Below, in pieces: positions 1 through 42,387 of a DNA stretch of 42,387 bases; positions within the stretch are counted from its first letter, which is position 1, and each line of letters opens with the position of its first letter. The notes under the pieces are model-generated. The model made no database searches. It was given only the letters and a program-made list of their open reading frames with translations, and was not told the origin of the DNA. Source of the DNA: a virus; IMG/VR virus record IMGVR_UViG_3300021405_000028, positions 1 to 42,387 of that record; one strand, 5' to 3'. The position numbers and the translations under genes are program-made.

Positions 1-142
1 TCACCTGTGGGCAAGTTGCTGGCCGGGTCCATGTACACGGTAAACGTGTTACGGATGGGCTTGATCAATAACTCTTGGTCGAATGAGTCTTGCTCAATGT
101 AGTCTGAGCAAACCCGCCAGTAGCCCCACCCAATCGTCACAG
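1..142. repeat. Terminal redundancy, left copy (matches 42246-42387)
   Basis: These 142 bases reappear at the right end with one difference: T at position 16 against G at 42261, which changes Asn to Thr in the portal protein. The portal reading frame runs through the repeat in phase, so joining the ends gives one uninterrupted gene. This fits a circular contig with an assembly overlap, or a terminally redundant, circularly permuted headful-packaged genome. The single mismatch may be a sequencing error or population variation. Confidence 0.93.
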
Positions 143-536
143 CGGACTCGCCGCCCGTGTCATAGGCGATTGACGCGGCGCTCATGTTCTCGATATGGCG
201 GATTAGGCCGCCCACCACATTTGCCTTCTCGACGTCCGCGCCATCCCCTACTGGGTGAACTTTGATGCGCGGGCGCTCTTGGCGCATGTTGTTAACAACA
301 CGGCGCACAAATGTGTTGGTGTGATTAATCGTAAGAGAGGGGCGCCGATCAATCTTGCGCTGGTTGTATAAATCATCGGGCCATTGCTGGCCATCCCGAA
401 ATTCTAAGGCTTGCACTCCATGCGCGCGGTTTTCGCTTTCCGCTTGCACCGCTATGCGTAGTCGCTCGGCGCACTCTCTTACTATTTCATCATCGGTGGT
501 TGCTGGTTTGTTCGATTCGCCTGGGGTGATAGGCAT
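1..536 (-). CDS. Portal protein, N-terminal part (P22 gp1-like)
   Basis: This is the first part of the portal gene; it continues at the right end of the window and finishes at 40604. The ATG at 536 overlaps the preceding TAA by one base. Joining the 132 residues upstream of the repeated GTG to the 593 residues at the far end gives about 725 residues, the length of P22 portal. The N-terminus is acidic and then shows a portal-like region containing QWPDDLYNQRKIDRRP and TNTFVRRVVNNMRQERPRI, typical of the P22-like portal family. The portal is the dodecameric ring through which terminase packages DNA and to which the tail binds. No strong Shine-Dalgarno is visible, so translation is probably coupled to the upstream frame. 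Confidence 0.93.
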   Translation of the reverse strand, partial: MPITPGESNKPATTDDEIVRECAERLRIAVQAESENRAHGVQALEFRDGQQWPDDLYNQRKIDRRPSLTINHTNTFVRRVVNNMRQERPRIKVHPVGDGADVEKANVVGGLIRHIENMSAASIAYDTGGESAVTIGWGYWRVCSDYIEQDSFDQELLIKPIRNTFTVYMDPASNLPTG

Positions 537-757
537 TAGTTAGGAAGCTGATTAATAACGCCGTAGCTGATCTTGTTGAAATTCTGTCCCTTCACGGCTT
601 CGGGTATCGGAGTCCCCCCACCGTTCACCGTGCAAGCGCCATCGCCCAGAAAATTAATCGTATCGCAAGTAATGTTAGTGCTATCTGCTGTCCAAATTTG
701 TAGCGGCGTAGTGATTACTGCGATGTGGGCGGCGCCTGTAGTCGTTGCATTTCCGCA
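536..757 (-). CDS. Second half of a possibly frameshifted small late gene (no normal start codon)
   Basis: This 73-codon minus-strand frame has no ATG, GTG or TTG near its beginning, yet it reads like coding sequence (for example PLQIWTADSTNITCDTINF and a GTPIPEAVKGQNFNKISYG stretch). It ends in a TAA that overlaps the portal ATG by one base, the same junction used throughout this operon. It lies in the -1 frame relative to the 48-codon frame at 861-715, with about 40 bases of overlap. A -1 frameshift would make a 108-residue product. Alternatives are a rare ATC/ATT start or a sequence error. The function is unknown; the position between terminase and portal suggests a virion or assembly protein. 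Confidence 0.5.
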   Translation of the reverse strand, partial: CGNATTTGAAHIAVITTPLQIWTADSTNITCDTINFLGDGACTVNGGGTPIPEAVKGQNFNKISYGVINQLPN

Positions 758-861
758 TTAAGCGCATTAAAGACTGCGACCCATGCGGGCACTTCCGCAC
801 CTGAGATCTGCGCGCGGTTAAGAAAAGCAATCGTATTTCGTAATGTATCGATATCAATCAT
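715..861 (-). CDS. Small late protein, 48 residues, first half of a possible frameshift pair
   Basis: The ATG at 861 overlaps the TGA of the upstream tail gene (ATGA), so it is probably translationally coupled. The product begins MIDIDTLRNTIAFLNRAQ and is a compact, mostly helical small protein ending in MQRLQAPPTSQ. I do not recognise a named domain. Because the -1 frame just downstream is open up to the portal start, this may be only the N-terminal half of a 108-residue protein. Confidence 0.6.
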   Translation of the reverse strand: MIDIDTLRNTIAFLNRAQISGAEVPAWVAVFNALNAEMQRLQAPPTSQ

Positions 862-1610
862 GGAACCGTTACCGCCACTCCGTTGACAAAAAGCCCAGTG
901 CAATTGAGAGTGCCCAAGCCTTTGTCGCCGCCCGTTGGCGTGCCGATTACCGCGCCGCCATCACCAAAAATTTGAAATAGATTTTGCGTAACCCCGACAT
1001 TGGTAATAGCTAACGCAGTATCTGCAGCGGTGGTCCCCGCTCTAATATTTACGCCGAATGACTGCCCCGAAGTGCCCGACCCAGTTACGACAATAGTTTG
1101 ACTATTGGCAACGCCAGTTACTGACAGAGGGCTGCCGCCGCTCGGCGCGCCGATTGTGACGTTCCCTGCGTTAGTAATCGTTAACGGCGTGACAGCGCCG
1201 GTAGTAATCGTAAAATTGCTAGTTGCGGCGGGCTCGGACAATGCCCACAGGCTTTGCCCAGCTTGCCCAAATTGCAGCGCGTTACAGACATTACCGGCGC
1301 TCGCCGAGACGAGAACCCCGAAACCGCCCGAAGCCGCGTTCTGGATCGCAATGGCTGCGGTAGGCGCTAGGTTATTGATGGTAACCGCATTGGAACCAAC
1401 AACCCCGTTAACAACTAGCGCGGCGCTACTCTGTACAGCATTAACGGTAAGCGCCACGCCCCCAGGCGGGAATGCCGGCGGCCCAATGGTGAGCGGGGAA
1501 ATACCGAATAACTGGCCGAAATTGCTGTTTATCTTTATGAATGCTGTTTGCGCAGGGTCGCCCGTGGCATCGTTAGGAAACGTGCCAGTATTGATTAGCT
1601 GAAAAGCCAA
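858..1610 (-). CDS. Putative tail/virion protein with repetitive beta-rich body (250 aa)
   Basis: The N-terminus (MAFQLINTGTFPNDATGD, then TAFIKINSNFGQLF) matches the GT-NDGTGD-AF-K-N-NF pattern often found at the start of phage tail-fibre and tailspike proteins. The rest is low-complexity Gly/Ala/Thr/Val/Asn sequence with beta-strand periodicity and ends in FVNGVAVTVP. The apparent start is a TTG directly after the TAG of the large terminase gene. It is probably a virion surface or fibre-associated protein, but the placement between terminase and portal is not that of the P22 tailspike. The exact role is inferred only from composition and context. Confidence 0.62.
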   Translation of the reverse strand: MAFQLINTGTFPNDATGDPAQTAFIKINSNFGQLFGISPLTIGPPAFPPGGVALTVNAVQSSAALVVNGVVGSNAVTINNLAPTAAIAIQNAASGGFGVLVSASAGNVCNALQFGQAGQSLWALSEPAATSNFTITTGAVTPLTITNAGNVTIGAPSGGSPLSVTGVANSQTIVVTGSGTSGQSFGVNIRAGTTAADTALAITNVGVTQNLFQIFGDGGAVIGTPTGGDKGLGTLNCTGLFVNGVAVTVP

Positions 1611-3029
1611 CTACATCATCCAGCCGAGCCCATCATTTCGAGCGCTCGCATTGGTTTGGCTGAATAACGGGCGCGCGATTTTCTTGGTCTGCACAATCGC
1701 AAAACGGCGCATCATCATTGCGTAACGCGTCGCACTCATCAGGTCATCATTTAATTTAACGATTAGCCCCTCTTTGCGGTGGTACAAATTAAATTCCTCG
1801 AACCAATCGCGAAGATGGGAGAACACTAAAAGGCGCCCCGTCTGCATGCGCTCCAGCATTTCGGAAATGCCAGCTTCAAACCCATAGGTCCCATCGGGGA
1901 AGGTCGCGCGCATTTTCAAAAGCGCTAGCCCGTTGTCGCGGTATTGCTCGGCAAGCTGGATACCGGAGCCCTTGTCATGCTGCAGCCCGTCGTGCGGCCA
2001 AGCCCAGGGAAGCCAGGAACCCCAATGCCTGACCGCACTTGCAAACATCACGGGCGTTTGCTCACGCATGCGATGCGTCGCCGTGACATAGAGAATATCG
2101 TTGTCGCGATCCCAGGCCATACGCGCGGCCGCGCTCGGATGGTCATAACCAAAGTCTATGCCGGCAATTTGTGGCCAATGCTCCGGGATCGCAAAGCCGG
2201 CAACCGCAATATCATCGGAATTTACTGGAAACACCCGGCCACTCCCTAATTGCGGTATGCCTTTAATGCGCGCGTCGCGTTCAAAGGGCTTGTATGAAGC
2301 AATGATTGCCGCGCGTTGCTCGGGCGTGTAGTGGGCCGCATCATCAATCGTCATTTGCGTGACGTGCGTGCCTAACTGCTTATCGATAATGAAGCGCCGA
2401 ACAACCCCAGTTATGCCTAGGAGCGGCGTAAAAGTGATAAAGCTAATTCCACCCGTTGCGTTAGTGCGGGTGAGACCTTCGGTATAGATATCTTCCGGCG
2501 GTTCTTCGTCAAACCAAACAAAATTGAGCGTTTCACCTTGCCACTTTTCGCGGCCTTTCTCGTAGGACTTAAACTGTAATGTTGACGTGTCACCGCTCTT
2601 ATGTCGGACCCGGATTGTATCAACCGCATCAGCGAGACCACGTGACGCACTGGTATCAATAATCTTGTCCTTAGGGATTGCCCCTGTGCCTGGGGCCCCA
2701 GGTCTACCCAACAAAATGCGTTGCGGGTTGTCTCGTGTTGACTCACCAGTGACGCCAGCAGCCCATCCGACAGTACCGCGACCCCAGCGCCGACCTTCCC
2801 ACCACGGCGGGTACTCGCCCGTGAGGTGCATTGCCGTTTCAAACCCCGCGCTAAGCGTTTTGCCAAGCTGGTTACCTGCCATTAGCAGGCGCTCGCGATA
2901 ATCAAGCCCCGCTTTGTGGAATTCCCTTTGCTTCGGATATGGTTTGTAGTCCGTCAGCCTCGATAAGGAGCGGCGCCGCTCCAGTTCCAGTTCCATGGCT
3001 AAGAGCAAGTTTGGATTTAAGATAGTCAA
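1611..3029 (-). CDS. terL: Terminase large subunit (packaging ATPase/nuclease)
   Basis: This is the motor that translocates DNA into the prohead through the portal and cuts concatemers. Visible motifs are a Q-motif-like YPKQREFH at residues 31-38, Walker A AGNQLGKT at 51-58, Walker B LNFVWFDEEP at 168-177, and a coupling motif TFTPLLG near 199-205. The RNase H-like nuclease residues are Asp292 in GIDFGYD, Asp347 in WPHDGLQ and Asp428/429 in LNDDL. The length, 472 aa, is normal for P22-like large subunits. The start may be TTG 3029 or ATG 2996; either overlaps the small-subunit gene by 95-128 bases. The N-terminal residues before the Q motif resemble those of related terminases, which slightly favours the longer form. 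Confidence 0.95.
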   Translation of the reverse strand: MTILNPNLLLAMELELERRRSLSRLTDYKPYPKQREFHKAGLDYRERLLMAGNQLGKTLSAGFETAMHLTGEYPPWWEGRRWGRGTVGWAAGVTGESTRDNPQRILLGRPGAPGTGAIPKDKIIDTSASRGLADAVDTIRVRHKSGDTSTLQFKSYEKGREKWQGETLNFVWFDEEPPEDIYTEGLTRTNATGGISFITFTPLLGITGVVRRFIIDKQLGTHVTQMTIDDAAHYTPEQRAAIIASYKPFERDARIKGIPQLGSGRVFPVNSDDIAVAGFAIPEHWPQIAGIDFGYDHPSAAARMAWDRDNDILYVTATHRMREQTPVMFASAVRHWGSWLPWAWPHDGLQHDKGSGIQLAEQYRDNGLALLKMRATFPDGTYGFEAGISEMLERMQTGRLLVFSHLRDWFEEFNLYHRKEGLIVKLNDDLMSATRYAMMMRRFAIVQTKKIARPLFSQTNASARNDGLGWMM

Positions 3030-3420
3030 TACCGCGCTCTAGCTCTTCGTCTGTTAGGTCCTGCATGGGAGTGGTTTGCTCGAACTGCTTAGGCATCAAA
3101 AACGCCACCGTTTTGATATACCCGGAAGGGTCATGCACGCGCATGCGCTCAATGGCGCGCTTGCCGTGTACCTCAAAATCATCGGCGAGCGCGGTTAAAA
3201 AGCGCGCATTTAGCCGCGCGCGTGAGGTTACCGAAACCCGCTGCGGGCGCGGGCCGCCTTTGACGAAAGGAATTAACCCAGGCGGGGTTACGCCTTTGGG
3301 ATTGCTTGCGTGCTTTTTGCGCTCGGCATTCGCCTTGGAGCGCGCCAACAATTTTTCTTGCGGGGCGCCTAAATGATAGGGCTCTTTAACCACCGTGTAG
3401 GTTGGCTCAGCCACACTCAA
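2902..3420 (-). CDS. terS: Terminase small subunit
   Basis: The gene lies directly upstream of and overlaps the large subunit gene, the usual order. The 172-aa product has a very basic N-terminal third (KANAERKKHASNPKG; RPQRVSVTSRARLN) suited to DNA binding. It then has a helical core (FLTALADDFEVHGKRAIERM) and the DPSGYIKTVAFLMPKQFE segment common in phage small terminases, and ends in an acidic helix (DLTDEELERGIDYLKSKL). It selects the packaging site and stimulates the large subunit. The start may be TTG 3420 or GTG 3414, overlapping the upstream stop. Confidence 0.85.
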   Translation of the reverse strand: MSVAEPTYTVVKEPYHLGAPQEKLLARSKANAERKKHASNPKGVTPPGLIPFVKGGPRPQRVSVTSRARLNARFLTALADDFEVHGKRAIERMRVHDPSGYIKTVAFLMPKQFEQTTPMQDLTDEELERGIDYLKSKLALSHGTGTGAAPLLIEADGLQTISEAKGIPQSGA

Positions 3421-3805
3421 CCCCGCATACGTCTTGCTCAGACACTAAAATATGATCAACCCCATCGATAGAAATGTGCGGCCATAAATACCCGCCCAAT
3501 TCCATGCCGCCCAATTGCACGATATCGCCCACCTTCACATCATTGGGGCGAAAGGCCTTTAAGGTGCGCACCCGCCGCCATGGCTGCCCGTCTTTAAACC
3601 CTTTTTCGTGAATATTGGGATAGGTGCCCGGTCCCGCCGCCACAACATACCCGCGCACGGCTTCGCCATTCCAATTTGCCGCAATGGTTTGGCTGAGTAC
3701 TGGCGGCAAGGGTCTAATGACAAGTTTTTCTCGCAATGGCCGGACTTCGCCCGAGACAAAGTTAAGCGACTTGTCGGCGAATCTGACTCCATCGGCGCGG
3801 GTCAT
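3407..3805 (-). CDS. GroES-like (chaperonin-10 family) protein
   Basis: The 132-aa product has the layout of chaperonin-10. It has an opening strand PLREKLVIRPLPP, the GYVVAAGPG strand, then DVKVGDIVQLGG and a C-terminal strand ending in GVDHILVSEQDVCGVE, matching the Cpn10 pattern LxDRVxVRP / GxVxAVGPG / VKVGDxVLF / GxEYLILxExDILGV. It is longer than host GroES (about 97 aa). The extra sequence falls mainly in the N-terminus and in the region that holds the mobile loop. Phage GroES-like proteins (T4 gp31, others) serve coat-protein folding, and this gene lies in the late operon next to terminase. The ATG at 3805 overlaps the TGA of the 36-aa gene upstream. Confidence 0.75.
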   Translation of the reverse strand: MTRADGVRFADKSLNFVSGEVRPLREKLVIRPLPPVLSQTIAANWNGEAVRGYVVAAGPGTYPNIHEKGFKDGQPWRRVRTLKAFRPNDVKVGDIVQLGGMELGGYLWPHISIDGVDHILVSEQDVCGVECG

Positions 3806-3912
3806 GCCTTCTTTTTACGCGCCTCTTGGTAACTCGGTTTAGGTCGCCGGCCGCCGAGCATCTTTAGAACTAAATCAGATAATGAGCGCTGATTATTTTG
3901 GGGCTGCGTCAT
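3802..3912 (-). CDS. 36-aa basic protein, translationally coupled
   Basis: The ATG at 3912 lies inside the last codons of the upstream gene, and its TGA at 3804-3802 overlaps the ATG of the GroES-like gene. This stop/start chain on both sides is how the rest of the operon is built and is the main evidence that it is real. The product begins MTQPQNNQRSLSDLVLKMLG and ends in a strongly basic EARKKKA tail. The function is unknown. Confidence 0.62.
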   Translation of the reverse strand: MTQPQNNQRSLSDLVLKMLGGRRPKPSYQEARKKKA

Positions 3913-4114
3913 GGTTGATTTTCTTGGCTTGATTCTCGCCAATCGAGAAGCGCACCCCAGGCGGTTCGCCTAAGCGATCCCCGTCACCCGCCCGAGCCTC
4001 GGCGGCCGTCATGACCTGGGCTACAAGGCGCGCGCCAGTCATCTTACTGTCAGGCGCTTGGCGTGCCTTACCATCGGATGAGTTATAGCGCGCATCGCGC
4101 TTGACGTCGGGCAT
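3893..4114 (-). CDS. Small hydrophilic late protein (73 aa)
   Basis: I take the ATG at 4114 because it overlaps the TAA of the preceding gene by one base. A further upstream ATG at 4144 would add ten residues inside that gene. The product (MPDVKRDARYNSSDGKARQ onward) is hydrophilic, rich in Ala, Arg, Asp and Lys, with a GVRFSIGENQAKK segment. Its neighbour at 4114-4302 also contains a GVRF motif, a possible sign of distant relatedness. No domain recognised. Confidence 0.6.
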   Translation of the reverse strand: MPDVKRDARYNSSDGKARQAPDSKMTGARLVAQVMTAAEARAGDGDRLGEPPGVRFSIGENQAKKINHDAAPK

Positions 4115-4302
4115 TACTCTTTGCCAATCGTGCCGCGCACGCAAGAATGATCGACGACTTCCTTAGGCATCTTGAAGCGCACGCCATGGCTGCCGGATGA
4201 GCCGACATGTTCCTCACTGCGGATAGTCTCGCTGCCGGCGCTCTTATGCGCGCGGGCCATGCCCTTTTCGCTCGCCTTGTTTTGCTTTTCGCCTGAATTC
4301 AT
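4114..4302 (-). CDS. Small hydrophilic late protein (62 aa)
   Basis: The ATG at 4302 is preceded by GAGG at suitable spacing, and the stop overlaps the next ATG (TAATG). The product (MNSGEKQNKASEKGMARAHK, later HGVRFKMPKEVVDHS) is charged, Ser/Lys/Glu-rich and probably disordered at its N-terminus. It is the first gene after the Q-like antiterminator, so it opens the late operon. The function is unknown. Confidence 0.6.
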   Translation of the reverse strand: MNSGEKQNKASEKGMARAHKSAGSETIRSEEHVGSSGSHGVRFKMPKEVVDHSCVRGTIGKE

Positions 4303-4325
4303 AACGAATACCTCAAGCGCCGCAC

Positions 4326-4733
4326 TTAAGCGGGCTCTAAATTATGGGATGGGGATCGAATGCGGGCATCGCTTCGACGCGTCGCGGCATTCTGCGCAGA
4401 TAAGTATTCTTTTTGTGGGATTCTGTCAAGCCTTGAATGCACATAGTAATCAGCGCGGTCTATTCGCCGCTTTAATGTGCGTTTGTCGATTCCTAAGGCT
4501 ATTGCCTTCTCGTAGTAGGTACCGGCGGTACCGTAAAACTTGATAAGGACTATGCGGATATCTTTGGGAGCGGTGCAGACAATGTGGTCAATTTCTTGAA
4601 TATGCGGCGGCATTTCGCGCAAATCCTGCGCACCGCGACCGAACATACTTTTAAACATGGACGAAAGCGAAGGCTCCCCGCCGCAAGCCCATGTGCCCCA
4701 TTCTTTTAGGCGCCGCCGCGTTTCGCTAATCAA
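4326..4733 (-). CDS. Q-like late antitermination protein
   Basis: The product opens RRRLKEWGTWACGG, like the RxxLExWGxWA start of phage antitermination Q proteins, and has a helix-turn-helix segment near residues 70-95 (YYEKAIALGIDKRTLKRR) followed by DRADYYVHSRLDRI. The length of 135 aa fits that family. It sits just before the late genes, where Q is found in lambdoid phages. By homology it would load on RNA polymerase at a late promoter and allow read-through of terminators. Only a 23-bp gap separates it from the first late gene, so a classical late promoter downstream of Q is not obvious. The start appears to be TTG at 4733 after an in-frame TAG, with GAAAG upstream. Confidence 0.7.
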   Translation of the reverse strand: MISETRRRLKEWGTWACGGEPSLSSMFKSMFGRGAQDLREMPPHIQEIDHIVCTAPKDIRIVLIKFYGTAGTYYEKAIALGIDKRTLKRRIDRADYYVHSRLDRIPQKEYLSAQNAATRRSDARIRSPSHNLEPA

Positions 4734-4814
4734 AGCGCGCTTTCTTGCATGGGTAGAGAAATCCTAGCTACAACCGCATGGGAATCTGCGCGCTATTACG
4801 CCAAGCGTCAAAGA

Positions 4815-4841
4815 CATGGCGCGACTTCATGCCGCGCCATG
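4815..4841 (-). terminator. Perfect 9-bp inverted repeat, possible weak terminator
   Basis: CATGGCGCG and CGCGCCATG are separated by nine bases. Read on the minus strand, the hairpin is followed only by a short TCTTT, so intrinsic termination would be weak. It lies in the roughly 120-bp gap between the 53-aa gene and the Q-like gene. It could instead be a binding palindrome. Confidence 0.35.
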
Positions 4842-4852
4842 GTTGTTTAAAG

Positions 4853-5014
4853 TTATCTGCCGCCGGTTAATGTGGCGGCGCTGTAGTTTGTGGTATTCGC
4901 CAAGCTCGAAAGATATTTAATTCCAGGTTCGTCATCGAAGCCCATCGTCATGGTGCTAGATGCTGCCGCCATTGCAGCCGGCGCCGCTGACGCTGCGCGT
5001 ATAGCAGCGCGCAT
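4853..5014 (-). CDS. 53-aa small protein downstream of the ATPase partner gene
   Basis: The ATG at 5014 lies 15 bases after the TAG of the gene at 5032-5238. The N-terminal half is an Ala/Met-rich segment (MRAAIRAASAAPAAMAAASS) and the C-terminal half is more ordinary, with FDDEPGIKYLSSLANTTNY. No clear Shine-Dalgarno is present, so coupling to the upstream gene is likely. The start of this frame overlaps the 3' part of the preceding gene, so the true start could be earlier. Unknown function. Confidence 0.5.
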   Translation of the reverse strand: MRAAIRAASAAPAAMAAASSTMTMGFDDEPGIKYLSSLANTTNYSAATLTGGR

Positions 5015-5031
5015 GTTTTGCCGCGCCGGCT

Positions 5032-5238
5032 CTACGCAAAAGGGCGAACCAGTACCTCCGCGCGTTGCATGTCTAAGCCTACTGGCGCCTTCGGGCCCGT
5101 GACGGCAGTTATAGCCGCGCTCTGGTTATCGCGCGCAAGCACCGCCTCGGGCCCAAACAACAGCACCTCTTTCCCCGTGCCCTCTTCTAATTCCTTTTTG
5201 GTGGGCTTCTGAATTATCGCTACTTCAAATAATGGCAT
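5032..5238 (-). CDS. Small conserved-looking protein paired with the AAA+ ATPase (68 aa)
   Basis: The ATG at 5238 has a good Shine-Dalgarno (AGGAG about nine bases upstream), and the gene lies 12 bases after the AAA+ gene. The product (FEVAIIQKPTKKELEEGTGK, GPEAVLARDNQSAAITAV, MQRAEVLVRPFA) reads as a compact beta-rich protein. I recall similar small proteins in phages without a function assigned. Its tight linkage to the ATPase suggests a substrate, adaptor or co-factor role, which is inference. Confidence 0.65.
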   Translation of the reverse strand: MPLFEVAIIQKPTKKELEEGTGKEVLLFGPEAVLARDNQSAAITAVTGPKAPVGLDMQRAEVLVRPFA

Positions 5239-5250
5239 TGTCTTTTACTC

Positions 5251-6735
5251 CTACATGCGCTCGCGGATTTCTTGAACGCGGTTAGTTAATTTCCGAAAAT
5301 CTGCATGGCTATCGATTGCTTCATGCATCACGCCCGTAAACAACTGCTCAAGATGATGCACGGGGGCAACCTTCGGGGGATTGAGCAAGAGCACTTGCGC
5401 CTGTATGGTCTGCGCCGCGTCAAGTAACGCCACGGCGCTCAAAGACTGCACTTGCGTACCGCGCTCTTGAATGGATAATTGCGAGAGCTTGGCGCGCTTC
5501 ACGACTTCGGCAATGACCGCCGGGATATTCCCCGCCAGCACTTCGCCCACCGCTTTTAAGTCAATGCCCGCCTCCAGCGCATCCCCCGCGTACACATGAA
5601 TAAGCCGCTCAATGGCTTTTGCATCTGGCGCGGTTACATCGATTACCGCATCAAGCCGGCCTGGGCGCAGCATGGCCGGGTGAATGGCTTTTATCTCATT
5701 GGTTGTTAGCACCACAATGATATTGCTGGTTTTGGAGTCAATGCCATCTATGGTGTTTAAGATCGCATCCATATCCTCGGAACGCTCGCCCGTGACTTCC
5801 CGGTCGATATCCTCGCAAAAGATCACGCATGCAGGCGACTGGTACTGGCGCGCAAATTCGATAGCGTAGGAAAGCTCCGTTGCCTTTTGGATATAGACAA
5901 AGGTGATGCCCGATTGCACGGCGAGCTTAGAGGCGACATGCGCAATTAGGGTCTTACCTGTGCCGAAGGTCCCCCCGAGTAATACACCGCGCTTGACCGG
6001 GATATTATTGGCAAGACAATCGGCGGTGCGCGTGATGGGCGTGAATAGATTGGTATTGACCGCCCGCTCTAGCTGCTCAGAGAGCACGAGCATATTTTCA
6101 TTAACCGCGTCCGTATCCAAGAATTTGGGCATGGGTACGGTAAGCTCATCCCCTTCCTCGTCTAGGAAGGCCACGCGCATGGCTTTGCCGCGATAGATCG
6201 AATTTTCTTTGATTTCTTTGCGCAGTTCATCGAAAAGGCCGCGCACAACTTTTTCATCCCGGCGCAAAACCTTCGCGCTGATCGCAAAAAGATACCGATT
6301 GTCTTTGCGCCCCACCCCGCAATCAAGGTGCCCTTTGACATTGGGGAGTAAAAAGCGGCCCCATGGCACTTGCCTGACCTGGCCATAGGCCACATCGATG
6401 TTAATTAGCTGCGGCGGGTTATCGCCAAAGAATCCAGGCGTCGGCACGGCGGGAGACCACCCGTAACGGCGGTTTAGCACCGTATCGAGCATGCACGCGC
6501 CATCGGCGGGGAAGGCATCGAATACCTCTTGCACTAAGGTTTCTTGGGATTCGTACACCTTGCGCCGCTCGATAAGCTCTGCGGCTTGCTGCAAGGTCAT
6601 CCCTTCTGGTAGCACCAATTTTTCGCCCTTATAGACGATATCGGCCGCCGCAATATCCTTTTTCGGCTTCTCTTTCTTGCCGCTCGCAGCGTCGGCTAAG
6701 GTTAATTCAATTGTGTTGGTTGAAATATTCGCCAC
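5251..6735 (-). CDS. AAA+ ATPase with unassigned N-terminal domain (494 aa)
   Basis: The C-terminal half is a classical AAA module. It has Walker A GGTFGTGKT at residues 254-262, Walker B CVIFCED at 303-309, sensor 1 TTN at 345-347, and the second region of homology with LRPGRLD at 356-362, giving arginine-finger candidates Arg357 and Arg360. This is the FtsH/p97/Rubisco-activase-like branch rather than a helicase loader. The first 230 residues carry a Lys-rich leader and a domain I do not recognise (YGWSPAVPTPGFFG; VKGHLDCGVGRKDNRYLF). No membrane segment and no HExxH protease motif are visible, so it is not FtsH. The start is GTG 6735, preceded by AGGGG. The role is unknown: protein remodelling in replication, assembly or host takeover is possible. 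Confidence 0.85.
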   Translation of the reverse strand: MANISTNTIELTLADAASGKKEKPKKDIAAADIVYKGEKLVLPEGMTLQQAAELIERRKVYESQETLVQEVFDAFPADGACMLDTVLNRRYGWSPAVPTPGFFGDNPPQLINIDVAYGQVRQVPWGRFLLPNVKGHLDCGVGRKDNRYLFAISAKVLRRDEKVVRGLFDELRKEIKENSIYRGKAMRVAFLDEEGDELTVPMPKFLDTDAVNENMLVLSEQLERAVNTNLFTPITRTADCLANNIPVKRGVLLGGTFGTGKTLIAHVASKLAVQSGITFVYIQKATELSYAIEFARQYQSPACVIFCEDIDREVTGERSEDMDAILNTIDGIDSKTSNIIVVLTTNEIKAIHPAMLRPGRLDAVIDVTAPDAKAIERLIHVYAGDALEAGIDLKAVGEVLAGNIPAVIAEVVKRAKLSQLSIQERGTQVQSLSAVALLDAAQTIQAQVLLLNPPKVAPVHHLEQLFTGVMHEAIDSHADFRKLTNRVQEIRERM

Positions 6736-6739
6736 TTTC

Positions 6740-6916
6740 TTACCCCTGTTTAGTTACTTGACCTATCGGATAGGTCACCTTTTCGTATTCTTCAACTGCT
6801 GATGCAAGCCGATCCAATAAACGCCCCTCGGGGCTGTCCGCCGCCGGATCTAGCTCCATTAAATCCTTGATGCACTCTAAGACCGCTTCGTGAAAGGCCT
6901 CAAATGGTGATGGCAT
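6740..6916 (-). CDS. 58-aa acidic protein resembling a HigA/XRE antitoxin tail
   Basis: I choose ATG 6916 because GAGGA lies about eight bases upstream and the intrinsic terminator hairpin lies in the extended version. The sequence AADSPEGRLLDRLASAVEEY followed by EKVTYPI resembles the segment that ends many HigA-type antitoxins (SPEG-x-x-L-LA-V--YE---YPI), but the DNA-binding helix-turn-helix is absent. No toxin gene is adjacent. It may be a solo derivative or only a chance resemblance. Confidence 0.6.
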   Translation of the reverse strand: MPSPFEAFHEAVLECIKDLMELDPAADSPEGRLLDRLASAVEEYEKVTYPIGQVTKQG

Positions 6917-6936
6917 CTTGGCATTCCTCAATATTT

Positions 6937-6990
6937 GCAGAAAGAAAAGCCGCAACGGGGTCTGCGAGTTGAAAACAGCCCCGTTGCGGC
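6937..6990 (-). terminator. Strong intrinsic terminator inside the leftward operon
   Basis: GCCGCAACGGGG (6949-6960) and CCCCGTTGCGGC (6979-6990) form a 12-bp GC-rich stem, extended in the loop by CTG/CAG. On the minus strand it is followed directly by TTTTCTTTC. It separates the 7.06-11.25 kb early operon from the ATPase and Q-like genes, so expression of those genes needs read-through, antitermination, or a promoter of their own that I cannot see. Confidence 0.8.
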
Positions 6991-7060
6991 CTTCGGTCAA
7001 GCCATCTAGCAGCGCCGATAGTTTTGCGGGTTTCCCTTCACGCGCTCTAGATGCTGTGGC

Positions 7061-7567
7061 TTACGTTGAACTTGCGAAAATTGCCGCGAACTGCTTATTT
7101 AAGGCTTCCGCTTCCTTTTGAAAAACGAGCGTCGAGCCGAAAATTGCATCAACCTTGTACTGCGCAGGCTTCGGTGCAAAAATTTCGCGCACCTGTGTCG
7201 GTATGCCCTCAGGTGGCCATTCGCGCGCCTGAAGCTCGGCGCGGTATTTTTCCGCGTACGCGCCCAATGCCGCATTAACCACAATCGGATCATCAAAAAT
7301 GCCGTTAGGGCAATAAGGCTGCCCGTGGATAAGCATGGCCACGCGGCTAAAAAAATCCTCCACACTGATACCTAAGAGCGCGGCCGCCACATTATTAGCG
7401 TGCGTGGTGTTATAGCCGGCAATTTGCGCCAAGCGCCCGAGCATACAGCCCATGCCTTCCCGGCCCTCCCCGCCGTCGCGCGGAATCGAGACCACGGCAA
7501 AAGAATACTGCGCAGGATTGCCCTTGATATGCGCGGCCGTTTGCTTCATTGCTTCATACATGTTCAT
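7061..7567 (-). CDS. Tandem paralogue 2 (168 aa), unknown function
   Basis: The ATG at 7567 overlaps the stop of the preceding gene (ATGA). The product is clearly related to that gene's product: both start with a short helix (YEAMKQTAAHIKGNPAQYSF here), then CMLGR-AQ-AG, then a VA-A-LG segment (VAAALLGISVEDFF) and a C-terminal IP-V-E-F motif (GIPTQVREIF). This copy is longer, with extra residues after AQYSFAVVSIP and near the middle. The conserved Cys-Met-Leu-Gly-Arg core suggests a folded family specific to phages. No known function. Confidence 0.75.
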   Translation of the reverse strand: MNMYEAMKQTAAHIKGNPAQYSFAVVSIPRDGGEGREGMGCMLGRLAQIAGYNTTHANNVAAALLGISVEDFFSRVAMLIHGQPYCPNGIFDDPIVVNAALGAYAEKYRAELQAREWPPEGIPTQVREIFAPKPAQYKVDAIFGSTLVFQKEAEALNKQFAAIFASST

Positions 7568-7992
7568 GACGGCACCTCTACGCGCACGCGCACCCGATTA
7601 GTCCAAACCCTGATATAAGGCGCGGCGCCTGCATTATTGAATAATTCCAGCACCGATTGCGGGATACCTTCATATTTGCGCGCAACTTGGCGCATAGCGT
7701 TGGGGATCTTGGTTACATCATTTAAAATCGCTTGCTGTTCGTCATTGTCGGCAGGACTTGCGCCGGCCGCCGAGGCAATTTCATTATAAAAATGCTGCGG
7801 GTGCCTGCCCAGCACCGCATAGGCCACAGAATCGACGCTGATAGCGCCGCCTAATCCTGCAACTTGCGCAAAGCGCCCCAGCATGCATGCCTGTTCGCCG
7901 CCGAAGGGCGTACTGAGGCACATGAAATTATATTTTTCTGGGAATCGCTCAATATGATCGGCAGCGGCGTTTAAAGCTTCGCTGATTTTCAT
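7564..7992 (-). CDS. Tandem paralogue 1 (142 aa), unknown function
   Basis: ATG start at 7992. The product (MKISEALNAAADHIERFPEK, then CMLGRFAQVAGL, VAYAVLGRHPQHFYNEIA, GIPQSVLELF) aligns along its length with the next gene's product, which indicates a tandem duplication followed by divergence. The gene lies downstream of an 80-bp gap holding a palindrome at 8038-8053. The last residues are basic (TNRVRVRVEVPS). No domain recognised. Confidence 0.75.
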   Translation of the reverse strand: MKISEALNAAADHIERFPEKYNFMCLSTPFGGEQACMLGRFAQVAGLGGAISVDSVAYAVLGRHPQHFYNEIASAAGASPADNDEQQAILNDVTKIPNAMRQVARKYEGIPQSVLELFNNAGAAPYIRVWTNRVRVRVEVPS

Positions 7993-8037
7993 TGTTTCGC
8001 CCCTTAACTCTTGAAATTTTTACCCGCCCAATTTGTT

Positions 8038-8053
8038 GTACAGTAAACTGTAC
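8038..8053. promoter_or_regulatory. GTACAGT-AA-ACTGTAC palindrome in an intergenic gap
   Basis: Seven-base arms separated by AA lie in the only sizeable gap of this operon, upstream of the tandem paralogue genes and followed by AT-rich sequence. CTGTACA also occurs twice near the repressor start (14256 and 14269) and once beside an operator at 14736. It may be a binding site for a second regulator. No convincing promoter could be assigned. Confidence 0.35.
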
Positions 8054-8074
8054 GGGGCGCAAGGGGATTTTAAA

Positions 8075-8272
8075 TTAATTTTTTGCTGCGCTTGCGCCTA
8101 AGATTTTCTCGACCCATTTACCATCGATCACGGTAAAAATTCGTACTGGCAACGGGTCGCCAATATTAAAGAATTCAACGCGCGTAATCGGATAGCACAT
8201 TGATTTACTTTCTTTTTGCGCGCTACGCTCTAAGAAGGTCAAGATTGCGGCGGCGTATTCTTTCTCAGACAA
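8075..8272 (-). CDS. Small early protein (up to 65 aa), unknown
   Basis: The longest form begins at TTG 8272, whose first bases overlap the upstream TGA, the coupling pattern of this operon; an ATG at 8200 would give only about 41 residues. The product (EKEYAAAILTFLERSAQKES; CYPITRVEFFNIGDPLPVRI; TVIDGKWVEKIL) has a helical N-terminus and a beta-like C-terminal half. I do not recognise the family. Confidence 0.55.
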   Translation of the reverse strand: MSEKEYAAAILTFLERSAQKESKSMCYPITRVEFFNIGDPLPVRIFTVIDGKWVEKILGASAAKN

Positions 8273-8513
8273 GTTTTTCCACCACCACTAAGGCCGCGAC
8301 CTTAGGCTTATCGTCCCATTCCACAAAGTACGCAACGCCCAGGCCTTCGGAGAATATCGAGCCTAAAACCGTGCCAGTCATATCAAGACCCGTCAAATCG
8401 CCATGCTCGTACAACATCTTGCGAATGCGTGCGCCGTTTTTATACTTCGCTTGCGGCGCTTCATTTTTGGTGTAAGCGCCAAAATAACCGGGATAGTCCC
8501 TGATGTTTTTCAC
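8265..8513 (-). CDS. Small early protein with SH3/KOW-like beta pattern (82 aa)
   Basis: GTG at 8513, immediately after the upstream TAA. The second half (MTGTVLGSIFSEGLGVAYFV, then EWDDKPKVAALVVVEKLV) has the alternating strand pattern of small beta-barrel proteins, including a GLGVAYFVEWDD segment. No catalytic motif is visible. It may be a nucleic-acid or protein-binding accessory factor; this is only a structural impression. Confidence 0.6.
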   Translation of the reverse strand: MKNIRDYPGYFGAYTKNEAPQAKYKNGARIRKMLYEHGDLTGLDMTGTVLGSIFSEGLGVAYFVEWDDKPKVAALVVVEKLV

Positions 8514-9194
8514 TTAGAAGCCATCGGCGTACATGTGGCCTTCGGGCGACGGCAAAAATTTAAGCGCCTTGTGGTACGAATTCTCAAATTCGATAATGTC
8601 GTCAATGCGCTGCAGCTTTAAGGGATTTTGGGCGATAGGCCTATACACAAGGTGTAGCCCCTCATCCAATGATTCGCGCACCTGGGCGCGGCTCGCGTGC
8701 TTGCCTTCGGCGAACCACTCCACCGCCACGGGCTCGGATACCACAATGAGTTTCTTGCCCTCACCCGCCGGCACCATTTTAAAAGTCTTAGTCGTCCACA
8801 GTGCGACCACCCCAGGATTGCGCCCGGTCACTTCCGCAAGCTTAGTAGCCCCTTGCGGGGGCTCTCTGTACTGCGCTTGCGGGATCGCAAGGAAGGGACA
8901 GGCCACGGCCGCGAATCTAGCGCAGTCGATATGGCAGGCGGGCTCGGAGGTCACGCGATTTAAAATATTTAGCGTACCCATGACAAAGGTCTTGCGGGCG
9001 CCCAAGCGCTCGCCACAAATCCAGCAATAGCCAAACCTTACCGCCATTTGAAACTTGCGCGGGCTCACCACCCTAAAATCAGGCTCATCCATAATCCATT
9101 GCACGAACCACGGCACGGGATAACCGCGCTTATCAACTTCGAGCCTCTGCATTCTTGCGGGCAAGGGCGGCAGCCCCTTACGGATTAAATTCAA
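8514..9194 (-). CDS. Conserved phage protein with Cys/His zinc-binding core (226 aa)
   Basis: The frame is open upstream to 9323, but that part overlaps the preceding gene out of frame. TTG 9194, overlapping its TGA, gives the best start; ATG 9152 is an alternative. Features are YPVPWFVQWIMDEPDFRVV, a CWICGERLG knuckle, FVMGTLNILNRVTSEPACH, then CHIDCARFAAVACPFL. The C-x2-C plus H-x2-C arrangement suggests one structural zinc. This architecture recurs in hypothetical proteins of phages and bacteria, without a function that I know of. Confidence 0.75.
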   Translation of the reverse strand: MNLIRKGLPPLPARMQRLEVDKRGYPVPWFVQWIMDEPDFRVVSPRKFQMAVRFGYCWICGERLGARKTFVMGTLNILNRVTSEPACHIDCARFAAVACPFLAIPQAQYREPPQGATKLAEVTGRNPGVVALWTTKTFKMVPAGEGKKLIVVSEPVAVEWFAEGKHASRAQVRESLDEGLHLVYRPIAQNPLKLQRIDDIIEFENSYHKALKFLPSPEGHMYADGF

Positions 9195-9430
9195 GGTTTC
9201 ACCGCATCGGCGTTCGGCGTTGTGGTCGCGAAAGTTTCGTGAATGTCGATTAGGCGCCGCTGCTGTGTTACGAGCGCTTGCAATTTTTCTATTTGCTCGG
9301 CGGCGACAAGCAACATACCGCAAGCAATGCCGCTTTCAAGGCTGAATAGATCATAGCTTGTTAAATCCGTTGACATGCTGCGCACCTTTGCAACCTGCGC
9401 GCGCATTTCTTCTGGCGTCAGTATTTTCAT
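9191..9430 (-). CDS. Small helical protein (79 aa)
   Basis: ATG 9430 overlaps the TGA of the preceding gene and is preceded by AAGGCGAG. The longer open frame to 9481 has no separate support. The product (MKILTPEEMRAQVAKVRSM; SLESGIACGMLLVAAEQIEK; LQALVTQQRRLIDIHETF) is predicted helical, with a coiled-coil-like C-terminal half. Unknown function. Confidence 0.6.
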   Translation of the reverse strand: MKILTPEEMRAQVAKVRSMSTDLTSYDLFSLESGIACGMLLVAAEQIEKLQALVTQQRRLIDIHETFATTTPNADAVKP

Positions 9431-9618
9431 TTTCTCGCCTTGATAGTGCCCTTGCGTATGTGCCCATAGATCCCTAGGCAAATAATCACGCCCGCGACCG
9501 TCTCTATAGACTCGCCGGCAAGGTCCGCGACTTCGCGCAAAACCGCCATTTCCTTAGGCGATAGATTTATAGCAACGCTACTTGTTGCGCTTTTGCGCTT
9601 TCGCTTCATCGTTTTCAT
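9427..9618 (-). CDS. Small basic protein, ribbon-helix-helix-like (63 aa)
   Basis: ATG 9618 overlaps the upstream TGA (ATGA), with GAGGGCG as ribosome-binding site. A basic leader (MKTMKRKRKSATSS) is followed by VAINLSPKEMAVLREVADLA and GESIETVAGVIICLGIYGHI: one strand and two helices, the order of ribbon-helix-helix DNA-binding proteins. It may be a small regulator, but the assignment rests on pattern alone. Confidence 0.5.
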   Translation of the reverse strand: MKTMKRKRKSATSSVAINLSPKEMAVLREVADLAGESIETVAGVIICLGIYGHIRKGTIKARK

Positions 9619-9878
9619 CTTCGCCCTCTGGGTCGCGCATGGCATCCCATGCATTCGAGTTTTAGTATCCCTTCCTCACGGACATGGTCTACATAGAGCG
9701 CCGCGCGCTTCGGCACCATATCAAGCAAATCAGCGTTCGTAATGTACTGGCGAAATTCCACCGCTTGCGCCGTGTAGGTATGTACTGGCGTTCGGTCGCC
9801 CGCCAGTAGCGCCGTGGTATTTGCAGCGCTGATAGCGGCGACTAAATTGCCGTTCACTTTTATTTCAATCGTGAGCAT
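9615..9878 (-). CDS. Small early protein (87 aa), unknown
   Basis: The ATG at 9878 overlaps the upstream stop (TGATG). The product (MLTIEIKVNGNLVAAISAAN; YTAQAVEFRQYITNADLLDM) ends in CMGCHARPRGRR, a CxxCH-like motif with a basic tail. That motif resembles a haem attachment site, but there is no signal peptide, so a single zinc knuckle or chance is more likely. Unknown function. Confidence 0.6.
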   Translation of the reverse strand: MLTIEIKVNGNLVAAISAANTTALLAGDRTPVHTYTAQAVEFRQYITNADLLDMVPKRAALYVDHVREEGILKLECMGCHARPRGRR

Positions 9879-10303
9879 CAGTTCGGCGCCCCCACTTCGC
9901 TTAAGCGTATTTCCTCAGCGACTTGCGCGGGCGTTAAATCCCCCGCCACTTGTTTGTGCAGCGAATTAAACGCCGCCTCAATCGAATCGTGACGGACGCG
10001 CAAGTCTTTCAAACCCTGCATAATCGCATTGAGGTCCACGGGCTTCATGTTCTCCCCGCCGCCCGCGTCAGCCTCGGGGATTTGCAAAACTTCCGTTTGC
10101 ACGGCGCGAATAAATAACCCGAACACCTTGATTAAGCGTTTGCGCTCAGCGGCGTTTAATTGATCCGAATCAACCATCGGCCGGCCATCGGGGGAGAGCG
10201 CATGCGCGCTCTTTTTTGTCGCGGCATTGAATTTTGCCGGCGCCTTTTTCTTAGGCGCAGCGATTTTTTTCAGTGGTCTTTTAACTTTCGGCATTCGCTT
10301 CAT
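9878..10303 (-). CDS. Protein with Lys/Ala-rich N-terminal tail (141 aa)
   Basis: The first 32 residues are strongly basic and Pro/Ala/Lys-rich (KRPLKKIAAPKKKAPAKFNA), like a disordered nucleic-acid-binding tail. The rest is helical (AAERKRLIKVFGLFIRAVQT; VDLNAIMQGLKDLRVRHDSI). The start may be ATG 10303 or ATG 10294. No enzyme motif. It may bind DNA; otherwise unassigned. Confidence 0.6.
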   Translation of the reverse strand: MKRMPKVKRPLKKIAAPKKKAPAKFNAATKKSAHALSPDGRPMVDSDQLNAAERKRLIKVFGLFIRAVQTEVLQIPEADAGGGENMKPVDLNAIMQGLKDLRVRHDSIEAAFNSLHKQVAGDLTPAQVAEEIRLSEVGAPN

Positions 10304-10553
10304 CCAAGTAATAGTTAATGGCTTCCCTTAAAGTCGGCTTCCAATCCTTGGCTTCAATAAAAAATGTCGTCTCTACATCGCTCGGCTCATCGCCACAGAC
10401 CACGTTTTGCATACCCGAGGCCGATACCGCCCAGTTGCCGTTATCATCATTAACGAGCCCTGGCACCCGTACGCCTTGGCGAATGATCCCAGGGCAATCG
10501 CCCCGGTCCACAAGCGCCTCCAGTGCATCAAGTAATTCGGTATCCGTTCTCAT
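10281..10553 (-). CDS. Small acidic early protein (90 aa), unknown
   Basis: ATG 10553 overlaps the TGA of the preceding gene; the open frame begins at GTG 10559. The product (MRTDTELLDALEALVDRGDC; TFFIEAKDWKPTLREAINYY) is acidic with a helix-strand mixture. Its 3' end overlaps the next gene by 23 bases. No recognised domain. Confidence 0.6.
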   Translation of the reverse strand: MRTDTELLDALEALVDRGDCPGIIRQGVRVPGLVNDDNGNWAVSASGMQNVVCGDEPSDVETTFFIEAKDWKPTLREAINYYLDEANAES

Positions 10554-10822
10554 ATCCACGTCTCGATAATTTTCGGATCATCTTTTGGGCTGCGCTCCAG
10601 GCGTGTTAAGCCTGCCGGCAATAAAGCGCGCAGCGTCCCTAAATCTTTGTGCGCCAGATGCGCCAGCAGCGGCCGCACGCCGATGAAGGGGCGCGCGACG
10701 AACTGCGTCGGGTGATCGGCGGGGTGGTCAAAAATCGTCCACACAACCAAGTCCCCGCATTTTTGCGCATGGTAATGAATCGCGGCGGCGCGCACAGGTC
10801 CAATGCGCAGACTATTTTCCAT
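10550..10822 (-). CDS. Small early protein (90 aa), unknown
   Basis: ATG 10822 overlaps the 3' end of the preceding gene. The product (CGDLVVWTIFDHPADHPTQF; VARPFIGVRPLLAHLAHKDL; GTLRALLPAGLTRLER) resembles short hypothetical proteins seen in other proteobacterial phages, with the pattern WTIFDHPxDHPxxFVARxF. No function is known to me. Confidence 0.65.
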   Translation of the reverse strand: MENSLRIGPVRAAAIHYHAQKCGDLVVWTIFDHPADHPTQFVARPFIGVRPLLAHLAHKDLGTLRALLPAGLTRLERSPKDDPKIIETWI

Positions 10823-11057
10823 ACGGCACCAATTTCTTCCCCCTTGCGCGCAGCACGGGTTTATTGCAGGCGGCGAGCATGCGCTTTAAGCTCTTTTTGA
10901 CTTCGTCCAAATTCTCGCCCACCGCCGGCACCGCATTGGCGGACCAGCTATGCGGAATTTTCGCGTTAACGCGCGCGTAGTAGCACTCGTGCACGGCGAA
11001 CCACTCTTCTTTAGTGAGCGGGTCGCGCTGGGCAATGATTCGGTGGTTCCAAGTCAT
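10812..11057 (-). CDS. Small early protein (81 aa), unknown
   Basis: The frame is open to 11210, but that part overlaps the gene at 11059-11250 and is Arg/Ser/Cys-rich like a shadow. ATG 11057, one base after that gene's TAA, is the likely start. The product (MTWNHRIIAQRDPLTKEEWF; AVHECYYARVNAKIPHSWSA) ends in a basic segment (KPVLRARGKKLVPYGK). Unknown function. Confidence 0.65.
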   Translation of the reverse strand: MTWNHRIIAQRDPLTKEEWFAVHECYYARVNAKIPHSWSANAVPAVGENLDEVKKSLKRMLAACNKPVLRARGKKLVPYGK

Positions 11058-11058
11058 T

Positions 11059-11250
11059 TTAGTGGTCGATCTTTTTCTTATGCTCTTTCGCCATTCGCAC
11101 CGCGACGCGCACCGCATCGATTGCAGCCGGCCCCGCGATATCCTCGGGCTTCTTCTTCGGCAAAAACAGTTCCAAGTCCCCGCCCGCTCGAAACACGAGC
11201 GCGCAGTCATCCCCGACCAAAGTAACCACGGTTTTTTTAGAAGCGCTCAT
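11059..11250 (-). CDS. First gene of the second leftward early operon (63 aa)
   Basis: The ATG at 11250 lies only four bases from the operator palindrome at 11255-11272, and the minus strand upstream has no Shine-Dalgarno (it reads CCTCCT). The mRNA may therefore be leaderless or nearly so. The product (SASKKTVVTLVGDDCALVFR, then AGGDLELFLPKKKPEDIAGP) has a beta-rich N-terminus and a basic tail (KEHKKKIDH). Unknown function, but as the first gene under direct operator control it is probably made early after infection or induction. Confidence 0.65.
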   Translation of the reverse strand: MSASKKTVVTLVGDDCALVFRAGGDLELFLPKKKPEDIAGPAAIDAVRVAVRMAKEHKKKIDH

Positions 11251-11254
11251 AGGA

Positions 11255-11272
11255 GGTTAAGCATACTTAACC
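11255..11272. promoter_or_regulatory. Operator palindrome GGTTAAGCATACTTAACC
   Basis: Seven-base arms flank a central CATA. It contains the AGCATACT element found at six other places in control gaps of this genome. It sits immediately upstream of the gene at 11250. On the minus strand a TTGCGT / 18 bp / TATGCT promoter would place the -10 box inside the palindrome, and a TTGACA lies slightly farther upstream. Repressor binding here would silence the 11.25-7.06 kb operon. Confidence 0.75.
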
Positions 11273-11909
11273 TAATCATTGAAACGCAATTTTTTGTCAA
11301 ATTTTTGAGGGAAACCCCTAAGAGGGTCGGCAGGGAAGGACGTCCACCAGGCGGACAGATATCGAAAATAAGTTAAACTTTCGAGAATTTTCGAGGTCCA
11401 CGGACTTGCCGTGAGGGCTCGCCCGGTACTAGCTAAGCCACAACTACCTACAGCTAAGCGCAGCCACGAACCCTTACGGCAACCACCTCCGCGCAGTGAA
11501 TCGACCATCCCGCTCTATCTATAAGCTCGCCAATTCACGCTGCAGCGCAACATTGAACCACCTGGATCTATGCGGGGAGAGGTCTATATATAATGTAGGG
11601 GTGGGGGTGCAAAATTAAGGTCAGGGTGCCCCCTCCCCCTTCAATCCTCCCCCGGTAGTACCCAGCATGAGACCACAGCTACGATAAGGCGAGCGGGCTC
11701 AGCAGCTTACGCGCGTGGTAACACTCCCTGGTAACACTCAGGCACGAAACAGCGTCGAATAGCCACGCAAAGGCACGAGCCCAAGCGCTAGCTGGTAGGG
11801 CGCTAGAGCGAGCGCGCAGGCATGGAGGCTCGGCGCTAGCCCCGCTCACCATTGATAGGTATTGCTTATGAGAGTTGATAGGCATTAGTTATCAATGCGT
11901 TATCGCCGA
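11273..11909. other. Gene-poor 637-bp region with structured sequence
   Basis: I find no convincing gene. The two open frames here (11272-11508 and 11679-11885, minus) have Arg/Ser/Cys-rich, unlikely products and no ribosome-binding sites. The region holds an AT box (TATATATAAT at 11585-11594) and a G/C-rich imperfect inverted repeat around 11596-11642 (AGGGGTGGGGGTGC against its rough complement). It also has a tandem TGGTAACACT pair at 11716-11738 and two TTGATAGG-ATT repeats near 11852 and 11876 that partly pair with TATCAATG at 11890. A noncoding RNA, terminator or protein-binding array could lie here. Confidence 0.5.
11716..11738. repeat. Tandem TGGTAACACT pair, distal array
   Basis: Exact copies of TGGTAACACT begin at 11716 and 11729 (13-bp period). 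The same 10-mer occurs in tandem beside the integrase gene (19985 and 19995, with a near copy at 20046). A 10-mer is not expected to recur by chance in 42 kb. The copies suggest binding sites for one protein at two places about 8.3 kb apart. Confidence 0.7.
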
Positions 11910-12113
11910 TTATCCTCCATAGATCGCAGCACGTTCGGCGGCGTTCGCGACAAATGCTAGGTAAAGCACTGAATACTCAATGGTTGGCGGAATGGCTTGG
12001 TCGCCTGCGCAGTAGCGGCGCATGGTTCGATCATTGATGTTGAGCACCCTCGCGGCGCCACGCTGGGTAAGCTGGGCACGTGTGAGTGTTTCGCGTAATT
12101 CGGTTGCGGTCAT
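11910..12113 (-). CDS. Small helix-turn-helix DNA-binding protein (67 aa)
   Basis: ATG 12113 is chosen over the open frame start at 12161, which lacks support. The product (MTATELRETLTRAQLTQRGA, then ARVLNINDRTMRRYCAGDQA) has an XRE-like helix-turn-helix in which LTQRGAARVLNINDRTMRRY gives the two helices. The tail VLYLAFVANAAERAAIYGG is helical. It is probably a small transcription regulator read from the cro/replication operon. It precedes the gene-poor region, so it may act there. Confidence 0.7.
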   Translation of the reverse strand: MTATELRETLTRAQLTQRGAARVLNINDRTMRRYCAGDQAIPPTIEYSVLYLAFVANAAERAAIYGG

Positions 12114-12239
12114 GCAAAGCCCCGAGACTATTCGGCAAAGCCCCCCTCGGGCGTGAGGCACCTGTCAACCCGCGCAGCGCGGAGCAATCACGAACCCGCT
12201 GAGCGTGCTGCCTTATTCTACGTGTGAGTTTAGCTTACT

Positions 12240-12323
12240 TTACTCGCCATCGTCATTAGGCAGCCATGCCCAAATGACAACAGCAACCAGCAACCAGAAG
12301 ATTATCCAAATCACTTGGGCCAT
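12240..12323 (-). CDS. 27-aa single-pass membrane peptide
   Basis: The ATG at 12323 lies within the last codons of the nuclease gene (overlapping its TGA region), and the frame ends with TAA at 12242-12240. The product is almost entirely a transmembrane helix (VIWIIFWLLVAVVIWAWLP) with an acidic NDDGE tail. GGGGT just upstream could serve as ribosome-binding site. It is too short for statistical support, but its composition and coupling make it plausible. Confidence 0.42.
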   Translation of the reverse strand: MAQVIWIIFWLLVAVVIWAWLPNDDGE

Positions 12324-12628
12324 ACCCCAAGACGTTTGCAAAGCTGAATAAAGCGGCGCGTGACCTCTTCGGCCTTGTGCCCGTAGATAATCTCAGAGCC
12401 GCGCCACTCTTGCGCAAAGCGCTTCTGACCCTCGGATATGCGATAGCTATTATCGAGTCCCCGTGGTGTTTTGACTTCTAACAAGGCTGTCACACCTTGA
12501 CGGCCAATAATGGCATCTGGAATATCATCACCAACAATCGATATATCGGCAACGCTAAAGCCGAAGCGGCGAAGATCGGCGAATAACTCTTGTTGCACAT
12601 CATCGGTTCTATGAGCCCTACGCGCCAT
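12311..12628 (-). CDS. VRR-NUC/PD-(D/E)XK-type small nuclease
   Basis: The 105-aa product carries the nuclease core: an N-terminal helix (DDVQQELFADLRRFGF), the DDIPDAIIGR strand with Asp38, ALLEVKT with Glu51 and Lys53, and a downstream SEGQKRF helix with Gln68. This D...ExK...Q pattern matches small VRR-NUC or Holliday-junction-resolvase-like enzymes in phage replication clusters. It probably cleaves branched DNA during replication or recombination. GGTTGGGC upstream could serve as ribosome-binding site. Confidence 0.75.
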   Translation of the reverse strand: MARRAHRTDDVQQELFADLRRFGFSVADISIVGDDIPDAIIGRQGVTALLEVKTPRGLDNSYRISEGQKRFAQEWRGSEIIYGHKAEEVTRRFIQLCKRLGVWPK

Positions 12629-12682
12629 TCTTGCCCAACCCCGCTACCTTCCTATGGGTTGCAATAGATCGCAGGAAATTGG

Positions 12683-12904
12683 TCAGCATGGGGAATGAAA
12701 TTGCGCACGTTTGCGACTGATCCAGAACCCGTATTTATTTCGTTCCATTCCTTTGGCAATCATTTGCTCAATGGTGAAACAGCGATGCGCGCCCTTTTCC
12801 AAGCACATGTGCATATTAAAGGCGCTGGCTGAGTTGAAAAACTCATTGCAACGGGTGCATTGACAACGACTAGCTGACAGCGCTCGCGACAAGCTTATAA
12901 CTCC
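12683..12904 (-). CDS. C2H2-like zinc-finger phage protein (74 aa)
   Basis: ATG 12904 starts inside the preceding gene's 3' end; the frame is open farther upstream, but that part overlaps that gene out of frame. The core CQCTRCNEFFNSASAFNMHM is followed by CLEKGAHRCFTIEQMIAKGM and NKYGFWISRKR. This resembles a widespread phage zinc-finger family in which a Cys-x2-Cys pair is followed by His and RRC-EM-GM-xGxW. It probably binds nucleic acid; the target is unknown. Confidence 0.65.
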   Translation of the reverse strand, partial: GVISLSRALSASRCQCTRCNEFFNSASAFNMHMCLEKGAHRCFTIEQMIAKGMERNKYGFWISRKRAQFHSPC

Positions 12905-13097
12905 CATAAAAAATGTGTTCCCCGTGAAACGTAAAGCCGTGGCGCTTGGCGAGCTTCGGCCAGCGCTGCAGGAGCTTGAAATCCTCGGTAAATAAAAAAA
13001 TCGATTGCACCTCGGGCTTGTGCACGCGATAAAAATCCGCAAGCGGCCGAAGTCTGCCAGCGATATCGACGATTTGGCCCATGGCTGAAGGTTTCAT
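12870..13097 (-). CDS. Small replication-operon protein (75 aa), unknown
   Basis: ATG 13097 overlaps the TGA of the replication gene (ATGA); the open frame to 13262 is a shadow of that gene. The product (MGQIVDIAGRLRPLADFYRV; HKPEVQSIFLFTEDFKLLQR) ends in FHGEHIFYGSYKLVASAVS and is a mixed alpha/beta small protein. No domain recognised. Its position between the replication gene and zinc-finger/nuclease genes suggests a replication accessory role. Confidence 0.6.
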   Translation of the reverse strand: MKPSAMGQIVDIAGRLRPLADFYRVHKPEVQSIFLFTEDFKLLQRWPKLAKRHGFTFHGEHIFYGSYKLVASAVS

Positions 13098-13978
13098 GTG
13101 GTGAGTTTTGCCTTCAAATCCCCGAGCGCTGCGCTCAAAGGTCGCCGGCTTAACGGGGTTTGCTCCCACATGGCCAAATCGGTGCGATAGGCGCCGACCG
13201 ATTCTTGCGGCCAGGGCTCGCGAAAGCCGATTGCTTTGCCGTGCGCGCGCAGTTCCGCCCATTCGGCCGAGGGTGGGACAGAGTGGGAATTTTTAGCGGC
13301 AACGATGGCCCCGCCATTGGCCTTCAACTGGAAAAGACCCGTGTACCCGTTTGCGATGGATTGGTTGACCACCGCCATTTGGTCCTTGCCGAATCGAGCT
13401 AGCTGCGCCTGGGCGACCGCCTGACTTACCGGCCGCAAGGTCTTGCCGATTTTGCGCCGGTAATCGATCCATGCCGCCCACGCCTTCGGGTCAAGGTCAG
13501 TAGGGGGTAAGGGGGTTGTCTTAGATATATGGTCTAGGTCTTGGTCTAGTGACGCTGTTTGCGTGACGCGTGCGTTACCACTATGTGACGCTTGAGCGTG
13601 ATGGGTTTTCCGGTATCGTTGGCTGCGTCGTTGCCCAAGCGCGCGACGTTTCGCGAGGGTACCGTTATGAGTATGATAATTCGGAAATTTTACGTTGTTC
13701 GCGTCGATGATTTGAAGCCAATCTTGCGGGATCAATTGGCAGAATCCCTCGATACCAATGACATGGTTTATCTCGTCTATCCCGAGCGCAAGCAAGTCCT
13801 CTTGCATGACGTGCTTGTCAGCCAATATCCACAACTGAGCGAGTGCGCCTAAAGTGAGCGTGACGGCAGCGTGACGGGAGAGTGACGGGTAAAGGTCGCG
13901 CAGTCCGCGTGCAATATTCAAAACGCGCGGGTCCGTTAATAGATCTTTTTCTAGCTTGATCCACGCCCCAAAACTCAT
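13094..13978 (-). CDS. Replication initiation protein (lambda O/primosome-like role, 294 aa)
   Basis: The ATG at 13978 overlaps the Cro-like stop. The N-terminal 90 residues form a helical DNA-binding-like domain (MSFGAWIKLEKDLLTDPRVL; LGALAQLWILADKHVMQEDL) like phage replisome organisers. A basic, polar linker (KRRALGQRRSQRYRKTHHAQ) follows. The C-terminal part (WAAWIDYRRKIGKTLRPVSQ; VNQSIANGYTGLFQLK) is typical of phage O-like proteins. GTGACG repeats lie inside the gene, as in lambda where the origin lies within O. No helicase gene follows, so it probably recruits the host DnaB. Confidence 0.7.
   Translation of the reverse strand: MSFGAWIKLEKDLLTDPRVLNIARGLRDLYPSLSRHAAVTLTLGALAQLWILADKHVMQEDLLALGIDEINHVIGIEGFCQLIPQDWLQIIDANNVKFPNYHTHNGTLAKRRALGQRRSQRYRKTHHAQASHSGNARVTQTASLDQDLDHISKTTPLPPTDLDPKAWAAWIDYRRKIGKTLRPVSQAVAQAQLARFGKDQMAVVNQSIANGYTGLFQLKANGGAIVAAKNSHSVPPSAEWAELRAHGKAIGFREPWPQESVGAYRTDLAMWEQTPLSRRPLSAALGDLKAKLTT
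13549..13603. repeat. GTGACGC-type iteron cluster A
   Basis: GTGACGC begins at 13549, 13563 and 13585, with GTGATGG at about 13597 and a reversed GTAACGC-like element between. The spacings (14, 22, 12) are near multiples of 11. It lies in the linker region of the replication gene, next to a short AT-rich tract (TTAGATATAT at 13521-13530). It is a candidate origin element. Confidence 0.5.
13860..13892. repeat. Iteron cluster B: three 11-bp GTGACGG repeats
   Basis: GTGACGG starts at 13860, 13871 and 13882, an exact 11-bp period (one helical turn), near the 5' end of the replication gene. Helically phased short repeats inside an initiator gene are the usual form of a phage or plasmid origin. 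I infer a replication origin together with cluster A. Confidence 0.6.
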
Positions 13979-14187
13979 TGCTGCGCCCGCTCATATATTT
14001 TGGAGCGACGCACCACATAGAGGGATTGGTTAACCCGCAGCTTTCCGCCGGTAATGAATTGCAGCTTGTATGCGGCGCCCTCTGGCACGCGCTCGGGCCA
14101 TTGGCTTACAGCCGATTTGGTGATTCCCAATGCTTGTGCGATGGCCTCTAATGAGCCAAAATGCCTCTTGACAGTCGTTTTAAGCAT
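13975..14187 (-). CDS. cro: Cro-like repressor (P22 Cro family, 70 aa)
   Basis: The small protein has a helix-turn-helix at residues 11-30 (GSLEAIAQALGITKSAVSQW) followed by PERVPEGAAYKLQFITGGKL, the P22 Cro/YdaS-type layout. It is divergent from the repressor gene with the operators between them, and heads the leftward operon that carries the replication gene. The recognition-helix residues KSAVSQW are identical to those in the repressor, so both should read the same operators. It would turn down repressor synthesis and tune early transcription. Confidence 0.85.
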   Translation of the reverse strand: MLKTTVKRHFGSLEAIAQALGITKSAVSQWPERVPEGAAYKLQFITGGKLRVNQSLYVVRRSKIYERAQQ

Positions 14188-14198
14188 CGTTTACATTG

Positions 14199-14234
14199 TC
14201 TAGTATGCTGGACAAAGTAGATAAGCATACTAGA
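14199..14234. promoter_or_regulatory. Immunity operators OR-like pair (perfect 11-bp inverted repeat)
   Basis: TCTAGTATGCT (14199-14209) and AGCATACTAGA (14224-14234) are exact reverse complements separated by 14 bases, in the cro/repressor divergent gap. Each contains the AGCATACT core found elsewhere. A TGGACA / 16 bp / TAGATT promoter overlapping the pair would serve the repressor gene. The cro promoter must lie on the other strand in the same interval, but I cannot place it securely. Confidence 0.78.
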
Positions 14235-14291
14235 TTGTCTCGATATGGCTACCCCCTGTACATGCCATCTGTACAACTGGCGCTGATTGAT

Positions 14292-14582
14292 ATGCCAAAA
14301 AAAGAAACGATGGGTATGAGAATCCGCCGCCTACGCGAGGCCGCGAATTTAACGCAAGATCAACTCGCGAAGCGCTGCGGGGTCAATAAGTCGGCCGTGT
14401 CCCAATGGGAAATGGGCACGAGTGAGAATATTAAATTGCAGCCGTTCCTACGTTTGCTGCGTACTCTTGGTGTGACTCATGAGTATTTGCTGTGGGGCTC
14501 GGAAAAGGCGCCTGCAGGATTTTGGCTCGAAGAGTCTTGGGAGGACAGCGACGGGGACGGGTTGCAGGGGAATGGAAGTTAA
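14292..14582 (+). CDS. Short CI-type repressor with HTH domain only (96 aa)
   Basis: The product has a classical XRE helix-turn-helix (MRIRRLREAANLTQDQLAKR followed by CGVNKSAVSQWE) and the LL-TLGVTHEYLLWG segment that closes such domains, then an acidic tail (ESWEDSDGDG). The frame is open to TTG 14196, but that runs through the operators, so a start at 14292, 14310 or 14262 is likelier. No S24/LexA-like cleavage domain follows. It is probably the lysogeny repressor for the AGCATACT operators; induction would need something other than RecA-driven self-cleavage. Confidence 0.8.
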   Translation: MPKKETMGMRIRRLREAANLTQDQLAKRCGVNKSAVSQWEMGTSENIKLQPFLRLLRTLGVTHEYLLWGSEKAPAGFWLEESWEDSDGDGLQGNGS

Positions 14583-14672
14583 CCCAATAGACGTTGTCAG
14601 TCTTGAATACTGCGCGCATGCGGCCCCCGTTCCTTTGGAAAGCTAAGAGTAATTTTTTACACCCGCGTGACA

Positions 14673-14742
14673 AGCATACTTAACCTTTTCTAAATTGCAA
14701 TCGCAGTCTAGTATGCTTGACTTTCGTTAAGCATACTGTACA
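14673..14742. promoter_or_regulatory. Three operator copies upstream of the recombination operon
   Basis: AGCATACT elements lie at 14673-14680, 14710-14717 (inverted) and 14730-14737. The last two face each other with 12 bases between, like the pair near cro. The first extends to CAAGCATACTTAACC, close to the 11255 palindrome, and is preceded by CCCGCGTGA, which also flanks the site at 20268. CTGTACA overlaps the third copy. The arrangement fits a PL-like promoter under repressor control; I cannot assign the -35 and -10 boxes securely. Confidence 0.72.
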
Positions 14743-14771
14743 ACTTTTAGGCTCTCCCATTAGTCCTGGGG

Positions 14772-14963
14772 ATGCCTTTAAACATGATGTTTCTCTTTAT
14801 TGGCCTGTGCGTCTTTATCGGCGGCATTGCCCTCTTCGTTGGCGTTTTCGGCCTGTGGTGCGGCTTCATTTCCTTGCGCGAATGGTTCGAGGAATACCGC
14901 AGAAATCAACTCCGCATTAAGAACCGCCCGCGCTCCCGCTTTGAAGTGGACAAAAAGCTATGA
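14772..14963 (+). CDS. Small inner-membrane protein, first gene of the recombination operon (63 aa)
   Basis: A long hydrophobic segment (MMFLFIGLCVFIGGIALFVG, then VFGLWCGFISL) forms one or two membrane helices. A basic cytoplasmic tail (EEYRRNQLRIKNRPRSRF) follows. The start may be 14772 or the ATG pair at 14784/14787. The stop overlaps the next ATG (CTATGAAG). A membrane protein as the first gene expressed from the PL-like promoter may act in superinfection exclusion or on the host membrane; there is no direct evidence. Confidence 0.65.
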   Translation: MPLNMMFLFIGLCVFIGGIALFVGVFGLWCGFISLREWFEEYRRNQLRIKNRPRSRFEVDKKL

Positions 14964-15193
14964 AGGTAGACGTACATACTTTTGAGCCCGTGCATGGCGA
15001 AAGCGTCGCGGTTGCGTGCGCAGCGCTGGAGCTTTGCGCTAAGTGGTTTGCGGTGCATGGCTTTGAGGATAGGGCCAAGGAATACCGTGATGCCCTCATC
15101 GATATCGTGACGGCCAGCAAATCGCCAGGGCTACTCAATCAACTGGAAAGGGCCAAGAAAGAGGGGAATTGGCCCGAGGTAAAAACACAATGA
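14960..15193 (+). CDS. Small early protein (77 aa), unknown
   Basis: ATG 14960 overlaps the preceding TGA, and the stop overlaps the next ATG. The product (VDVHTFEPVHGESVAVACAA; LELCAKWFAVHGFEDRAKEY; RDALIDIVTASKSPGLLNQL) is mainly helical. No domain recognised. Its position upstream of the ERF gene suggests a recombination accessory. Confidence 0.62.
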   Translation: MKVDVHTFEPVHGESVAVACAALELCAKWFAVHGFEDRAKEYRDALIDIVTASKSPGLLNQLERAKKEGNWPEVKTQ

Positions 15194-15465
15194 GCGAATG
15201 CCTATGTCCGAAGGTGAACGTAACCATGCACGTCGCTACCCTAGCAACAGCGCTGGGTTGCGTGAAGGCCTGTTTAAAAGTCGCTAACGAAGTGGCGGAC
15301 AATGTGAAGGACCTCTCTGCGGCCGATGCAAAAAAGGCGCGCAAGGTCATGCGTCAAGCGATTGCCGAGCTTGAGCACATCAAGAGTCAAACGGGCATGG
15401 CCATAGATGCCATCGATGCGAGTACCGCGCCTGCACCGAGCGCCTGGACCTTTACCCATGGATGA
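15190..15465 (+). CDS. Small early protein (91 aa), unknown
   Basis: ATG 15190 overlaps the preceding TGA; the open frame begins earlier at 15169 within that gene. The product (MSECLCPKVNVTMHVATLAT; ALGCVKACLKVANEVADNVK; AADAKKARKVMRQAIAELEH) is helical with several Cys residues near the start. It is directly upstream of the annealase and overlaps it by eight bases. No recognised function. Confidence 0.62.
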   Translation: MSECLCPKVNVTMHVATLATALGCVKACLKVANEVADNVKDLSAADAKKARKVMRQAIAELEHIKSQTGMAIDAIDASTAPAPSAWTFTHG

Positions 15466-16195
15466 GGCGGCGATTCTGGCGCCCGTGCCCAATGGCGATA
15501 TGCTCATGAAAATTATCGAGCGCGCGGCATTTATGCCCGAGCTTGATTTAGATCGCGTCGAAAAATTGCTGGCACTGAAAGAGCGCTGGGACGCTGCCGA
15601 GGCCTTGCGGGCATTTGCAGTTGCGAAAGTCGAATTTAAGAAAGCCCCGCCCGTTATATCCAAGAATAAGCACGTCTCATACGGCACCACATCATATGAG
15701 CATGCATCACATGATGAGGTGACAACGAAAGTCAGTGAGGCGCTTGCGCGCCACGGCTTTACGCATTCTTGGAGCATTGCGCAAACCGAAAATAAAATCA
15801 GCGTGACTTGCAAACTATTGCACGTCGCCGGCCATTTGGAATCGGTCGAACTGTGGAGCGTGAACGATGGTTCGGGCGGTAAGAATTCCATTCAGGCAAT
15901 CGGCAGCGCTAATACTTATTTGCAGCGTTACACGCTATTAGCCGTCACGGGCTTATCCACGTCGGACATGCCGGATGATGATGGTAAGAGCGCTGTGCCT
16001 AAAGAAGAGCCACCATATATACATCAGGACGTATGGACGAGCCTGCATGATGCGGTGCATGAAGGCACTGCGGATTTAGAAGCGGCATGGCGCTCATTAT
16101 CAAATGACACGCGCAAAATCATCGTTACCCACTATATCGATAAGTGGAATGCGCTAAAAGCTGCGGCGATTGAGGCTAACAAGGCGAAGCAATGA
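15458..16195 (+). CDS. erf: ERF-family single-strand annealing recombinase (245 aa)
   Basis: The core matches ERF proteins: ALRAFAVAKVEFKKAPPVIS, KNKHVSYGTTSYEHASHDEV, RHGFTHSWSIAQTENKISVT and the signature GSANTYLQRYTLLAVTGLST. P22 Erf is the type member; it anneals complementary single strands for recombination and circularisation of terminally redundant DNA. ATG 15458 is chosen because the longer open frame overlaps the preceding gene out of frame. The C-terminal 60 residues (DVWTSLHDAVHEGTADLEAA) form a helical extension. The partner exonuclease lies two genes downstream. Confidence 0.9.
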   Translation: MDEAAILAPVPNGDMLMKIIERAAFMPELDLDRVEKLLALKERWDAAEALRAFAVAKVEFKKAPPVISKNKHVSYGTTSYEHASHDEVTTKVSEALARHGFTHSWSIAQTENKISVTCKLLHVAGHLESVELWSVNDGSGGKNSIQAIGSANTYLQRYTLLAVTGLSTSDMPDDDGKSAVPKEEPPYIHQDVWTSLHDAVHEGTADLEAAWRSLSNDTRKIIVTHYIDKWNALKAAAIEANKAKQ

Positions 16196-16446
16196 AAATT
16201 GCTATCGACTATGACGGCACCTACACCATGGACCCGAAACTATGGGATTGGTTTATCACGCAAGCGACATTGCGCGGGCATGAGGTAAAGATTGTGACCA
16301 TGCGCCGCCCTGGTGAAGTAGTGAAAAATCCGCCGTGCGAAGTTGTTTATACCAGTCGCACCGCGAAAATTAATTCGTATCGCGCTGATATCTGGATCGA
16401 TGATCAACCGCACATGGTTATTAATAACCATTGGTCAATCGAATGA
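16192..16446 (+). CDS. Mini HAD-superfamily phosphatase (84 aa)
   Basis: All four HAD motifs can be seen in a very short protein: DYDGT at residues 6-10 (Asp6 nucleophile, Asp8 acid/base), VTMRR (Thr of motif II), the TAKINSY lysine (motif III) and WIDDQP (motif IV Asp pair). There is no cap domain. It overlaps the annealase by ATGA and the exonuclease by ATGAG, so it is made together with them. A DNA 3'-phosphatase or nucleotide phosphatase activity is possible, but the substrate is unknown. Confidence 0.75.
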   Translation: MKIAIDYDGTYTMDPKLWDWFITQATLRGHEVKIVTMRRPGEVVKNPPCEVVYTSRTAKINSYRADIWIDDQPHMVINNHWSIE

Positions 16447-17093
16447 GACAATTTAATGTCATCGATGCCCAACAGCGCTCCATGGAATGGTACGCGGCGC
16501 GCGCCGGCCGACTGACCGGCTCTATGGCGCATACGATTTTGATGCAGGGTAAGAAGAAGGGCGAAGAGAGTAAGACACGCCGCGATTATAAATTGCAATT
16601 GATCGAAGAACGCATCGGCGGCAGCGCGCAAGCAAATACTTTTTGGACTGCCGAAATGCAGCGCGGCGTTGATATTGAGCCTTTAGCCTTCGGTATGTAC
16701 GAAGCCTTGACGGGGCAGATGGTGCAAAAGTCCGGGTTTCTACAGCACAAAGTGCTGATGGCGGGCTGTTCGCTTGATGGGCATATCGGGGATTTCTCAG
16801 GAATCATTGAGCTTAAATGTCCCAAGATGGCAACGCACTTGATCTACCTTGCAGACCCTAATGCATTAGTCAATGAGTACCACGCGCAAGTGCAGCACAA
16901 CCTGTGGATTACGGGCGCGGCGTTTTGCGATCTAGTGAGCTTTGATAATCGCTTACCCGGCAACAAACAAATGGTACGCGAACGCATAGAGCGCGCAGAC
17001 GCGCGGCTACCTGAATACGAAAGAGCGGCGCTTAACTTTCTAAACGAAGTCGCTGACTATCACCAAGCAATTATGGATGGTGCTTACCTATGA
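16443..17093 (+). CDS. YqaJ/lambda-type exonuclease (216 aa)
   Basis: The fold signature is complete: N-terminal RSMEWYAARAGRLTGS, acidic Glu79 in VDIEPLA, Asp112 in GCSLDGHIG, Glu123-x-Lys125 in IIELKCPK and the Gln-containing helix YHAQVQHNLWITG. It degrades double-stranded ends to make single strands for the ERF annealase, a classic two-component recombination pair. ATG 16443 overlaps the preceding TGA; a TTG at 16431 is a less likely start. Confidence 0.92.
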   Translation: MRQFNVIDAQQRSMEWYAARAGRLTGSMAHTILMQGKKKGEESKTRRDYKLQLIEERIGGSAQANTFWTAEMQRGVDIEPLAFGMYEALTGQMVQKSGFLQHKVLMAGCSLDGHIGDFSGIIELKCPKMATHLIYLADPNALVNEYHAQVQHNLWITGAAFCDLVSFDNRLPGNKQMVRERIERADARLPEYERAALNFLNEVADYHQAIMDGAYL

Positions 17094-17212
17094 CCTATTA
17101 CGAGCCTGTGAAGTGGTGCGCAATCTGCGCGCGGCAGATGCTCGCCACCCGGCAACATATTTTGTGCGAGGCCTGCCGCATTGAGTGCGGCGGGTATCCC
17201 CATGTCCGATAA
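17090..17212 (+). CDS. 40-aa zinc-ribbon protein
   Basis: The ATG at 17090 overlaps the exonuclease TGA and the frame ends in TAA at 17210-17212, inside the next gene's start. The sequence has two Cys-x2-Cys knuckles, WCAICARQ and CEACRIECGG, enough for one zinc site. Coupling on both sides supports it as a real gene despite its size. It may bind nucleic acid or the exonuclease. Confidence 0.6.
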   Translation: MTYYEPVKWCAICARQMLATRQHILCEACRIECGGYPHVR

Positions 17213-17429
17213 ATTCAATAACAGCATGCAGGGCGTGTTGTTCAAGAAATTAAAGGACAAAGACACGAGCCCCGACTACAGCGGGCAGTGCGAGATTGAA
17301 GGAAAGGAATACTGGATTAGCGCATGGATAAATAAATCTAAAGAACAGCGCATGTTTATGAGTTTGCGATTTAGGCTGAAGGAAAAGCGCTCGGCGACAG
17401 AGCCTTTTAACGATGAGATCCCTTTTTGA
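17202..17429 (+). CDS. Small conserved-looking phage protein (75 aa), beta-rich
   Basis: ATG 17202 overlaps the zinc-ribbon gene's end. The product (MQGVLFKKLKDKDTSPDYSG, CEIEGKEYWISAWINKSKEQ, MFMSLRFRLKEK) shows the pattern G-LF-N-KK-D-PDY-G----GKEYW-SAW seen in many phage and plasmid small proteins. It looks like a compact beta protein, possibly a single-strand-binding-like fold given the recombination context, but this is inferred. Confidence 0.65.
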   Translation: MSDKFNNSMQGVLFKKLKDKDTSPDYSGQCEIEGKEYWISAWINKSKEQRMFMSLRFRLKEKRSATEPFNDEIPF

Positions 17430-17617
17430 ATATTGTGAAAATACCGGATGGCTTGCGCGAAGCGGAATTGCTTGAGCGCTTGCGCGAAGCGGAAGAGTTG
17501 ATACAAAAACTTCTCTTAACAAAGGATTACACAGCGCGGTCCAATTACTACAAAGCAATGGGGCTGATGGTATCGATAAGAGAATTAATCGGGGCAAACA
17601 AAAATGGCAAAACCTAA
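17426..17617 (+). CDS. Small coiled-coil protein (63 aa)
   Basis: TTG 17426 overlaps the preceding TGA; GTG 17435 is another possible start. The product (LREAELLERLREAEELIQKL) forms an amphipathic coiled coil, then SNYYKAMGLMVSIRELIG. It overlaps the ParB-like gene by 14 bases. Unknown function. Confidence 0.55.
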   Translation: MNIVKIPDGLREAELLERLREAEELIQKLLLTKDYTARSNYYKAMGLMVSIRELIGANKNGKT

Positions 17618-18470
17618 AGTGGTAAATTTCCAGGCGCAGGCCGAAGTGTGGCGCGAAAATAAGAATGTAATCGCCGAGGTGATTACCATTACGCCAGCAG
17701 ACGCAACCAATTGGCTTGCGTGCAACACCAATAATCGACCTGTGCGCAAGCGCCACGTTGAATTTTTGGCGCGTGAAATGTTAGAAGGCAATTGGCAGGT
17801 TAACGGGCAGGCAATCATCATTGCGGAAGATGAGAAGGTCTTGGATGGTCAGCACCGCTTATTTGCGATTATCGAATCCGGCAAGTCGATACAGTCGCTA
17901 GTGGTCTACGGGATCACAGTCGAGGCCTTCAAGACGATTGATACGGGTATCGTACGCACGGGCGGGGATGCGCTGTCATTGCACTTTAAAGACGCGCCCT
18001 TGTATGCGATCAAGGCGGCGGCAACGGCCGTTATATGGTGCCATCGGCTTGAAAGCGGCCTAGGGCGGCATGTCAAGATTAGTAATACAGATGCTATCGA
18101 GTACGTTAAGAAGCACCGCAGCTTACTGCAGCACGCAGAAACCTTGCAGGGCTTCCCGCATGAATCGCGGCCGATGCCGCTAGGGCTAGGGACAGCGCTT
18201 TATGAGATGTTCGCCCGCAAGCATGAGGCGCAAGCGGATGACTTTATGAAAAATTTGTACACGGGCGAGAATTTGGCGCGCACTGCGCCCGAGTATTTGT
18301 TACGGGCGGCCTTTATACGCGACGCGCAGAGCCGCGCGAAACTGCCGCAAGCATTGAAGATACGCATGGTTATCAAGGGCTGGAATTGGCTACGGCGCGG
18401 TAATACCGAGGCCAGCCGGCAGACTATTGCGCTACAGGCTAACGATGATCCGAAGGTGAAAATATTTTGA
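17604..18470 (+). CDS. ParB/DGQHR-domain phage protein (288 aa)
   Basis: The N-terminal third has the ParB-like nucleotide-binding core: NNRPVRKRHVEFLAREMLEG, NWQVNGQAIIIAED and the signature DGQHR at residues 81-85. The remainder is a helical domain (PLGLGTALYEMFARKHEAQA; IRMVIKGWNWLRRG). Such proteins are common in phages and lack the chromosome-partition helix-turn-helix of true ParB. The role may be DNA modification or nuclease-like, and is not established. It is the penultimate gene of the recombination operon. Confidence 0.72.
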   Translation: MAKPKVVNFQAQAEVWRENKNVIAEVITITPADATNWLACNTNNRPVRKRHVEFLAREMLEGNWQVNGQAIIIAEDEKVLDGQHRLFAIIESGKSIQSLVVYGITVEAFKTIDTGIVRTGGDALSLHFKDAPLYAIKAAATAVIWCHRLESGLGRHVKISNTDAIEYVKKHRSLLQHAETLQGFPHESRPMPLGLGTALYEMFARKHEAQADDFMKNLYTGENLARTAPEYLLRAAFIRDAQSRAKLPQALKIRMVIKGWNWLRRGNTEASRQTIALQANDDPKVKIF

Positions 18471-18733
18471 AAGGCACAAAGGAAATGGGCAAAGAAAACA
18501 GTAATACACCCGAGCAAACATGGGTAAGTTTGCGCGATGCGGCGCCGCTATTCGGGCTCTCATTCGAGACCATTACTAACATGGTGGCGCAGGATAAATT
18601 TCCGGTACCGACCTATAAGCTAGGCCGGCGCCGGGTAATCGATAAGGAGGTAATGCAGGCGTTCTTTGACGAACAGAAGGCGGAAGGGTTGAGGCGGTTG
18701 CAGTCCCGCCCCACAAACACCAAGCACCGTTAG
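18467..18733 (+). CDS. Xis-like / MerR-type winged-helix protein (82-88 aa)
   Basis: The segment TWVSLRDAAPLFGLSFETIT, then NMVAQDKFPVPTYKLGRRRV and EVMQAFFDEQK, is an excisionase-type DNA-binding domain. It overlaps the integrase stop tail-to-tail, so it is the likely recombination directionality factor. Start TTG 18467 overlaps the preceding TGA; ATG 18485 follows AAAGGA closely. Being last in the repressor-controlled operon would link excision to induction. Confidence 0.72.
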   Translation: MKGTKEMGKENSNTPEQTWVSLRDAAPLFGLSFETITNMVAQDKFPVPTYKLGRRRVIDKEVMQAFFDEQKAEGLRRLQSRPTNTKHR

Positions 18734-19779
18734 GCGGCGCGGCGGTGCGCTATAGGGCCCTTATGCATGTCGGCGGCCTTCAAATTGGTGTAGACCTTAA
18801 GGCATTCCCATGACTGATGGCCGGACACCCCAGTCACTTCGGCTATTCCATAGCCCGCCTCAAATAAGCGGGATATGCCCTCATGTCGCAAGTCATGGAA
18901 ATGCACGTCTGGCAGCTTCGCGCGATTGCGCAGGCGGATAAACGCATTGACAAAGCCATCCGCCTTAAACGGGAATATGCGCGGGTCTAGCGAACCATCG
19001 GCAAGGCGCTTGCGCGGCTGTCGCTTGATGATAGCCGCAGCATTGCCTAAGAGCGGAATGTTTTGGTCATTGCCCATTTTTTCTGTCGGGTGCTTGCGAT
19101 CACGAACCCACAGCATGGGATTGCCGCTGTCGGTATTCAAATCATCCCAAGTAATGCGGAAAATTTCGCCAGCGCGCAAGCAAGTGAACACGGCGAAATC
19201 AATCAGGTCGCCATATGGCAGTTTTGATTTATCGTTCGATGCTGCCTTAAGCATCCGAATTTCCGCATCGGTGACGCGCCGCGCCCGAGCCTTGTATTTT
19301 TTTAATACCTTCGCGCGCGTGAGTTTTTTGGTCGCCAGGCGCAGCGCATCCCAGTCTATCTTGATATCGTGCAATTCCTCCGCTGCACTGAGGGCCCCGC
19401 GAATGCGGCGCAGCTTCGTTAGGCGGGAGTATCCTTGCGTCCCTTTGCCCTTGTACTGCCAGCCGAGAATCCAAGTGCGCCACCATTCAACGGTGCAATC
19501 CTTAAGATCCACGTCGCCAACTTCGCGCCCAAGCTGCTCAAACAATTTGCCCGCGCCCGAGCTATTGTATGGCTTCGCCATTTCTGCCGCGTGCGCCTTG
19601 GCGAAAACAAAGCCCAGCGTATTGCCGCGCTTGAGACGCGGGGCTGATGAAAGCCCCGCCTCAGTCGTTGTGATCCACGCATTAGCTTCTTTCTTGGTGG
19701 CGAAGGTCTGCGTCTTGGTGAATCCGTTAGTACGGACCACGGCGCGAAAGCTTGCGCCCCTGTTAACGATGCTGCCCAT
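18730..19779 (-). CDS. int: Tyrosine-recombinase integrase (349 aa)
   Basis: All catalytic positions are present: Arg202 in CLRAGEIFRIT, His295 and Arg298 in HFHDLRHEG, His321 in SGHQSW and nucleophile Tyr330 in VYTNL. The N-terminal part (RAVVRTNGFTKTQTFATKKE) is an arm-binding-type domain, followed by a core-binding domain. It catalyses integration at attP and, with Xis, excision. The ATG overlaps the upstream small gene by one base. It converges on the Xis-like gene, so transcription across the junction could be antagonistic. Confidence 0.95.
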   Translation of the reverse strand: MGSIVNRGASFRAVVRTNGFTKTQTFATKKEANAWITTTEAGLSSAPRLKRGNTLGFVFAKAHAAEMAKPYNSSGAGKLFEQLGREVGDVDLKDCTVEWWRTWILGWQYKGKGTQGYSRLTKLRRIRGALSAAEELHDIKIDWDALRLATKKLTRAKVLKKYKARARRVTDAEIRMLKAASNDKSKLPYGDLIDFAVFTCLRAGEIFRITWDDLNTDSGNPMLWVRDRKHPTEKMGNDQNIPLLGNAAAIIKRQPRKRLADGSLDPRIFPFKADGFVNAFIRLRNRAKLPDVHFHDLRHEGISRLFEAGYGIAEVTGVSGHQSWECLKVYTNLKAADMHKGPIAHRRAA

Positions 19780-19955
19780 TATTTTTGCTCCAGTTTTGCA
19801 AGCACCGTGCGCGCCATTGCGAGGGCTTGCCGTTCGGTTGTTTTGCCGTCGCCAACCATGGCGCGTAAGGCCGCAATTAGTTCATTCTGCAATTGAATGT
19901 TTGCGGTCTCGGCGTGTATGGCGTGCGCCAAATTTATCTTTGCTTTTTCATTCAT
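19779..19955 (-). CDS. 58-aa helical protein coupled to integrase
   Basis: ATG 19955 follows a good GGAG site, and its TAA overlaps the integrase ATG, so the two are co-translated. The open frame upstream to 20003 contains the repeats and is unlikely to be translated. The product (MNEKAKINLAHAIHAETANI; QLQNELIAALRAMVGDGKTT) is amphipathic and helical. It may be a leader or accessory for integrase. Confidence 0.62.
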   Translation of the reverse strand: MNEKAKINLAHAIHAETANIQLQNELIAALRAMVGDGKTTERQALAMARTVLAKLEQK

Positions 19956-19984
19956 AAATAACTCCATGTTGAAATTACCCACCG

Positions 19985-20055
19985 TGGTAACACTTGGTAA
20001 CACTCGAAAAATGCCCTATCGCAAAATCCTTTGTTTTATAGCACTTGGTAACACC
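19985..20055. repeat. Tandem TGGTAACACT repeats beside integrase (candidate arm sites / attP region)
   Basis: TGGTAACACT occurs at 19985 and 19995 (exact 10-bp period), and TGGTAACACC at 20046. A looser pair, TGGTCACACT then TGGTACGCCA, follows at 20179 and 20189. They lie directly upstream of the integrase operon, where integrases bind arm-type sites. The same 10-mer occurs twice near 11.72 kb. I cannot identify the attP core, because that needs the host attB. Confidence 0.6.
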
Positions 20056-20317
20056 ATTGTGCGGGTCACTCAGGGTTGATAAAGCATTAACAATCATCAC
20101 GTTAGGAGTTTACAGGCTCGTACATCATAAAGCCACACATTTCTAAGTTATTGATTATAAACGCTCATTTGTGGACCTTGGTCACACTTGGTACGCCACT
20201 GTTACCGATTAATGAGCATGAGCACCAAGAAATAGGGCCAAAAGGCTGTTAATACCGATTTGTGGATAGTATGCTTATCCTCACGCGGGCTAGCAAAAAT
20301 GAAGGGGCTAACGTGAC
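20056..20317. other. Intergenic control region of integrase and cargo block
   Basis: The region holds the looser direct repeats at 20179-20198 and the operator at 20268, plus AT-rich sequence (for example AAGCATTAACAATCATCACG), and no credible gene. It must contain the promoter for the plus-strand cargo genes and probably attP. Confidence 0.5.
20266..20279. promoter_or_regulatory. Operator copy upstream of the cargo block
   Basis: ATAGTATGCTTATC contains the inverted AGCATACT core. Read on the other strand, it is flanked by CCCGCGTGA, then GGATAAGCATACT, matching the flank of the 14673 operator. It lies about 45 bases before the first cargo gene, suggesting that this block is also under repressor/Cro control. 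Confidence 0.68.
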
Positions 20318-20590
20318 ATGAGAGTCTGTAACATTTGCGAAGAAAGGGAATTGCCGACACGCACGAGATTCCCGAACTGCACTGTATGCCGCGCCAACAT
20401 GGGCGGGTGGTATCGCAAGGGGGTCGCCGCGATCTTAGAATACCGGCGCCGCTTACGGGTGCGCGAAACGCGGATGGACAACCTAGTTGAGGAAAAAGAC
20501 TTCACGGCTAACCAGCGTAAAAAACTGCTGTCGCCGCCCAAAAACAATAAGCCAACTATAAGGTACGTGCCACCCTCCCAGCGCAAGTAA
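20318..20590 (+). CDS. Zinc-knuckle protein, first cargo gene (90 aa)
   Basis: AAGGGG lies about 11 bases before ATG 20318. The N-terminus has CNICEERELPTRTRFPNC and CTVCRANMGGWYRKG, two Cys pairs that could bind one zinc. A basic helical region (EYRRRLRVRETRMDNL) and a Lys/Pro-rich tail follow. Such short Cys4 proteins in phages often bind nucleic acid. No specific function known. Confidence 0.65.
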   Translation: MRVCNICEERELPTRTRFPNCTVCRANMGGWYRKGVAAILEYRRRLRVRETRMDNLVEEKDFTANQRKKLLSPPKNNKPTIRYVPPSQRK

Positions 20591-20596
20591 GGAATC

Positions 20597-22126
20597 ATGG
20601 AAGAGCCGGTTAACATCATTGCGCCTGAGAATTTGCCGCCGCCGGCCGATGTGCCTCCTAAGGTCATCATCTTTGACCGGCAAAAGAAGATAGAAATTGT
20701 CGCGGAACTAATCAAAACCGCGCAACCCGTTTCTGCCGTTGCGGCGAAATACAGCGTGACCCCCGCGCAGCTTCGGGGGTGGAGCAATGCCTACAATGTC
20801 GAGGCGGTTAAGTGGCTCAAGGCGCAGACCGCTGAATCACTCTTGGGTGACGCGCCGCCGGACCAAGACGATGAGGGCGGGGTCAAGTACACAGCTACGG
20901 AACGGCGCATGTTACTTGCTCGATATCGCGCCTCGGGGTTATCGCCATTACACGCGGCCGACTTACTGAAAGTCCACCGCCGCACTTTGATGCGCTGGAT
21001 TGAAGCAGAGGCGGCGCTAGAGCAAAAATATACGCCGCGCAAAGCCATTGCCGGCCCAGGCGCAAACATCGAAGCAGAGGCCAGGGTCACAGCCGTTAAC
21101 CGCATGCTAGCGGGGGATCGCATACAAGACGTGGCGCGCGATTTGTTGGTCAGTCAAAAATCCATCCGCAATTGGTATCTAAAACAGACGGGCCAAAAAC
21201 TGAAGGCACGCGATTTAATCAAAAAGGAACCACCTAAAATGGAAACGAAGCCCGAGCCCGTAAAGATTCCCACGCCATCGACAAAGAAAAGCACGCCGCG
21301 CCGCTTCTTTTCTGGAAAGGAGAAAATTCTATATGCGGTGCGCGCCATAAAATTAGGCGTGTCAATTGAGCAAGCCGCTAAACAGTTAAAAGTGGGCATT
21401 TCGCCTTTGCGTATGTGGGTAAAGGCTTTCCACAAGTTAAAACCACAGCAAAAAGCGGCGGCAAAGATGGCGGCGCATGGAAAGATTTCCGATGATGTTC
21501 GATATAAAGCAATAGCGGATATTGAGGCGGGAATTCCGGCGCGCGAAGTTGCGGAAAAATATGGCGTGCATCGCGACAGTATTAAGGCTTGGTATGTCAG
21601 CACGGGCAAAAAATGGCCAAACCAATACGACAAAATTGACCGCAAAAAGCCGCTGCGACGCTTTCGAGATACCGACCCGCGCGCAATTGATGCGGTCAAT
21701 GCGGTTGCCAATGGCACAAGAATTTCTAAGGTTGCGGATGAGCTAGGCGTAAAGACTGGCACCATTCGTATGTGGTGGCGGCATGTTAAGGGGAATACCG
21801 ATTGGCCAAATCAATATACGGGTCAAGGGGGCGTAAAAAAATTCAAACGCGGCCCAAATGGCCCGCAAAAAAAGACCTTAGATCGGATATCGGTGCGTGA
21901 GGCTGTGCTGTCCAATAGTATGGTGCTAACCGCTGCGCAAAAAGGACTTGAGGAACTTAACGGGCACGCGCAGCCCATCAGCACAGGAAAGGCTACGCAT
22001 GATGCATTGGTGTTTTTGAGACTTGCGCGGGACGAATACACGAAAGGCGTTAAAGCTGGGAATATTCAAATCGATGAGCCCGCAATGCTATTTACCATGC
22101 TCGCCTTTCACACATTGAGCAAATGA
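20597..22126 (+). CDS. Protein with six tandem helix-turn-helix modules (509 aa)
   Basis: Six repeats of a transposase/Hin-like helix-turn-helix, each ending in a Trp-containing recognition helix, lie at about residues 28-62 (AQLRGW), 101-134 (TLMRW), 160-193 (SIRNW), 240-274 (PLRMW), 299-332 (SIKAWY) and 359-393 (TIRMWW). Linkers are basic and Pro/Lys-rich (PVKIPTPSTKKSTPRRFF). Modules 5 and 6 share a KWPNQY / DWPNQY tail, a trace of internal duplication. No DDE catalytic domain follows; the C-terminal 80 residues are helical. It may be a multi-site DNA-binding, bridging or regulatory protein. ATG 20597 follows AAGGAA. Confidence 0.8.
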   Translation: MEEPVNIIAPENLPPPADVPPKVIIFDRQKKIEIVAELIKTAQPVSAVAAKYSVTPAQLRGWSNAYNVEAVKWLKAQTAESLLGDAPPDQDDEGGVKYTATERRMLLARYRASGLSPLHAADLLKVHRRTLMRWIEAEAALEQKYTPRKAIAGPGANIEAEARVTAVNRMLAGDRIQDVARDLLVSQKSIRNWYLKQTGQKLKARDLIKKEPPKMETKPEPVKIPTPSTKKSTPRRFFSGKEKILYAVRAIKLGVSIEQAAKQLKVGISPLRMWVKAFHKLKPQQKAAAKMAAHGKISDDVRYKAIADIEAGIPAREVAEKYGVHRDSIKAWYVSTGKKWPNQYDKIDRKKPLRRFRDTDPRAIDAVNAVANGTRISKVADELGVKTGTIRMWWRHVKGNTDWPNQYTGQGGVKKFKRGPNGPQKKTLDRISVREAVLSNSMVLTAAQKGLEELNGHAQPISTGKATHDALVFLRLARDEYTKGVKAGNIQIDEPAMLFTMLAFHTLSK

Positions 22127-22154
22127 GGGATTTAACCAAAGGAGTGCAGATTAA

Positions 22155-22358
22155 ATGCTTATTTTGACGCGGCGGCCCACAGAGGTCTTAATGATTGGGC
22201 ACGATATCAAGATAGTTGTAATGGGGATTAAGGGAAATCAAGTGCGCATAGGAGTAAGCGCGCCAAAGAATGTCATGGTCGATAGGGAGGAAATTTACAT
22301 GCGGAAAAACCCTAATTACAGGCCGGACCCGCCATATGAGGTTGACGGCAATGGGTAA
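22155..22358 (+). CDS. csrA: CsrA/RsmA-family RNA-binding regulator
   Basis: The 67-aa product matches CsrA from end to end: [35 protein letters not shown], then EEIY. Key RNA-contact residues Leu4, Arg6 and Arg44 are present. The C-terminal tail ([16 protein letters not shown]) differs from host proteins. Host CsrA binds AnGGA motifs in mRNA leaders and represses or stabilises messages for carbon flux, biofilm and virulence. A phage copy could reprogram the lysogen or interfere with host CsrA. AAAGGAG, ten bases before ATG 22155, is itself a potential CsrA site. Confidence 0.92.
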
Positions 22359-22554
22359 GGCTATCCCAATTGAATCGGCCGGATGGGTTTCACTGGAAAC
22401 GGCTAAGAGAATGGCCGCAGTGTGTGAAAGAGAGGGCGTAGATCCGGCAAAGGTCTGCGCTCACTTTGGAATCGGCTGTATTTACGAATTACAGTCCGAG
22501 GATGTTTTTGACGCGCTTATTTTTATTGGCAAAAACAGCAAAGGAGTAGAGTAA
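22351..22554 (+). CDS. Small cargo protein (67 aa), unknown
   Basis: ATG 22351 overlaps the csrA stop, with GAGGTTGAC upstream. The longer open frame from 22270 lies inside csrA. The product ([40 protein letters not shown]) is helical and Cys-containing. It is probably co-translated with csrA. No recognised domain. Confidence 0.62.
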
Positions 22555-22734
22555 ATGTTAAAAATTATCAAAATCGGAGCATTGGTATTGGCGTGCGGTA
22601 TCGCTCTTAGCGCGGCGGCTGATTGTGGCGGCGGCGGGGGTAATTGTGGCCCGCAGTGCCCCCCTTATCATCCAAGTGCAGTTACACCAATTGGTTCGCC
22701 CTTATGGGCGTTATCTGTGGCTTTCTTGAGTTGA
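22555..22734 (+). CDS. Secreted Cys/Gly/Pro-rich peptide (59 aa)
   Basis: The N-terminus is a typical signal peptide: a Lys-bearing start (MLKIIKIG), a hydrophobic core (ALVLACGIALS) and an AAA cleavage region. The mature part begins DCGGGGGNCGPQCPPYHPSA, with three Cys residues, and ends in a hydrophobic WALSVAFLS. VLAC in the signal is only a poor lipobox. ATG 22555 has an excellent ribosome-binding site (AAAGGAG, eight bases away), nearly the same context as csrA. It would be exported to the periplasm or surface. Its role is unknown. Confidence 0.7.
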   Translation: MLKIIKIGALVLACGIALSAAADCGGGGGNCGPQCPPYHPSAVTPIGSPLWALSVAFLS

Positions 22735-22769
22735 AATTTAGGGAGCATCGCAGCAGCCTAGCCGATTCG

Positions 22770-23003
22770 ATGGCTACGGTTGTCGAGCTTAAAGATAGGG
22801 CGGCGCTAGTCAATCACGTTGCAGGATTGCTAGCGCCGTTTAACTTGGGGTGGGATATCAAGGATATCGAGGCGTGCTTGACTGTCGAGTCCTACGGATG
22901 CAACGGGCCGCCGATCTTTGATAGGCGTACGGGCTGGCATACCTACCTTGTTTATCTTGACGGTTACGGGGTATTAGGTTTTACCGATGGACCGGCTCTA
23001 TAA
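22770..23003 (+). CDS. Small cargo protein (77 aa), unknown
   Basis: The open frame extends to 22644, but that part overlaps the secreted peptide out of frame. ATG 22770 or a TTG at 22731 (overlapping that peptide's stop, with GGGAG after it) are the likely starts. The product (ATVVELKDRAALVNHVAGLL; GWDIKDIEACLTVESYGC; HTYLVYLDGYGVLGFTDG) is a mixed alpha/beta protein. Unknown. Confidence 0.55.
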   Translation: MATVVELKDRAALVNHVAGLLAPFNLGWDIKDIEACLTVESYGCNGPPIFDRRTGWHTYLVYLDGYGVLGFTDGPAL

Positions 23004-23244
23004 ATTCTTAAATCCCGTGCGCGTGTACACGGCTGTTTGCGTCGTGCAAGGTATGTGGCTTGCATGTGTTGTTGATGATGCGATTAAGCGCCATTGGGGC
23101 AGCGCGATTGCCCACTGCATAGCCTTAGTAATTAATGGCGTAAGCATGTACAACATGCGCCGTACAATGTTTATGTCGATCTGGCATTCGGCAATAGCTC
23201 ATCAGGCAATGCATGCGCAAAAAGCGCCAGCCGATTCCGTATAA
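22987..23244 (+). CDS. Hydrophobic cargo protein (85 aa)
   Basis: ATG 22987 overlaps the preceding gene's 3' end. Two moderately hydrophobic stretches (VYTAVCVVQGMWLACVV and AIAHCIALVINGVSMY), separated by a short charged segment, suggest a two-helix membrane protein. Tail MFMSIWHSAIAHQAMHAQKA. Function unknown. Confidence 0.55.
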   Translation: MDRLYKFLNPVRVYTAVCVVQGMWLACVVDDAIKRHWGSAIAHCIALVINGVSMYNMRRTMFMSIWHSAIAHQAMHAQKAPADSV

Positions 23245-23401
23245 CCCCACATGCGCCGACTGCGGCGGGCCCCGCAGCGCTAGCAGCGGACAACGGTGCT
23301 TAAAGTGTTATTTGTGGCGAGCGTATATCAAGCGCGAAGAAAAAAAACTAAAGCACATCGAATCTATTCGTGATCACTTGCGCCCTGAGGCCGGCAAGTA
23401 A
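23213..23401 (+). CDS. Zinc-ribbon protein at the end of the cargo block (62 aa)
   Basis: The frame starts at ATG 23213 inside the previous gene and ends against the convergent holin-like gene. The motif CADCGGPRSASSGQRCLKCY provides a Cys4 zinc site. A basic helical tail follows (WRAYIKREEKKLKHIESIRD). It is probably a nucleic-acid-binding accessory; unassigned. Confidence 0.62.
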   Translation: MRKKRQPIPYNPTCADCGGPRSASSGQRCLKCYLWRAYIKREEKKLKHIESIRDHLRPEAGK

Positions 23402-23574
23402 CCGGCGAGCGCGGTAATAATCGCCGCGATCCCCGCCTCAATGCCGGCGGGCAGATTGATCCCGAATAGATGCAAAACGAAAACCCCGACTGCGGCAAGA
23501 CCGCCGCCGATACCTGATGCAATGGTAGAGCCCGAAGGCGCAAGGCCTGGGGCTGATGGTGGTACTGCGTTCAT
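23374..23574 (-). CDS. Holin-like membrane protein (66 aa)
   Basis: ATG 23574 overlaps the TAA of the preceding gene by one base. A Pro/Ser-rich N-terminus is followed by hydrophobic segments (IASGIGGGLAAVGVFVLHLF and IEAGIAAIITALAGYL) and a short basic end (PASGRK), typical of small phage holins. It lies right after the lysis-associated gene. It would permeabilise the inner membrane at the end of infection. Confidence 0.65.
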   Translation of the reverse strand: MNAVPPSAPGLAPSGSTIASGIGGGLAAVGVFVLHLFGINLPAGIEAGIAAIITALAGYLPASGRK

Positions 23575-23918
23575 TATGGGTAGTCCTTGAGTATTTGGGC
23601 CACTGGATCTAAGGGGCTGCATGGCACCCCATCGCAAACAAACTTCAAGTACGCCGCCGTATCGTTTTCATTCGGCGGCGCAAATTCATAAATGACTTGC
23701 TGTATGGTTAAGTCGCGCGCTGCGTAAAGCGCCAACTGGCGCTCAAGATCTGCCCAACCATCGGCGGGCGTATCAATGTCGCCGATTGCATTGGGGTCGC
23801 CTGAGTGCATGGAGTGCGGGCTATGGCGTAGGTCGCCAGGATTGTTATCACGAGTAGGCAAGGCGCCTGCGATCCCGAAGCCCTCACGCTCCGCTATCAA
23901 TCGCGCAAGCTTGCTCAA
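23574..23918 (-). CDS. Lysis- or virion-associated protein with RDNNPGDLRHSP motif (114 aa)
   Basis: The segment ALPTRDNNPGDLRHSPHS followed by DTPADGWADLERQLALYAAR matches a phage family whose NNPGNLR-like motif recalls small muralytic or transglycosylase-like proteins. The C-terminal half (QQVIYEFAPPNENDTAAYLK) is also typical of it. No complete lysozyme catalytic set (Glu-Asp-Thr) is visible, so the activity is uncertain. It precedes the holin-like gene, and TTG 23918 overlaps the tailspike stop. I see no other endolysin candidate in the window. Confidence 0.6.
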   Translation of the reverse strand: MSKLARLIAEREGFGIAGALPTRDNNPGDLRHSPHSMHSGDPNAIGDIDTPADGWADLERQLALYAARDLTIQQVIYEFAPPNENDTAAYLKFVCDGVPCSPLDPVAQILKDYP

Positions 23919-26266
23919 TAGCAGGCCAAAAAATAAACGGTTTGATTAGCCGCAGCCGCGCCCGTGGTTGAAACTTTAAGCGCCACCACACAAGTCGGCG
24001 TTGTGATCGATGTTACGGTGCCTACGGTGCCTGCAATGCTCGGCGTAACATTGATAGAGCGTGCCACCATGCCGGTAAAGGCTGCCGTGTAAGTGACCGT
24101 GCCGCCATCGGCGACATTCGCCTGACTGCCTGACTGTGTGAACGATGAGCGAATATTGGTAAAGGTCGCGGAATTATTGACAGAGAATCCGGTCAGTCCT
24201 TTAAATGTTTGCTGCCCAAAGAAAAAGTCGGTAATCGTTCCGGCCGCCATAAAGATGCCAGTAGCGAATAAAGGCACGCCGCGTTCATCGATGAAGTCGT
24301 TACTATCTATGCATAGCGTGGTGAATCCGCCATTGGGATTTATATGGATGCCTATCGGCTGGTTCGCGAGAGAGTCTGGCGTCAGCGCAATGAACTGATT
24401 CCGCTTGATTTCCGTGTAGCCTTGCTTGTTCGTAACGTTAGTCAGTATGTAGACACCTTCCGTAGGTCCAATGACCATGTTGTCTGTGACGGAAAGATTT
24501 GAGCAGACTTGATTCGCAACGGTGACCACCGTATCCCAGCGCACGAAATTCGAATAAAGCGTGGTGCCTGCAAACTCGCATTTGTTGTTGCAGATTTTTA
24601 CGTTCTGCACAGCGTATTGCTGCGGCGAGCCGCTTTGTCCCTGAAAGGTTACGCAAGCGCGAATCGTTGTCTGCCCAATATATGTGTAGTTGATAAAGTA
24701 GAATTCATTCCCTTGAATTAATATGCCCTCAACCCCGAAGGTCGGCGTGCCGTTGAAAACGATTACGCCCCAATCAGAGGTAACAAATTGATTATTAGCA
24801 ATAACCGTGTCTGTCACGATGCTTGCTAAGTTATTCGCAACGTACATGCCGTTGCGATAATTGAAAATCTTGTTATTTACGAAGCGATGGTTTGACCCGT
24901 GGACTTCGTAAGCAGAAGAACCGCCGGTAAGGCCTATGGTGTGCGGCGGGTTGTCCTGCCAGAATTCGTTGCCGTCGCAAATACAATCATCAACATAGGC
25001 ATAAATTGCCGTGTAATCTTGGTGATCTGTGCCGCCGTTTAGGAATAGACAATTCCTGATTACCCAGCGCTTACCTAAGATCACGCCCGATGAATTGCTT
25101 TGCGCACAAACAAGCTGCGAGGCGCCCGAGGAATTCTTGAACTGACACGCATCTATTAGCATGTCGTCGATGCGCGCAGCGATGCCACCCGGCGTGCCGC
25201 TCACGATGATTGAGCCCATGCCAAAAGTGACGTTATAACCGCCGTTCAATTGACCCGCGACGGTCTGCGGGCCGACAGCGGCGCTTAAGAATGAGATAGA
25301 CGAAGTGGTTGACGCGCTTACAATCTGGTTGCCGTTGTACCCGAGCGGCGTCACGCCAGACACAGTCACGCCGCTACCCACCGTGCAAGGGAATGGCTGC
25401 GCGGCAAAGGTGATGGTAGCAACCGCGCCCGTGCCGCTTGTTCCCGTCGTTACAACGTTATTAAGGCGCCCAGGGCTTACCGTATTGTTCAAGCCGTTCA
25501 TGTCAAAAATGACGCAGCGGAAAGAAATATTTGTCAGTACGGAATTTGTAAAGAAGAGCGCGAGATTTTTCGGCGCCGCATCGCTTGATTGATTGTTAGC
25601 TAGCGTGATCGAGGCGCCACGCTCGGCGATAACGTGCAAGTTCGATTTCATTAGCCAAGCAACCGTAATGCCCATCCCCTCTTGTGAGGTCACAGTGATC
25701 GGCACCGCGATATAAGCGCGTGAAAGAAGAATCGGACAGCCCGTAGCAGATGCAATGGTGACGGCGTTGCCTATAGCAGTCGTATCTAACGTGCCATTAA
25801 CTGTGTCGGCCGCATTACCGTTACCTACTGCCCCATAGCGCTCGGGGATAACAAAGCCCGTCGATAGATGCGAACCTATTGCAAAGTTTGTGGGCGTGAT
25901 GCTCGCAGCCAACTCGGCGGGGGTCTGCGGGTAAAGAATCCCGCCTAAGAACTGCGCCGTTAAAATTATTGTGAGTGCTGCGGCAGTGAGTGAGCCCTGT
26001 ACCTGATCGACGCTGTAAATCTGATTGCCAAACGAATCTTGCAGGATAAATTTGTAAGTTTTTGTCGGATCTAACCAAACTGGCGCCTGTCCATTGGAAT
26101 TTAAAATGACCGGGTTTGTATTTGGCGTTGTTTGCGTGCTGTCTACATAGGTTGCTTGCGGCGTAGATGTACCGGCAGCAAAGCTAAATAATTTTCCCCC
26201 AGGTAAGGGAACTCCACCGAAGCCCAAGCCCTGAAAAATAAGTGCTGGCGACAGTATTGCGGTCAT
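23915..26266 (-). CDS. Tailspike/receptor-binding protein with beta-helix (783 aa)
   Basis: The N-terminal virion-binding module (residues about 15-95) is homologous to that of the adjacent fibre. At 142-150 PERYGAVGNG marks the start of a pectate-lyase-like right-handed beta-helix that continues with repetitive NNxF / GNxF rungs (VNNKIFNYRNGMYVANN; IANNQFVTSDWGVIVFNG). A GT/S-rich beta module interrupts it at about 270-345. The C-terminal domain (QTFKGLTGFSVNNSATFTNI) is separate. It probably recognises or depolymerises host surface polysaccharide. ATG 26266 overlaps the fibre gene's TGA. Confidence 0.82.
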   Translation of the reverse strand: MTAILSPALIFQGLGFGGVPLPGGKLFSFAAGTSTPQATYVDSTQTTPNTNPVILNSNGQAPVWLDPTKTYKFILQDSFGNQIYSVDQVQGSLTAAALTIILTAQFLGGILYPQTPAELAASITPTNFAIGSHLSTGFVIPERYGAVGNGNAADTVNGTLDTTAIGNAVTIASATGCPILLSRAYIAVPITVTSQEGMGITVAWLMKSNLHVIAERGASITLANNQSSDAAPKNLALFFTNSVLTNISFRCVIFDMNGLNNTVSPGRLNNVVTTGTSGTGAVATITFAAQPFPCTVGSGVTVSGVTPLGYNGNQIVSASTTSSISFLSAAVGPQTVAGQLNGGYNVTFGMGSIIVSGTPGGIAARIDDMLIDACQFKNSSGASQLVCAQSNSSGVILGKRWVIRNCLFLNGGTDHQDYTAIYAYVDDCICDGNEFWQDNPPHTIGLTGGSSAYEVHGSNHRFVNNKIFNYRNGMYVANNLASIVTDTVIANNQFVTSDWGVIVFNGTPTFGVEGILIQGNEFYFINYTYIGQTTIRACVTFQGQSGSPQQYAVQNVKICNNKCEFAGTTLYSNFVRWDTVVTVANQVCSNLSVTDNMVIGPTEGVYILTNVTNKQGYTEIKRNQFIALTPDSLANQPIGIHINPNGGFTTLCIDSNDFIDERGVPLFATGIFMAAGTITDFFFGQQTFKGLTGFSVNNSATFTNIRSSFTQSGSQANVADGGTVTYTAAFTGMVARSINVTPSIAGTVGTVTSITTPTCVVALKVSTTGAAAANQTVYFLACY

Positions 26267-28188
26267 GGGCTATAACTGAAAATGATGATGCCAGGGCCGC
26301 CCTGTAGCCCGATCAACACGATGCCCGCGCCGTTGCCGCCGGCATTGCCGCCACCGTTAATTCCAGGAATACCGAAGGCGCCTGTACCGCCTTCACCGCC
26401 GCCAGAGTTATTAATGCCGGCAGTGCCAGAATTTCCGGGAGTGTTTGTAGCAGTACCGCCCGCTGCGGTACCGCCGCCGCCCCCAGCCCCAGGGGCATTG
26501 CCGGCGGTTGCATTGGCCCCCGTGGTGCCACCGCCAGCGACTGGCGGCGAGGCGATAACAAAGGTACCGCTGGTAACGGTTGAATTGCCGCCGCTGATAC
26601 CGGCGGCAACCCCTGCAACACCTACGGTAAAATTAATCGTTGAACCACCGAAGCCCGTCACGACAATACTGGAGCGGCAATAACCACCCGACCCACCACC
26701 GCCGCCGCCCGCGATTATTGGCCCTGAGATAAAGCGCGCGCCGCCGCCGCCACTGCCACCCCATAGCTCTAGAGTCAGCGTGTTAAAACCTACCGGGATT
26801 GTTTCTAGGAAGCTTCCGGGGGTCTGATAGACGTGCTGCACAATGTTTGCAGACGTGCCTGTATTAAAGAGCGTGAGATTTAAGTAGCTGCCGGCGCGCA
26901 ATGTGGTGCTGCTGGCGGTTGAGACCACTTGCGCCCATTTAATGCCGAAGGTGCCAGGGGTCGAAACTAGCAGCGAGCCCTTGTAAATAACTTGATTGGA
27001 ATTCGCAGCCGTTGATACCGTGGCATATGAAATCGGCGCGGCATAAAATGTACTTTGCTTAGGACCATCGGCCGCCGCATTTACAAAGCCCGTCTCTACC
27101 ACGGGGGAAAGCGCGCGCGAATCTACCGCCGTACCGTCATTTTGGAACTGGAAACCCGCGCCGGCCGCGACGCAGTCAAATAAGAGCATCAGTTCGTAGG
27201 CGTAGCGACCCACTGCTAAGGTATTGGTCTGTAAATCAGGGTCAGCGGTAAGTACCGTATTGCTGACCTGCACCGTATCCGCTGGTTTTATCTTTTGGTT
27301 GCCACTATTGCCGCTCGCCGAGAACTGATAAAAAGCAACACGCCAATTGCCCGAGCCCAAATACTGGGCAATGAAGGAGTCCCCGGAAGTCGTGACAATG
27401 CTGGCATTGCCTGGGAGCAATAGCGAAACCGCATTGAAGGTAAGCGTCAGCACGCCAGAAAATCGGCCGATATAAATCGGTGCGCTTAAAGATGCGCTGG
27501 CGCCGAAGCTGGTAATAGTTGTGGTGCCTGTGATCAACACCACATGCGCGGGCGCGGTTCCTAGGTCCACCGTTGCCGCGCTCGCCAAGGGCACCTCTTG
27601 CCCGAAGGTGCCGATAGTTGAGCCTGAGAAACTGCCGATGCTGATTAGCTGGAAAGCACCGTTAAAGAACATGACTTCGGTGGTCTGGCCAGCAATAATT
27701 TGATTTGCGCCTAAGGCGGTACCGTTGATATTCGTTATCGGGATAACGCCAAGCCCGTTAACGTTGAGAGTGCTCGGGCCCGTGTTTGAATTCGATGGTA
27801 TGAAATAGATAACTTCGCCGTTGACGTATGAGGTAAACGGGGAAGCGAAATTCAAGATGTAAGAGTTTGCGGCGCCAGAATCGATGCCCCCGAAGAGGGT
27901 CAGAAGCTGGGCATTGGTGACATTGTCGCGGGTCCAAATCGTGTTCCCGGCGGGGTCTTGCAACACGAATTTGTAAGAAGTGTTAGGTAATAGCCAGATT
28001 GAGCATTCGCCACGGGCATTAAGTACAATAGGGTTTGTATTGGAGGTAAGCCCCGTGCTATCTGTGAAGGTGGCTATGGGGGTATTGGTGCCCCCCGCGA
28101 AGGTTTGCAGAAACCCGCCCGCGTTGAATGTGCCGCCGTTGTTGAAGAATTGTTGAGTAAGATAGGGTGCTAGTGTCGTTGTTGCCAA
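26263..28188 (-). CDS. Tail fibre with glycine-rich C-terminal domain (641 aa)
   Basis: The N-terminal module (GGFLQTFAGGTNTPIATF, then NPIVLNARGECSIWLLPNTS and YKFVLQDPAGN) is the same fold as in the neighbouring tailspike and should attach both to the virion. The middle is beta-rich. The last 140 residues are Gly-rich with many GG and GGG runs (SGGGGARFISGPIIAGGGGG), like glycine-rich adhesin tips of other phages. The start appears to be TTG 28188 with no Shine-Dalgarno; a start elsewhere cannot be excluded. Confidence 0.8.
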   Translation of the reverse strand: MATTTLAPYLTQQFFNNGGTFNAGGFLQTFAGGTNTPIATFTDSTGLTSNTNPIVLNARGECSIWLLPNTSYKFVLQDPAGNTIWTRDNVTNAQLLTLFGGIDSGAANSYILNFASPFTSYVNGEVIYFIPSNSNTGPSTLNVNGLGVIPITNINGTALGANQIIAGQTTEVMFFNGAFQLISIGSFSGSTIGTFGQEVPLASAATVDLGTAPAHVVLITGTTTITSFGASASLSAPIYIGRFSGVLTLTFNAVSLLLPGNASIVTTSGDSFIAQYLGSGNWRVAFYQFSASGNSGNQKIKPADTVQVSNTVLTADPDLQTNTLAVGRYAYELMLLFDCVAAGAGFQFQNDGTAVDSRALSPVVETGFVNAAADGPKQSTFYAAPISYATVSTAANSNQVIYKGSLLVSTPGTFGIKWAQVVSTASSTTLRAGSYLNLTLFNTGTSANIVQHVYQTPGSFLETIPVGFNTLTLELWGGSGGGGARFISGPIIAGGGGGGSGGYCRSSIVVTGFGGSTINFTVGVAGVAAGISGGNSTVTSGTFVIASPPVAGGGTTGANATAGNAPGAGGGGGTAAGGTATNTPGNSGTAGINNSGGGEGGTGAFGIPGINGGGNAGGNGAGIVLIGLQGGPGIIIFSYSP

Positions 28189-28192
28189 GGGA

Positions 28193-28360
28193 GTGCGTTA
28201 CGTGTTTAAAGTCCTGTTAGCCCTTTCGGTATTTTTCGTGCTCTGGTTCCTTGGTGAAAATGTGATCTTCGCGGCAGGCGCAACCTTCATTTTTTTACTG
28301 TTAATAAAAATTATGACTGCGCTCGGGTCAATCATTTTTAATACCCGCGCCAGGCGCTAA
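28193..28360 (+). CDS. 55-aa two-helix membrane protein on the opposite strand (candidate superinfection-exclusion gene)
   Basis: This plus-strand frame (GTG 28193 or GTG 28202, TAA 28358-28360) lies in the only gap of the late structural operon and overlaps the end of the ejection gene by 33 bases. The product has two clear transmembrane segments (FKVLLALSVFFVLWFL and VIFAAGATFIFLLLIKIM), then a basic tail (NTRARR). AAGGGA lies just upstream. P22 carries its immI genes, including the membrane superinfection exclusion protein SieA, between gene 16 and the tailspike. By position and topology this may be an analogue; it is not a sequence homologue that I can see. Confidence 0.6.
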   Translation: MRYVFKVLLALSVFFVLWFLGENVIFAAGATFIFLLLIKIMTALGSIIFNTRARR

Positions 28361-30208
28361 CGCTTCGCGCACCTTGCGCGCTTCGGCTTGCTTTGCCGCT
28401 ACATCGCGCAAGGCAGAACCCACCTTGATCGGGCCCGGAATAAAGTTAAGCGCCTGTTCCGCCGTGCCCTTGATGCCGCGCCCGAGCGCCGCCGTAAATG
28501 TATTCGAGTTATTCACGTAGGAACCCTTGGGCTGCATCTGCTCATACCGCGCAACGTCGCCCAAATTTCTAACATGGGTTGCGGTTTGCTGGTCGAGTAA
28601 TTGATCCATGTGCGGCTCTAATTCGGCGCGCGCTTTATTGAAACCCGATTGACTGAAATTTCCCGCATTCGTATATGCGTCGATTCCAGCCTTGTTTTTA
28701 AGGTAATTCAGCGCCGCCGCTTTTATTGTGCCGCTGGCGTCCGGGTCATTCGCGAACTTCCTTTGCATTTCTTGCAAGCCCGATTTAGTCCCGCCAAGTA
28801 CATATTTTTGGACGAACTTGTTAGCAAGCGGCGAATCGCCTTTTGGCGCATCATCATTAACGGCCGCCTCATATGCTGGGTCTCTACCGATAGCGTCAAA
28901 ACGTGCTTTTGCAGCACTGCGCGCCACGTCGGCCAGTGGCTTAAGCGCGGCAGCGCCGCCGGTCAACGGCAATTGTTCGAGCGTATTGCGCGCAATATTT
29001 ATTGCCGCCTTGGCGTTACCGTCACCCGCGCGGTCTGCTTTGCGAACAGCGGCGGCAAGATCGGTGCGTAAGTTCTCGAAATTATCAAACGTGAAATTCC
29101 CACCTTCGCGCAAGTCGTCCAAAGTGCCGCGAATCTCGGGGGGCAGATAACGCGCCTTGTTTGCTTTCTTGAGTGCCGCATCAGCCGAATTCACATAGCT
29201 ATTGCCATCAACTGGCAGGTCCCCACCGTTAGCGTCGGCAAGCGCTTTGTATTTGGCGGAAATATCGGCCTTTATGGGCTCGTCATAATCTTTGTACTTA
29301 TCTAGGAGCGCTTGCCCGTTTTGCACATGGTCATTGCCTACCGCAGTCGGCGCAGCTTCGCGGCGTATTTCATCCAAGTTTTCTATAAGATTTTGATTTT
29401 GACTTGCAAAGCGGTCACGCAATGGGGCACCAGCCTCACCGCCGCGCGCGTTTTGCTCATCAGAAATTAAACCCGGATCTTGCCGCGCCTGCCCCTTGGT
29501 TAATTCCGCAGGGATCGGCAAGGAATCCGCTTGTATATGCCTATTCAATGCGCCGCTATGAATATCACCGCCACTTTCCACAACGGCTTGCTGTATCCCT
29601 GGGGATGCTTTGCTTACATCAGTCGCAACGCCAGCGGCGCCGAGGGATTGCGCTTCATGCGCCTTATTGACGATATCCTGCGCCGCTATTGTCGGCGTTT
29701 CTGCCGCTCTAGTGACGCGGCCCAAGGCCTCTGGTATTAGAAACTGAGGCACATTTGAAAGCGTATTCGCCGCAGAGGCTAAAACGGGGCTGCCAGTTTT
29801 ATCTAAAACCCATTCGCCCGCCGCTTCGCCTTCTTTTTGTCCAAGATAGGATGCGCCCTTACTCAAAAGTCCCGCTACGTCGCGACCCCCTTGCGTACTT
29901 GGCTCATAAGTAAACGCGCGCGCAACTTTGGCCACGTCCTCGGGGTTTTTATCCAGCCCCATCGCATAGCGAAAGCCACCGAGCAAAGTACCGGCCCCCG
30001 CGCTCGCTACTGACGCTAATCCCTGCGACCCTTCGGCTAAAGCAGTCGCCTCTTCTGCTTCCGGGTTGTAAAGCGGCTCGTCTTTGCTTTCTTTCTTCTT
30101 TGGCGGCGGGTAGGCAGCATCTAAATCATCGATGGGTTGCGGGGCTGCTGATGCTTGCGCAGGACCATAGGCCGCATCTAGATCACTATCGCTACTGTCC
30201 AATGACAT
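28328..30208 (-). CDS. Ejection protein, P22 gp16-like by position (626 aa)
   Basis: A long, mainly helical, Ala/Asp/Lys-rich protein (RDVAGLLSKGASYLGQKEGE; NFENLRTDLAAAVRKADRAG). It is the last of three adjacent proteins with the size and order of the P22 ejection set (gp7, gp20, gp16), and ends in a basic helix (DVAAKQAEARKVREALAPG). Such proteins leave the capsid ahead of the DNA and form a conduit across the periplasm and inner membrane. A repetitive acidic N-terminus (SSDSDLDAAYG / IDDLDAAYP) is seen. Confidence 0.72.
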   Translation of the reverse strand: MSLDSSDSDLDAAYGPAQASAAPQPIDDLDAAYPPPKKKESKDEPLYNPEAEEATALAEGSQGLASVASAGAGTLLGGFRYAMGLDKNPEDVAKVARAFTYEPSTQGGRDVAGLLSKGASYLGQKEGEAAGEWVLDKTGSPVLASAANTLSNVPQFLIPEALGRVTRAAETPTIAAQDIVNKAHEAQSLGAAGVATDVSKASPGIQQAVVESGGDIHSGALNRHIQADSLPIPAELTKGQARQDPGLISDEQNARGGEAGAPLRDRFASQNQNLIENLDEIRREAAPTAVGNDHVQNGQALLDKYKDYDEPIKADISAKYKALADANGGDLPVDGNSYVNSADAALKKANKARYLPPEIRGTLDDLREGGNFTFDNFENLRTDLAAAVRKADRAGDGNAKAAINIARNTLEQLPLTGGAAALKPLADVARSAAKARFDAIGRDPAYEAAVNDDAPKGDSPLANKFVQKYVLGGTKSGLQEMQRKFANDPDASGTIKAAALNYLKNKAGIDAYTNAGNFSQSGFNKARAELEPHMDQLLDQQTATHVRNLGDVARYEQMQPKGSYVNNSNTFTAALGRGIKGTAEQALNFIPGPIKVGSALRDVAAKQAEARKVREALAPGAGIKND

Positions 30209-31550
30209 TCAGGTGACCTAAGCCCTTTAGTTTATTTGTGAATTCTTCCGCCTGCGCGCGCGTGCTGAAATTGCGTTTATAGAATTCCTGCCGCGCCGCT
30301 CCTTTAGGCAGCGCATTGAATTCATGCATCAACGGATCAGTGGTGCTTGTTAAAACATCGTCCGCATGCTGGAACCCGCGCAAGCTCGCGTCCTTCGCCT
30401 TGACTGAATTTAAAAGCTCGCCGCGCGCTAGATCTTGGCGTGCAACGCCGCGCGTATAGTCCATTGCGGTATGTATTGTCCGGGTATCGCTCGTCGCATC
30501 TGGGAACCCTGACAATATGGTTTCACTGCGTTTATCAGACGGCGCCGCAGCGGTTGCCGATGCCTGAATTTTTCCTAAATCCTTTTTAAGCAACTGCCGC
30601 GCATACGTATCGGAAGTCATGCCGGCGGCCGCCGCTGCTTTTGAAATTGCATCGGCGAATTTGCCCGAGTGGACTTGGTCGGCCAAGTCATCCACTTGTT
30701 GCGACAACTGTACCGTCTGTTTAGCTGGCGCAACTGCCGCGCTTACTTGATTCGCTCGATCAAAGTCACTGCCCGCAGCTTCCTGTACGCGCTTGGTAGT
30801 TGCCGCGACGGTGGGCGCGCTCGGGTTAAGATCTGCGCCAGCTTGCGGCGGCGCCGAGAGGGCGCCAGTGCGAACATTGCGGTTAACAATTTGTTGCGCG
30901 GCGTTAGAGGTCTGCTGTGGCTGCGTTTGTGTGTTGCGCTCTTGCGCAGACGCATTAGCTAAATTCAGCGCATAGAGCGCATCGTTTAAGTGCTCGGGTT
31001 TCGCGTCAGCGATCTTGCTGTAAATGCCGGCAACGCGCGCAGCCTCGGGCGATTGCTTACTGAAATCTTGGAACGCTTGGGTTATTTTATTTTTGGCGCG
31101 CGCAGCCGCGTCCGGGTCTTTGTCTGCCGCCTGAACGTCAGGGTCCCCCATTAACCCTGATACGTTGTTAAATAATTGTTGCTGCGTATTCGCATCAAGC
31201 GTCTGTAGGCTCTGCGCGTTTTGCAATTGCCCTTGCTTGATTTGAACTAAATGGTTATCAACCGCCTGTTTAGATAAACCGTTTAAGCCCTTATACGCGG
31301 CAGTTCCATGCACTCCATTAATGTCTGTGGTGCCATCGGGCGCAATGTTATCGCTAGGGTCCCAAGCGGTAAAAAAGTCCTGTACACCCTTGGTGGCCTC
31401 GGTTTGCATTTGCGCTTGTTGCAATTTCTGCGCTTGAATCTGCAATTCTTGCCGCTGCGATTGAATCCCGAGGATATTGGACAACTGCCCAAAGGTATCG
31501 GGCGTCTTGATCGGCGCCGTCATGGCCCCTATAGCTTGATAATCAGCCAT
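30192..31550 (-). CDS. Ejection protein, P22 gp20-like by position (452 aa)
   Basis: Highly Gln/Ala-rich coiled-coil protein (ILGIQSQRQELQIQAQKLQQ; NAQSLQTLDANTQQQLFNNV). Composition and location between the gp7-like and gp16-like proteins suggest the middle ejection protein. It contains a Gln/Thr-rich region (ERNTQTQPQQTSNAAQQIVN) and has no enzyme motif. ATG 31550 is the natural start, immediately after the preceding stop. Confidence 0.7.
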   Translation of the reverse strand: MADYQAIGAMTAPIKTPDTFGQLSNILGIQSQRQELQIQAQKLQQAQMQTEATKGVQDFFTAWDPSDNIAPDGTTDINGVHGTAAYKGLNGLSKQAVDNHLVQIKQGQLQNAQSLQTLDANTQQQLFNNVSGLMGDPDVQAADKDPDAAARAKNKITQAFQDFSKQSPEAARVAGIYSKIADAKPEHLNDALYALNLANASAQERNTQTQPQQTSNAAQQIVNRNVRTGALSAPPQAGADLNPSAPTVAATTKRVQEAAGSDFDRANQVSAAVAPAKQTVQLSQQVDDLADQVHSGKFADAISKAAAAAGMTSDTYARQLLKKDLGKIQASATAAAPSDKRSETILSGFPDATSDTRTIHTAMDYTRGVARQDLARGELLNSVKAKDASLRGFQHADDVLTSTTDPLMHEFNALPKGAARQEFYKRNFSTRAQAEEFTNKLKGLGHLNVIGQ

Positions 31551-32381
31551 TTACGGCGGCCCCAAGTTGCCATAGGTGTTATCGCCCGTGCCCGGATTCG
31601 GCGTAAGCGTTTGAGGGGGTGACCATCCGCCACCGCCACCGCCTAAGTTCGCTTGCAACCATGGTAGGGCTTGACTCGTCCCATAAGCGCCGGCCGCGCT
31701 CGATAGGCCGCCCGCGATTGCATTAGCGCCGCCGATGATCCCGCCAGCCTGGGCGGTACCGATGTTGCTTGCCGTCTGCCCGATGCTCGACGCGTAATTG
31801 CTGCCGCCCGTCGCCTGATTGCTCGCCGCGCCTTGGCCTAGCTGTGCAACCCCCATCAAGCGGTTGTAGGTGTTTGACTGCTGGGTTTGATATTGCTGAA
31901 ACGCATTATTAAAAGCTGTGTTGGCGTAATTTTGATTAAAGCTCGTCAAGTCCTTCAAGGCCGCGCCCGAGAGTGCGCCCGCGCCGCTCGCATCCTGGTT
32001 TAATGTTCCCTGCGCGCCTTGCTGCATCTGGAATTGATACGCTGGCGACATGTTGTGAAACTGATCGATAGTAAAGGGCGAATTCAAGGAACCGAAACCG
32101 CCGGCCGGCGAGCTTGCCGCCGTCTGCCCTGTTTGCGCGCTGTTTTGCCCAGGCGTGCCCGTACCCAGTAGATAATTTAATTGACTGGTTGCGCCCTGCC
32201 CCGCCTGCAAAAAGGGTTGCTCATTGCTGAGCGTTTGGTTGTACATGCCTTGCTGAAATTGCAAAGCATTGCGAGCGGCGCCGGCTTGCGTATTGGCAGC
32301 GGACTGCGCGGCATTGCTCTCAATGATGGCCCCGCCGATGGCTGCAACCCCACCGACGACAGCAACGGCAATTGCGCTCAC
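31551..32381 (-). CDS. Ejection protein, P22 gp7-like by position (276 aa)
   Basis: The N-terminus has an Ala/Gly/Val hydrophobic segment (AIAVAVVGGVAAIGGAIIES), then a Gln/Asn/Ala-rich helical body (NTAFNNAFQQYQTQQSNTYN) and a Gly/Pro-rich end (LGGGGGGWSPPQTL). Many phage gp7-like DNA transfer proteins begin with such a small hydrophobic helix. GTG 32381 overlaps the preceding TGA. Confidence 0.68.
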   Translation of the reverse strand: MSAIAVAVVGGVAAIGGAIIESNAAQSAANTQAGAARNALQFQQGMYNQTLSNEQPFLQAGQGATSQLNYLLGTGTPGQNSAQTGQTAASSPAGGFGSLNSPFTIDQFHNMSPAYQFQMQQGAQGTLNQDASGAGALSGAALKDLTSFNQNYANTAFNNAFQQYQTQQSNTYNRLMGVAQLGQGAASNQATGGSNYASSIGQTASNIGTAQAGGIIGGANAIAGGLSSAAGAYGTSQALPWLQANLGGGGGGWSPPQTLTPNPGTGDNTYGNLGPP

Positions 32382-33193
32382 TGCGATAGTCTCTTATTTA
32401 AATTGAGCGCCGCGCGGTAATCTACGGTAATTTCGTCCCCAGGCTGCCCGCCCAATGAACCGCCAATCGGGCGCAGCGCCACTAAAAATATGTCGCCGTT
32501 ACCATCACTCACCATTTGCGCATTGGGTTGGCTTGAGTGATTGGTATATCGGCCGGCGGGGGTGCGCTTCCCTTCAATGCGCGCGGGCGCAATGACTTCA
32601 CCGAAAGCAATATCAGCGGTGCAAATCAACCCTTTACCCTCAATGCTGGATTCTCCTATCTGGAATTTATAAGCGCCCATCGGAAAGGTAATTAGATCGG
32701 TTGTATTCTCTGACTCGGCGCGCACGTACTCGGGCGTCAAGTTCTGTTCAAATAGAAATTGACCAAAGTCGTCCCGGTCAGCTTCCCGGTCCACTTTGAA
32801 AGCGCGCTGCAATTCGTTGTGCGTCTCAGTCTTATCGAGCAAGAACGCTTCTAGTTTTTCTACGTCGGTTTCCGTAGTGGCATAGACGTTTAGCCATACG
32901 GTACGCTCATGCACATAGGCGACCTTGCGCCCAGGTTGCGCGACACAAACCACAGGCGCGCACAGTTCCGAGCGCGTGCCATCGGTGTTAAACATGGTCA
33001 TTCGACCCGATAACATGATGTTTAAGTGCGCATGCCTGTGATGGTGTCCCATGACAAACGTATTGGCTTGCAGCGTTACTTGCCGGATATAAATCCCAGG
33101 CGCAAAGGCGTGTACGCAATCCGCCGGGACTTGCGGCAAGCCTTGGAGTAAACCTTCTAGATTGTTTAGTGTCGGTTTGAGTACCGCACTCAT
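32378..33193 (-). CDS. Cupin plus SET-domain fusion protein (271 aa), possible lysine methyltransferase
   Basis: Residues 27-105 form a cupin: FVMGHHHRHAHLNIMLSGRM with His50-52, His54 and His56 as metal ligands, then APVVCVAQPGRKVAYVHE. Residues 170-262 form a SET domain: KFQIGESSIEGKGLICTADI, GEVIAPARIEGKR, the hallmark RYTNHSSQPN (Asn218, His219), and the ending GDEITVDYR with catalytic-type Tyr259. SET enzymes transfer methyl groups from S-adenosylmethionine to protein lysines. A phage SET gene placed among virion genes may modify a virion or host protein. The N-terminal cupin could bind a metal or only act structurally. The fold is clear; the activity is inferred. Confidence 0.8.
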   Translation of the reverse strand: MSAVLKPTLNNLEGLLQGLPQVPADCVHAFAPGIYIRQVTLQANTFVMGHHHRHAHLNIMLSGRMTMFNTDGTRSELCAPVVCVAQPGRKVAYVHERTVWLNVYATTETDVEKLEAFLLDKTETHNELQRAFKVDREADRDDFGQFLFEQNLTPEYVRAESENTTDLITFPMGAYKFQIGESSIEGKGLICTADIAFGEVIAPARIEGKRTPAGRYTNHSSQPNAQMVSDGNGDIFLVALRPIGGSLGGQPGDEITVDYRAALNLNKRLSQ

Positions 33194-33534
33194 GTCGGCA
33201 CAAACACCATAGAGGGCTTGCCCGTGTAAGTGACTTTTAAAATATCGTTCTGCGCCATGGGGAACACACCCGCCGTTTGGCCGGTTAGGTAGAACGTGCC
33301 TGCGGTTCTCGAAAACATCACATTAGAAACGGTACCCCCTGAGATAATTACGAAGCCTTTCATGCCTGCCGTATATGAGAACGGCGAACCACCGATATTT
33401 ATCGCTAGCTCATTACTCGGCGGGGTGCCCAATTCGTTTTGCTGAAAATACCGATACCACTTAGAGTTATTGCGCGTGCCTTCGCTTAGTTGTTCGGTAA
33501 AGGTCGGCGCGGTGCGAAACTGCGTCGTACTCAC
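33190..33534 (-). CDS. Small virion-region protein (114 aa), beta-rich
   Basis: GTG 33534 overlaps the gp10-like TGA, and the stop overlaps the next ATG. The product (SNELAINIGGSPFSYTAGMK, GFVIISGGTVSNVMFSRTAG, FYLTGQTAGVFPMAQNDILK) ends YTGKPSMVFVPT and resembles small beta-sandwich or decoration proteins of phages. It is probably a virion component of the tail region. P22 gp26 is a coiled-coil needle, so this is not an obvious gp26. Confidence 0.62.
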   Translation of the reverse strand: MSTTQFRTAPTFTEQLSEGTRNNSKWYRYFQQNELGTPPSNELAINIGGSPFSYTAGMKGFVIISGGTVSNVMFSRTAGTFYLTGQTAGVFPMAQNDILKVTYTGKPSMVFVPT

Positions 33535-35267
33535 GAGCCCTCCGCGAAGAGCGTTGCGCCAATAATGTCCCGTTGTACGGGATCGGAAATTACCGCCTCA
33601 TATACCCGGTCACGCGCGCGACCCAATTGACGCCACATCGCGCGATTTTTCGTAACGCCCGCAAGGCCGATAGTCGTCCAATGCTCATTACTCCATGTAA
33701 ACGCGCCATCGTCCGACCACCGAAGCATCACCTGGGGGTTGTTACCTTGACCTGTTTGCAGGCCAACACCTGGGGTAAATTCAATCTGCAATTGCGAATG
33801 AAAAACTCTTTCACGGTTTTCCTTTTCCCATATCGGCGGGGTGCGCCTGAGCGCCCGCAAGGGGTTGCCTGCATCGGTAAAAAATGCCCTAGACATTTGA
33901 TGTAGCTGGCCGGTTTGATAGTCCCCGACAATGCGTATGTCGCCAAAATCCATATAGCAATTAGAGCGGTGTCGATGATAGACAGCCGCTATGGGGTCCC
34001 AACTTAAGCGCTTGGCCCAGGTCTGCGAGACGAAGTCGTAAGCCCATGTAACATCGGCTGTGGGGAAAATGAGCATGTAAAACAAGTGCCCCTCTTCCTC
34101 ATAGCAATATCCAATAGCATCGCTTACAACCGGGTATTGTGTGATTGCATGCTCAACCGCATGATTACTAATCCGCGTGAAAGAATATTGATTCGTGCAG
34201 ACAACAATGTTTTGGCCCTGTTCATTCTTCCCAAGCCATACCAATTGAGCCCCGCCGCGTGAGATTGAATATACGGCCGCACAACCGATCTGCGGGCCCA
34301 CCCCTGGCAATCGCTGGAATGCAAAGTTAGTGCCCCCCGCGTTAAACCAGACTTCGGAGGTACGCTCGCCGATTAGCCATAGCTCGCGGTTGTTTTCGTA
34401 TAGCGTCACCAAGTTATCGGTGCTTGAATCCTTGAGCGCAAAGAAGAGCCCAGGAAAGAGCATTGAATAAGGGCTCGGGCCCGTGGTGTAAAAGGTGCGT
34501 GTATTCGGGCGGTTTAGAATTAACCAGCCCTCAATAAAGGCGACGCGCTGCGCGCCTAAAAAGCCTGCGTCCGTGATGCGTCCGAATACTGGAATATTTA
34601 AACTGATTGTATCGGTGAAACTGTTTCCCGATGCAAGAGCGCTCATCGTAATCGTAAGCCCGATAGTATCGACGCTGACGATTGTCGTGCCGATAGGAAT
34701 GACACCGCCGATATCGGTAAGCGTCGGGGTATTCGCGATAATGAGGCCGTTCGGCAAGTTGCCGGGTAGCGTAATAATCGCCGAACCGCTTGTGAGCGAG
34801 CCCGTAAAGCTCGCCACTTGCGGGGCGCCAGCAATCAAATAGTAATATCCGAACGTGCCATCAACGATTAGAACGAAGCCACCTAAGCCGTTTTGGATCA
34901 CGCCGTTATCGCGCATCACCACGGGGCCGCTATTGGTGAGCAAGGTGCCCACAGCGCTAGCTGAGAATGTCGGCGGGCTCGTCTGTGTCGCAGGCGTTGC
35001 GATCACGACTAGATACAGCGTGTTATTCGCAACGACTAACGCTTGCTGCCCACCCGGTAGAACCCAAGCGCCGCGTACTTGGCCCGTCTGCGTACTAACT
35101 ACCGGATTTAAACCAGGCGCGCCAAGTAGTGCATTGGGCATTTTTGCCGCCTCATGCGGGTCGCGCTCTAGATAGAAGTTGATGCAGTCCTGCGCGTTTT
35201 GTAAGGTCATAGGCGCCTGATACGAATCGCCTACGAAGCCAAAATCGCCGCCCTTAAACAAAGCCAC
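33531..35267 (-). CDS. Packaged-DNA stabilisation protein, gp10-like tail hub (578 aa)
   Basis: The start (MALFKGGDFGFVGDSYQAPM, then AQDCINFYLERDP) and later QRVAFIEGWLILNRPNTRTF, GSVWF-like SEVWFNAGGTNFAFQRLPGV and the C-terminal WSDDGAFTWSNEHWTTIGLA are typical of P22 gp10 family proteins. These form a hexameric tail hub that plugs the portal. It is about 100 residues longer than P22 gp10 (472 aa). Most of the excess is a GT/S-rich beta insert at about 154-228. The start appears to be GTG 35267. Confidence 0.85.
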   Translation of the reverse strand: MALFKGGDFGFVGDSYQAPMTLQNAQDCINFYLERDPHEAAKMPNALLGAPGLNPVVSTQTGQVRGAWVLPGGQQALVVANNTLYLVVIATPATQTSPPTFSASAVGTLLTNSGPVVMRDNGVIQNGLGGFVLIVDGTFGYYYLIAGAPQVASFTGSLTSGSAIITLPGNLPNGLIIANTPTLTDIGGVIPIGTTIVSVDTIGLTITMSALASGNSFTDTISLNIPVFGRITDAGFLGAQRVAFIEGWLILNRPNTRTFYTTGPSPYSMLFPGLFFALKDSSTDNLVTLYENNRELWLIGERTSEVWFNAGGTNFAFQRLPGVGPQIGCAAVYSISRGGAQLVWLGKNEQGQNIVVCTNQYSFTRISNHAVEHAITQYPVVSDAIGYCYEEEGHLFYMLIFPTADVTWAYDFVSQTWAKRLSWDPIAAVYHRHRSNCYMDFGDIRIVGDYQTGQLHQMSRAFFTDAGNPLRALRRTPPIWEKENRERVFHSQLQIEFTPGVGLQTGQGNNPQVMLRWSDDGAFTWSNEHWTTIGLAGVTKNRAMWRQLGRARDRVYEAVISDPVQRDIIGATLFAEGS

Positions 35268-36243
35268 CCTTCATAATCCAACCCGCGTCTTGCACCTGGG
35301 AACGCACAATCGAGCTATCGAATTTGAGCGTGACCACGGGCGTATCATTCACCGCTTTAATTAGTTCCTTAGCTTCCTTGGCCTGCGTAATGAGCAACGG
35401 GCTGGGGGTCTTGCCGTAGTTGGGCGCAAGCTCAAGGGCAAGTAATTTCTTTAAGGCGCGCGTGTAGCCTTGCGGGAGCGAGTACGCCGCGCCCGTGGTA
35501 GCCCATTCACTGATGATTAGATCGGTGAATATGTGCGCCTGATACGCCGCGCCGGGATTGGGATAAACGAATAATTGCCCGTAGGGGTAAGTGGGCTGGT
35601 ATGCCGCAACATAGGGCCATGGCCCCTGTACATTCTTTAGTAACTCTTCCTTGTATCGGTCGAAAGAGACCATTTCAAAGGAATAATCTAAGTTGCTATT
35701 GCCTGACGTGGTTGCACGGGTAAAGCCATCACGAAAACGCAAAGGCCGGCTAATGGGAATGTTGCCTGGGACTGTGTAGGTAATCGTGTCGGGATTAATG
35801 GCGGGTGTGAATAGTGCGGGCGCCGACATGGTCACTGTCTGCGCAATGGGGTTAAACGCGGTTACCGTGGTGGGCACGGGAATAAGCGCAGTGCCCGAAG
35901 GAAAGGCGGTGCCTAAATCAGTGAGCGTCCCGCCGATGGCAATATTTGAGGGGAATTGCGTGACGGCGGTAATGATGTTGCTAGCGCCCGTGACAGTGCC
36001 TACAAAAGTACCGCCCACAGGGTTGCCGACACTGTATTGATACTGCCCGGCGACCCAGTTAAAAATCGTCTCGACTTGCGTAAAAACAAAGCATTGATCT
36101 TGGCTTAGCGAATCAATCAAGTCGTTTAGGACATTCAAGCCCGTTTGTGCATCCTGGGCGGCAAGTGCTTCACCTGGGCTATACGAATTGATATTGAGTA
36201 GCGCGCCAGTGATGATATCGAGCGCTGTGGTTGCGCTTGCCAT
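35254..36243 (-). CDS. Tail accessory/head-to-tail adaptor, gp4-like (329 aa)
   Basis: The N-terminal part (LDIITGALLNINSYSPGEAL, then LNVLNDLIDSLSQD) and C-terminal YTRALKKLLALELAPNYGKT, plus PLLITQAKEAKELIKAVNDT, match podophage head-to-tail adaptors. A beta-rich insert at about 80-158 (GTFVGTVTGASNIITAV... AQTVTMSAPALF) is absent from P22 gp4. It is co-translated with gp10-like, as in P22. It bridges portal and gp10 and probably completes the DNA exit channel. Confidence 0.8.
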   Translation of the reverse strand: MASATTALDIITGALLNINSYSPGEALAAQDAQTGLNVLNDLIDSLSQDQCFVFTQVETIFNWVAGQYQYSVGNPVGGTFVGTVTGASNIITAVTQFPSNIAIGGTLTDLGTAFPSGTALIPVPTTVTAFNPIAQTVTMSAPALFTPAINPDTITYTVPGNIPISRPLRFRDGFTRATTSGNSNLDYSFEMVSFDRYKEELLKNVQGPWPYVAAYQPTYPYGQLFVYPNPGAAYQAHIFTDLIISEWATTGAAYSLPQGYTRALKKLLALELAPNYGKTPSPLLITQAKEAKELIKAVNDTPVVTLKFDSSIVRSQVQDAGWIMKGGFV

Positions 36244-36479
36244 TAGACCGCGAAGTACGGCACTTTAAATTGCGTGCCTGCCACGTTGATTATTAAATAC
36301 GCTTGCACTGTCGCAGGTAATGCCGCGCCCGCCCCTGCCGTCGCGGTTGCCGCCGTTGTGCTGCCTATGCCAACTTGGGCCGCCGCGACGGTGAGCGCTG
36401 CCGTCGTAAGAGTGAGATTACCAACCGTGCCAGAACCCCCAGAGCTAAACCCGCCGTTGCCTGGGCTCTTGATACTCAC
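36243..36479 (-). CDS. Small Gly/Thr/Ala-rich virion-region protein (78 aa)
   Basis: GTG 36479 overlaps the preceding TGA. The product (KSPGNGGFSSGGSGTVGN, then LTLTTAALTVAAAQVGIGST) ends in LIINVAGTQFKVPYFAV. It is probably a small surface or decoration protein; the composition resembles other proteins of this cluster. No domain recognised. Confidence 0.58.
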   Translation of the reverse strand: MSIKSPGNGGFSSGGSGTVGNLTLTTAALTVAAAQVGIGSTTAATATAGAGAALPATVQAYLIINVAGTQFKVPYFAV

Positions 36480-36835
36480 AGCCCTTCACCACGCGTAAAT
36501 GTGACGCTGCCGGCCGTGGCGCCGGCCGCTAAGATCACTGCCGCGCCGTTGACCTCCGCTGCAACGCTCACAACCACCACGGCGCCGGGTGCGACGGGGT
36601 AGCTTGCCGCGATGGTTGCGGCTGCTACGGCGCCCACCACGCCAAAATTGACGTACGCCCAAGCGGTGGTTTGGTTTGCTATCTGAATTTGCACCACTTG
36701 GTTATTTAAGGTGCCAGCAAAAGCGGTGGTAAAAGCATTGGCAACCGAAGCCGCAACGGTGGTCGAGGCTGAAAGAGTGCCCGCAGTTGTACCCGTCGCT
36801 GGGGTATAGAGCGGTTGGAATGCGCGCGTTTCCAT
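36476..36835 (-). CDS. Small decoration-like protein (119 aa)
   Basis: The product (METRAFQPLYTPATGTTAGT, then VVQIQIANQTTAWAYVNFGV, then PGAVVVVSVAAEVNGAAVIL) has a beta-sandwich pattern and low charge, like capsid decoration or fibre-base proteins. It lies in the run of small genes between coat and gp4-like. AAGGCG precedes the ATG. Confidence 0.58.
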   Translation of the reverse strand: METRAFQPLYTPATGTTAGTLSASTTVAASVANAFTTAFAGTLNNQVVQIQIANQTTAWAYVNFGVVGAVAAATIAASYPVAPGAVVVVSVAAEVNGAAVILAAGATAGSVTFTRGEGL

Positions 36836-36846
36836 TTTGGCGCGCC

Positions 36847-37197
36847 TTAAAACACTGCGTTAGGAAGTGCGGCTAATCCGCCATCAACAACGTTTTCCGC
36901 GCGCGTTACTTCAATAACAAACGGCTGCGGCGGCGTGCCGTTAACCGCTGCAATTGTTGTATTACTCCACAGGAATGTCAGCACGCCCGAAGCGCTTACA
37001 AAGACATTCTCTACAGAAATTCCTGCAACCGTGGTTAGCTGATTCCAGCTAATTAAGTCGCCGATCTGCGTACCCGGCACAGTAAAGGTTTGCGTAACAG
37101 TTGAACTTGCGGGTAAGTTCGGCACCGTGACCAAAGGTAAAGAAAGCATTTGCGCAAATAATTCGTTCCCGCGTTGTGCGGTTGCTCCACCTGGCAT
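36847..37197 (-). CDS. Small decoration-like protein (116 aa)
   Basis: ATG 37197 has a good AGGAG site. The product (NELFAQMLSLPLVTVPNLPA, then FTVPGTQIGDLISWNQLTTV, then VSASGVLTFLWSNTTIAAVN) is beta-rich with a hydrophobic core pattern of a small sandwich domain. It is probably a virion surface component. It lies just after an intrinsic terminator. Confidence 0.6.
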   Translation of the reverse strand: MPGGATAQRGNELFAQMLSLPLVTVPNLPASSTVTQTFTVPGTQIGDLISWNQLTTVAGISVENVFVSASGVLTFLWSNTTIAAVNGTPPQPFVIEVTRAENVVDGGLAALPNAVF

Positions 37198-37210
37198 GTT
37201 CGATAACTCC

Positions 37211-37241
37211 TAAAAAAAAGGGCCCGCTTCTACCGGGCCCG
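37211..37241 (-). terminator. Intrinsic terminator downstream of coat region
   Basis: GGGCCCG (37220-37226) and CGGGCCC (37234-37240) form a GC-rich hairpin with a 7-base loop. On the minus strand a run of eight T follows (complement of 37212-37219). It lies between the gene ending at 37274 and the one starting at 37197. It would lower transcription downstream of the coat genes unless the polymerase is antiterminated. Confidence 0.88.
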
Positions 37242-37273
37242 TAATTGGGGGCAAAACATCAACCAGAAATGTT

Positions 37274-37750
37274 TTAAGAAATATCGAAGCCGTACAAAAA
37301 GACGTCAACCGTACCAGTCGCAACCGTGGTGCCGATGTTCACAAAAACGGTTTGCGCCGTTTGAGAGACCGCCGTAACCGTGGTCGCCACCACAACCGCC
37401 GCCGTCTGCGAGGTATTGCCCGCAAGTGCCGCCGCCGTTTTGATCGCAGTACCACCGCCGGCCGCTGCCGTGAAAAGCCCTAGCGTTGCCGTCGCAATAC
37501 TTCCCGACACCCCCGCCAAGAGTGAGTTAGAAGTAACCATTTGCGTCGGCAGCCAAGAGGTTGAGTTAATGATCGGCATGAGTGCCGCATCGCCAGCACC
37601 CGCGACCGACACGCCACGCGCCACCCCGAGCAAGCGCAAGGCGTTGCCGCCTTGCCCTGGCACGGTGGGACCCGCGATGTTGACGGGCGTTAGCACCGCT
37701 AATTGGGAAGGGGTCGAGGTAACCGCCGGCCCCAGATTTACGTTAGCCAT
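37274..37750 (-). CDS. Decoration-like virion protein next to coat (158 aa)
   Basis: AGGAG sits nine bases before ATG 37750. The Ala/Thr/Val/Gly-rich product (MPIINSTSWLPTQMVTSNSL, then LGLFTAAAGGGTAIKTAAAL, then TVFVNIGTTVATGTVDVFLY) is beta-rich. Being the first gene after coat and before a terminator, it is expected to be abundant, as head decoration proteins are. The assignment rests on context and composition. Confidence 0.62.
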   Translation of the reverse strand: MANVNLGPAVTSTPSQLAVLTPVNIAGPTVPGQGGNALRLLGVARGVSVAGAGDAALMPIINSTSWLPTQMVTSNSLLAGVSGSIATATLGLFTAAAGGGTAIKTAAALAGNTSQTAAVVVATTVTAVSQTAQTVFVNIGTTVATGTVDVFLYGFDIS

Positions 37751-37769
37751 TTAAATTTTCTCCTAAGGG

Positions 37770-39125
37770 TTAGCCGGCGATACGAATGCCGAGCGAGCGA
37801 TAAAGACTTGCAGGGCCATACAAAACGTCTGCCCTTGTCGGCTCCGAATCGTTATTGATGGTGTATTGCGTAACGCAGCGTATGGACATGCCCACATCTT
37901 CATCATCGTAAGCACGTACAGCCATTTCCACGCCTTGGGGCAGCGGCAAGTCTGCAAACGCAAGCGCGAATGCGTACTTGTGAAACACCAAGCCTTGCGG
38001 GCTCGTAACGTTTGCATTTGCAGTTCCACCGTTGACGGTGATTACCGCCGAGATACCCGGCGCGCTTGTTACGTTCTGGAATTGGCCACCCGATATAATG
38101 GCGTCGCCAATCGTGAGCGTAAGCAGTCCGCCCGCGCTTGAGGTGTAAACGCCCGTGAGTGGGTTAAACGTGCCGTTAGCGAGCGTCGCGGGCCCAAAGG
38201 TCAAGCCTTGTGTTGCTGCGCCATTCGCAGGGGACACAAAACCACCCGGCGGCAGCACGACGAATTGCTTAGTCGCTTTGCCGTACTGCAAGCGGTTTTG
38301 CGGGTTGACCGCAAACACGCCCGCAATTTGGATGGTATCGCCCACCTTGATAACGCCCGTGAAGGCAGTCCATCCGCCAGTGGACAAGGTGCCAGACGCG
38401 GCCCACCCGGAAGTCAGCAGCGCAGTGCCAGTGGGCGTTGCGGTAACGGTGGGGGCGCCGCCTTGCGCGCCAGTAATGAAGGTGGGGACGTTTTGGTCCT
38501 CCCACCAATCAAGGCCGGCAAACTGTTTGGCTATCAAGCCCTTCTCGACGTAGTCGCCGATCTGCACTTGAGGGTTAAAGAGCCCCTTCACTGAATCGGT
38601 AGCAGCGCTCATGCTGATCGGGTCCAGTACGCAATTTTTCTCACCCTCTGTTGGGCACGCTTCGGCCGCAAGGAAAGCGCGGGCGTCTGAGAAAATCTTG
38701 TAAGAAGCCGGCGAGGTACCGAAAGTACCTAAGGTGGTCGCCGTATTCAAAAATGCGAATTGCGCCGTATCTGAATCGATACGATTCGCAACCGCCGCGA
38801 TCTGCGGGCGCAAGATGCGCTTTTTGAACATGTCCATCGACAGCGCTAAGTCTTGCGTTGTGAATTGGACATCAACGTGGAACTGATAATTAAGCACCAC
38901 GGGAGTAAACGTTTCGTTGCTGTCCTCAACGTTTAGGGGTGGCCCATAGGTGCCGATATAACGCGGCGGGCGCCGCACGTTAACCGTATTGCCAACTTTC
39001 GCGCCCGTCTGTGCGTACTCATTCGAGTATTGACGTTCCACGCGGTTGGCAATAACCAATTCATTCTCAAGCACCACTAACGCTTCATTAGTGATGTAAG
39101 ACATGGTGAGAAGGTTATTAGCCAT
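37770..39125 (-). CDS. Major coat protein, P22 gp5 family (451 aa)
   Basis: N-terminal arm and E-loop region (NTVNVRRPPRYIGTYGPPLN), the long spine helix (RIDSDTAQFAFLNTATTLG), then LFNPQVQIGDYVEKGLIAKQ and FAGLDWWEDQNVPTFITG match P22-type coat proteins. The accessory I-domain-like beta region follows (FTGVIKVGDTIQIAGVFAVN). The C-terminus (VTQYTINNDSEPTRADVLYG) ends in GIRIAG. Length is close to P22 coat (430 aa). It is preceded by a good AGGAG site and follows the scaffold gene. Confidence 0.92.
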   Translation of the reverse strand: MANNLLTMSYITNEALVVLENELVIANRVERQYSNEYAQTGAKVGNTVNVRRPPRYIGTYGPPLNVEDSNETFTPVVLNYQFHVDVQFTTQDLALSMDMFKKRILRPQIAAVANRIDSDTAQFAFLNTATTLGTFGTSPASYKIFSDARAFLAAEACPTEGEKNCVLDPISMSAATDSVKGLFNPQVQIGDYVEKGLIAKQFAGLDWWEDQNVPTFITGAQGGAPTVTATPTGTALLTSGWAASGTLSTGGWTAFTGVIKVGDTIQIAGVFAVNPQNRLQYGKATKQFVVLPPGGFVSPANGAATQGLTFGPATLANGTFNPLTGVYTSSAGGLLTLTIGDAIISGGQFQNVTSAPGISAVITVNGGTANANVTSPQGLVFHKYAFALAFADLPLPQGVEMAVRAYDDEDVGMSIRCVTQYTINNDSEPTRADVLYGPASLYRSLGIRIAG

Positions 39126-39142
39126 TGAAAATCGCTCCTAAA

Positions 39143-40141
39143 TTATTTGTTTCGGGAGCGCTGCCGTTCATAGGCTCTAAGTTCGCGATAGGTCATCTTT
39201 GCGGGGTCAACATTGGTGTTGACGCTCGCACTTGAACTTAGAGGCTTGATGGGCGGCGGCGCTGCGCTGGTAGCAACGCTTGCTTGCTGCGGCTCTTCCT
39301 TTGCCGGCGGTTTCGCAAACGTTGCTTCTAATGCACCGATTGCGGCTATTGCCTTAAGCGGGTGCATCGCGTTGATTTGGGCTAGAAACTCGGGGTGCTT
39401 CCCCATGTAGTAGGAAACTTCGCCGATGTACTCAGACCCGGACAGATAATTGATTACCTGCGTATGAGTGCGAACATCTGCCGCCGCCATGACTTCCTTA
39501 AAATCAGGGTGGCGTTTTTCCGTTTCCGCTACGCGCGAACGCGCAAGGGCTTCGGCCTGTGCAGCCTCGGCTTGCGCGCGCTCTTGTGCTTGTTGCTTGC
39601 GATCTTTTTCTACCGCGTCGCTTGCGGCCCAGGCCGCTAAGGCCTCGGCATATTCAAAGCTTTTAAACTGGCCCTTATCATCGACAAATAACTTAGGATC
39701 GGGCTTACCCTTCTCTGCTGGCGGCGCAACTGGCGTTGCACCTTTCTTTAACTCTTCTAACTGCTTTTCTAATTCCGCTGCTCTCTCATCCGATAACCTC
39801 TTTGCATTCCATTGCGCCTTTGCAAACTCTTCCGCCTCCGTAACTTCCGCCGCGCGCTTGTCGGCCAGCGCCTTAAAAGACATGGCTTCGGCGTGCTTCT
39901 TACCGACAACCTTGCGCGCTTTTTCGTCACGCTCTAGGAATGCTTGCGTATCCGGGTCGGGGTCTTTGTACTCTTCGGTTTCCTTGGCTTCGGGCTTTAC
40001 GTCAACGGGGGCTTGTTTCTTGACTACTTCGAGCGGCGGCGCATCTTTTTCCTTTTGCGGCCTAGGATCACTCTTGATTTCTTCGTGTTTACCACTCGCA
40101 ATAAATTCGTTCAAACCGCCCGACGTAACAACTTTACCCAT
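39143..40141 (-). CDS. Scaffolding protein (332 aa)
   Basis: Very charged, helical, Ala/Glu/Lys-rich protein (KQQAQERAQAEAAQAEALAR; RAAELEKQLEELKKG) between portal and coat, with a basic C-terminus (MTYRELRAYERQRSRNK) suited to binding coat. This is the layout of P22 gp8 scaffolding (303 aa). It directs prohead assembly and portal incorporation and then leaves. The N-terminal third is Pro/Lys/Asp-rich and probably flexible. Confidence 0.88.
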   Translation of the reverse strand: MGKVVTSGGLNEFIASGKHEEIKSDPRPQKEKDAPPLEVVKKQAPVDVKPEAKETEEYKDPDPDTQAFLERDEKARKVVGKKHAEAMSFKALADKRAAEVTEAEEFAKAQWNAKRLSDERAAELEKQLEELKKGATPVAPPAEKGKPDPKLFVDDKGQFKSFEYAEALAAWAASDAVEKDRKQQAQERAQAEAAQAEALARSRVAETEKRHPDFKEVMAAADVRTHTQVINYLSGSEYIGEVSYYMGKHPEFLAQINAMHPLKAIAAIGALEATFAKPPAKEEPQQASVATSAAPPPIKPLSSSASVNTNVDPAKMTYRELRAYERQRSRNK

Positions 40142-40199
40142 AGGGATTCCCTACGCACTTAAGCGCATCTGCTTTTTAAGCAACTCTGCTTTTATCGAC

Positions 40200-40607
40200 T
40201 TACGGGGTAATCAAGACCCCAGCAAGATCGGTGATTGCCGAAGCGGGATTGGCCGCCGGCACCGTAATCGTTACTGCGTTAGAATCGGCCGACACAAGCC
40301 CATCAGTTGTTACGGTATCAACCGTGTAAACGTCCGAGCCTGTGAGCGGGGTGGAATCGGTGAACGCCATTGCGCCCACTACGGCGATAGGTGAACCAAT
40401 AATAGTGCCGTTGCGGCTAACGTTTGTAGATGCAATATCAGTAAGCGCCAAGGGCGTGCCATCGATGCGCGTGCTCGGCGTTGTCCAAGTTAGATTTACT
40501 TGCAAGTTATTCCCCTGTAAATGGATGATGATGGAATTCACAACTAGCGTTACCGCGCGTGCGGGGTAGAACTGTTTGTGATGGTGTTTTCGCTTAAAGA
40601 AAATCAT
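40200..40607 (-). CDS. Fibronectin type III/Ig-like protein between portal and scaffold (135 aa)
   Basis: ATG 40607 overlaps the portal TGA. After a basic leader (MIFFKRKHHHKQFYPARAV) the sequence NNLQVNLTWTTPSTRIDGTP, LTDIASTNVSRNGTIIG, and SDVYTVDTVTTDGLVSADSN is a fibronectin type III-like beta-sandwich. It is not part of the P22 core gene set. Ig-like domains on phage capsids often bind surface carbohydrates. Whether it is carried on the virion is inferred from operon position. Confidence 0.7.
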   Translation of the reverse strand: MIFFKRKHHHKQFYPARAVTLVVNSIIIHLQGNNLQVNLTWTTPSTRIDGTPLALTDIASTNVSRNGTIIGSPIAVVGAMAFTDSTPLTGSDVYTVDTVTTDGLVSADSNAVTITVPAANPASAITDLAGVLITP

Positions 40608-42387
40608 GCGGCTTTCGGCTTCGCCGCCGCCTCTTTGGCAATCTTCTCGGCGCTCGCCAATTCTTCGCGGCGCGCAACCGCGTCATGTCCGGCCTGTACA
40701 TGCGTGCCGAGTAGATTCCCCGTCTGCTGAATCTCGGCGACGTGTACCTGTGTGACCGCACGAACTGCCGTATCTTCTTTCTTGGTCTTATCCGCATCGG
40801 TCGCATTCTTGAGATTCGCGTTAATCTTGTCGCGCTCGACGCTCATCCAGCCATGCTCTATATCGGTCTTAAACTTGAGTTGCTGCTGTAACTGCTGTAT
40901 GACTTGGCTTTGTTGCTGCATCTGCCCTTGAATCGTTTGCACAATTTGCTGTGCCTGTTTCGGAAGTCCTGCGATAGCTTTCTGCATGCCGGCCTGGTTA
41001 GTTGGCATTAGACGATTAGCCAAATCATCAGCCCCAGCAAAATCCATAGACCTAACGACCAAATCAGCGCCGACAGCGGCGATAGGCTTAGCAAGTTCCG
41101 TCTTAAGTAACTCAAGCATCGAGTTAGCGCCCTCCAGGCGCTTTGTCTCATAGCCTGGGCCCGTATCCATAACCACGTCATAGCGGCCCACCTTCAGGTC
41201 ATTTTTAATTTCCATGACTGCAGGATTTAAAGGATTAGGCTGCGGCGTATTAATCGCCTGCATGTCGGGGATGCCATCTTCCCCTATGATGCGTTGCATG
41301 CGCGCCGTGTCGTAATAAAACGGAATCAGCGATAGGAGAATGCGCCCTGTATGCGCAATCGCACGCGTCTGATTATCGTAGTATTGATAGTGTCCAATGT
41401 CCGAGAGGGCTTGGCGCCTCTGCAGAGCAACGCCAGATATCGCCGCTCCGGGTACGTCCGCGCTCGGATCATGTGGCATGCCAGCCACGGCCATGAGATC
41501 TTGCTGAGCGCCTTGCGCTGCCTGTACGGCACCCGCAGGCACAGCGACGGGCGGCGTACGGGATGGCGGCGGCAAAAGTTGTTTAGAGCCGTCAGGCTGT
41601 TCAATGACGGCAGGCTCGTAAACCAAAGCGCTGTAAGGTTTTTGGTTCGCATCTTTCCATTCGGGGTGCCCGTCAAGCTGGCCGGCGGCGACTACCCAAG
41701 GTGCCTTAGGCGCAAGCGCTAATAGCTCGGTTTCCATCGTGCGCCAATAGTTGTACATGCGCGCCGGGTCCATCAAATCCCAGACCATGCCCTTACGGCG
41801 CACTCGGCCGTTAAGATCCAGCACATTGCCTTCGCAACGGATTACCGGAATCCATTTATCGGGGAGCGGATTATCGGACCTACTGCGCCTATCAACGATG
41901 GCTTGACCATTCAAGCGATACCACTCAACGCACTTGCGCGTTGATTCGCGCGAAACCTTTTTACCACCCGACATGGCATAGGTGACCTTCGCGGCGGATA
42001 GATCCGCCTCTAGCTCTTCGATTTGATCTTTGAAAAGCGCCATGCCGTTAGTCATGCGGTACAGCGTCTCGGTGGACTTGCGAATCCGGTAATACTCGGC
42101 AAGCCGTATTTCGTCCTTTGACTCCCATTCGGCCATCGCATCGCCGTTGCCCGTATGCTGGAATTCTGTGTTAGCCGCGTCCGGGTAATCGCGCTTGTAA
42201 TCCTCCCGCTTCATCATTTCGGTAATGATTACCCAGTCCGCATCCTCACCTGTGGGCAAGGTGCTGGCCGGGTCCATGTACACGGTAAACGTGTTACGGA
42301 TGGGCTTGATCAATAACTCTTGGTCGAATGAGTCTTGCTCAATGTAGTCTGAGCAAACCCGCCAGTAGCCCCACCCAATCGTCACAG
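40604..42387 (-). CDS. Portal protein, main part (P22 gp1-like), joins with 1-536
   Basis: The main body of the portal follows from the right window edge, with GYWRVCSDYIEQDSFDQELL, IRNTFTVYMDPAS, SDNPLPDKWIPVIRCEGNVL and MDPARMYNYWRTMETELLAL, a conserved P22-like portal region. The C-terminal stretch (QQIVQTIQGQMQQQSQVIQQ) is a Gln-rich coiled coil, like the portal barrel of P22, followed by a Lys/Ala-rich tail. The gene runs off the window end in frame and continues at 536-1, giving about 725 residues overall. Confidence 0.93.
   Translation of the reverse strand, partial: VTIGWGYWRVCSDYIEQDSFDQELLIKPIRNTFTVYMDPASTLPTGEDADWVIITEMMKREDYKRDYPDAANTEFQHTGNGDAMAEWESKDEIRLAEYYRIRKSTETLYRMTNGMALFKDQIEELEADLSAAKVTYAMSGGKKVSRESTRKCVEWYRLNGQAIVDRRSRSDNPLPDKWIPVIRCEGNVLDLNGRVRRKGMVWDLMDPARMYNYWRTMETELLALAPKAPWVVAAGQLDGHPEWKDANQKPYSALVYEPAVIEQPDGSKQLLPPPSRTPPVAVPAGAVQAAQGAQQDLMAVAGMPHDPSADVPGAAISGVALQRRQALSDIGHYQYYDNQTRAIAHTGRILLSLIPFYYDTARMQRIIGEDGIPDMQAINTPQPNPLNPAVMEIKNDLKVGRYDVVMDTGPGYETKRLEGANSMLELLKTELAKPIAAVGADLVVRSMDFAGADDLANRLMPTNQAGMQKAIAGLPKQAQQIVQTIQGQMQQQSQVIQQLQQQLKFKTDIEHGWMSVERDKINANLKNATDADKTKKEDTAVRAVTQVHVAEIQQTGNLLGTHVQAGHDAVARREELASAEKIAKEAAAKPKAA
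42246..42387. repeat. Terminal redundancy, right copy (matches 1-142)
   Basis: Near-perfect second copy of the left-end sequence (see 1-142), differing at one base (G 42261 against T 16). It lies inside the portal gene. The sequence is therefore a circularly closed genome rather than a phage with genes ending at fixed termini. Confidence 0.93.

What the first reader, a model, noticed from the sequence alone, without database searches (positions are those of the whole stretch)
32378..33193. Cupin-SET fusion among virion genes
A clear SET signature (EGKG, RYTNHSSQPN, GDEITVDYR) is fused to a His-rich cupin and lies between the gp10-like hub and the ejection proteins, translationally coupled on both sides. 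SET enzymes methylate protein lysines and are mainly eukaryotic, with scattered bacterial and phage examples. The location suggests modification of a virion or ejected protein, or delivery of the enzyme into the host. I do not know of a described role for such a phage enzyme.
Basis: partly seen in the sequence, partly recalled or inferred. Interest (0 to 1): 0.75.

Follow-up and report, generated by a model that had tools for sequence, protein, structure and literature searches.

The report
Cupin–SET methyltransferase in phage morphogenesis module
A short-tailed phage carries, right beside the genes for the proteins it injects into bacteria, a gene that fuses a small barrel domain to a lysine-methylating enzyme of the kind that marks histones in animals and plants; hundreds of related viruses keep the same arrangement, so phages probably methylate a protein while building or using their particle, although the target is unknown.

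Summary
It passes Pfam's SET cut-off. The predicted structure (pLDDT 93.6) has a cupin (~25–105), a helical leader (~109–161) and a SET domain (173–260). It is not a one-off: at least 561 IMG/VR stretches encode relatives. In 155 of 157 distinct sequences GxG precedes R(Y/F)xNH by exactly 26 residues; bacterial stand-alone SETs mostly have 56. This is a minimal SET core without SET-I, its catalytic residues almost invariant. A gp7-like ejection gene lies directly downstream in 80 of 92 loci. The cupin alone holds that place in many podophages, misleadingly called "short tail fiber". SET is fused after or before the cupin, or is a separate overlapping gene; SET-bearing cupins are not one clade (AU p 2e-6). 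In BPP-1-like phages the same cupin neighbours a GNAT acetyltransferase. Best reading: the cupin is an assembly/docking factor that brings a protein-lysine methyltransferase to virion or ejection proteins. Activity, virion presence and substrate are untested; no lysine in gp7-, gp10- or gp4-like proteins is specifically conserved in SET-bearing phages. New variant of a known kind.

The parts
32378..33193 (-). cupin-SET gene, 271 aa (PHROG 34170, unknown function)
32879..33121 (-). cupin (RmlC-like) domain, residues ~25-105
   Evidence: AF2 strands 25-105, Foldseek cupins, PHROG 24280/12032
32711..32869 (-). helical leader, residues ~109-161 (DDFxxfLxExgLTxexVrxxSENttD); its second half (from ~138) travels with SET also when SET is on its own or precedes the cupin
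32414..32677 (-). SET core, residues 173-260: SxIxGxG (182-188), RTxxGRYxNHSxxPN (210-224), EITVDY (254-259, putative catalytic Tyr259)
33190..33534 (-). 114-aa gene directly upstream, overlaps cupin-SET by 4 bases; function unknown, in the position of the P22 needle gene 26
33531..35267 (-). gp10-like tail hub (PHROG 578 head closure Hc3)
31551..32381 (-). gp7-like DNA-ejection protein (PHROG 598), overlaps cupin-SET by 4 bases; contains one lysine
30192..31550 (-). 452-aa protein in the gp20 position
   Evidence: position only
28328..30208 (-). 626-aa protein in the gp16 position
   Evidence: position only

Best explanation
A podophage morphogenesis gene whose N-terminal, probably non-enzymatic cupin is an assembly/docking factor that works with the ejection-protein module, and whose C-terminal minimal SET domain is an active SAM-dependent protein-lysine methyltransferase. 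The cupin holds the SET domain against a late virion protein (most likely one of the ejection or hub proteins made from the same operon), which is methylated before or during packaging into the particle. Shown: the domains, motifs, conserved gene place, repeated association with SET or GNAT. Inferred: catalytic activity, the substrate class, and timing.
For: SET domain above curated cut-off, homologous to MLL-type SET in both halves, model pLDDT 93.6 with MLL1 SET and cupins as structural neighbours. In 88 aligned fusions S182, G186, G188, R210, T211, G214, R215, N218, H219, E254 are invariant and Y259 is kept in 87: the pattern expected of an active enzyme. gp7-like gene directly downstream in 80/92 SET-bearing loci and in 83/102 cupin-only loci, so the cupin belongs to the ejection module whether or not SET is attached. 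The SET module is found after the cupin, before it (10 loci), as a separate overlapping gene (L104), and alone before a gp7-like gene (L103): repeated association suggests joint function. SET-bearing cupins are not one clade (AU p 2.4e-6). The same cupin sits next to a GNAT acetyltransferase in 71 of 77 BPP-1-like loci (Pfam), suggesting that the cupin repeatedly partners amine-modifying enzymes.
Against: No lysine column in gp7-, gp10- or gp4-like proteins is more conserved in SET-bearing than in SET-lacking phages; those columns that exist are less conserved. The window's gp7-like protein has a single lysine. SET-I, normally part of the substrate groove, is missing. Many cupin-only phages have neither SET nor an adjacent GNAT, so modification is not essential to the slot. 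No virion proteomics were found for any member. GNAT could simply be a separate late gene.
Confidence: 0.5

Rival explanations
1. Host-directed effector: the cupin-SET protein is made late or carried in the virion and methylates a host protein (for example a ribosomal, nucleoid or envelope protein).
For: Nearly invariant catalytic residues without a matching conserved lysine in the phage neighbours tested; ejection-module position would allow delivery.
Against: Strict linkage with gp7-like and hub genes in SET-bearing loci, and of the cupin alone in SET-lacking loci, points to morphogenesis rather than host takeover; late operon position.
Confidence: 0.22
2. The SET domain no longer methylates and serves as a structural or SAM-sensing part of an assembly protein.
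For: SET-I is absent in all members; the core spacing is rigid, as for a structural piece.
Against: GxG, NH(S/A)xxPN and the catalytic tyrosine are kept in almost all members over large divergence; a purely structural domain would not need Tyr259.
Confidence: 0.12
3. Short tail fibre/adhesin, as annotated in several genomes: the protein is an external receptor-binding part.
For: PHROG labels 'short tail fiber protein' and 'tail fiber adhesin' for the cupin part.
Against: The label appears to be propagated between annotations; it is found in P22-, T7- and BPP-1-type podophages of unrelated hosts, inside the ejection or portal module. The one paper found that mentions a 'short tail fiber' with an RmlC-like cupin (phiAP1 ORF 43) says no experimental validation was done (PMC8703784). 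An intracellular SAM enzyme makes little sense on a tail tip.
Confidence: 0.06
4. Writer-eraser pair: the cupin is a JmjC-like demethylase and the SET domain the methylase.
For: JmjC demethylases have a cupin barrel (established knowledge).
Against: No HxD/E...H iron triad: position 52 mostly Gln, the Glu position is His56, no second-motif His; the BPP-1 homologue has none of them.
Confidence: 0.04

Closest known systems
PHROG 34170 (unknown function), incl. Pseudoalteromonas phage PH1 gp49, Rhodoferax phage P26218 gp30
   Same: Same two-domain protein, E=4e-74; same neighbours
   Different: No function or domain make-up is recorded for it; this study adds domain assignment, order variants and the GNAT link
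Cellular SET lysine methyltransferases (KMT2/MLL; PBCV-1 vSET; bacterial stand-alone SET)
   Same: SET-N and SET-C motifs and fold
   Different: No SET-I: 26 residues between GxG and RYxNH instead of mostly 56 in 36 bacterial SETs measured; no post-SET cysteines; fused to a cupin
Bordetella phage BPP-1 Bbp24-Bbp23
   Same: Bbp23 is a homologue of the cupin; overlapping gene for an amine-modifying enzyme
   Different: Enzyme is a GNAT acetyltransferase, separate gene, and the pair lies by terminase/portal, not by gp7
P22 gene 14 / T7 gene 13
   Same: Same place: between tail hub/needle genes and the first ejection-protein gene
   Different: Different families (DUF2824/PHROG 651; PF11090/PHROG 308), no detectable homology to the cupin, SET or phage GNATs

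Membership tests
SET-domain protein-lysine methyltransferase | Profile match above curated cut-off | tested here: met
   Pfam PF00856 30.4 bits vs 22.4
SET-domain protein-lysine methyltransferase | SAM-binding GxG and NHSxxPN, catalytic Tyr in (E)xTxDY | tested here: met
   Invariant or nearly so in 88 fusions; window has all
SET-domain protein-lysine methyltransferase | SET fold | tested here: met
   AF2 pLDDT 93.6; MLL1 SET 6u9m E=4e-4, 24% identity
SET-domain protein-lysine methyltransferase | SET-I insert | tested here: not met
   26-residue spacing in all 155 measurable sequences; bacterial SETs 46-58. SET-I is variable in the family, so this marks a subfamily rather than exclusion
SET-domain protein-lysine methyltransferase | Methyltransferase activity on lysine | not testable with these tools
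   needs biochemistry
Cupin superfamily | Cupin barrel fold | tested here: met
   Foldseek matches to many RmlC-like cupins, E~1e-4
Cupin superfamily | Two conserved motifs with 3-His/1-Glu metal site | tested here: not met
   Partial first motif only, no second-motif His; fits a non-enzymatic cupin
P22 gp14 / T7 gp13 assembly factors | Gene slot before first ejection gene | tested here: met
P22 gp14 / T7 gp13 assembly factors | Sequence homology | tested here: not met
   separate Pfam/PHROG families
Short tail fibre protein (PHROG 12032/24280) | Sequence family of the cupin part | tested here: met
   E=6e-24 / 3e-25
Short tail fibre protein (PHROG 12032/24280) | Being a fibre or adhesin on the virion | not testable with these tools
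   no structural or proteomic data found

The most novel reading that the evidence does not exclude
Podophages use a shared cupin as a docking platform at the ejection-protein or portal assembly site, to which different protein-modifying enzymes (SET lysine methyltransferase, GNAT acetyltransferase) are attached; lysine methylation or acetylation of virion proteins would be a previously unrecognised step in phage assembly or genome ejection.
Probability: 0.35. Interest if true: 0.85.

Novelty: new variant of a known kind. Interest (0 to 1): 0.66.

Why it matters
SET methyltransferases are mostly studied as chromatin writers of eukaryotes. Hundreds of environmental podophages with a minimal SET welded to a conserved morphogenesis cupin would give a tractable system for protein methylation in phage assembly, and would explain a widespread gene now filed as 'short tail fiber' or 'hypothetical'. 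The recurrence of SET and GNAT beside one cupin makes a clear, testable prediction: modified amines on virion or ejection proteins.

Tried and rejected
1) gp7 lysine as the universal target: the window's gp7-like protein has one lysine (K143 in SGAALKDL), but relatives vary and no column is SET-specific. 2) T7 gp13 and P22 gp14 as relatives of the phage GNATs: hhalign probabilities about 1% (single sequences on one side, so weak as a negative); T7 gp13 has only a weak spermidine acetyltransferase hit (E 0.39) and P22 gp14 a putative glyoxalase hit (E 0.008). Only the shared slot is claimed. 3) Literature: nothing found in the open-access library on phage cupin-SET proteins or on Bbp23 function. 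4) Search with a wide cupin alignment (A2) failed for lack of conserved stretches; narrower queries were used. 5) L422 looked like SET without cupin but its ORF runs off the contig; L293, L297, L298 looked SET-less but run off their stored ends and were removed before counting.

Full report
OBSERVATION. The gene occupies 32378–33193 on the minus strand (protein P0001). Read on the plus strand the interval is closed. It overlaps the 114-aa gene upstream (33190–33534) and the gp7-like gene downstream (31551–32381) by four bases each. The local order, all minus strand, is portal (PHROG 156), scaffold, coat, gp4-like, gp10-like hub (PHROG 578), 114 aa, cupin-SET, gp7-like ejection protein (PHROG 598), 452 aa, 626 aa, fibres. 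This is the order of P22 genes 10-26-14-7-20-16 with the cupin-SET gene in the place of gene 14, and of T7 gene 13 between 12 and 14.

DOMAINS. Pfam finds SET (E=5e-7, above cut-off). The full protein is PHROG 34170 (E=4e-74, unknown function), and the N-terminal part matches PHROGs 24280 and 12032, labelled tail fiber adhesin and short tail fiber. Foldseek against PDB returns many cupins (E about 1e-4) and MLL1 SET (E=4e-4, 24% identity). A profile of the SET module against PDB sequences gives KMT2B at 6e-14, matching the SET-N and SET-C halves as two separate stretches: the part in between, SET-I, is missing.

CONSERVATION. In 88 distinct fusions S182, G186, G188, R210, T211, G214, R215, N218, H219 and E254 are invariant; Y259 and N224 are kept in 87. 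Across 157 distinct SET domains the spacing from GxG to R(Y/F)xNH is exactly 26 residues in all 155 where both motifs are recognised, while 36 bacterial stand-alone SETs fetched with the same search have 46 to 58, 31 of them 56 (motif ends were defined by slightly different patterns, so the difference is about 30 residues, give or take one or two). So this is a well-bounded minimal SET subfamily. The cupin has no full metal site: position 52 is mostly Gln and the second-motif His is absent.

DISTRIBUTION AND PLACE. Eight phage records in the INPHARED set match over at least 80% of the protein, including Rhodoferax phage P26218 and Pseudoalteromonas phage PH1. Six more fusion loci lie in bacterial or archaeal assemblies, one of them in a 369-kb Paraburkholderia contig. 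In 80 of 92 SET-bearing loci a gp7-like gene is found and is, with few mis-called starts, immediately downstream; the gp10-like gene is upstream in 73. The cupin without SET is as common: 70 of 80, 29 of 39 and 80 of 80 loci in three searches (three of the 29 run off their stretch), and outside the BPP-1 group the next gene is gp7-like in 83 of 102. The cupin thus belongs to the ejection module independently of SET.

REPEATED ASSOCIATION. SET follows the cupin in most loci but precedes it in ten (L227, L231, L233, L234, L380, L382, L386, L392, L394, L442). In Paraburkholderia ferrariae (L104) cupin and SET are separate overlapping genes, and in a Comamonadaceae contig (L103) SET stands alone shortly before a gp7-like gene. 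On a tree of 171 cupin domains SET presence needs about 11 changes after removing truncated rows, and holding SET-bearing cupins together is rejected (AU p=2.4e-6). The tree has few columns and many open forks, so the number of changes is approximate, and gain cannot be told from loss.

THE GNAT LINK. In BPP-1 the cupin homologue Bbp23 is overlapped by Bbp24, a GNAT acetyltransferase (Pfam E=7e-7); Acinetobacter phage MD-2021a has the same pair. Of 77 BPP-1-like loci with room upstream, 71 have an adjacent GNAT gene. Of about 95 SET-bearing loci with room, one (L058) has an adjacent GNAT, in a terminase–GNAT–cupin-SET–portal order; L007 has one a little downstream. GNAT- and SET-partnered cupins are largely different lineages, so the apparent alternation is partly ancestry.

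MECHANISM. The cupin is most simply a non-enzymatic assembly or docking factor for the ejection (or portal) module; SET, a lysine methyltransferase by sequence, is tethered to it. The likeliest substrates are proteins met in that complex. A direct test on alignments did not find a lysine that is specific to SET-bearing phages in gp7-, gp10- or gp4-like proteins; the 452- and 626-aa proteins, which are lysine-rich (5.8 and 6.2%), are too diverged for the test. The substrate therefore stays open, and a host target is the chief rival.

NOVELTY. No paper on such a protein was found in the open-access library, which does not hold most subscription journals. Automatic annotation has noticed SET in single genomes (MW202744.1; A0A6J5PTS6). 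I rate it a new variant of a known kind: a minimal SET subfamily with a fixed phage partner and place.

Noticed in passing
L104:2977-12077 (Paraburkholderia ferrariae contig): Replication-type genes, then cupin and SET as overlapping genes, then an integrase, with no capsid or ejection genes recognised in the stretch read: a phage remnant or a satellite-like element.
   Followed up: partly
L103:5487-13094 (Comamonadaceae ALPHA2B): SET-module gene without a cupin placed between replication genes and gp7/gp20/gp16-like genes.
   Followed up: partly
L058:1014-6164 and L007:5941-7590: Loci that hold both a GNAT gene and a cupin-SET fusion; L058 has the BPP-1 order terminase-GNAT-cupin-portal.
   Followed up: partly
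L008:3809-5240 (MW202557.1): The public record leaves the cupin-SET gene unannotated and instead carries an opposite-strand gene called contryphan-vn-tryptophan just beside its start, probably an annotation error.
   Followed up: no
window 31551-37750: Several virion genes encode almost lysine-free proteins (119 aa and 116 aa: none; 158 aa and gp7-like: one), while scaffold, portal and the 452/626-aa proteins are lysine-rich.
   Followed up: partly
window 5251-6735: 494-aa AAA+ ATPase-like protein, very strong match to PHROG 10440 of unknown function (E=4e-199).
   Followed up: no
gp7-, gp10- and gp4-like alignments of SET-bearing vs SET-lacking loci: Every well-populated lysine column is less conserved in SET-bearing phages; base composition or alignment noise may explain it.
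   Followed up: no
L177:8911-9366 (P22 gene 14): P22 gp14 has a weak sequence match to a putative glyoxalase structure (3ct8, E=0.008).
   Followed up: no
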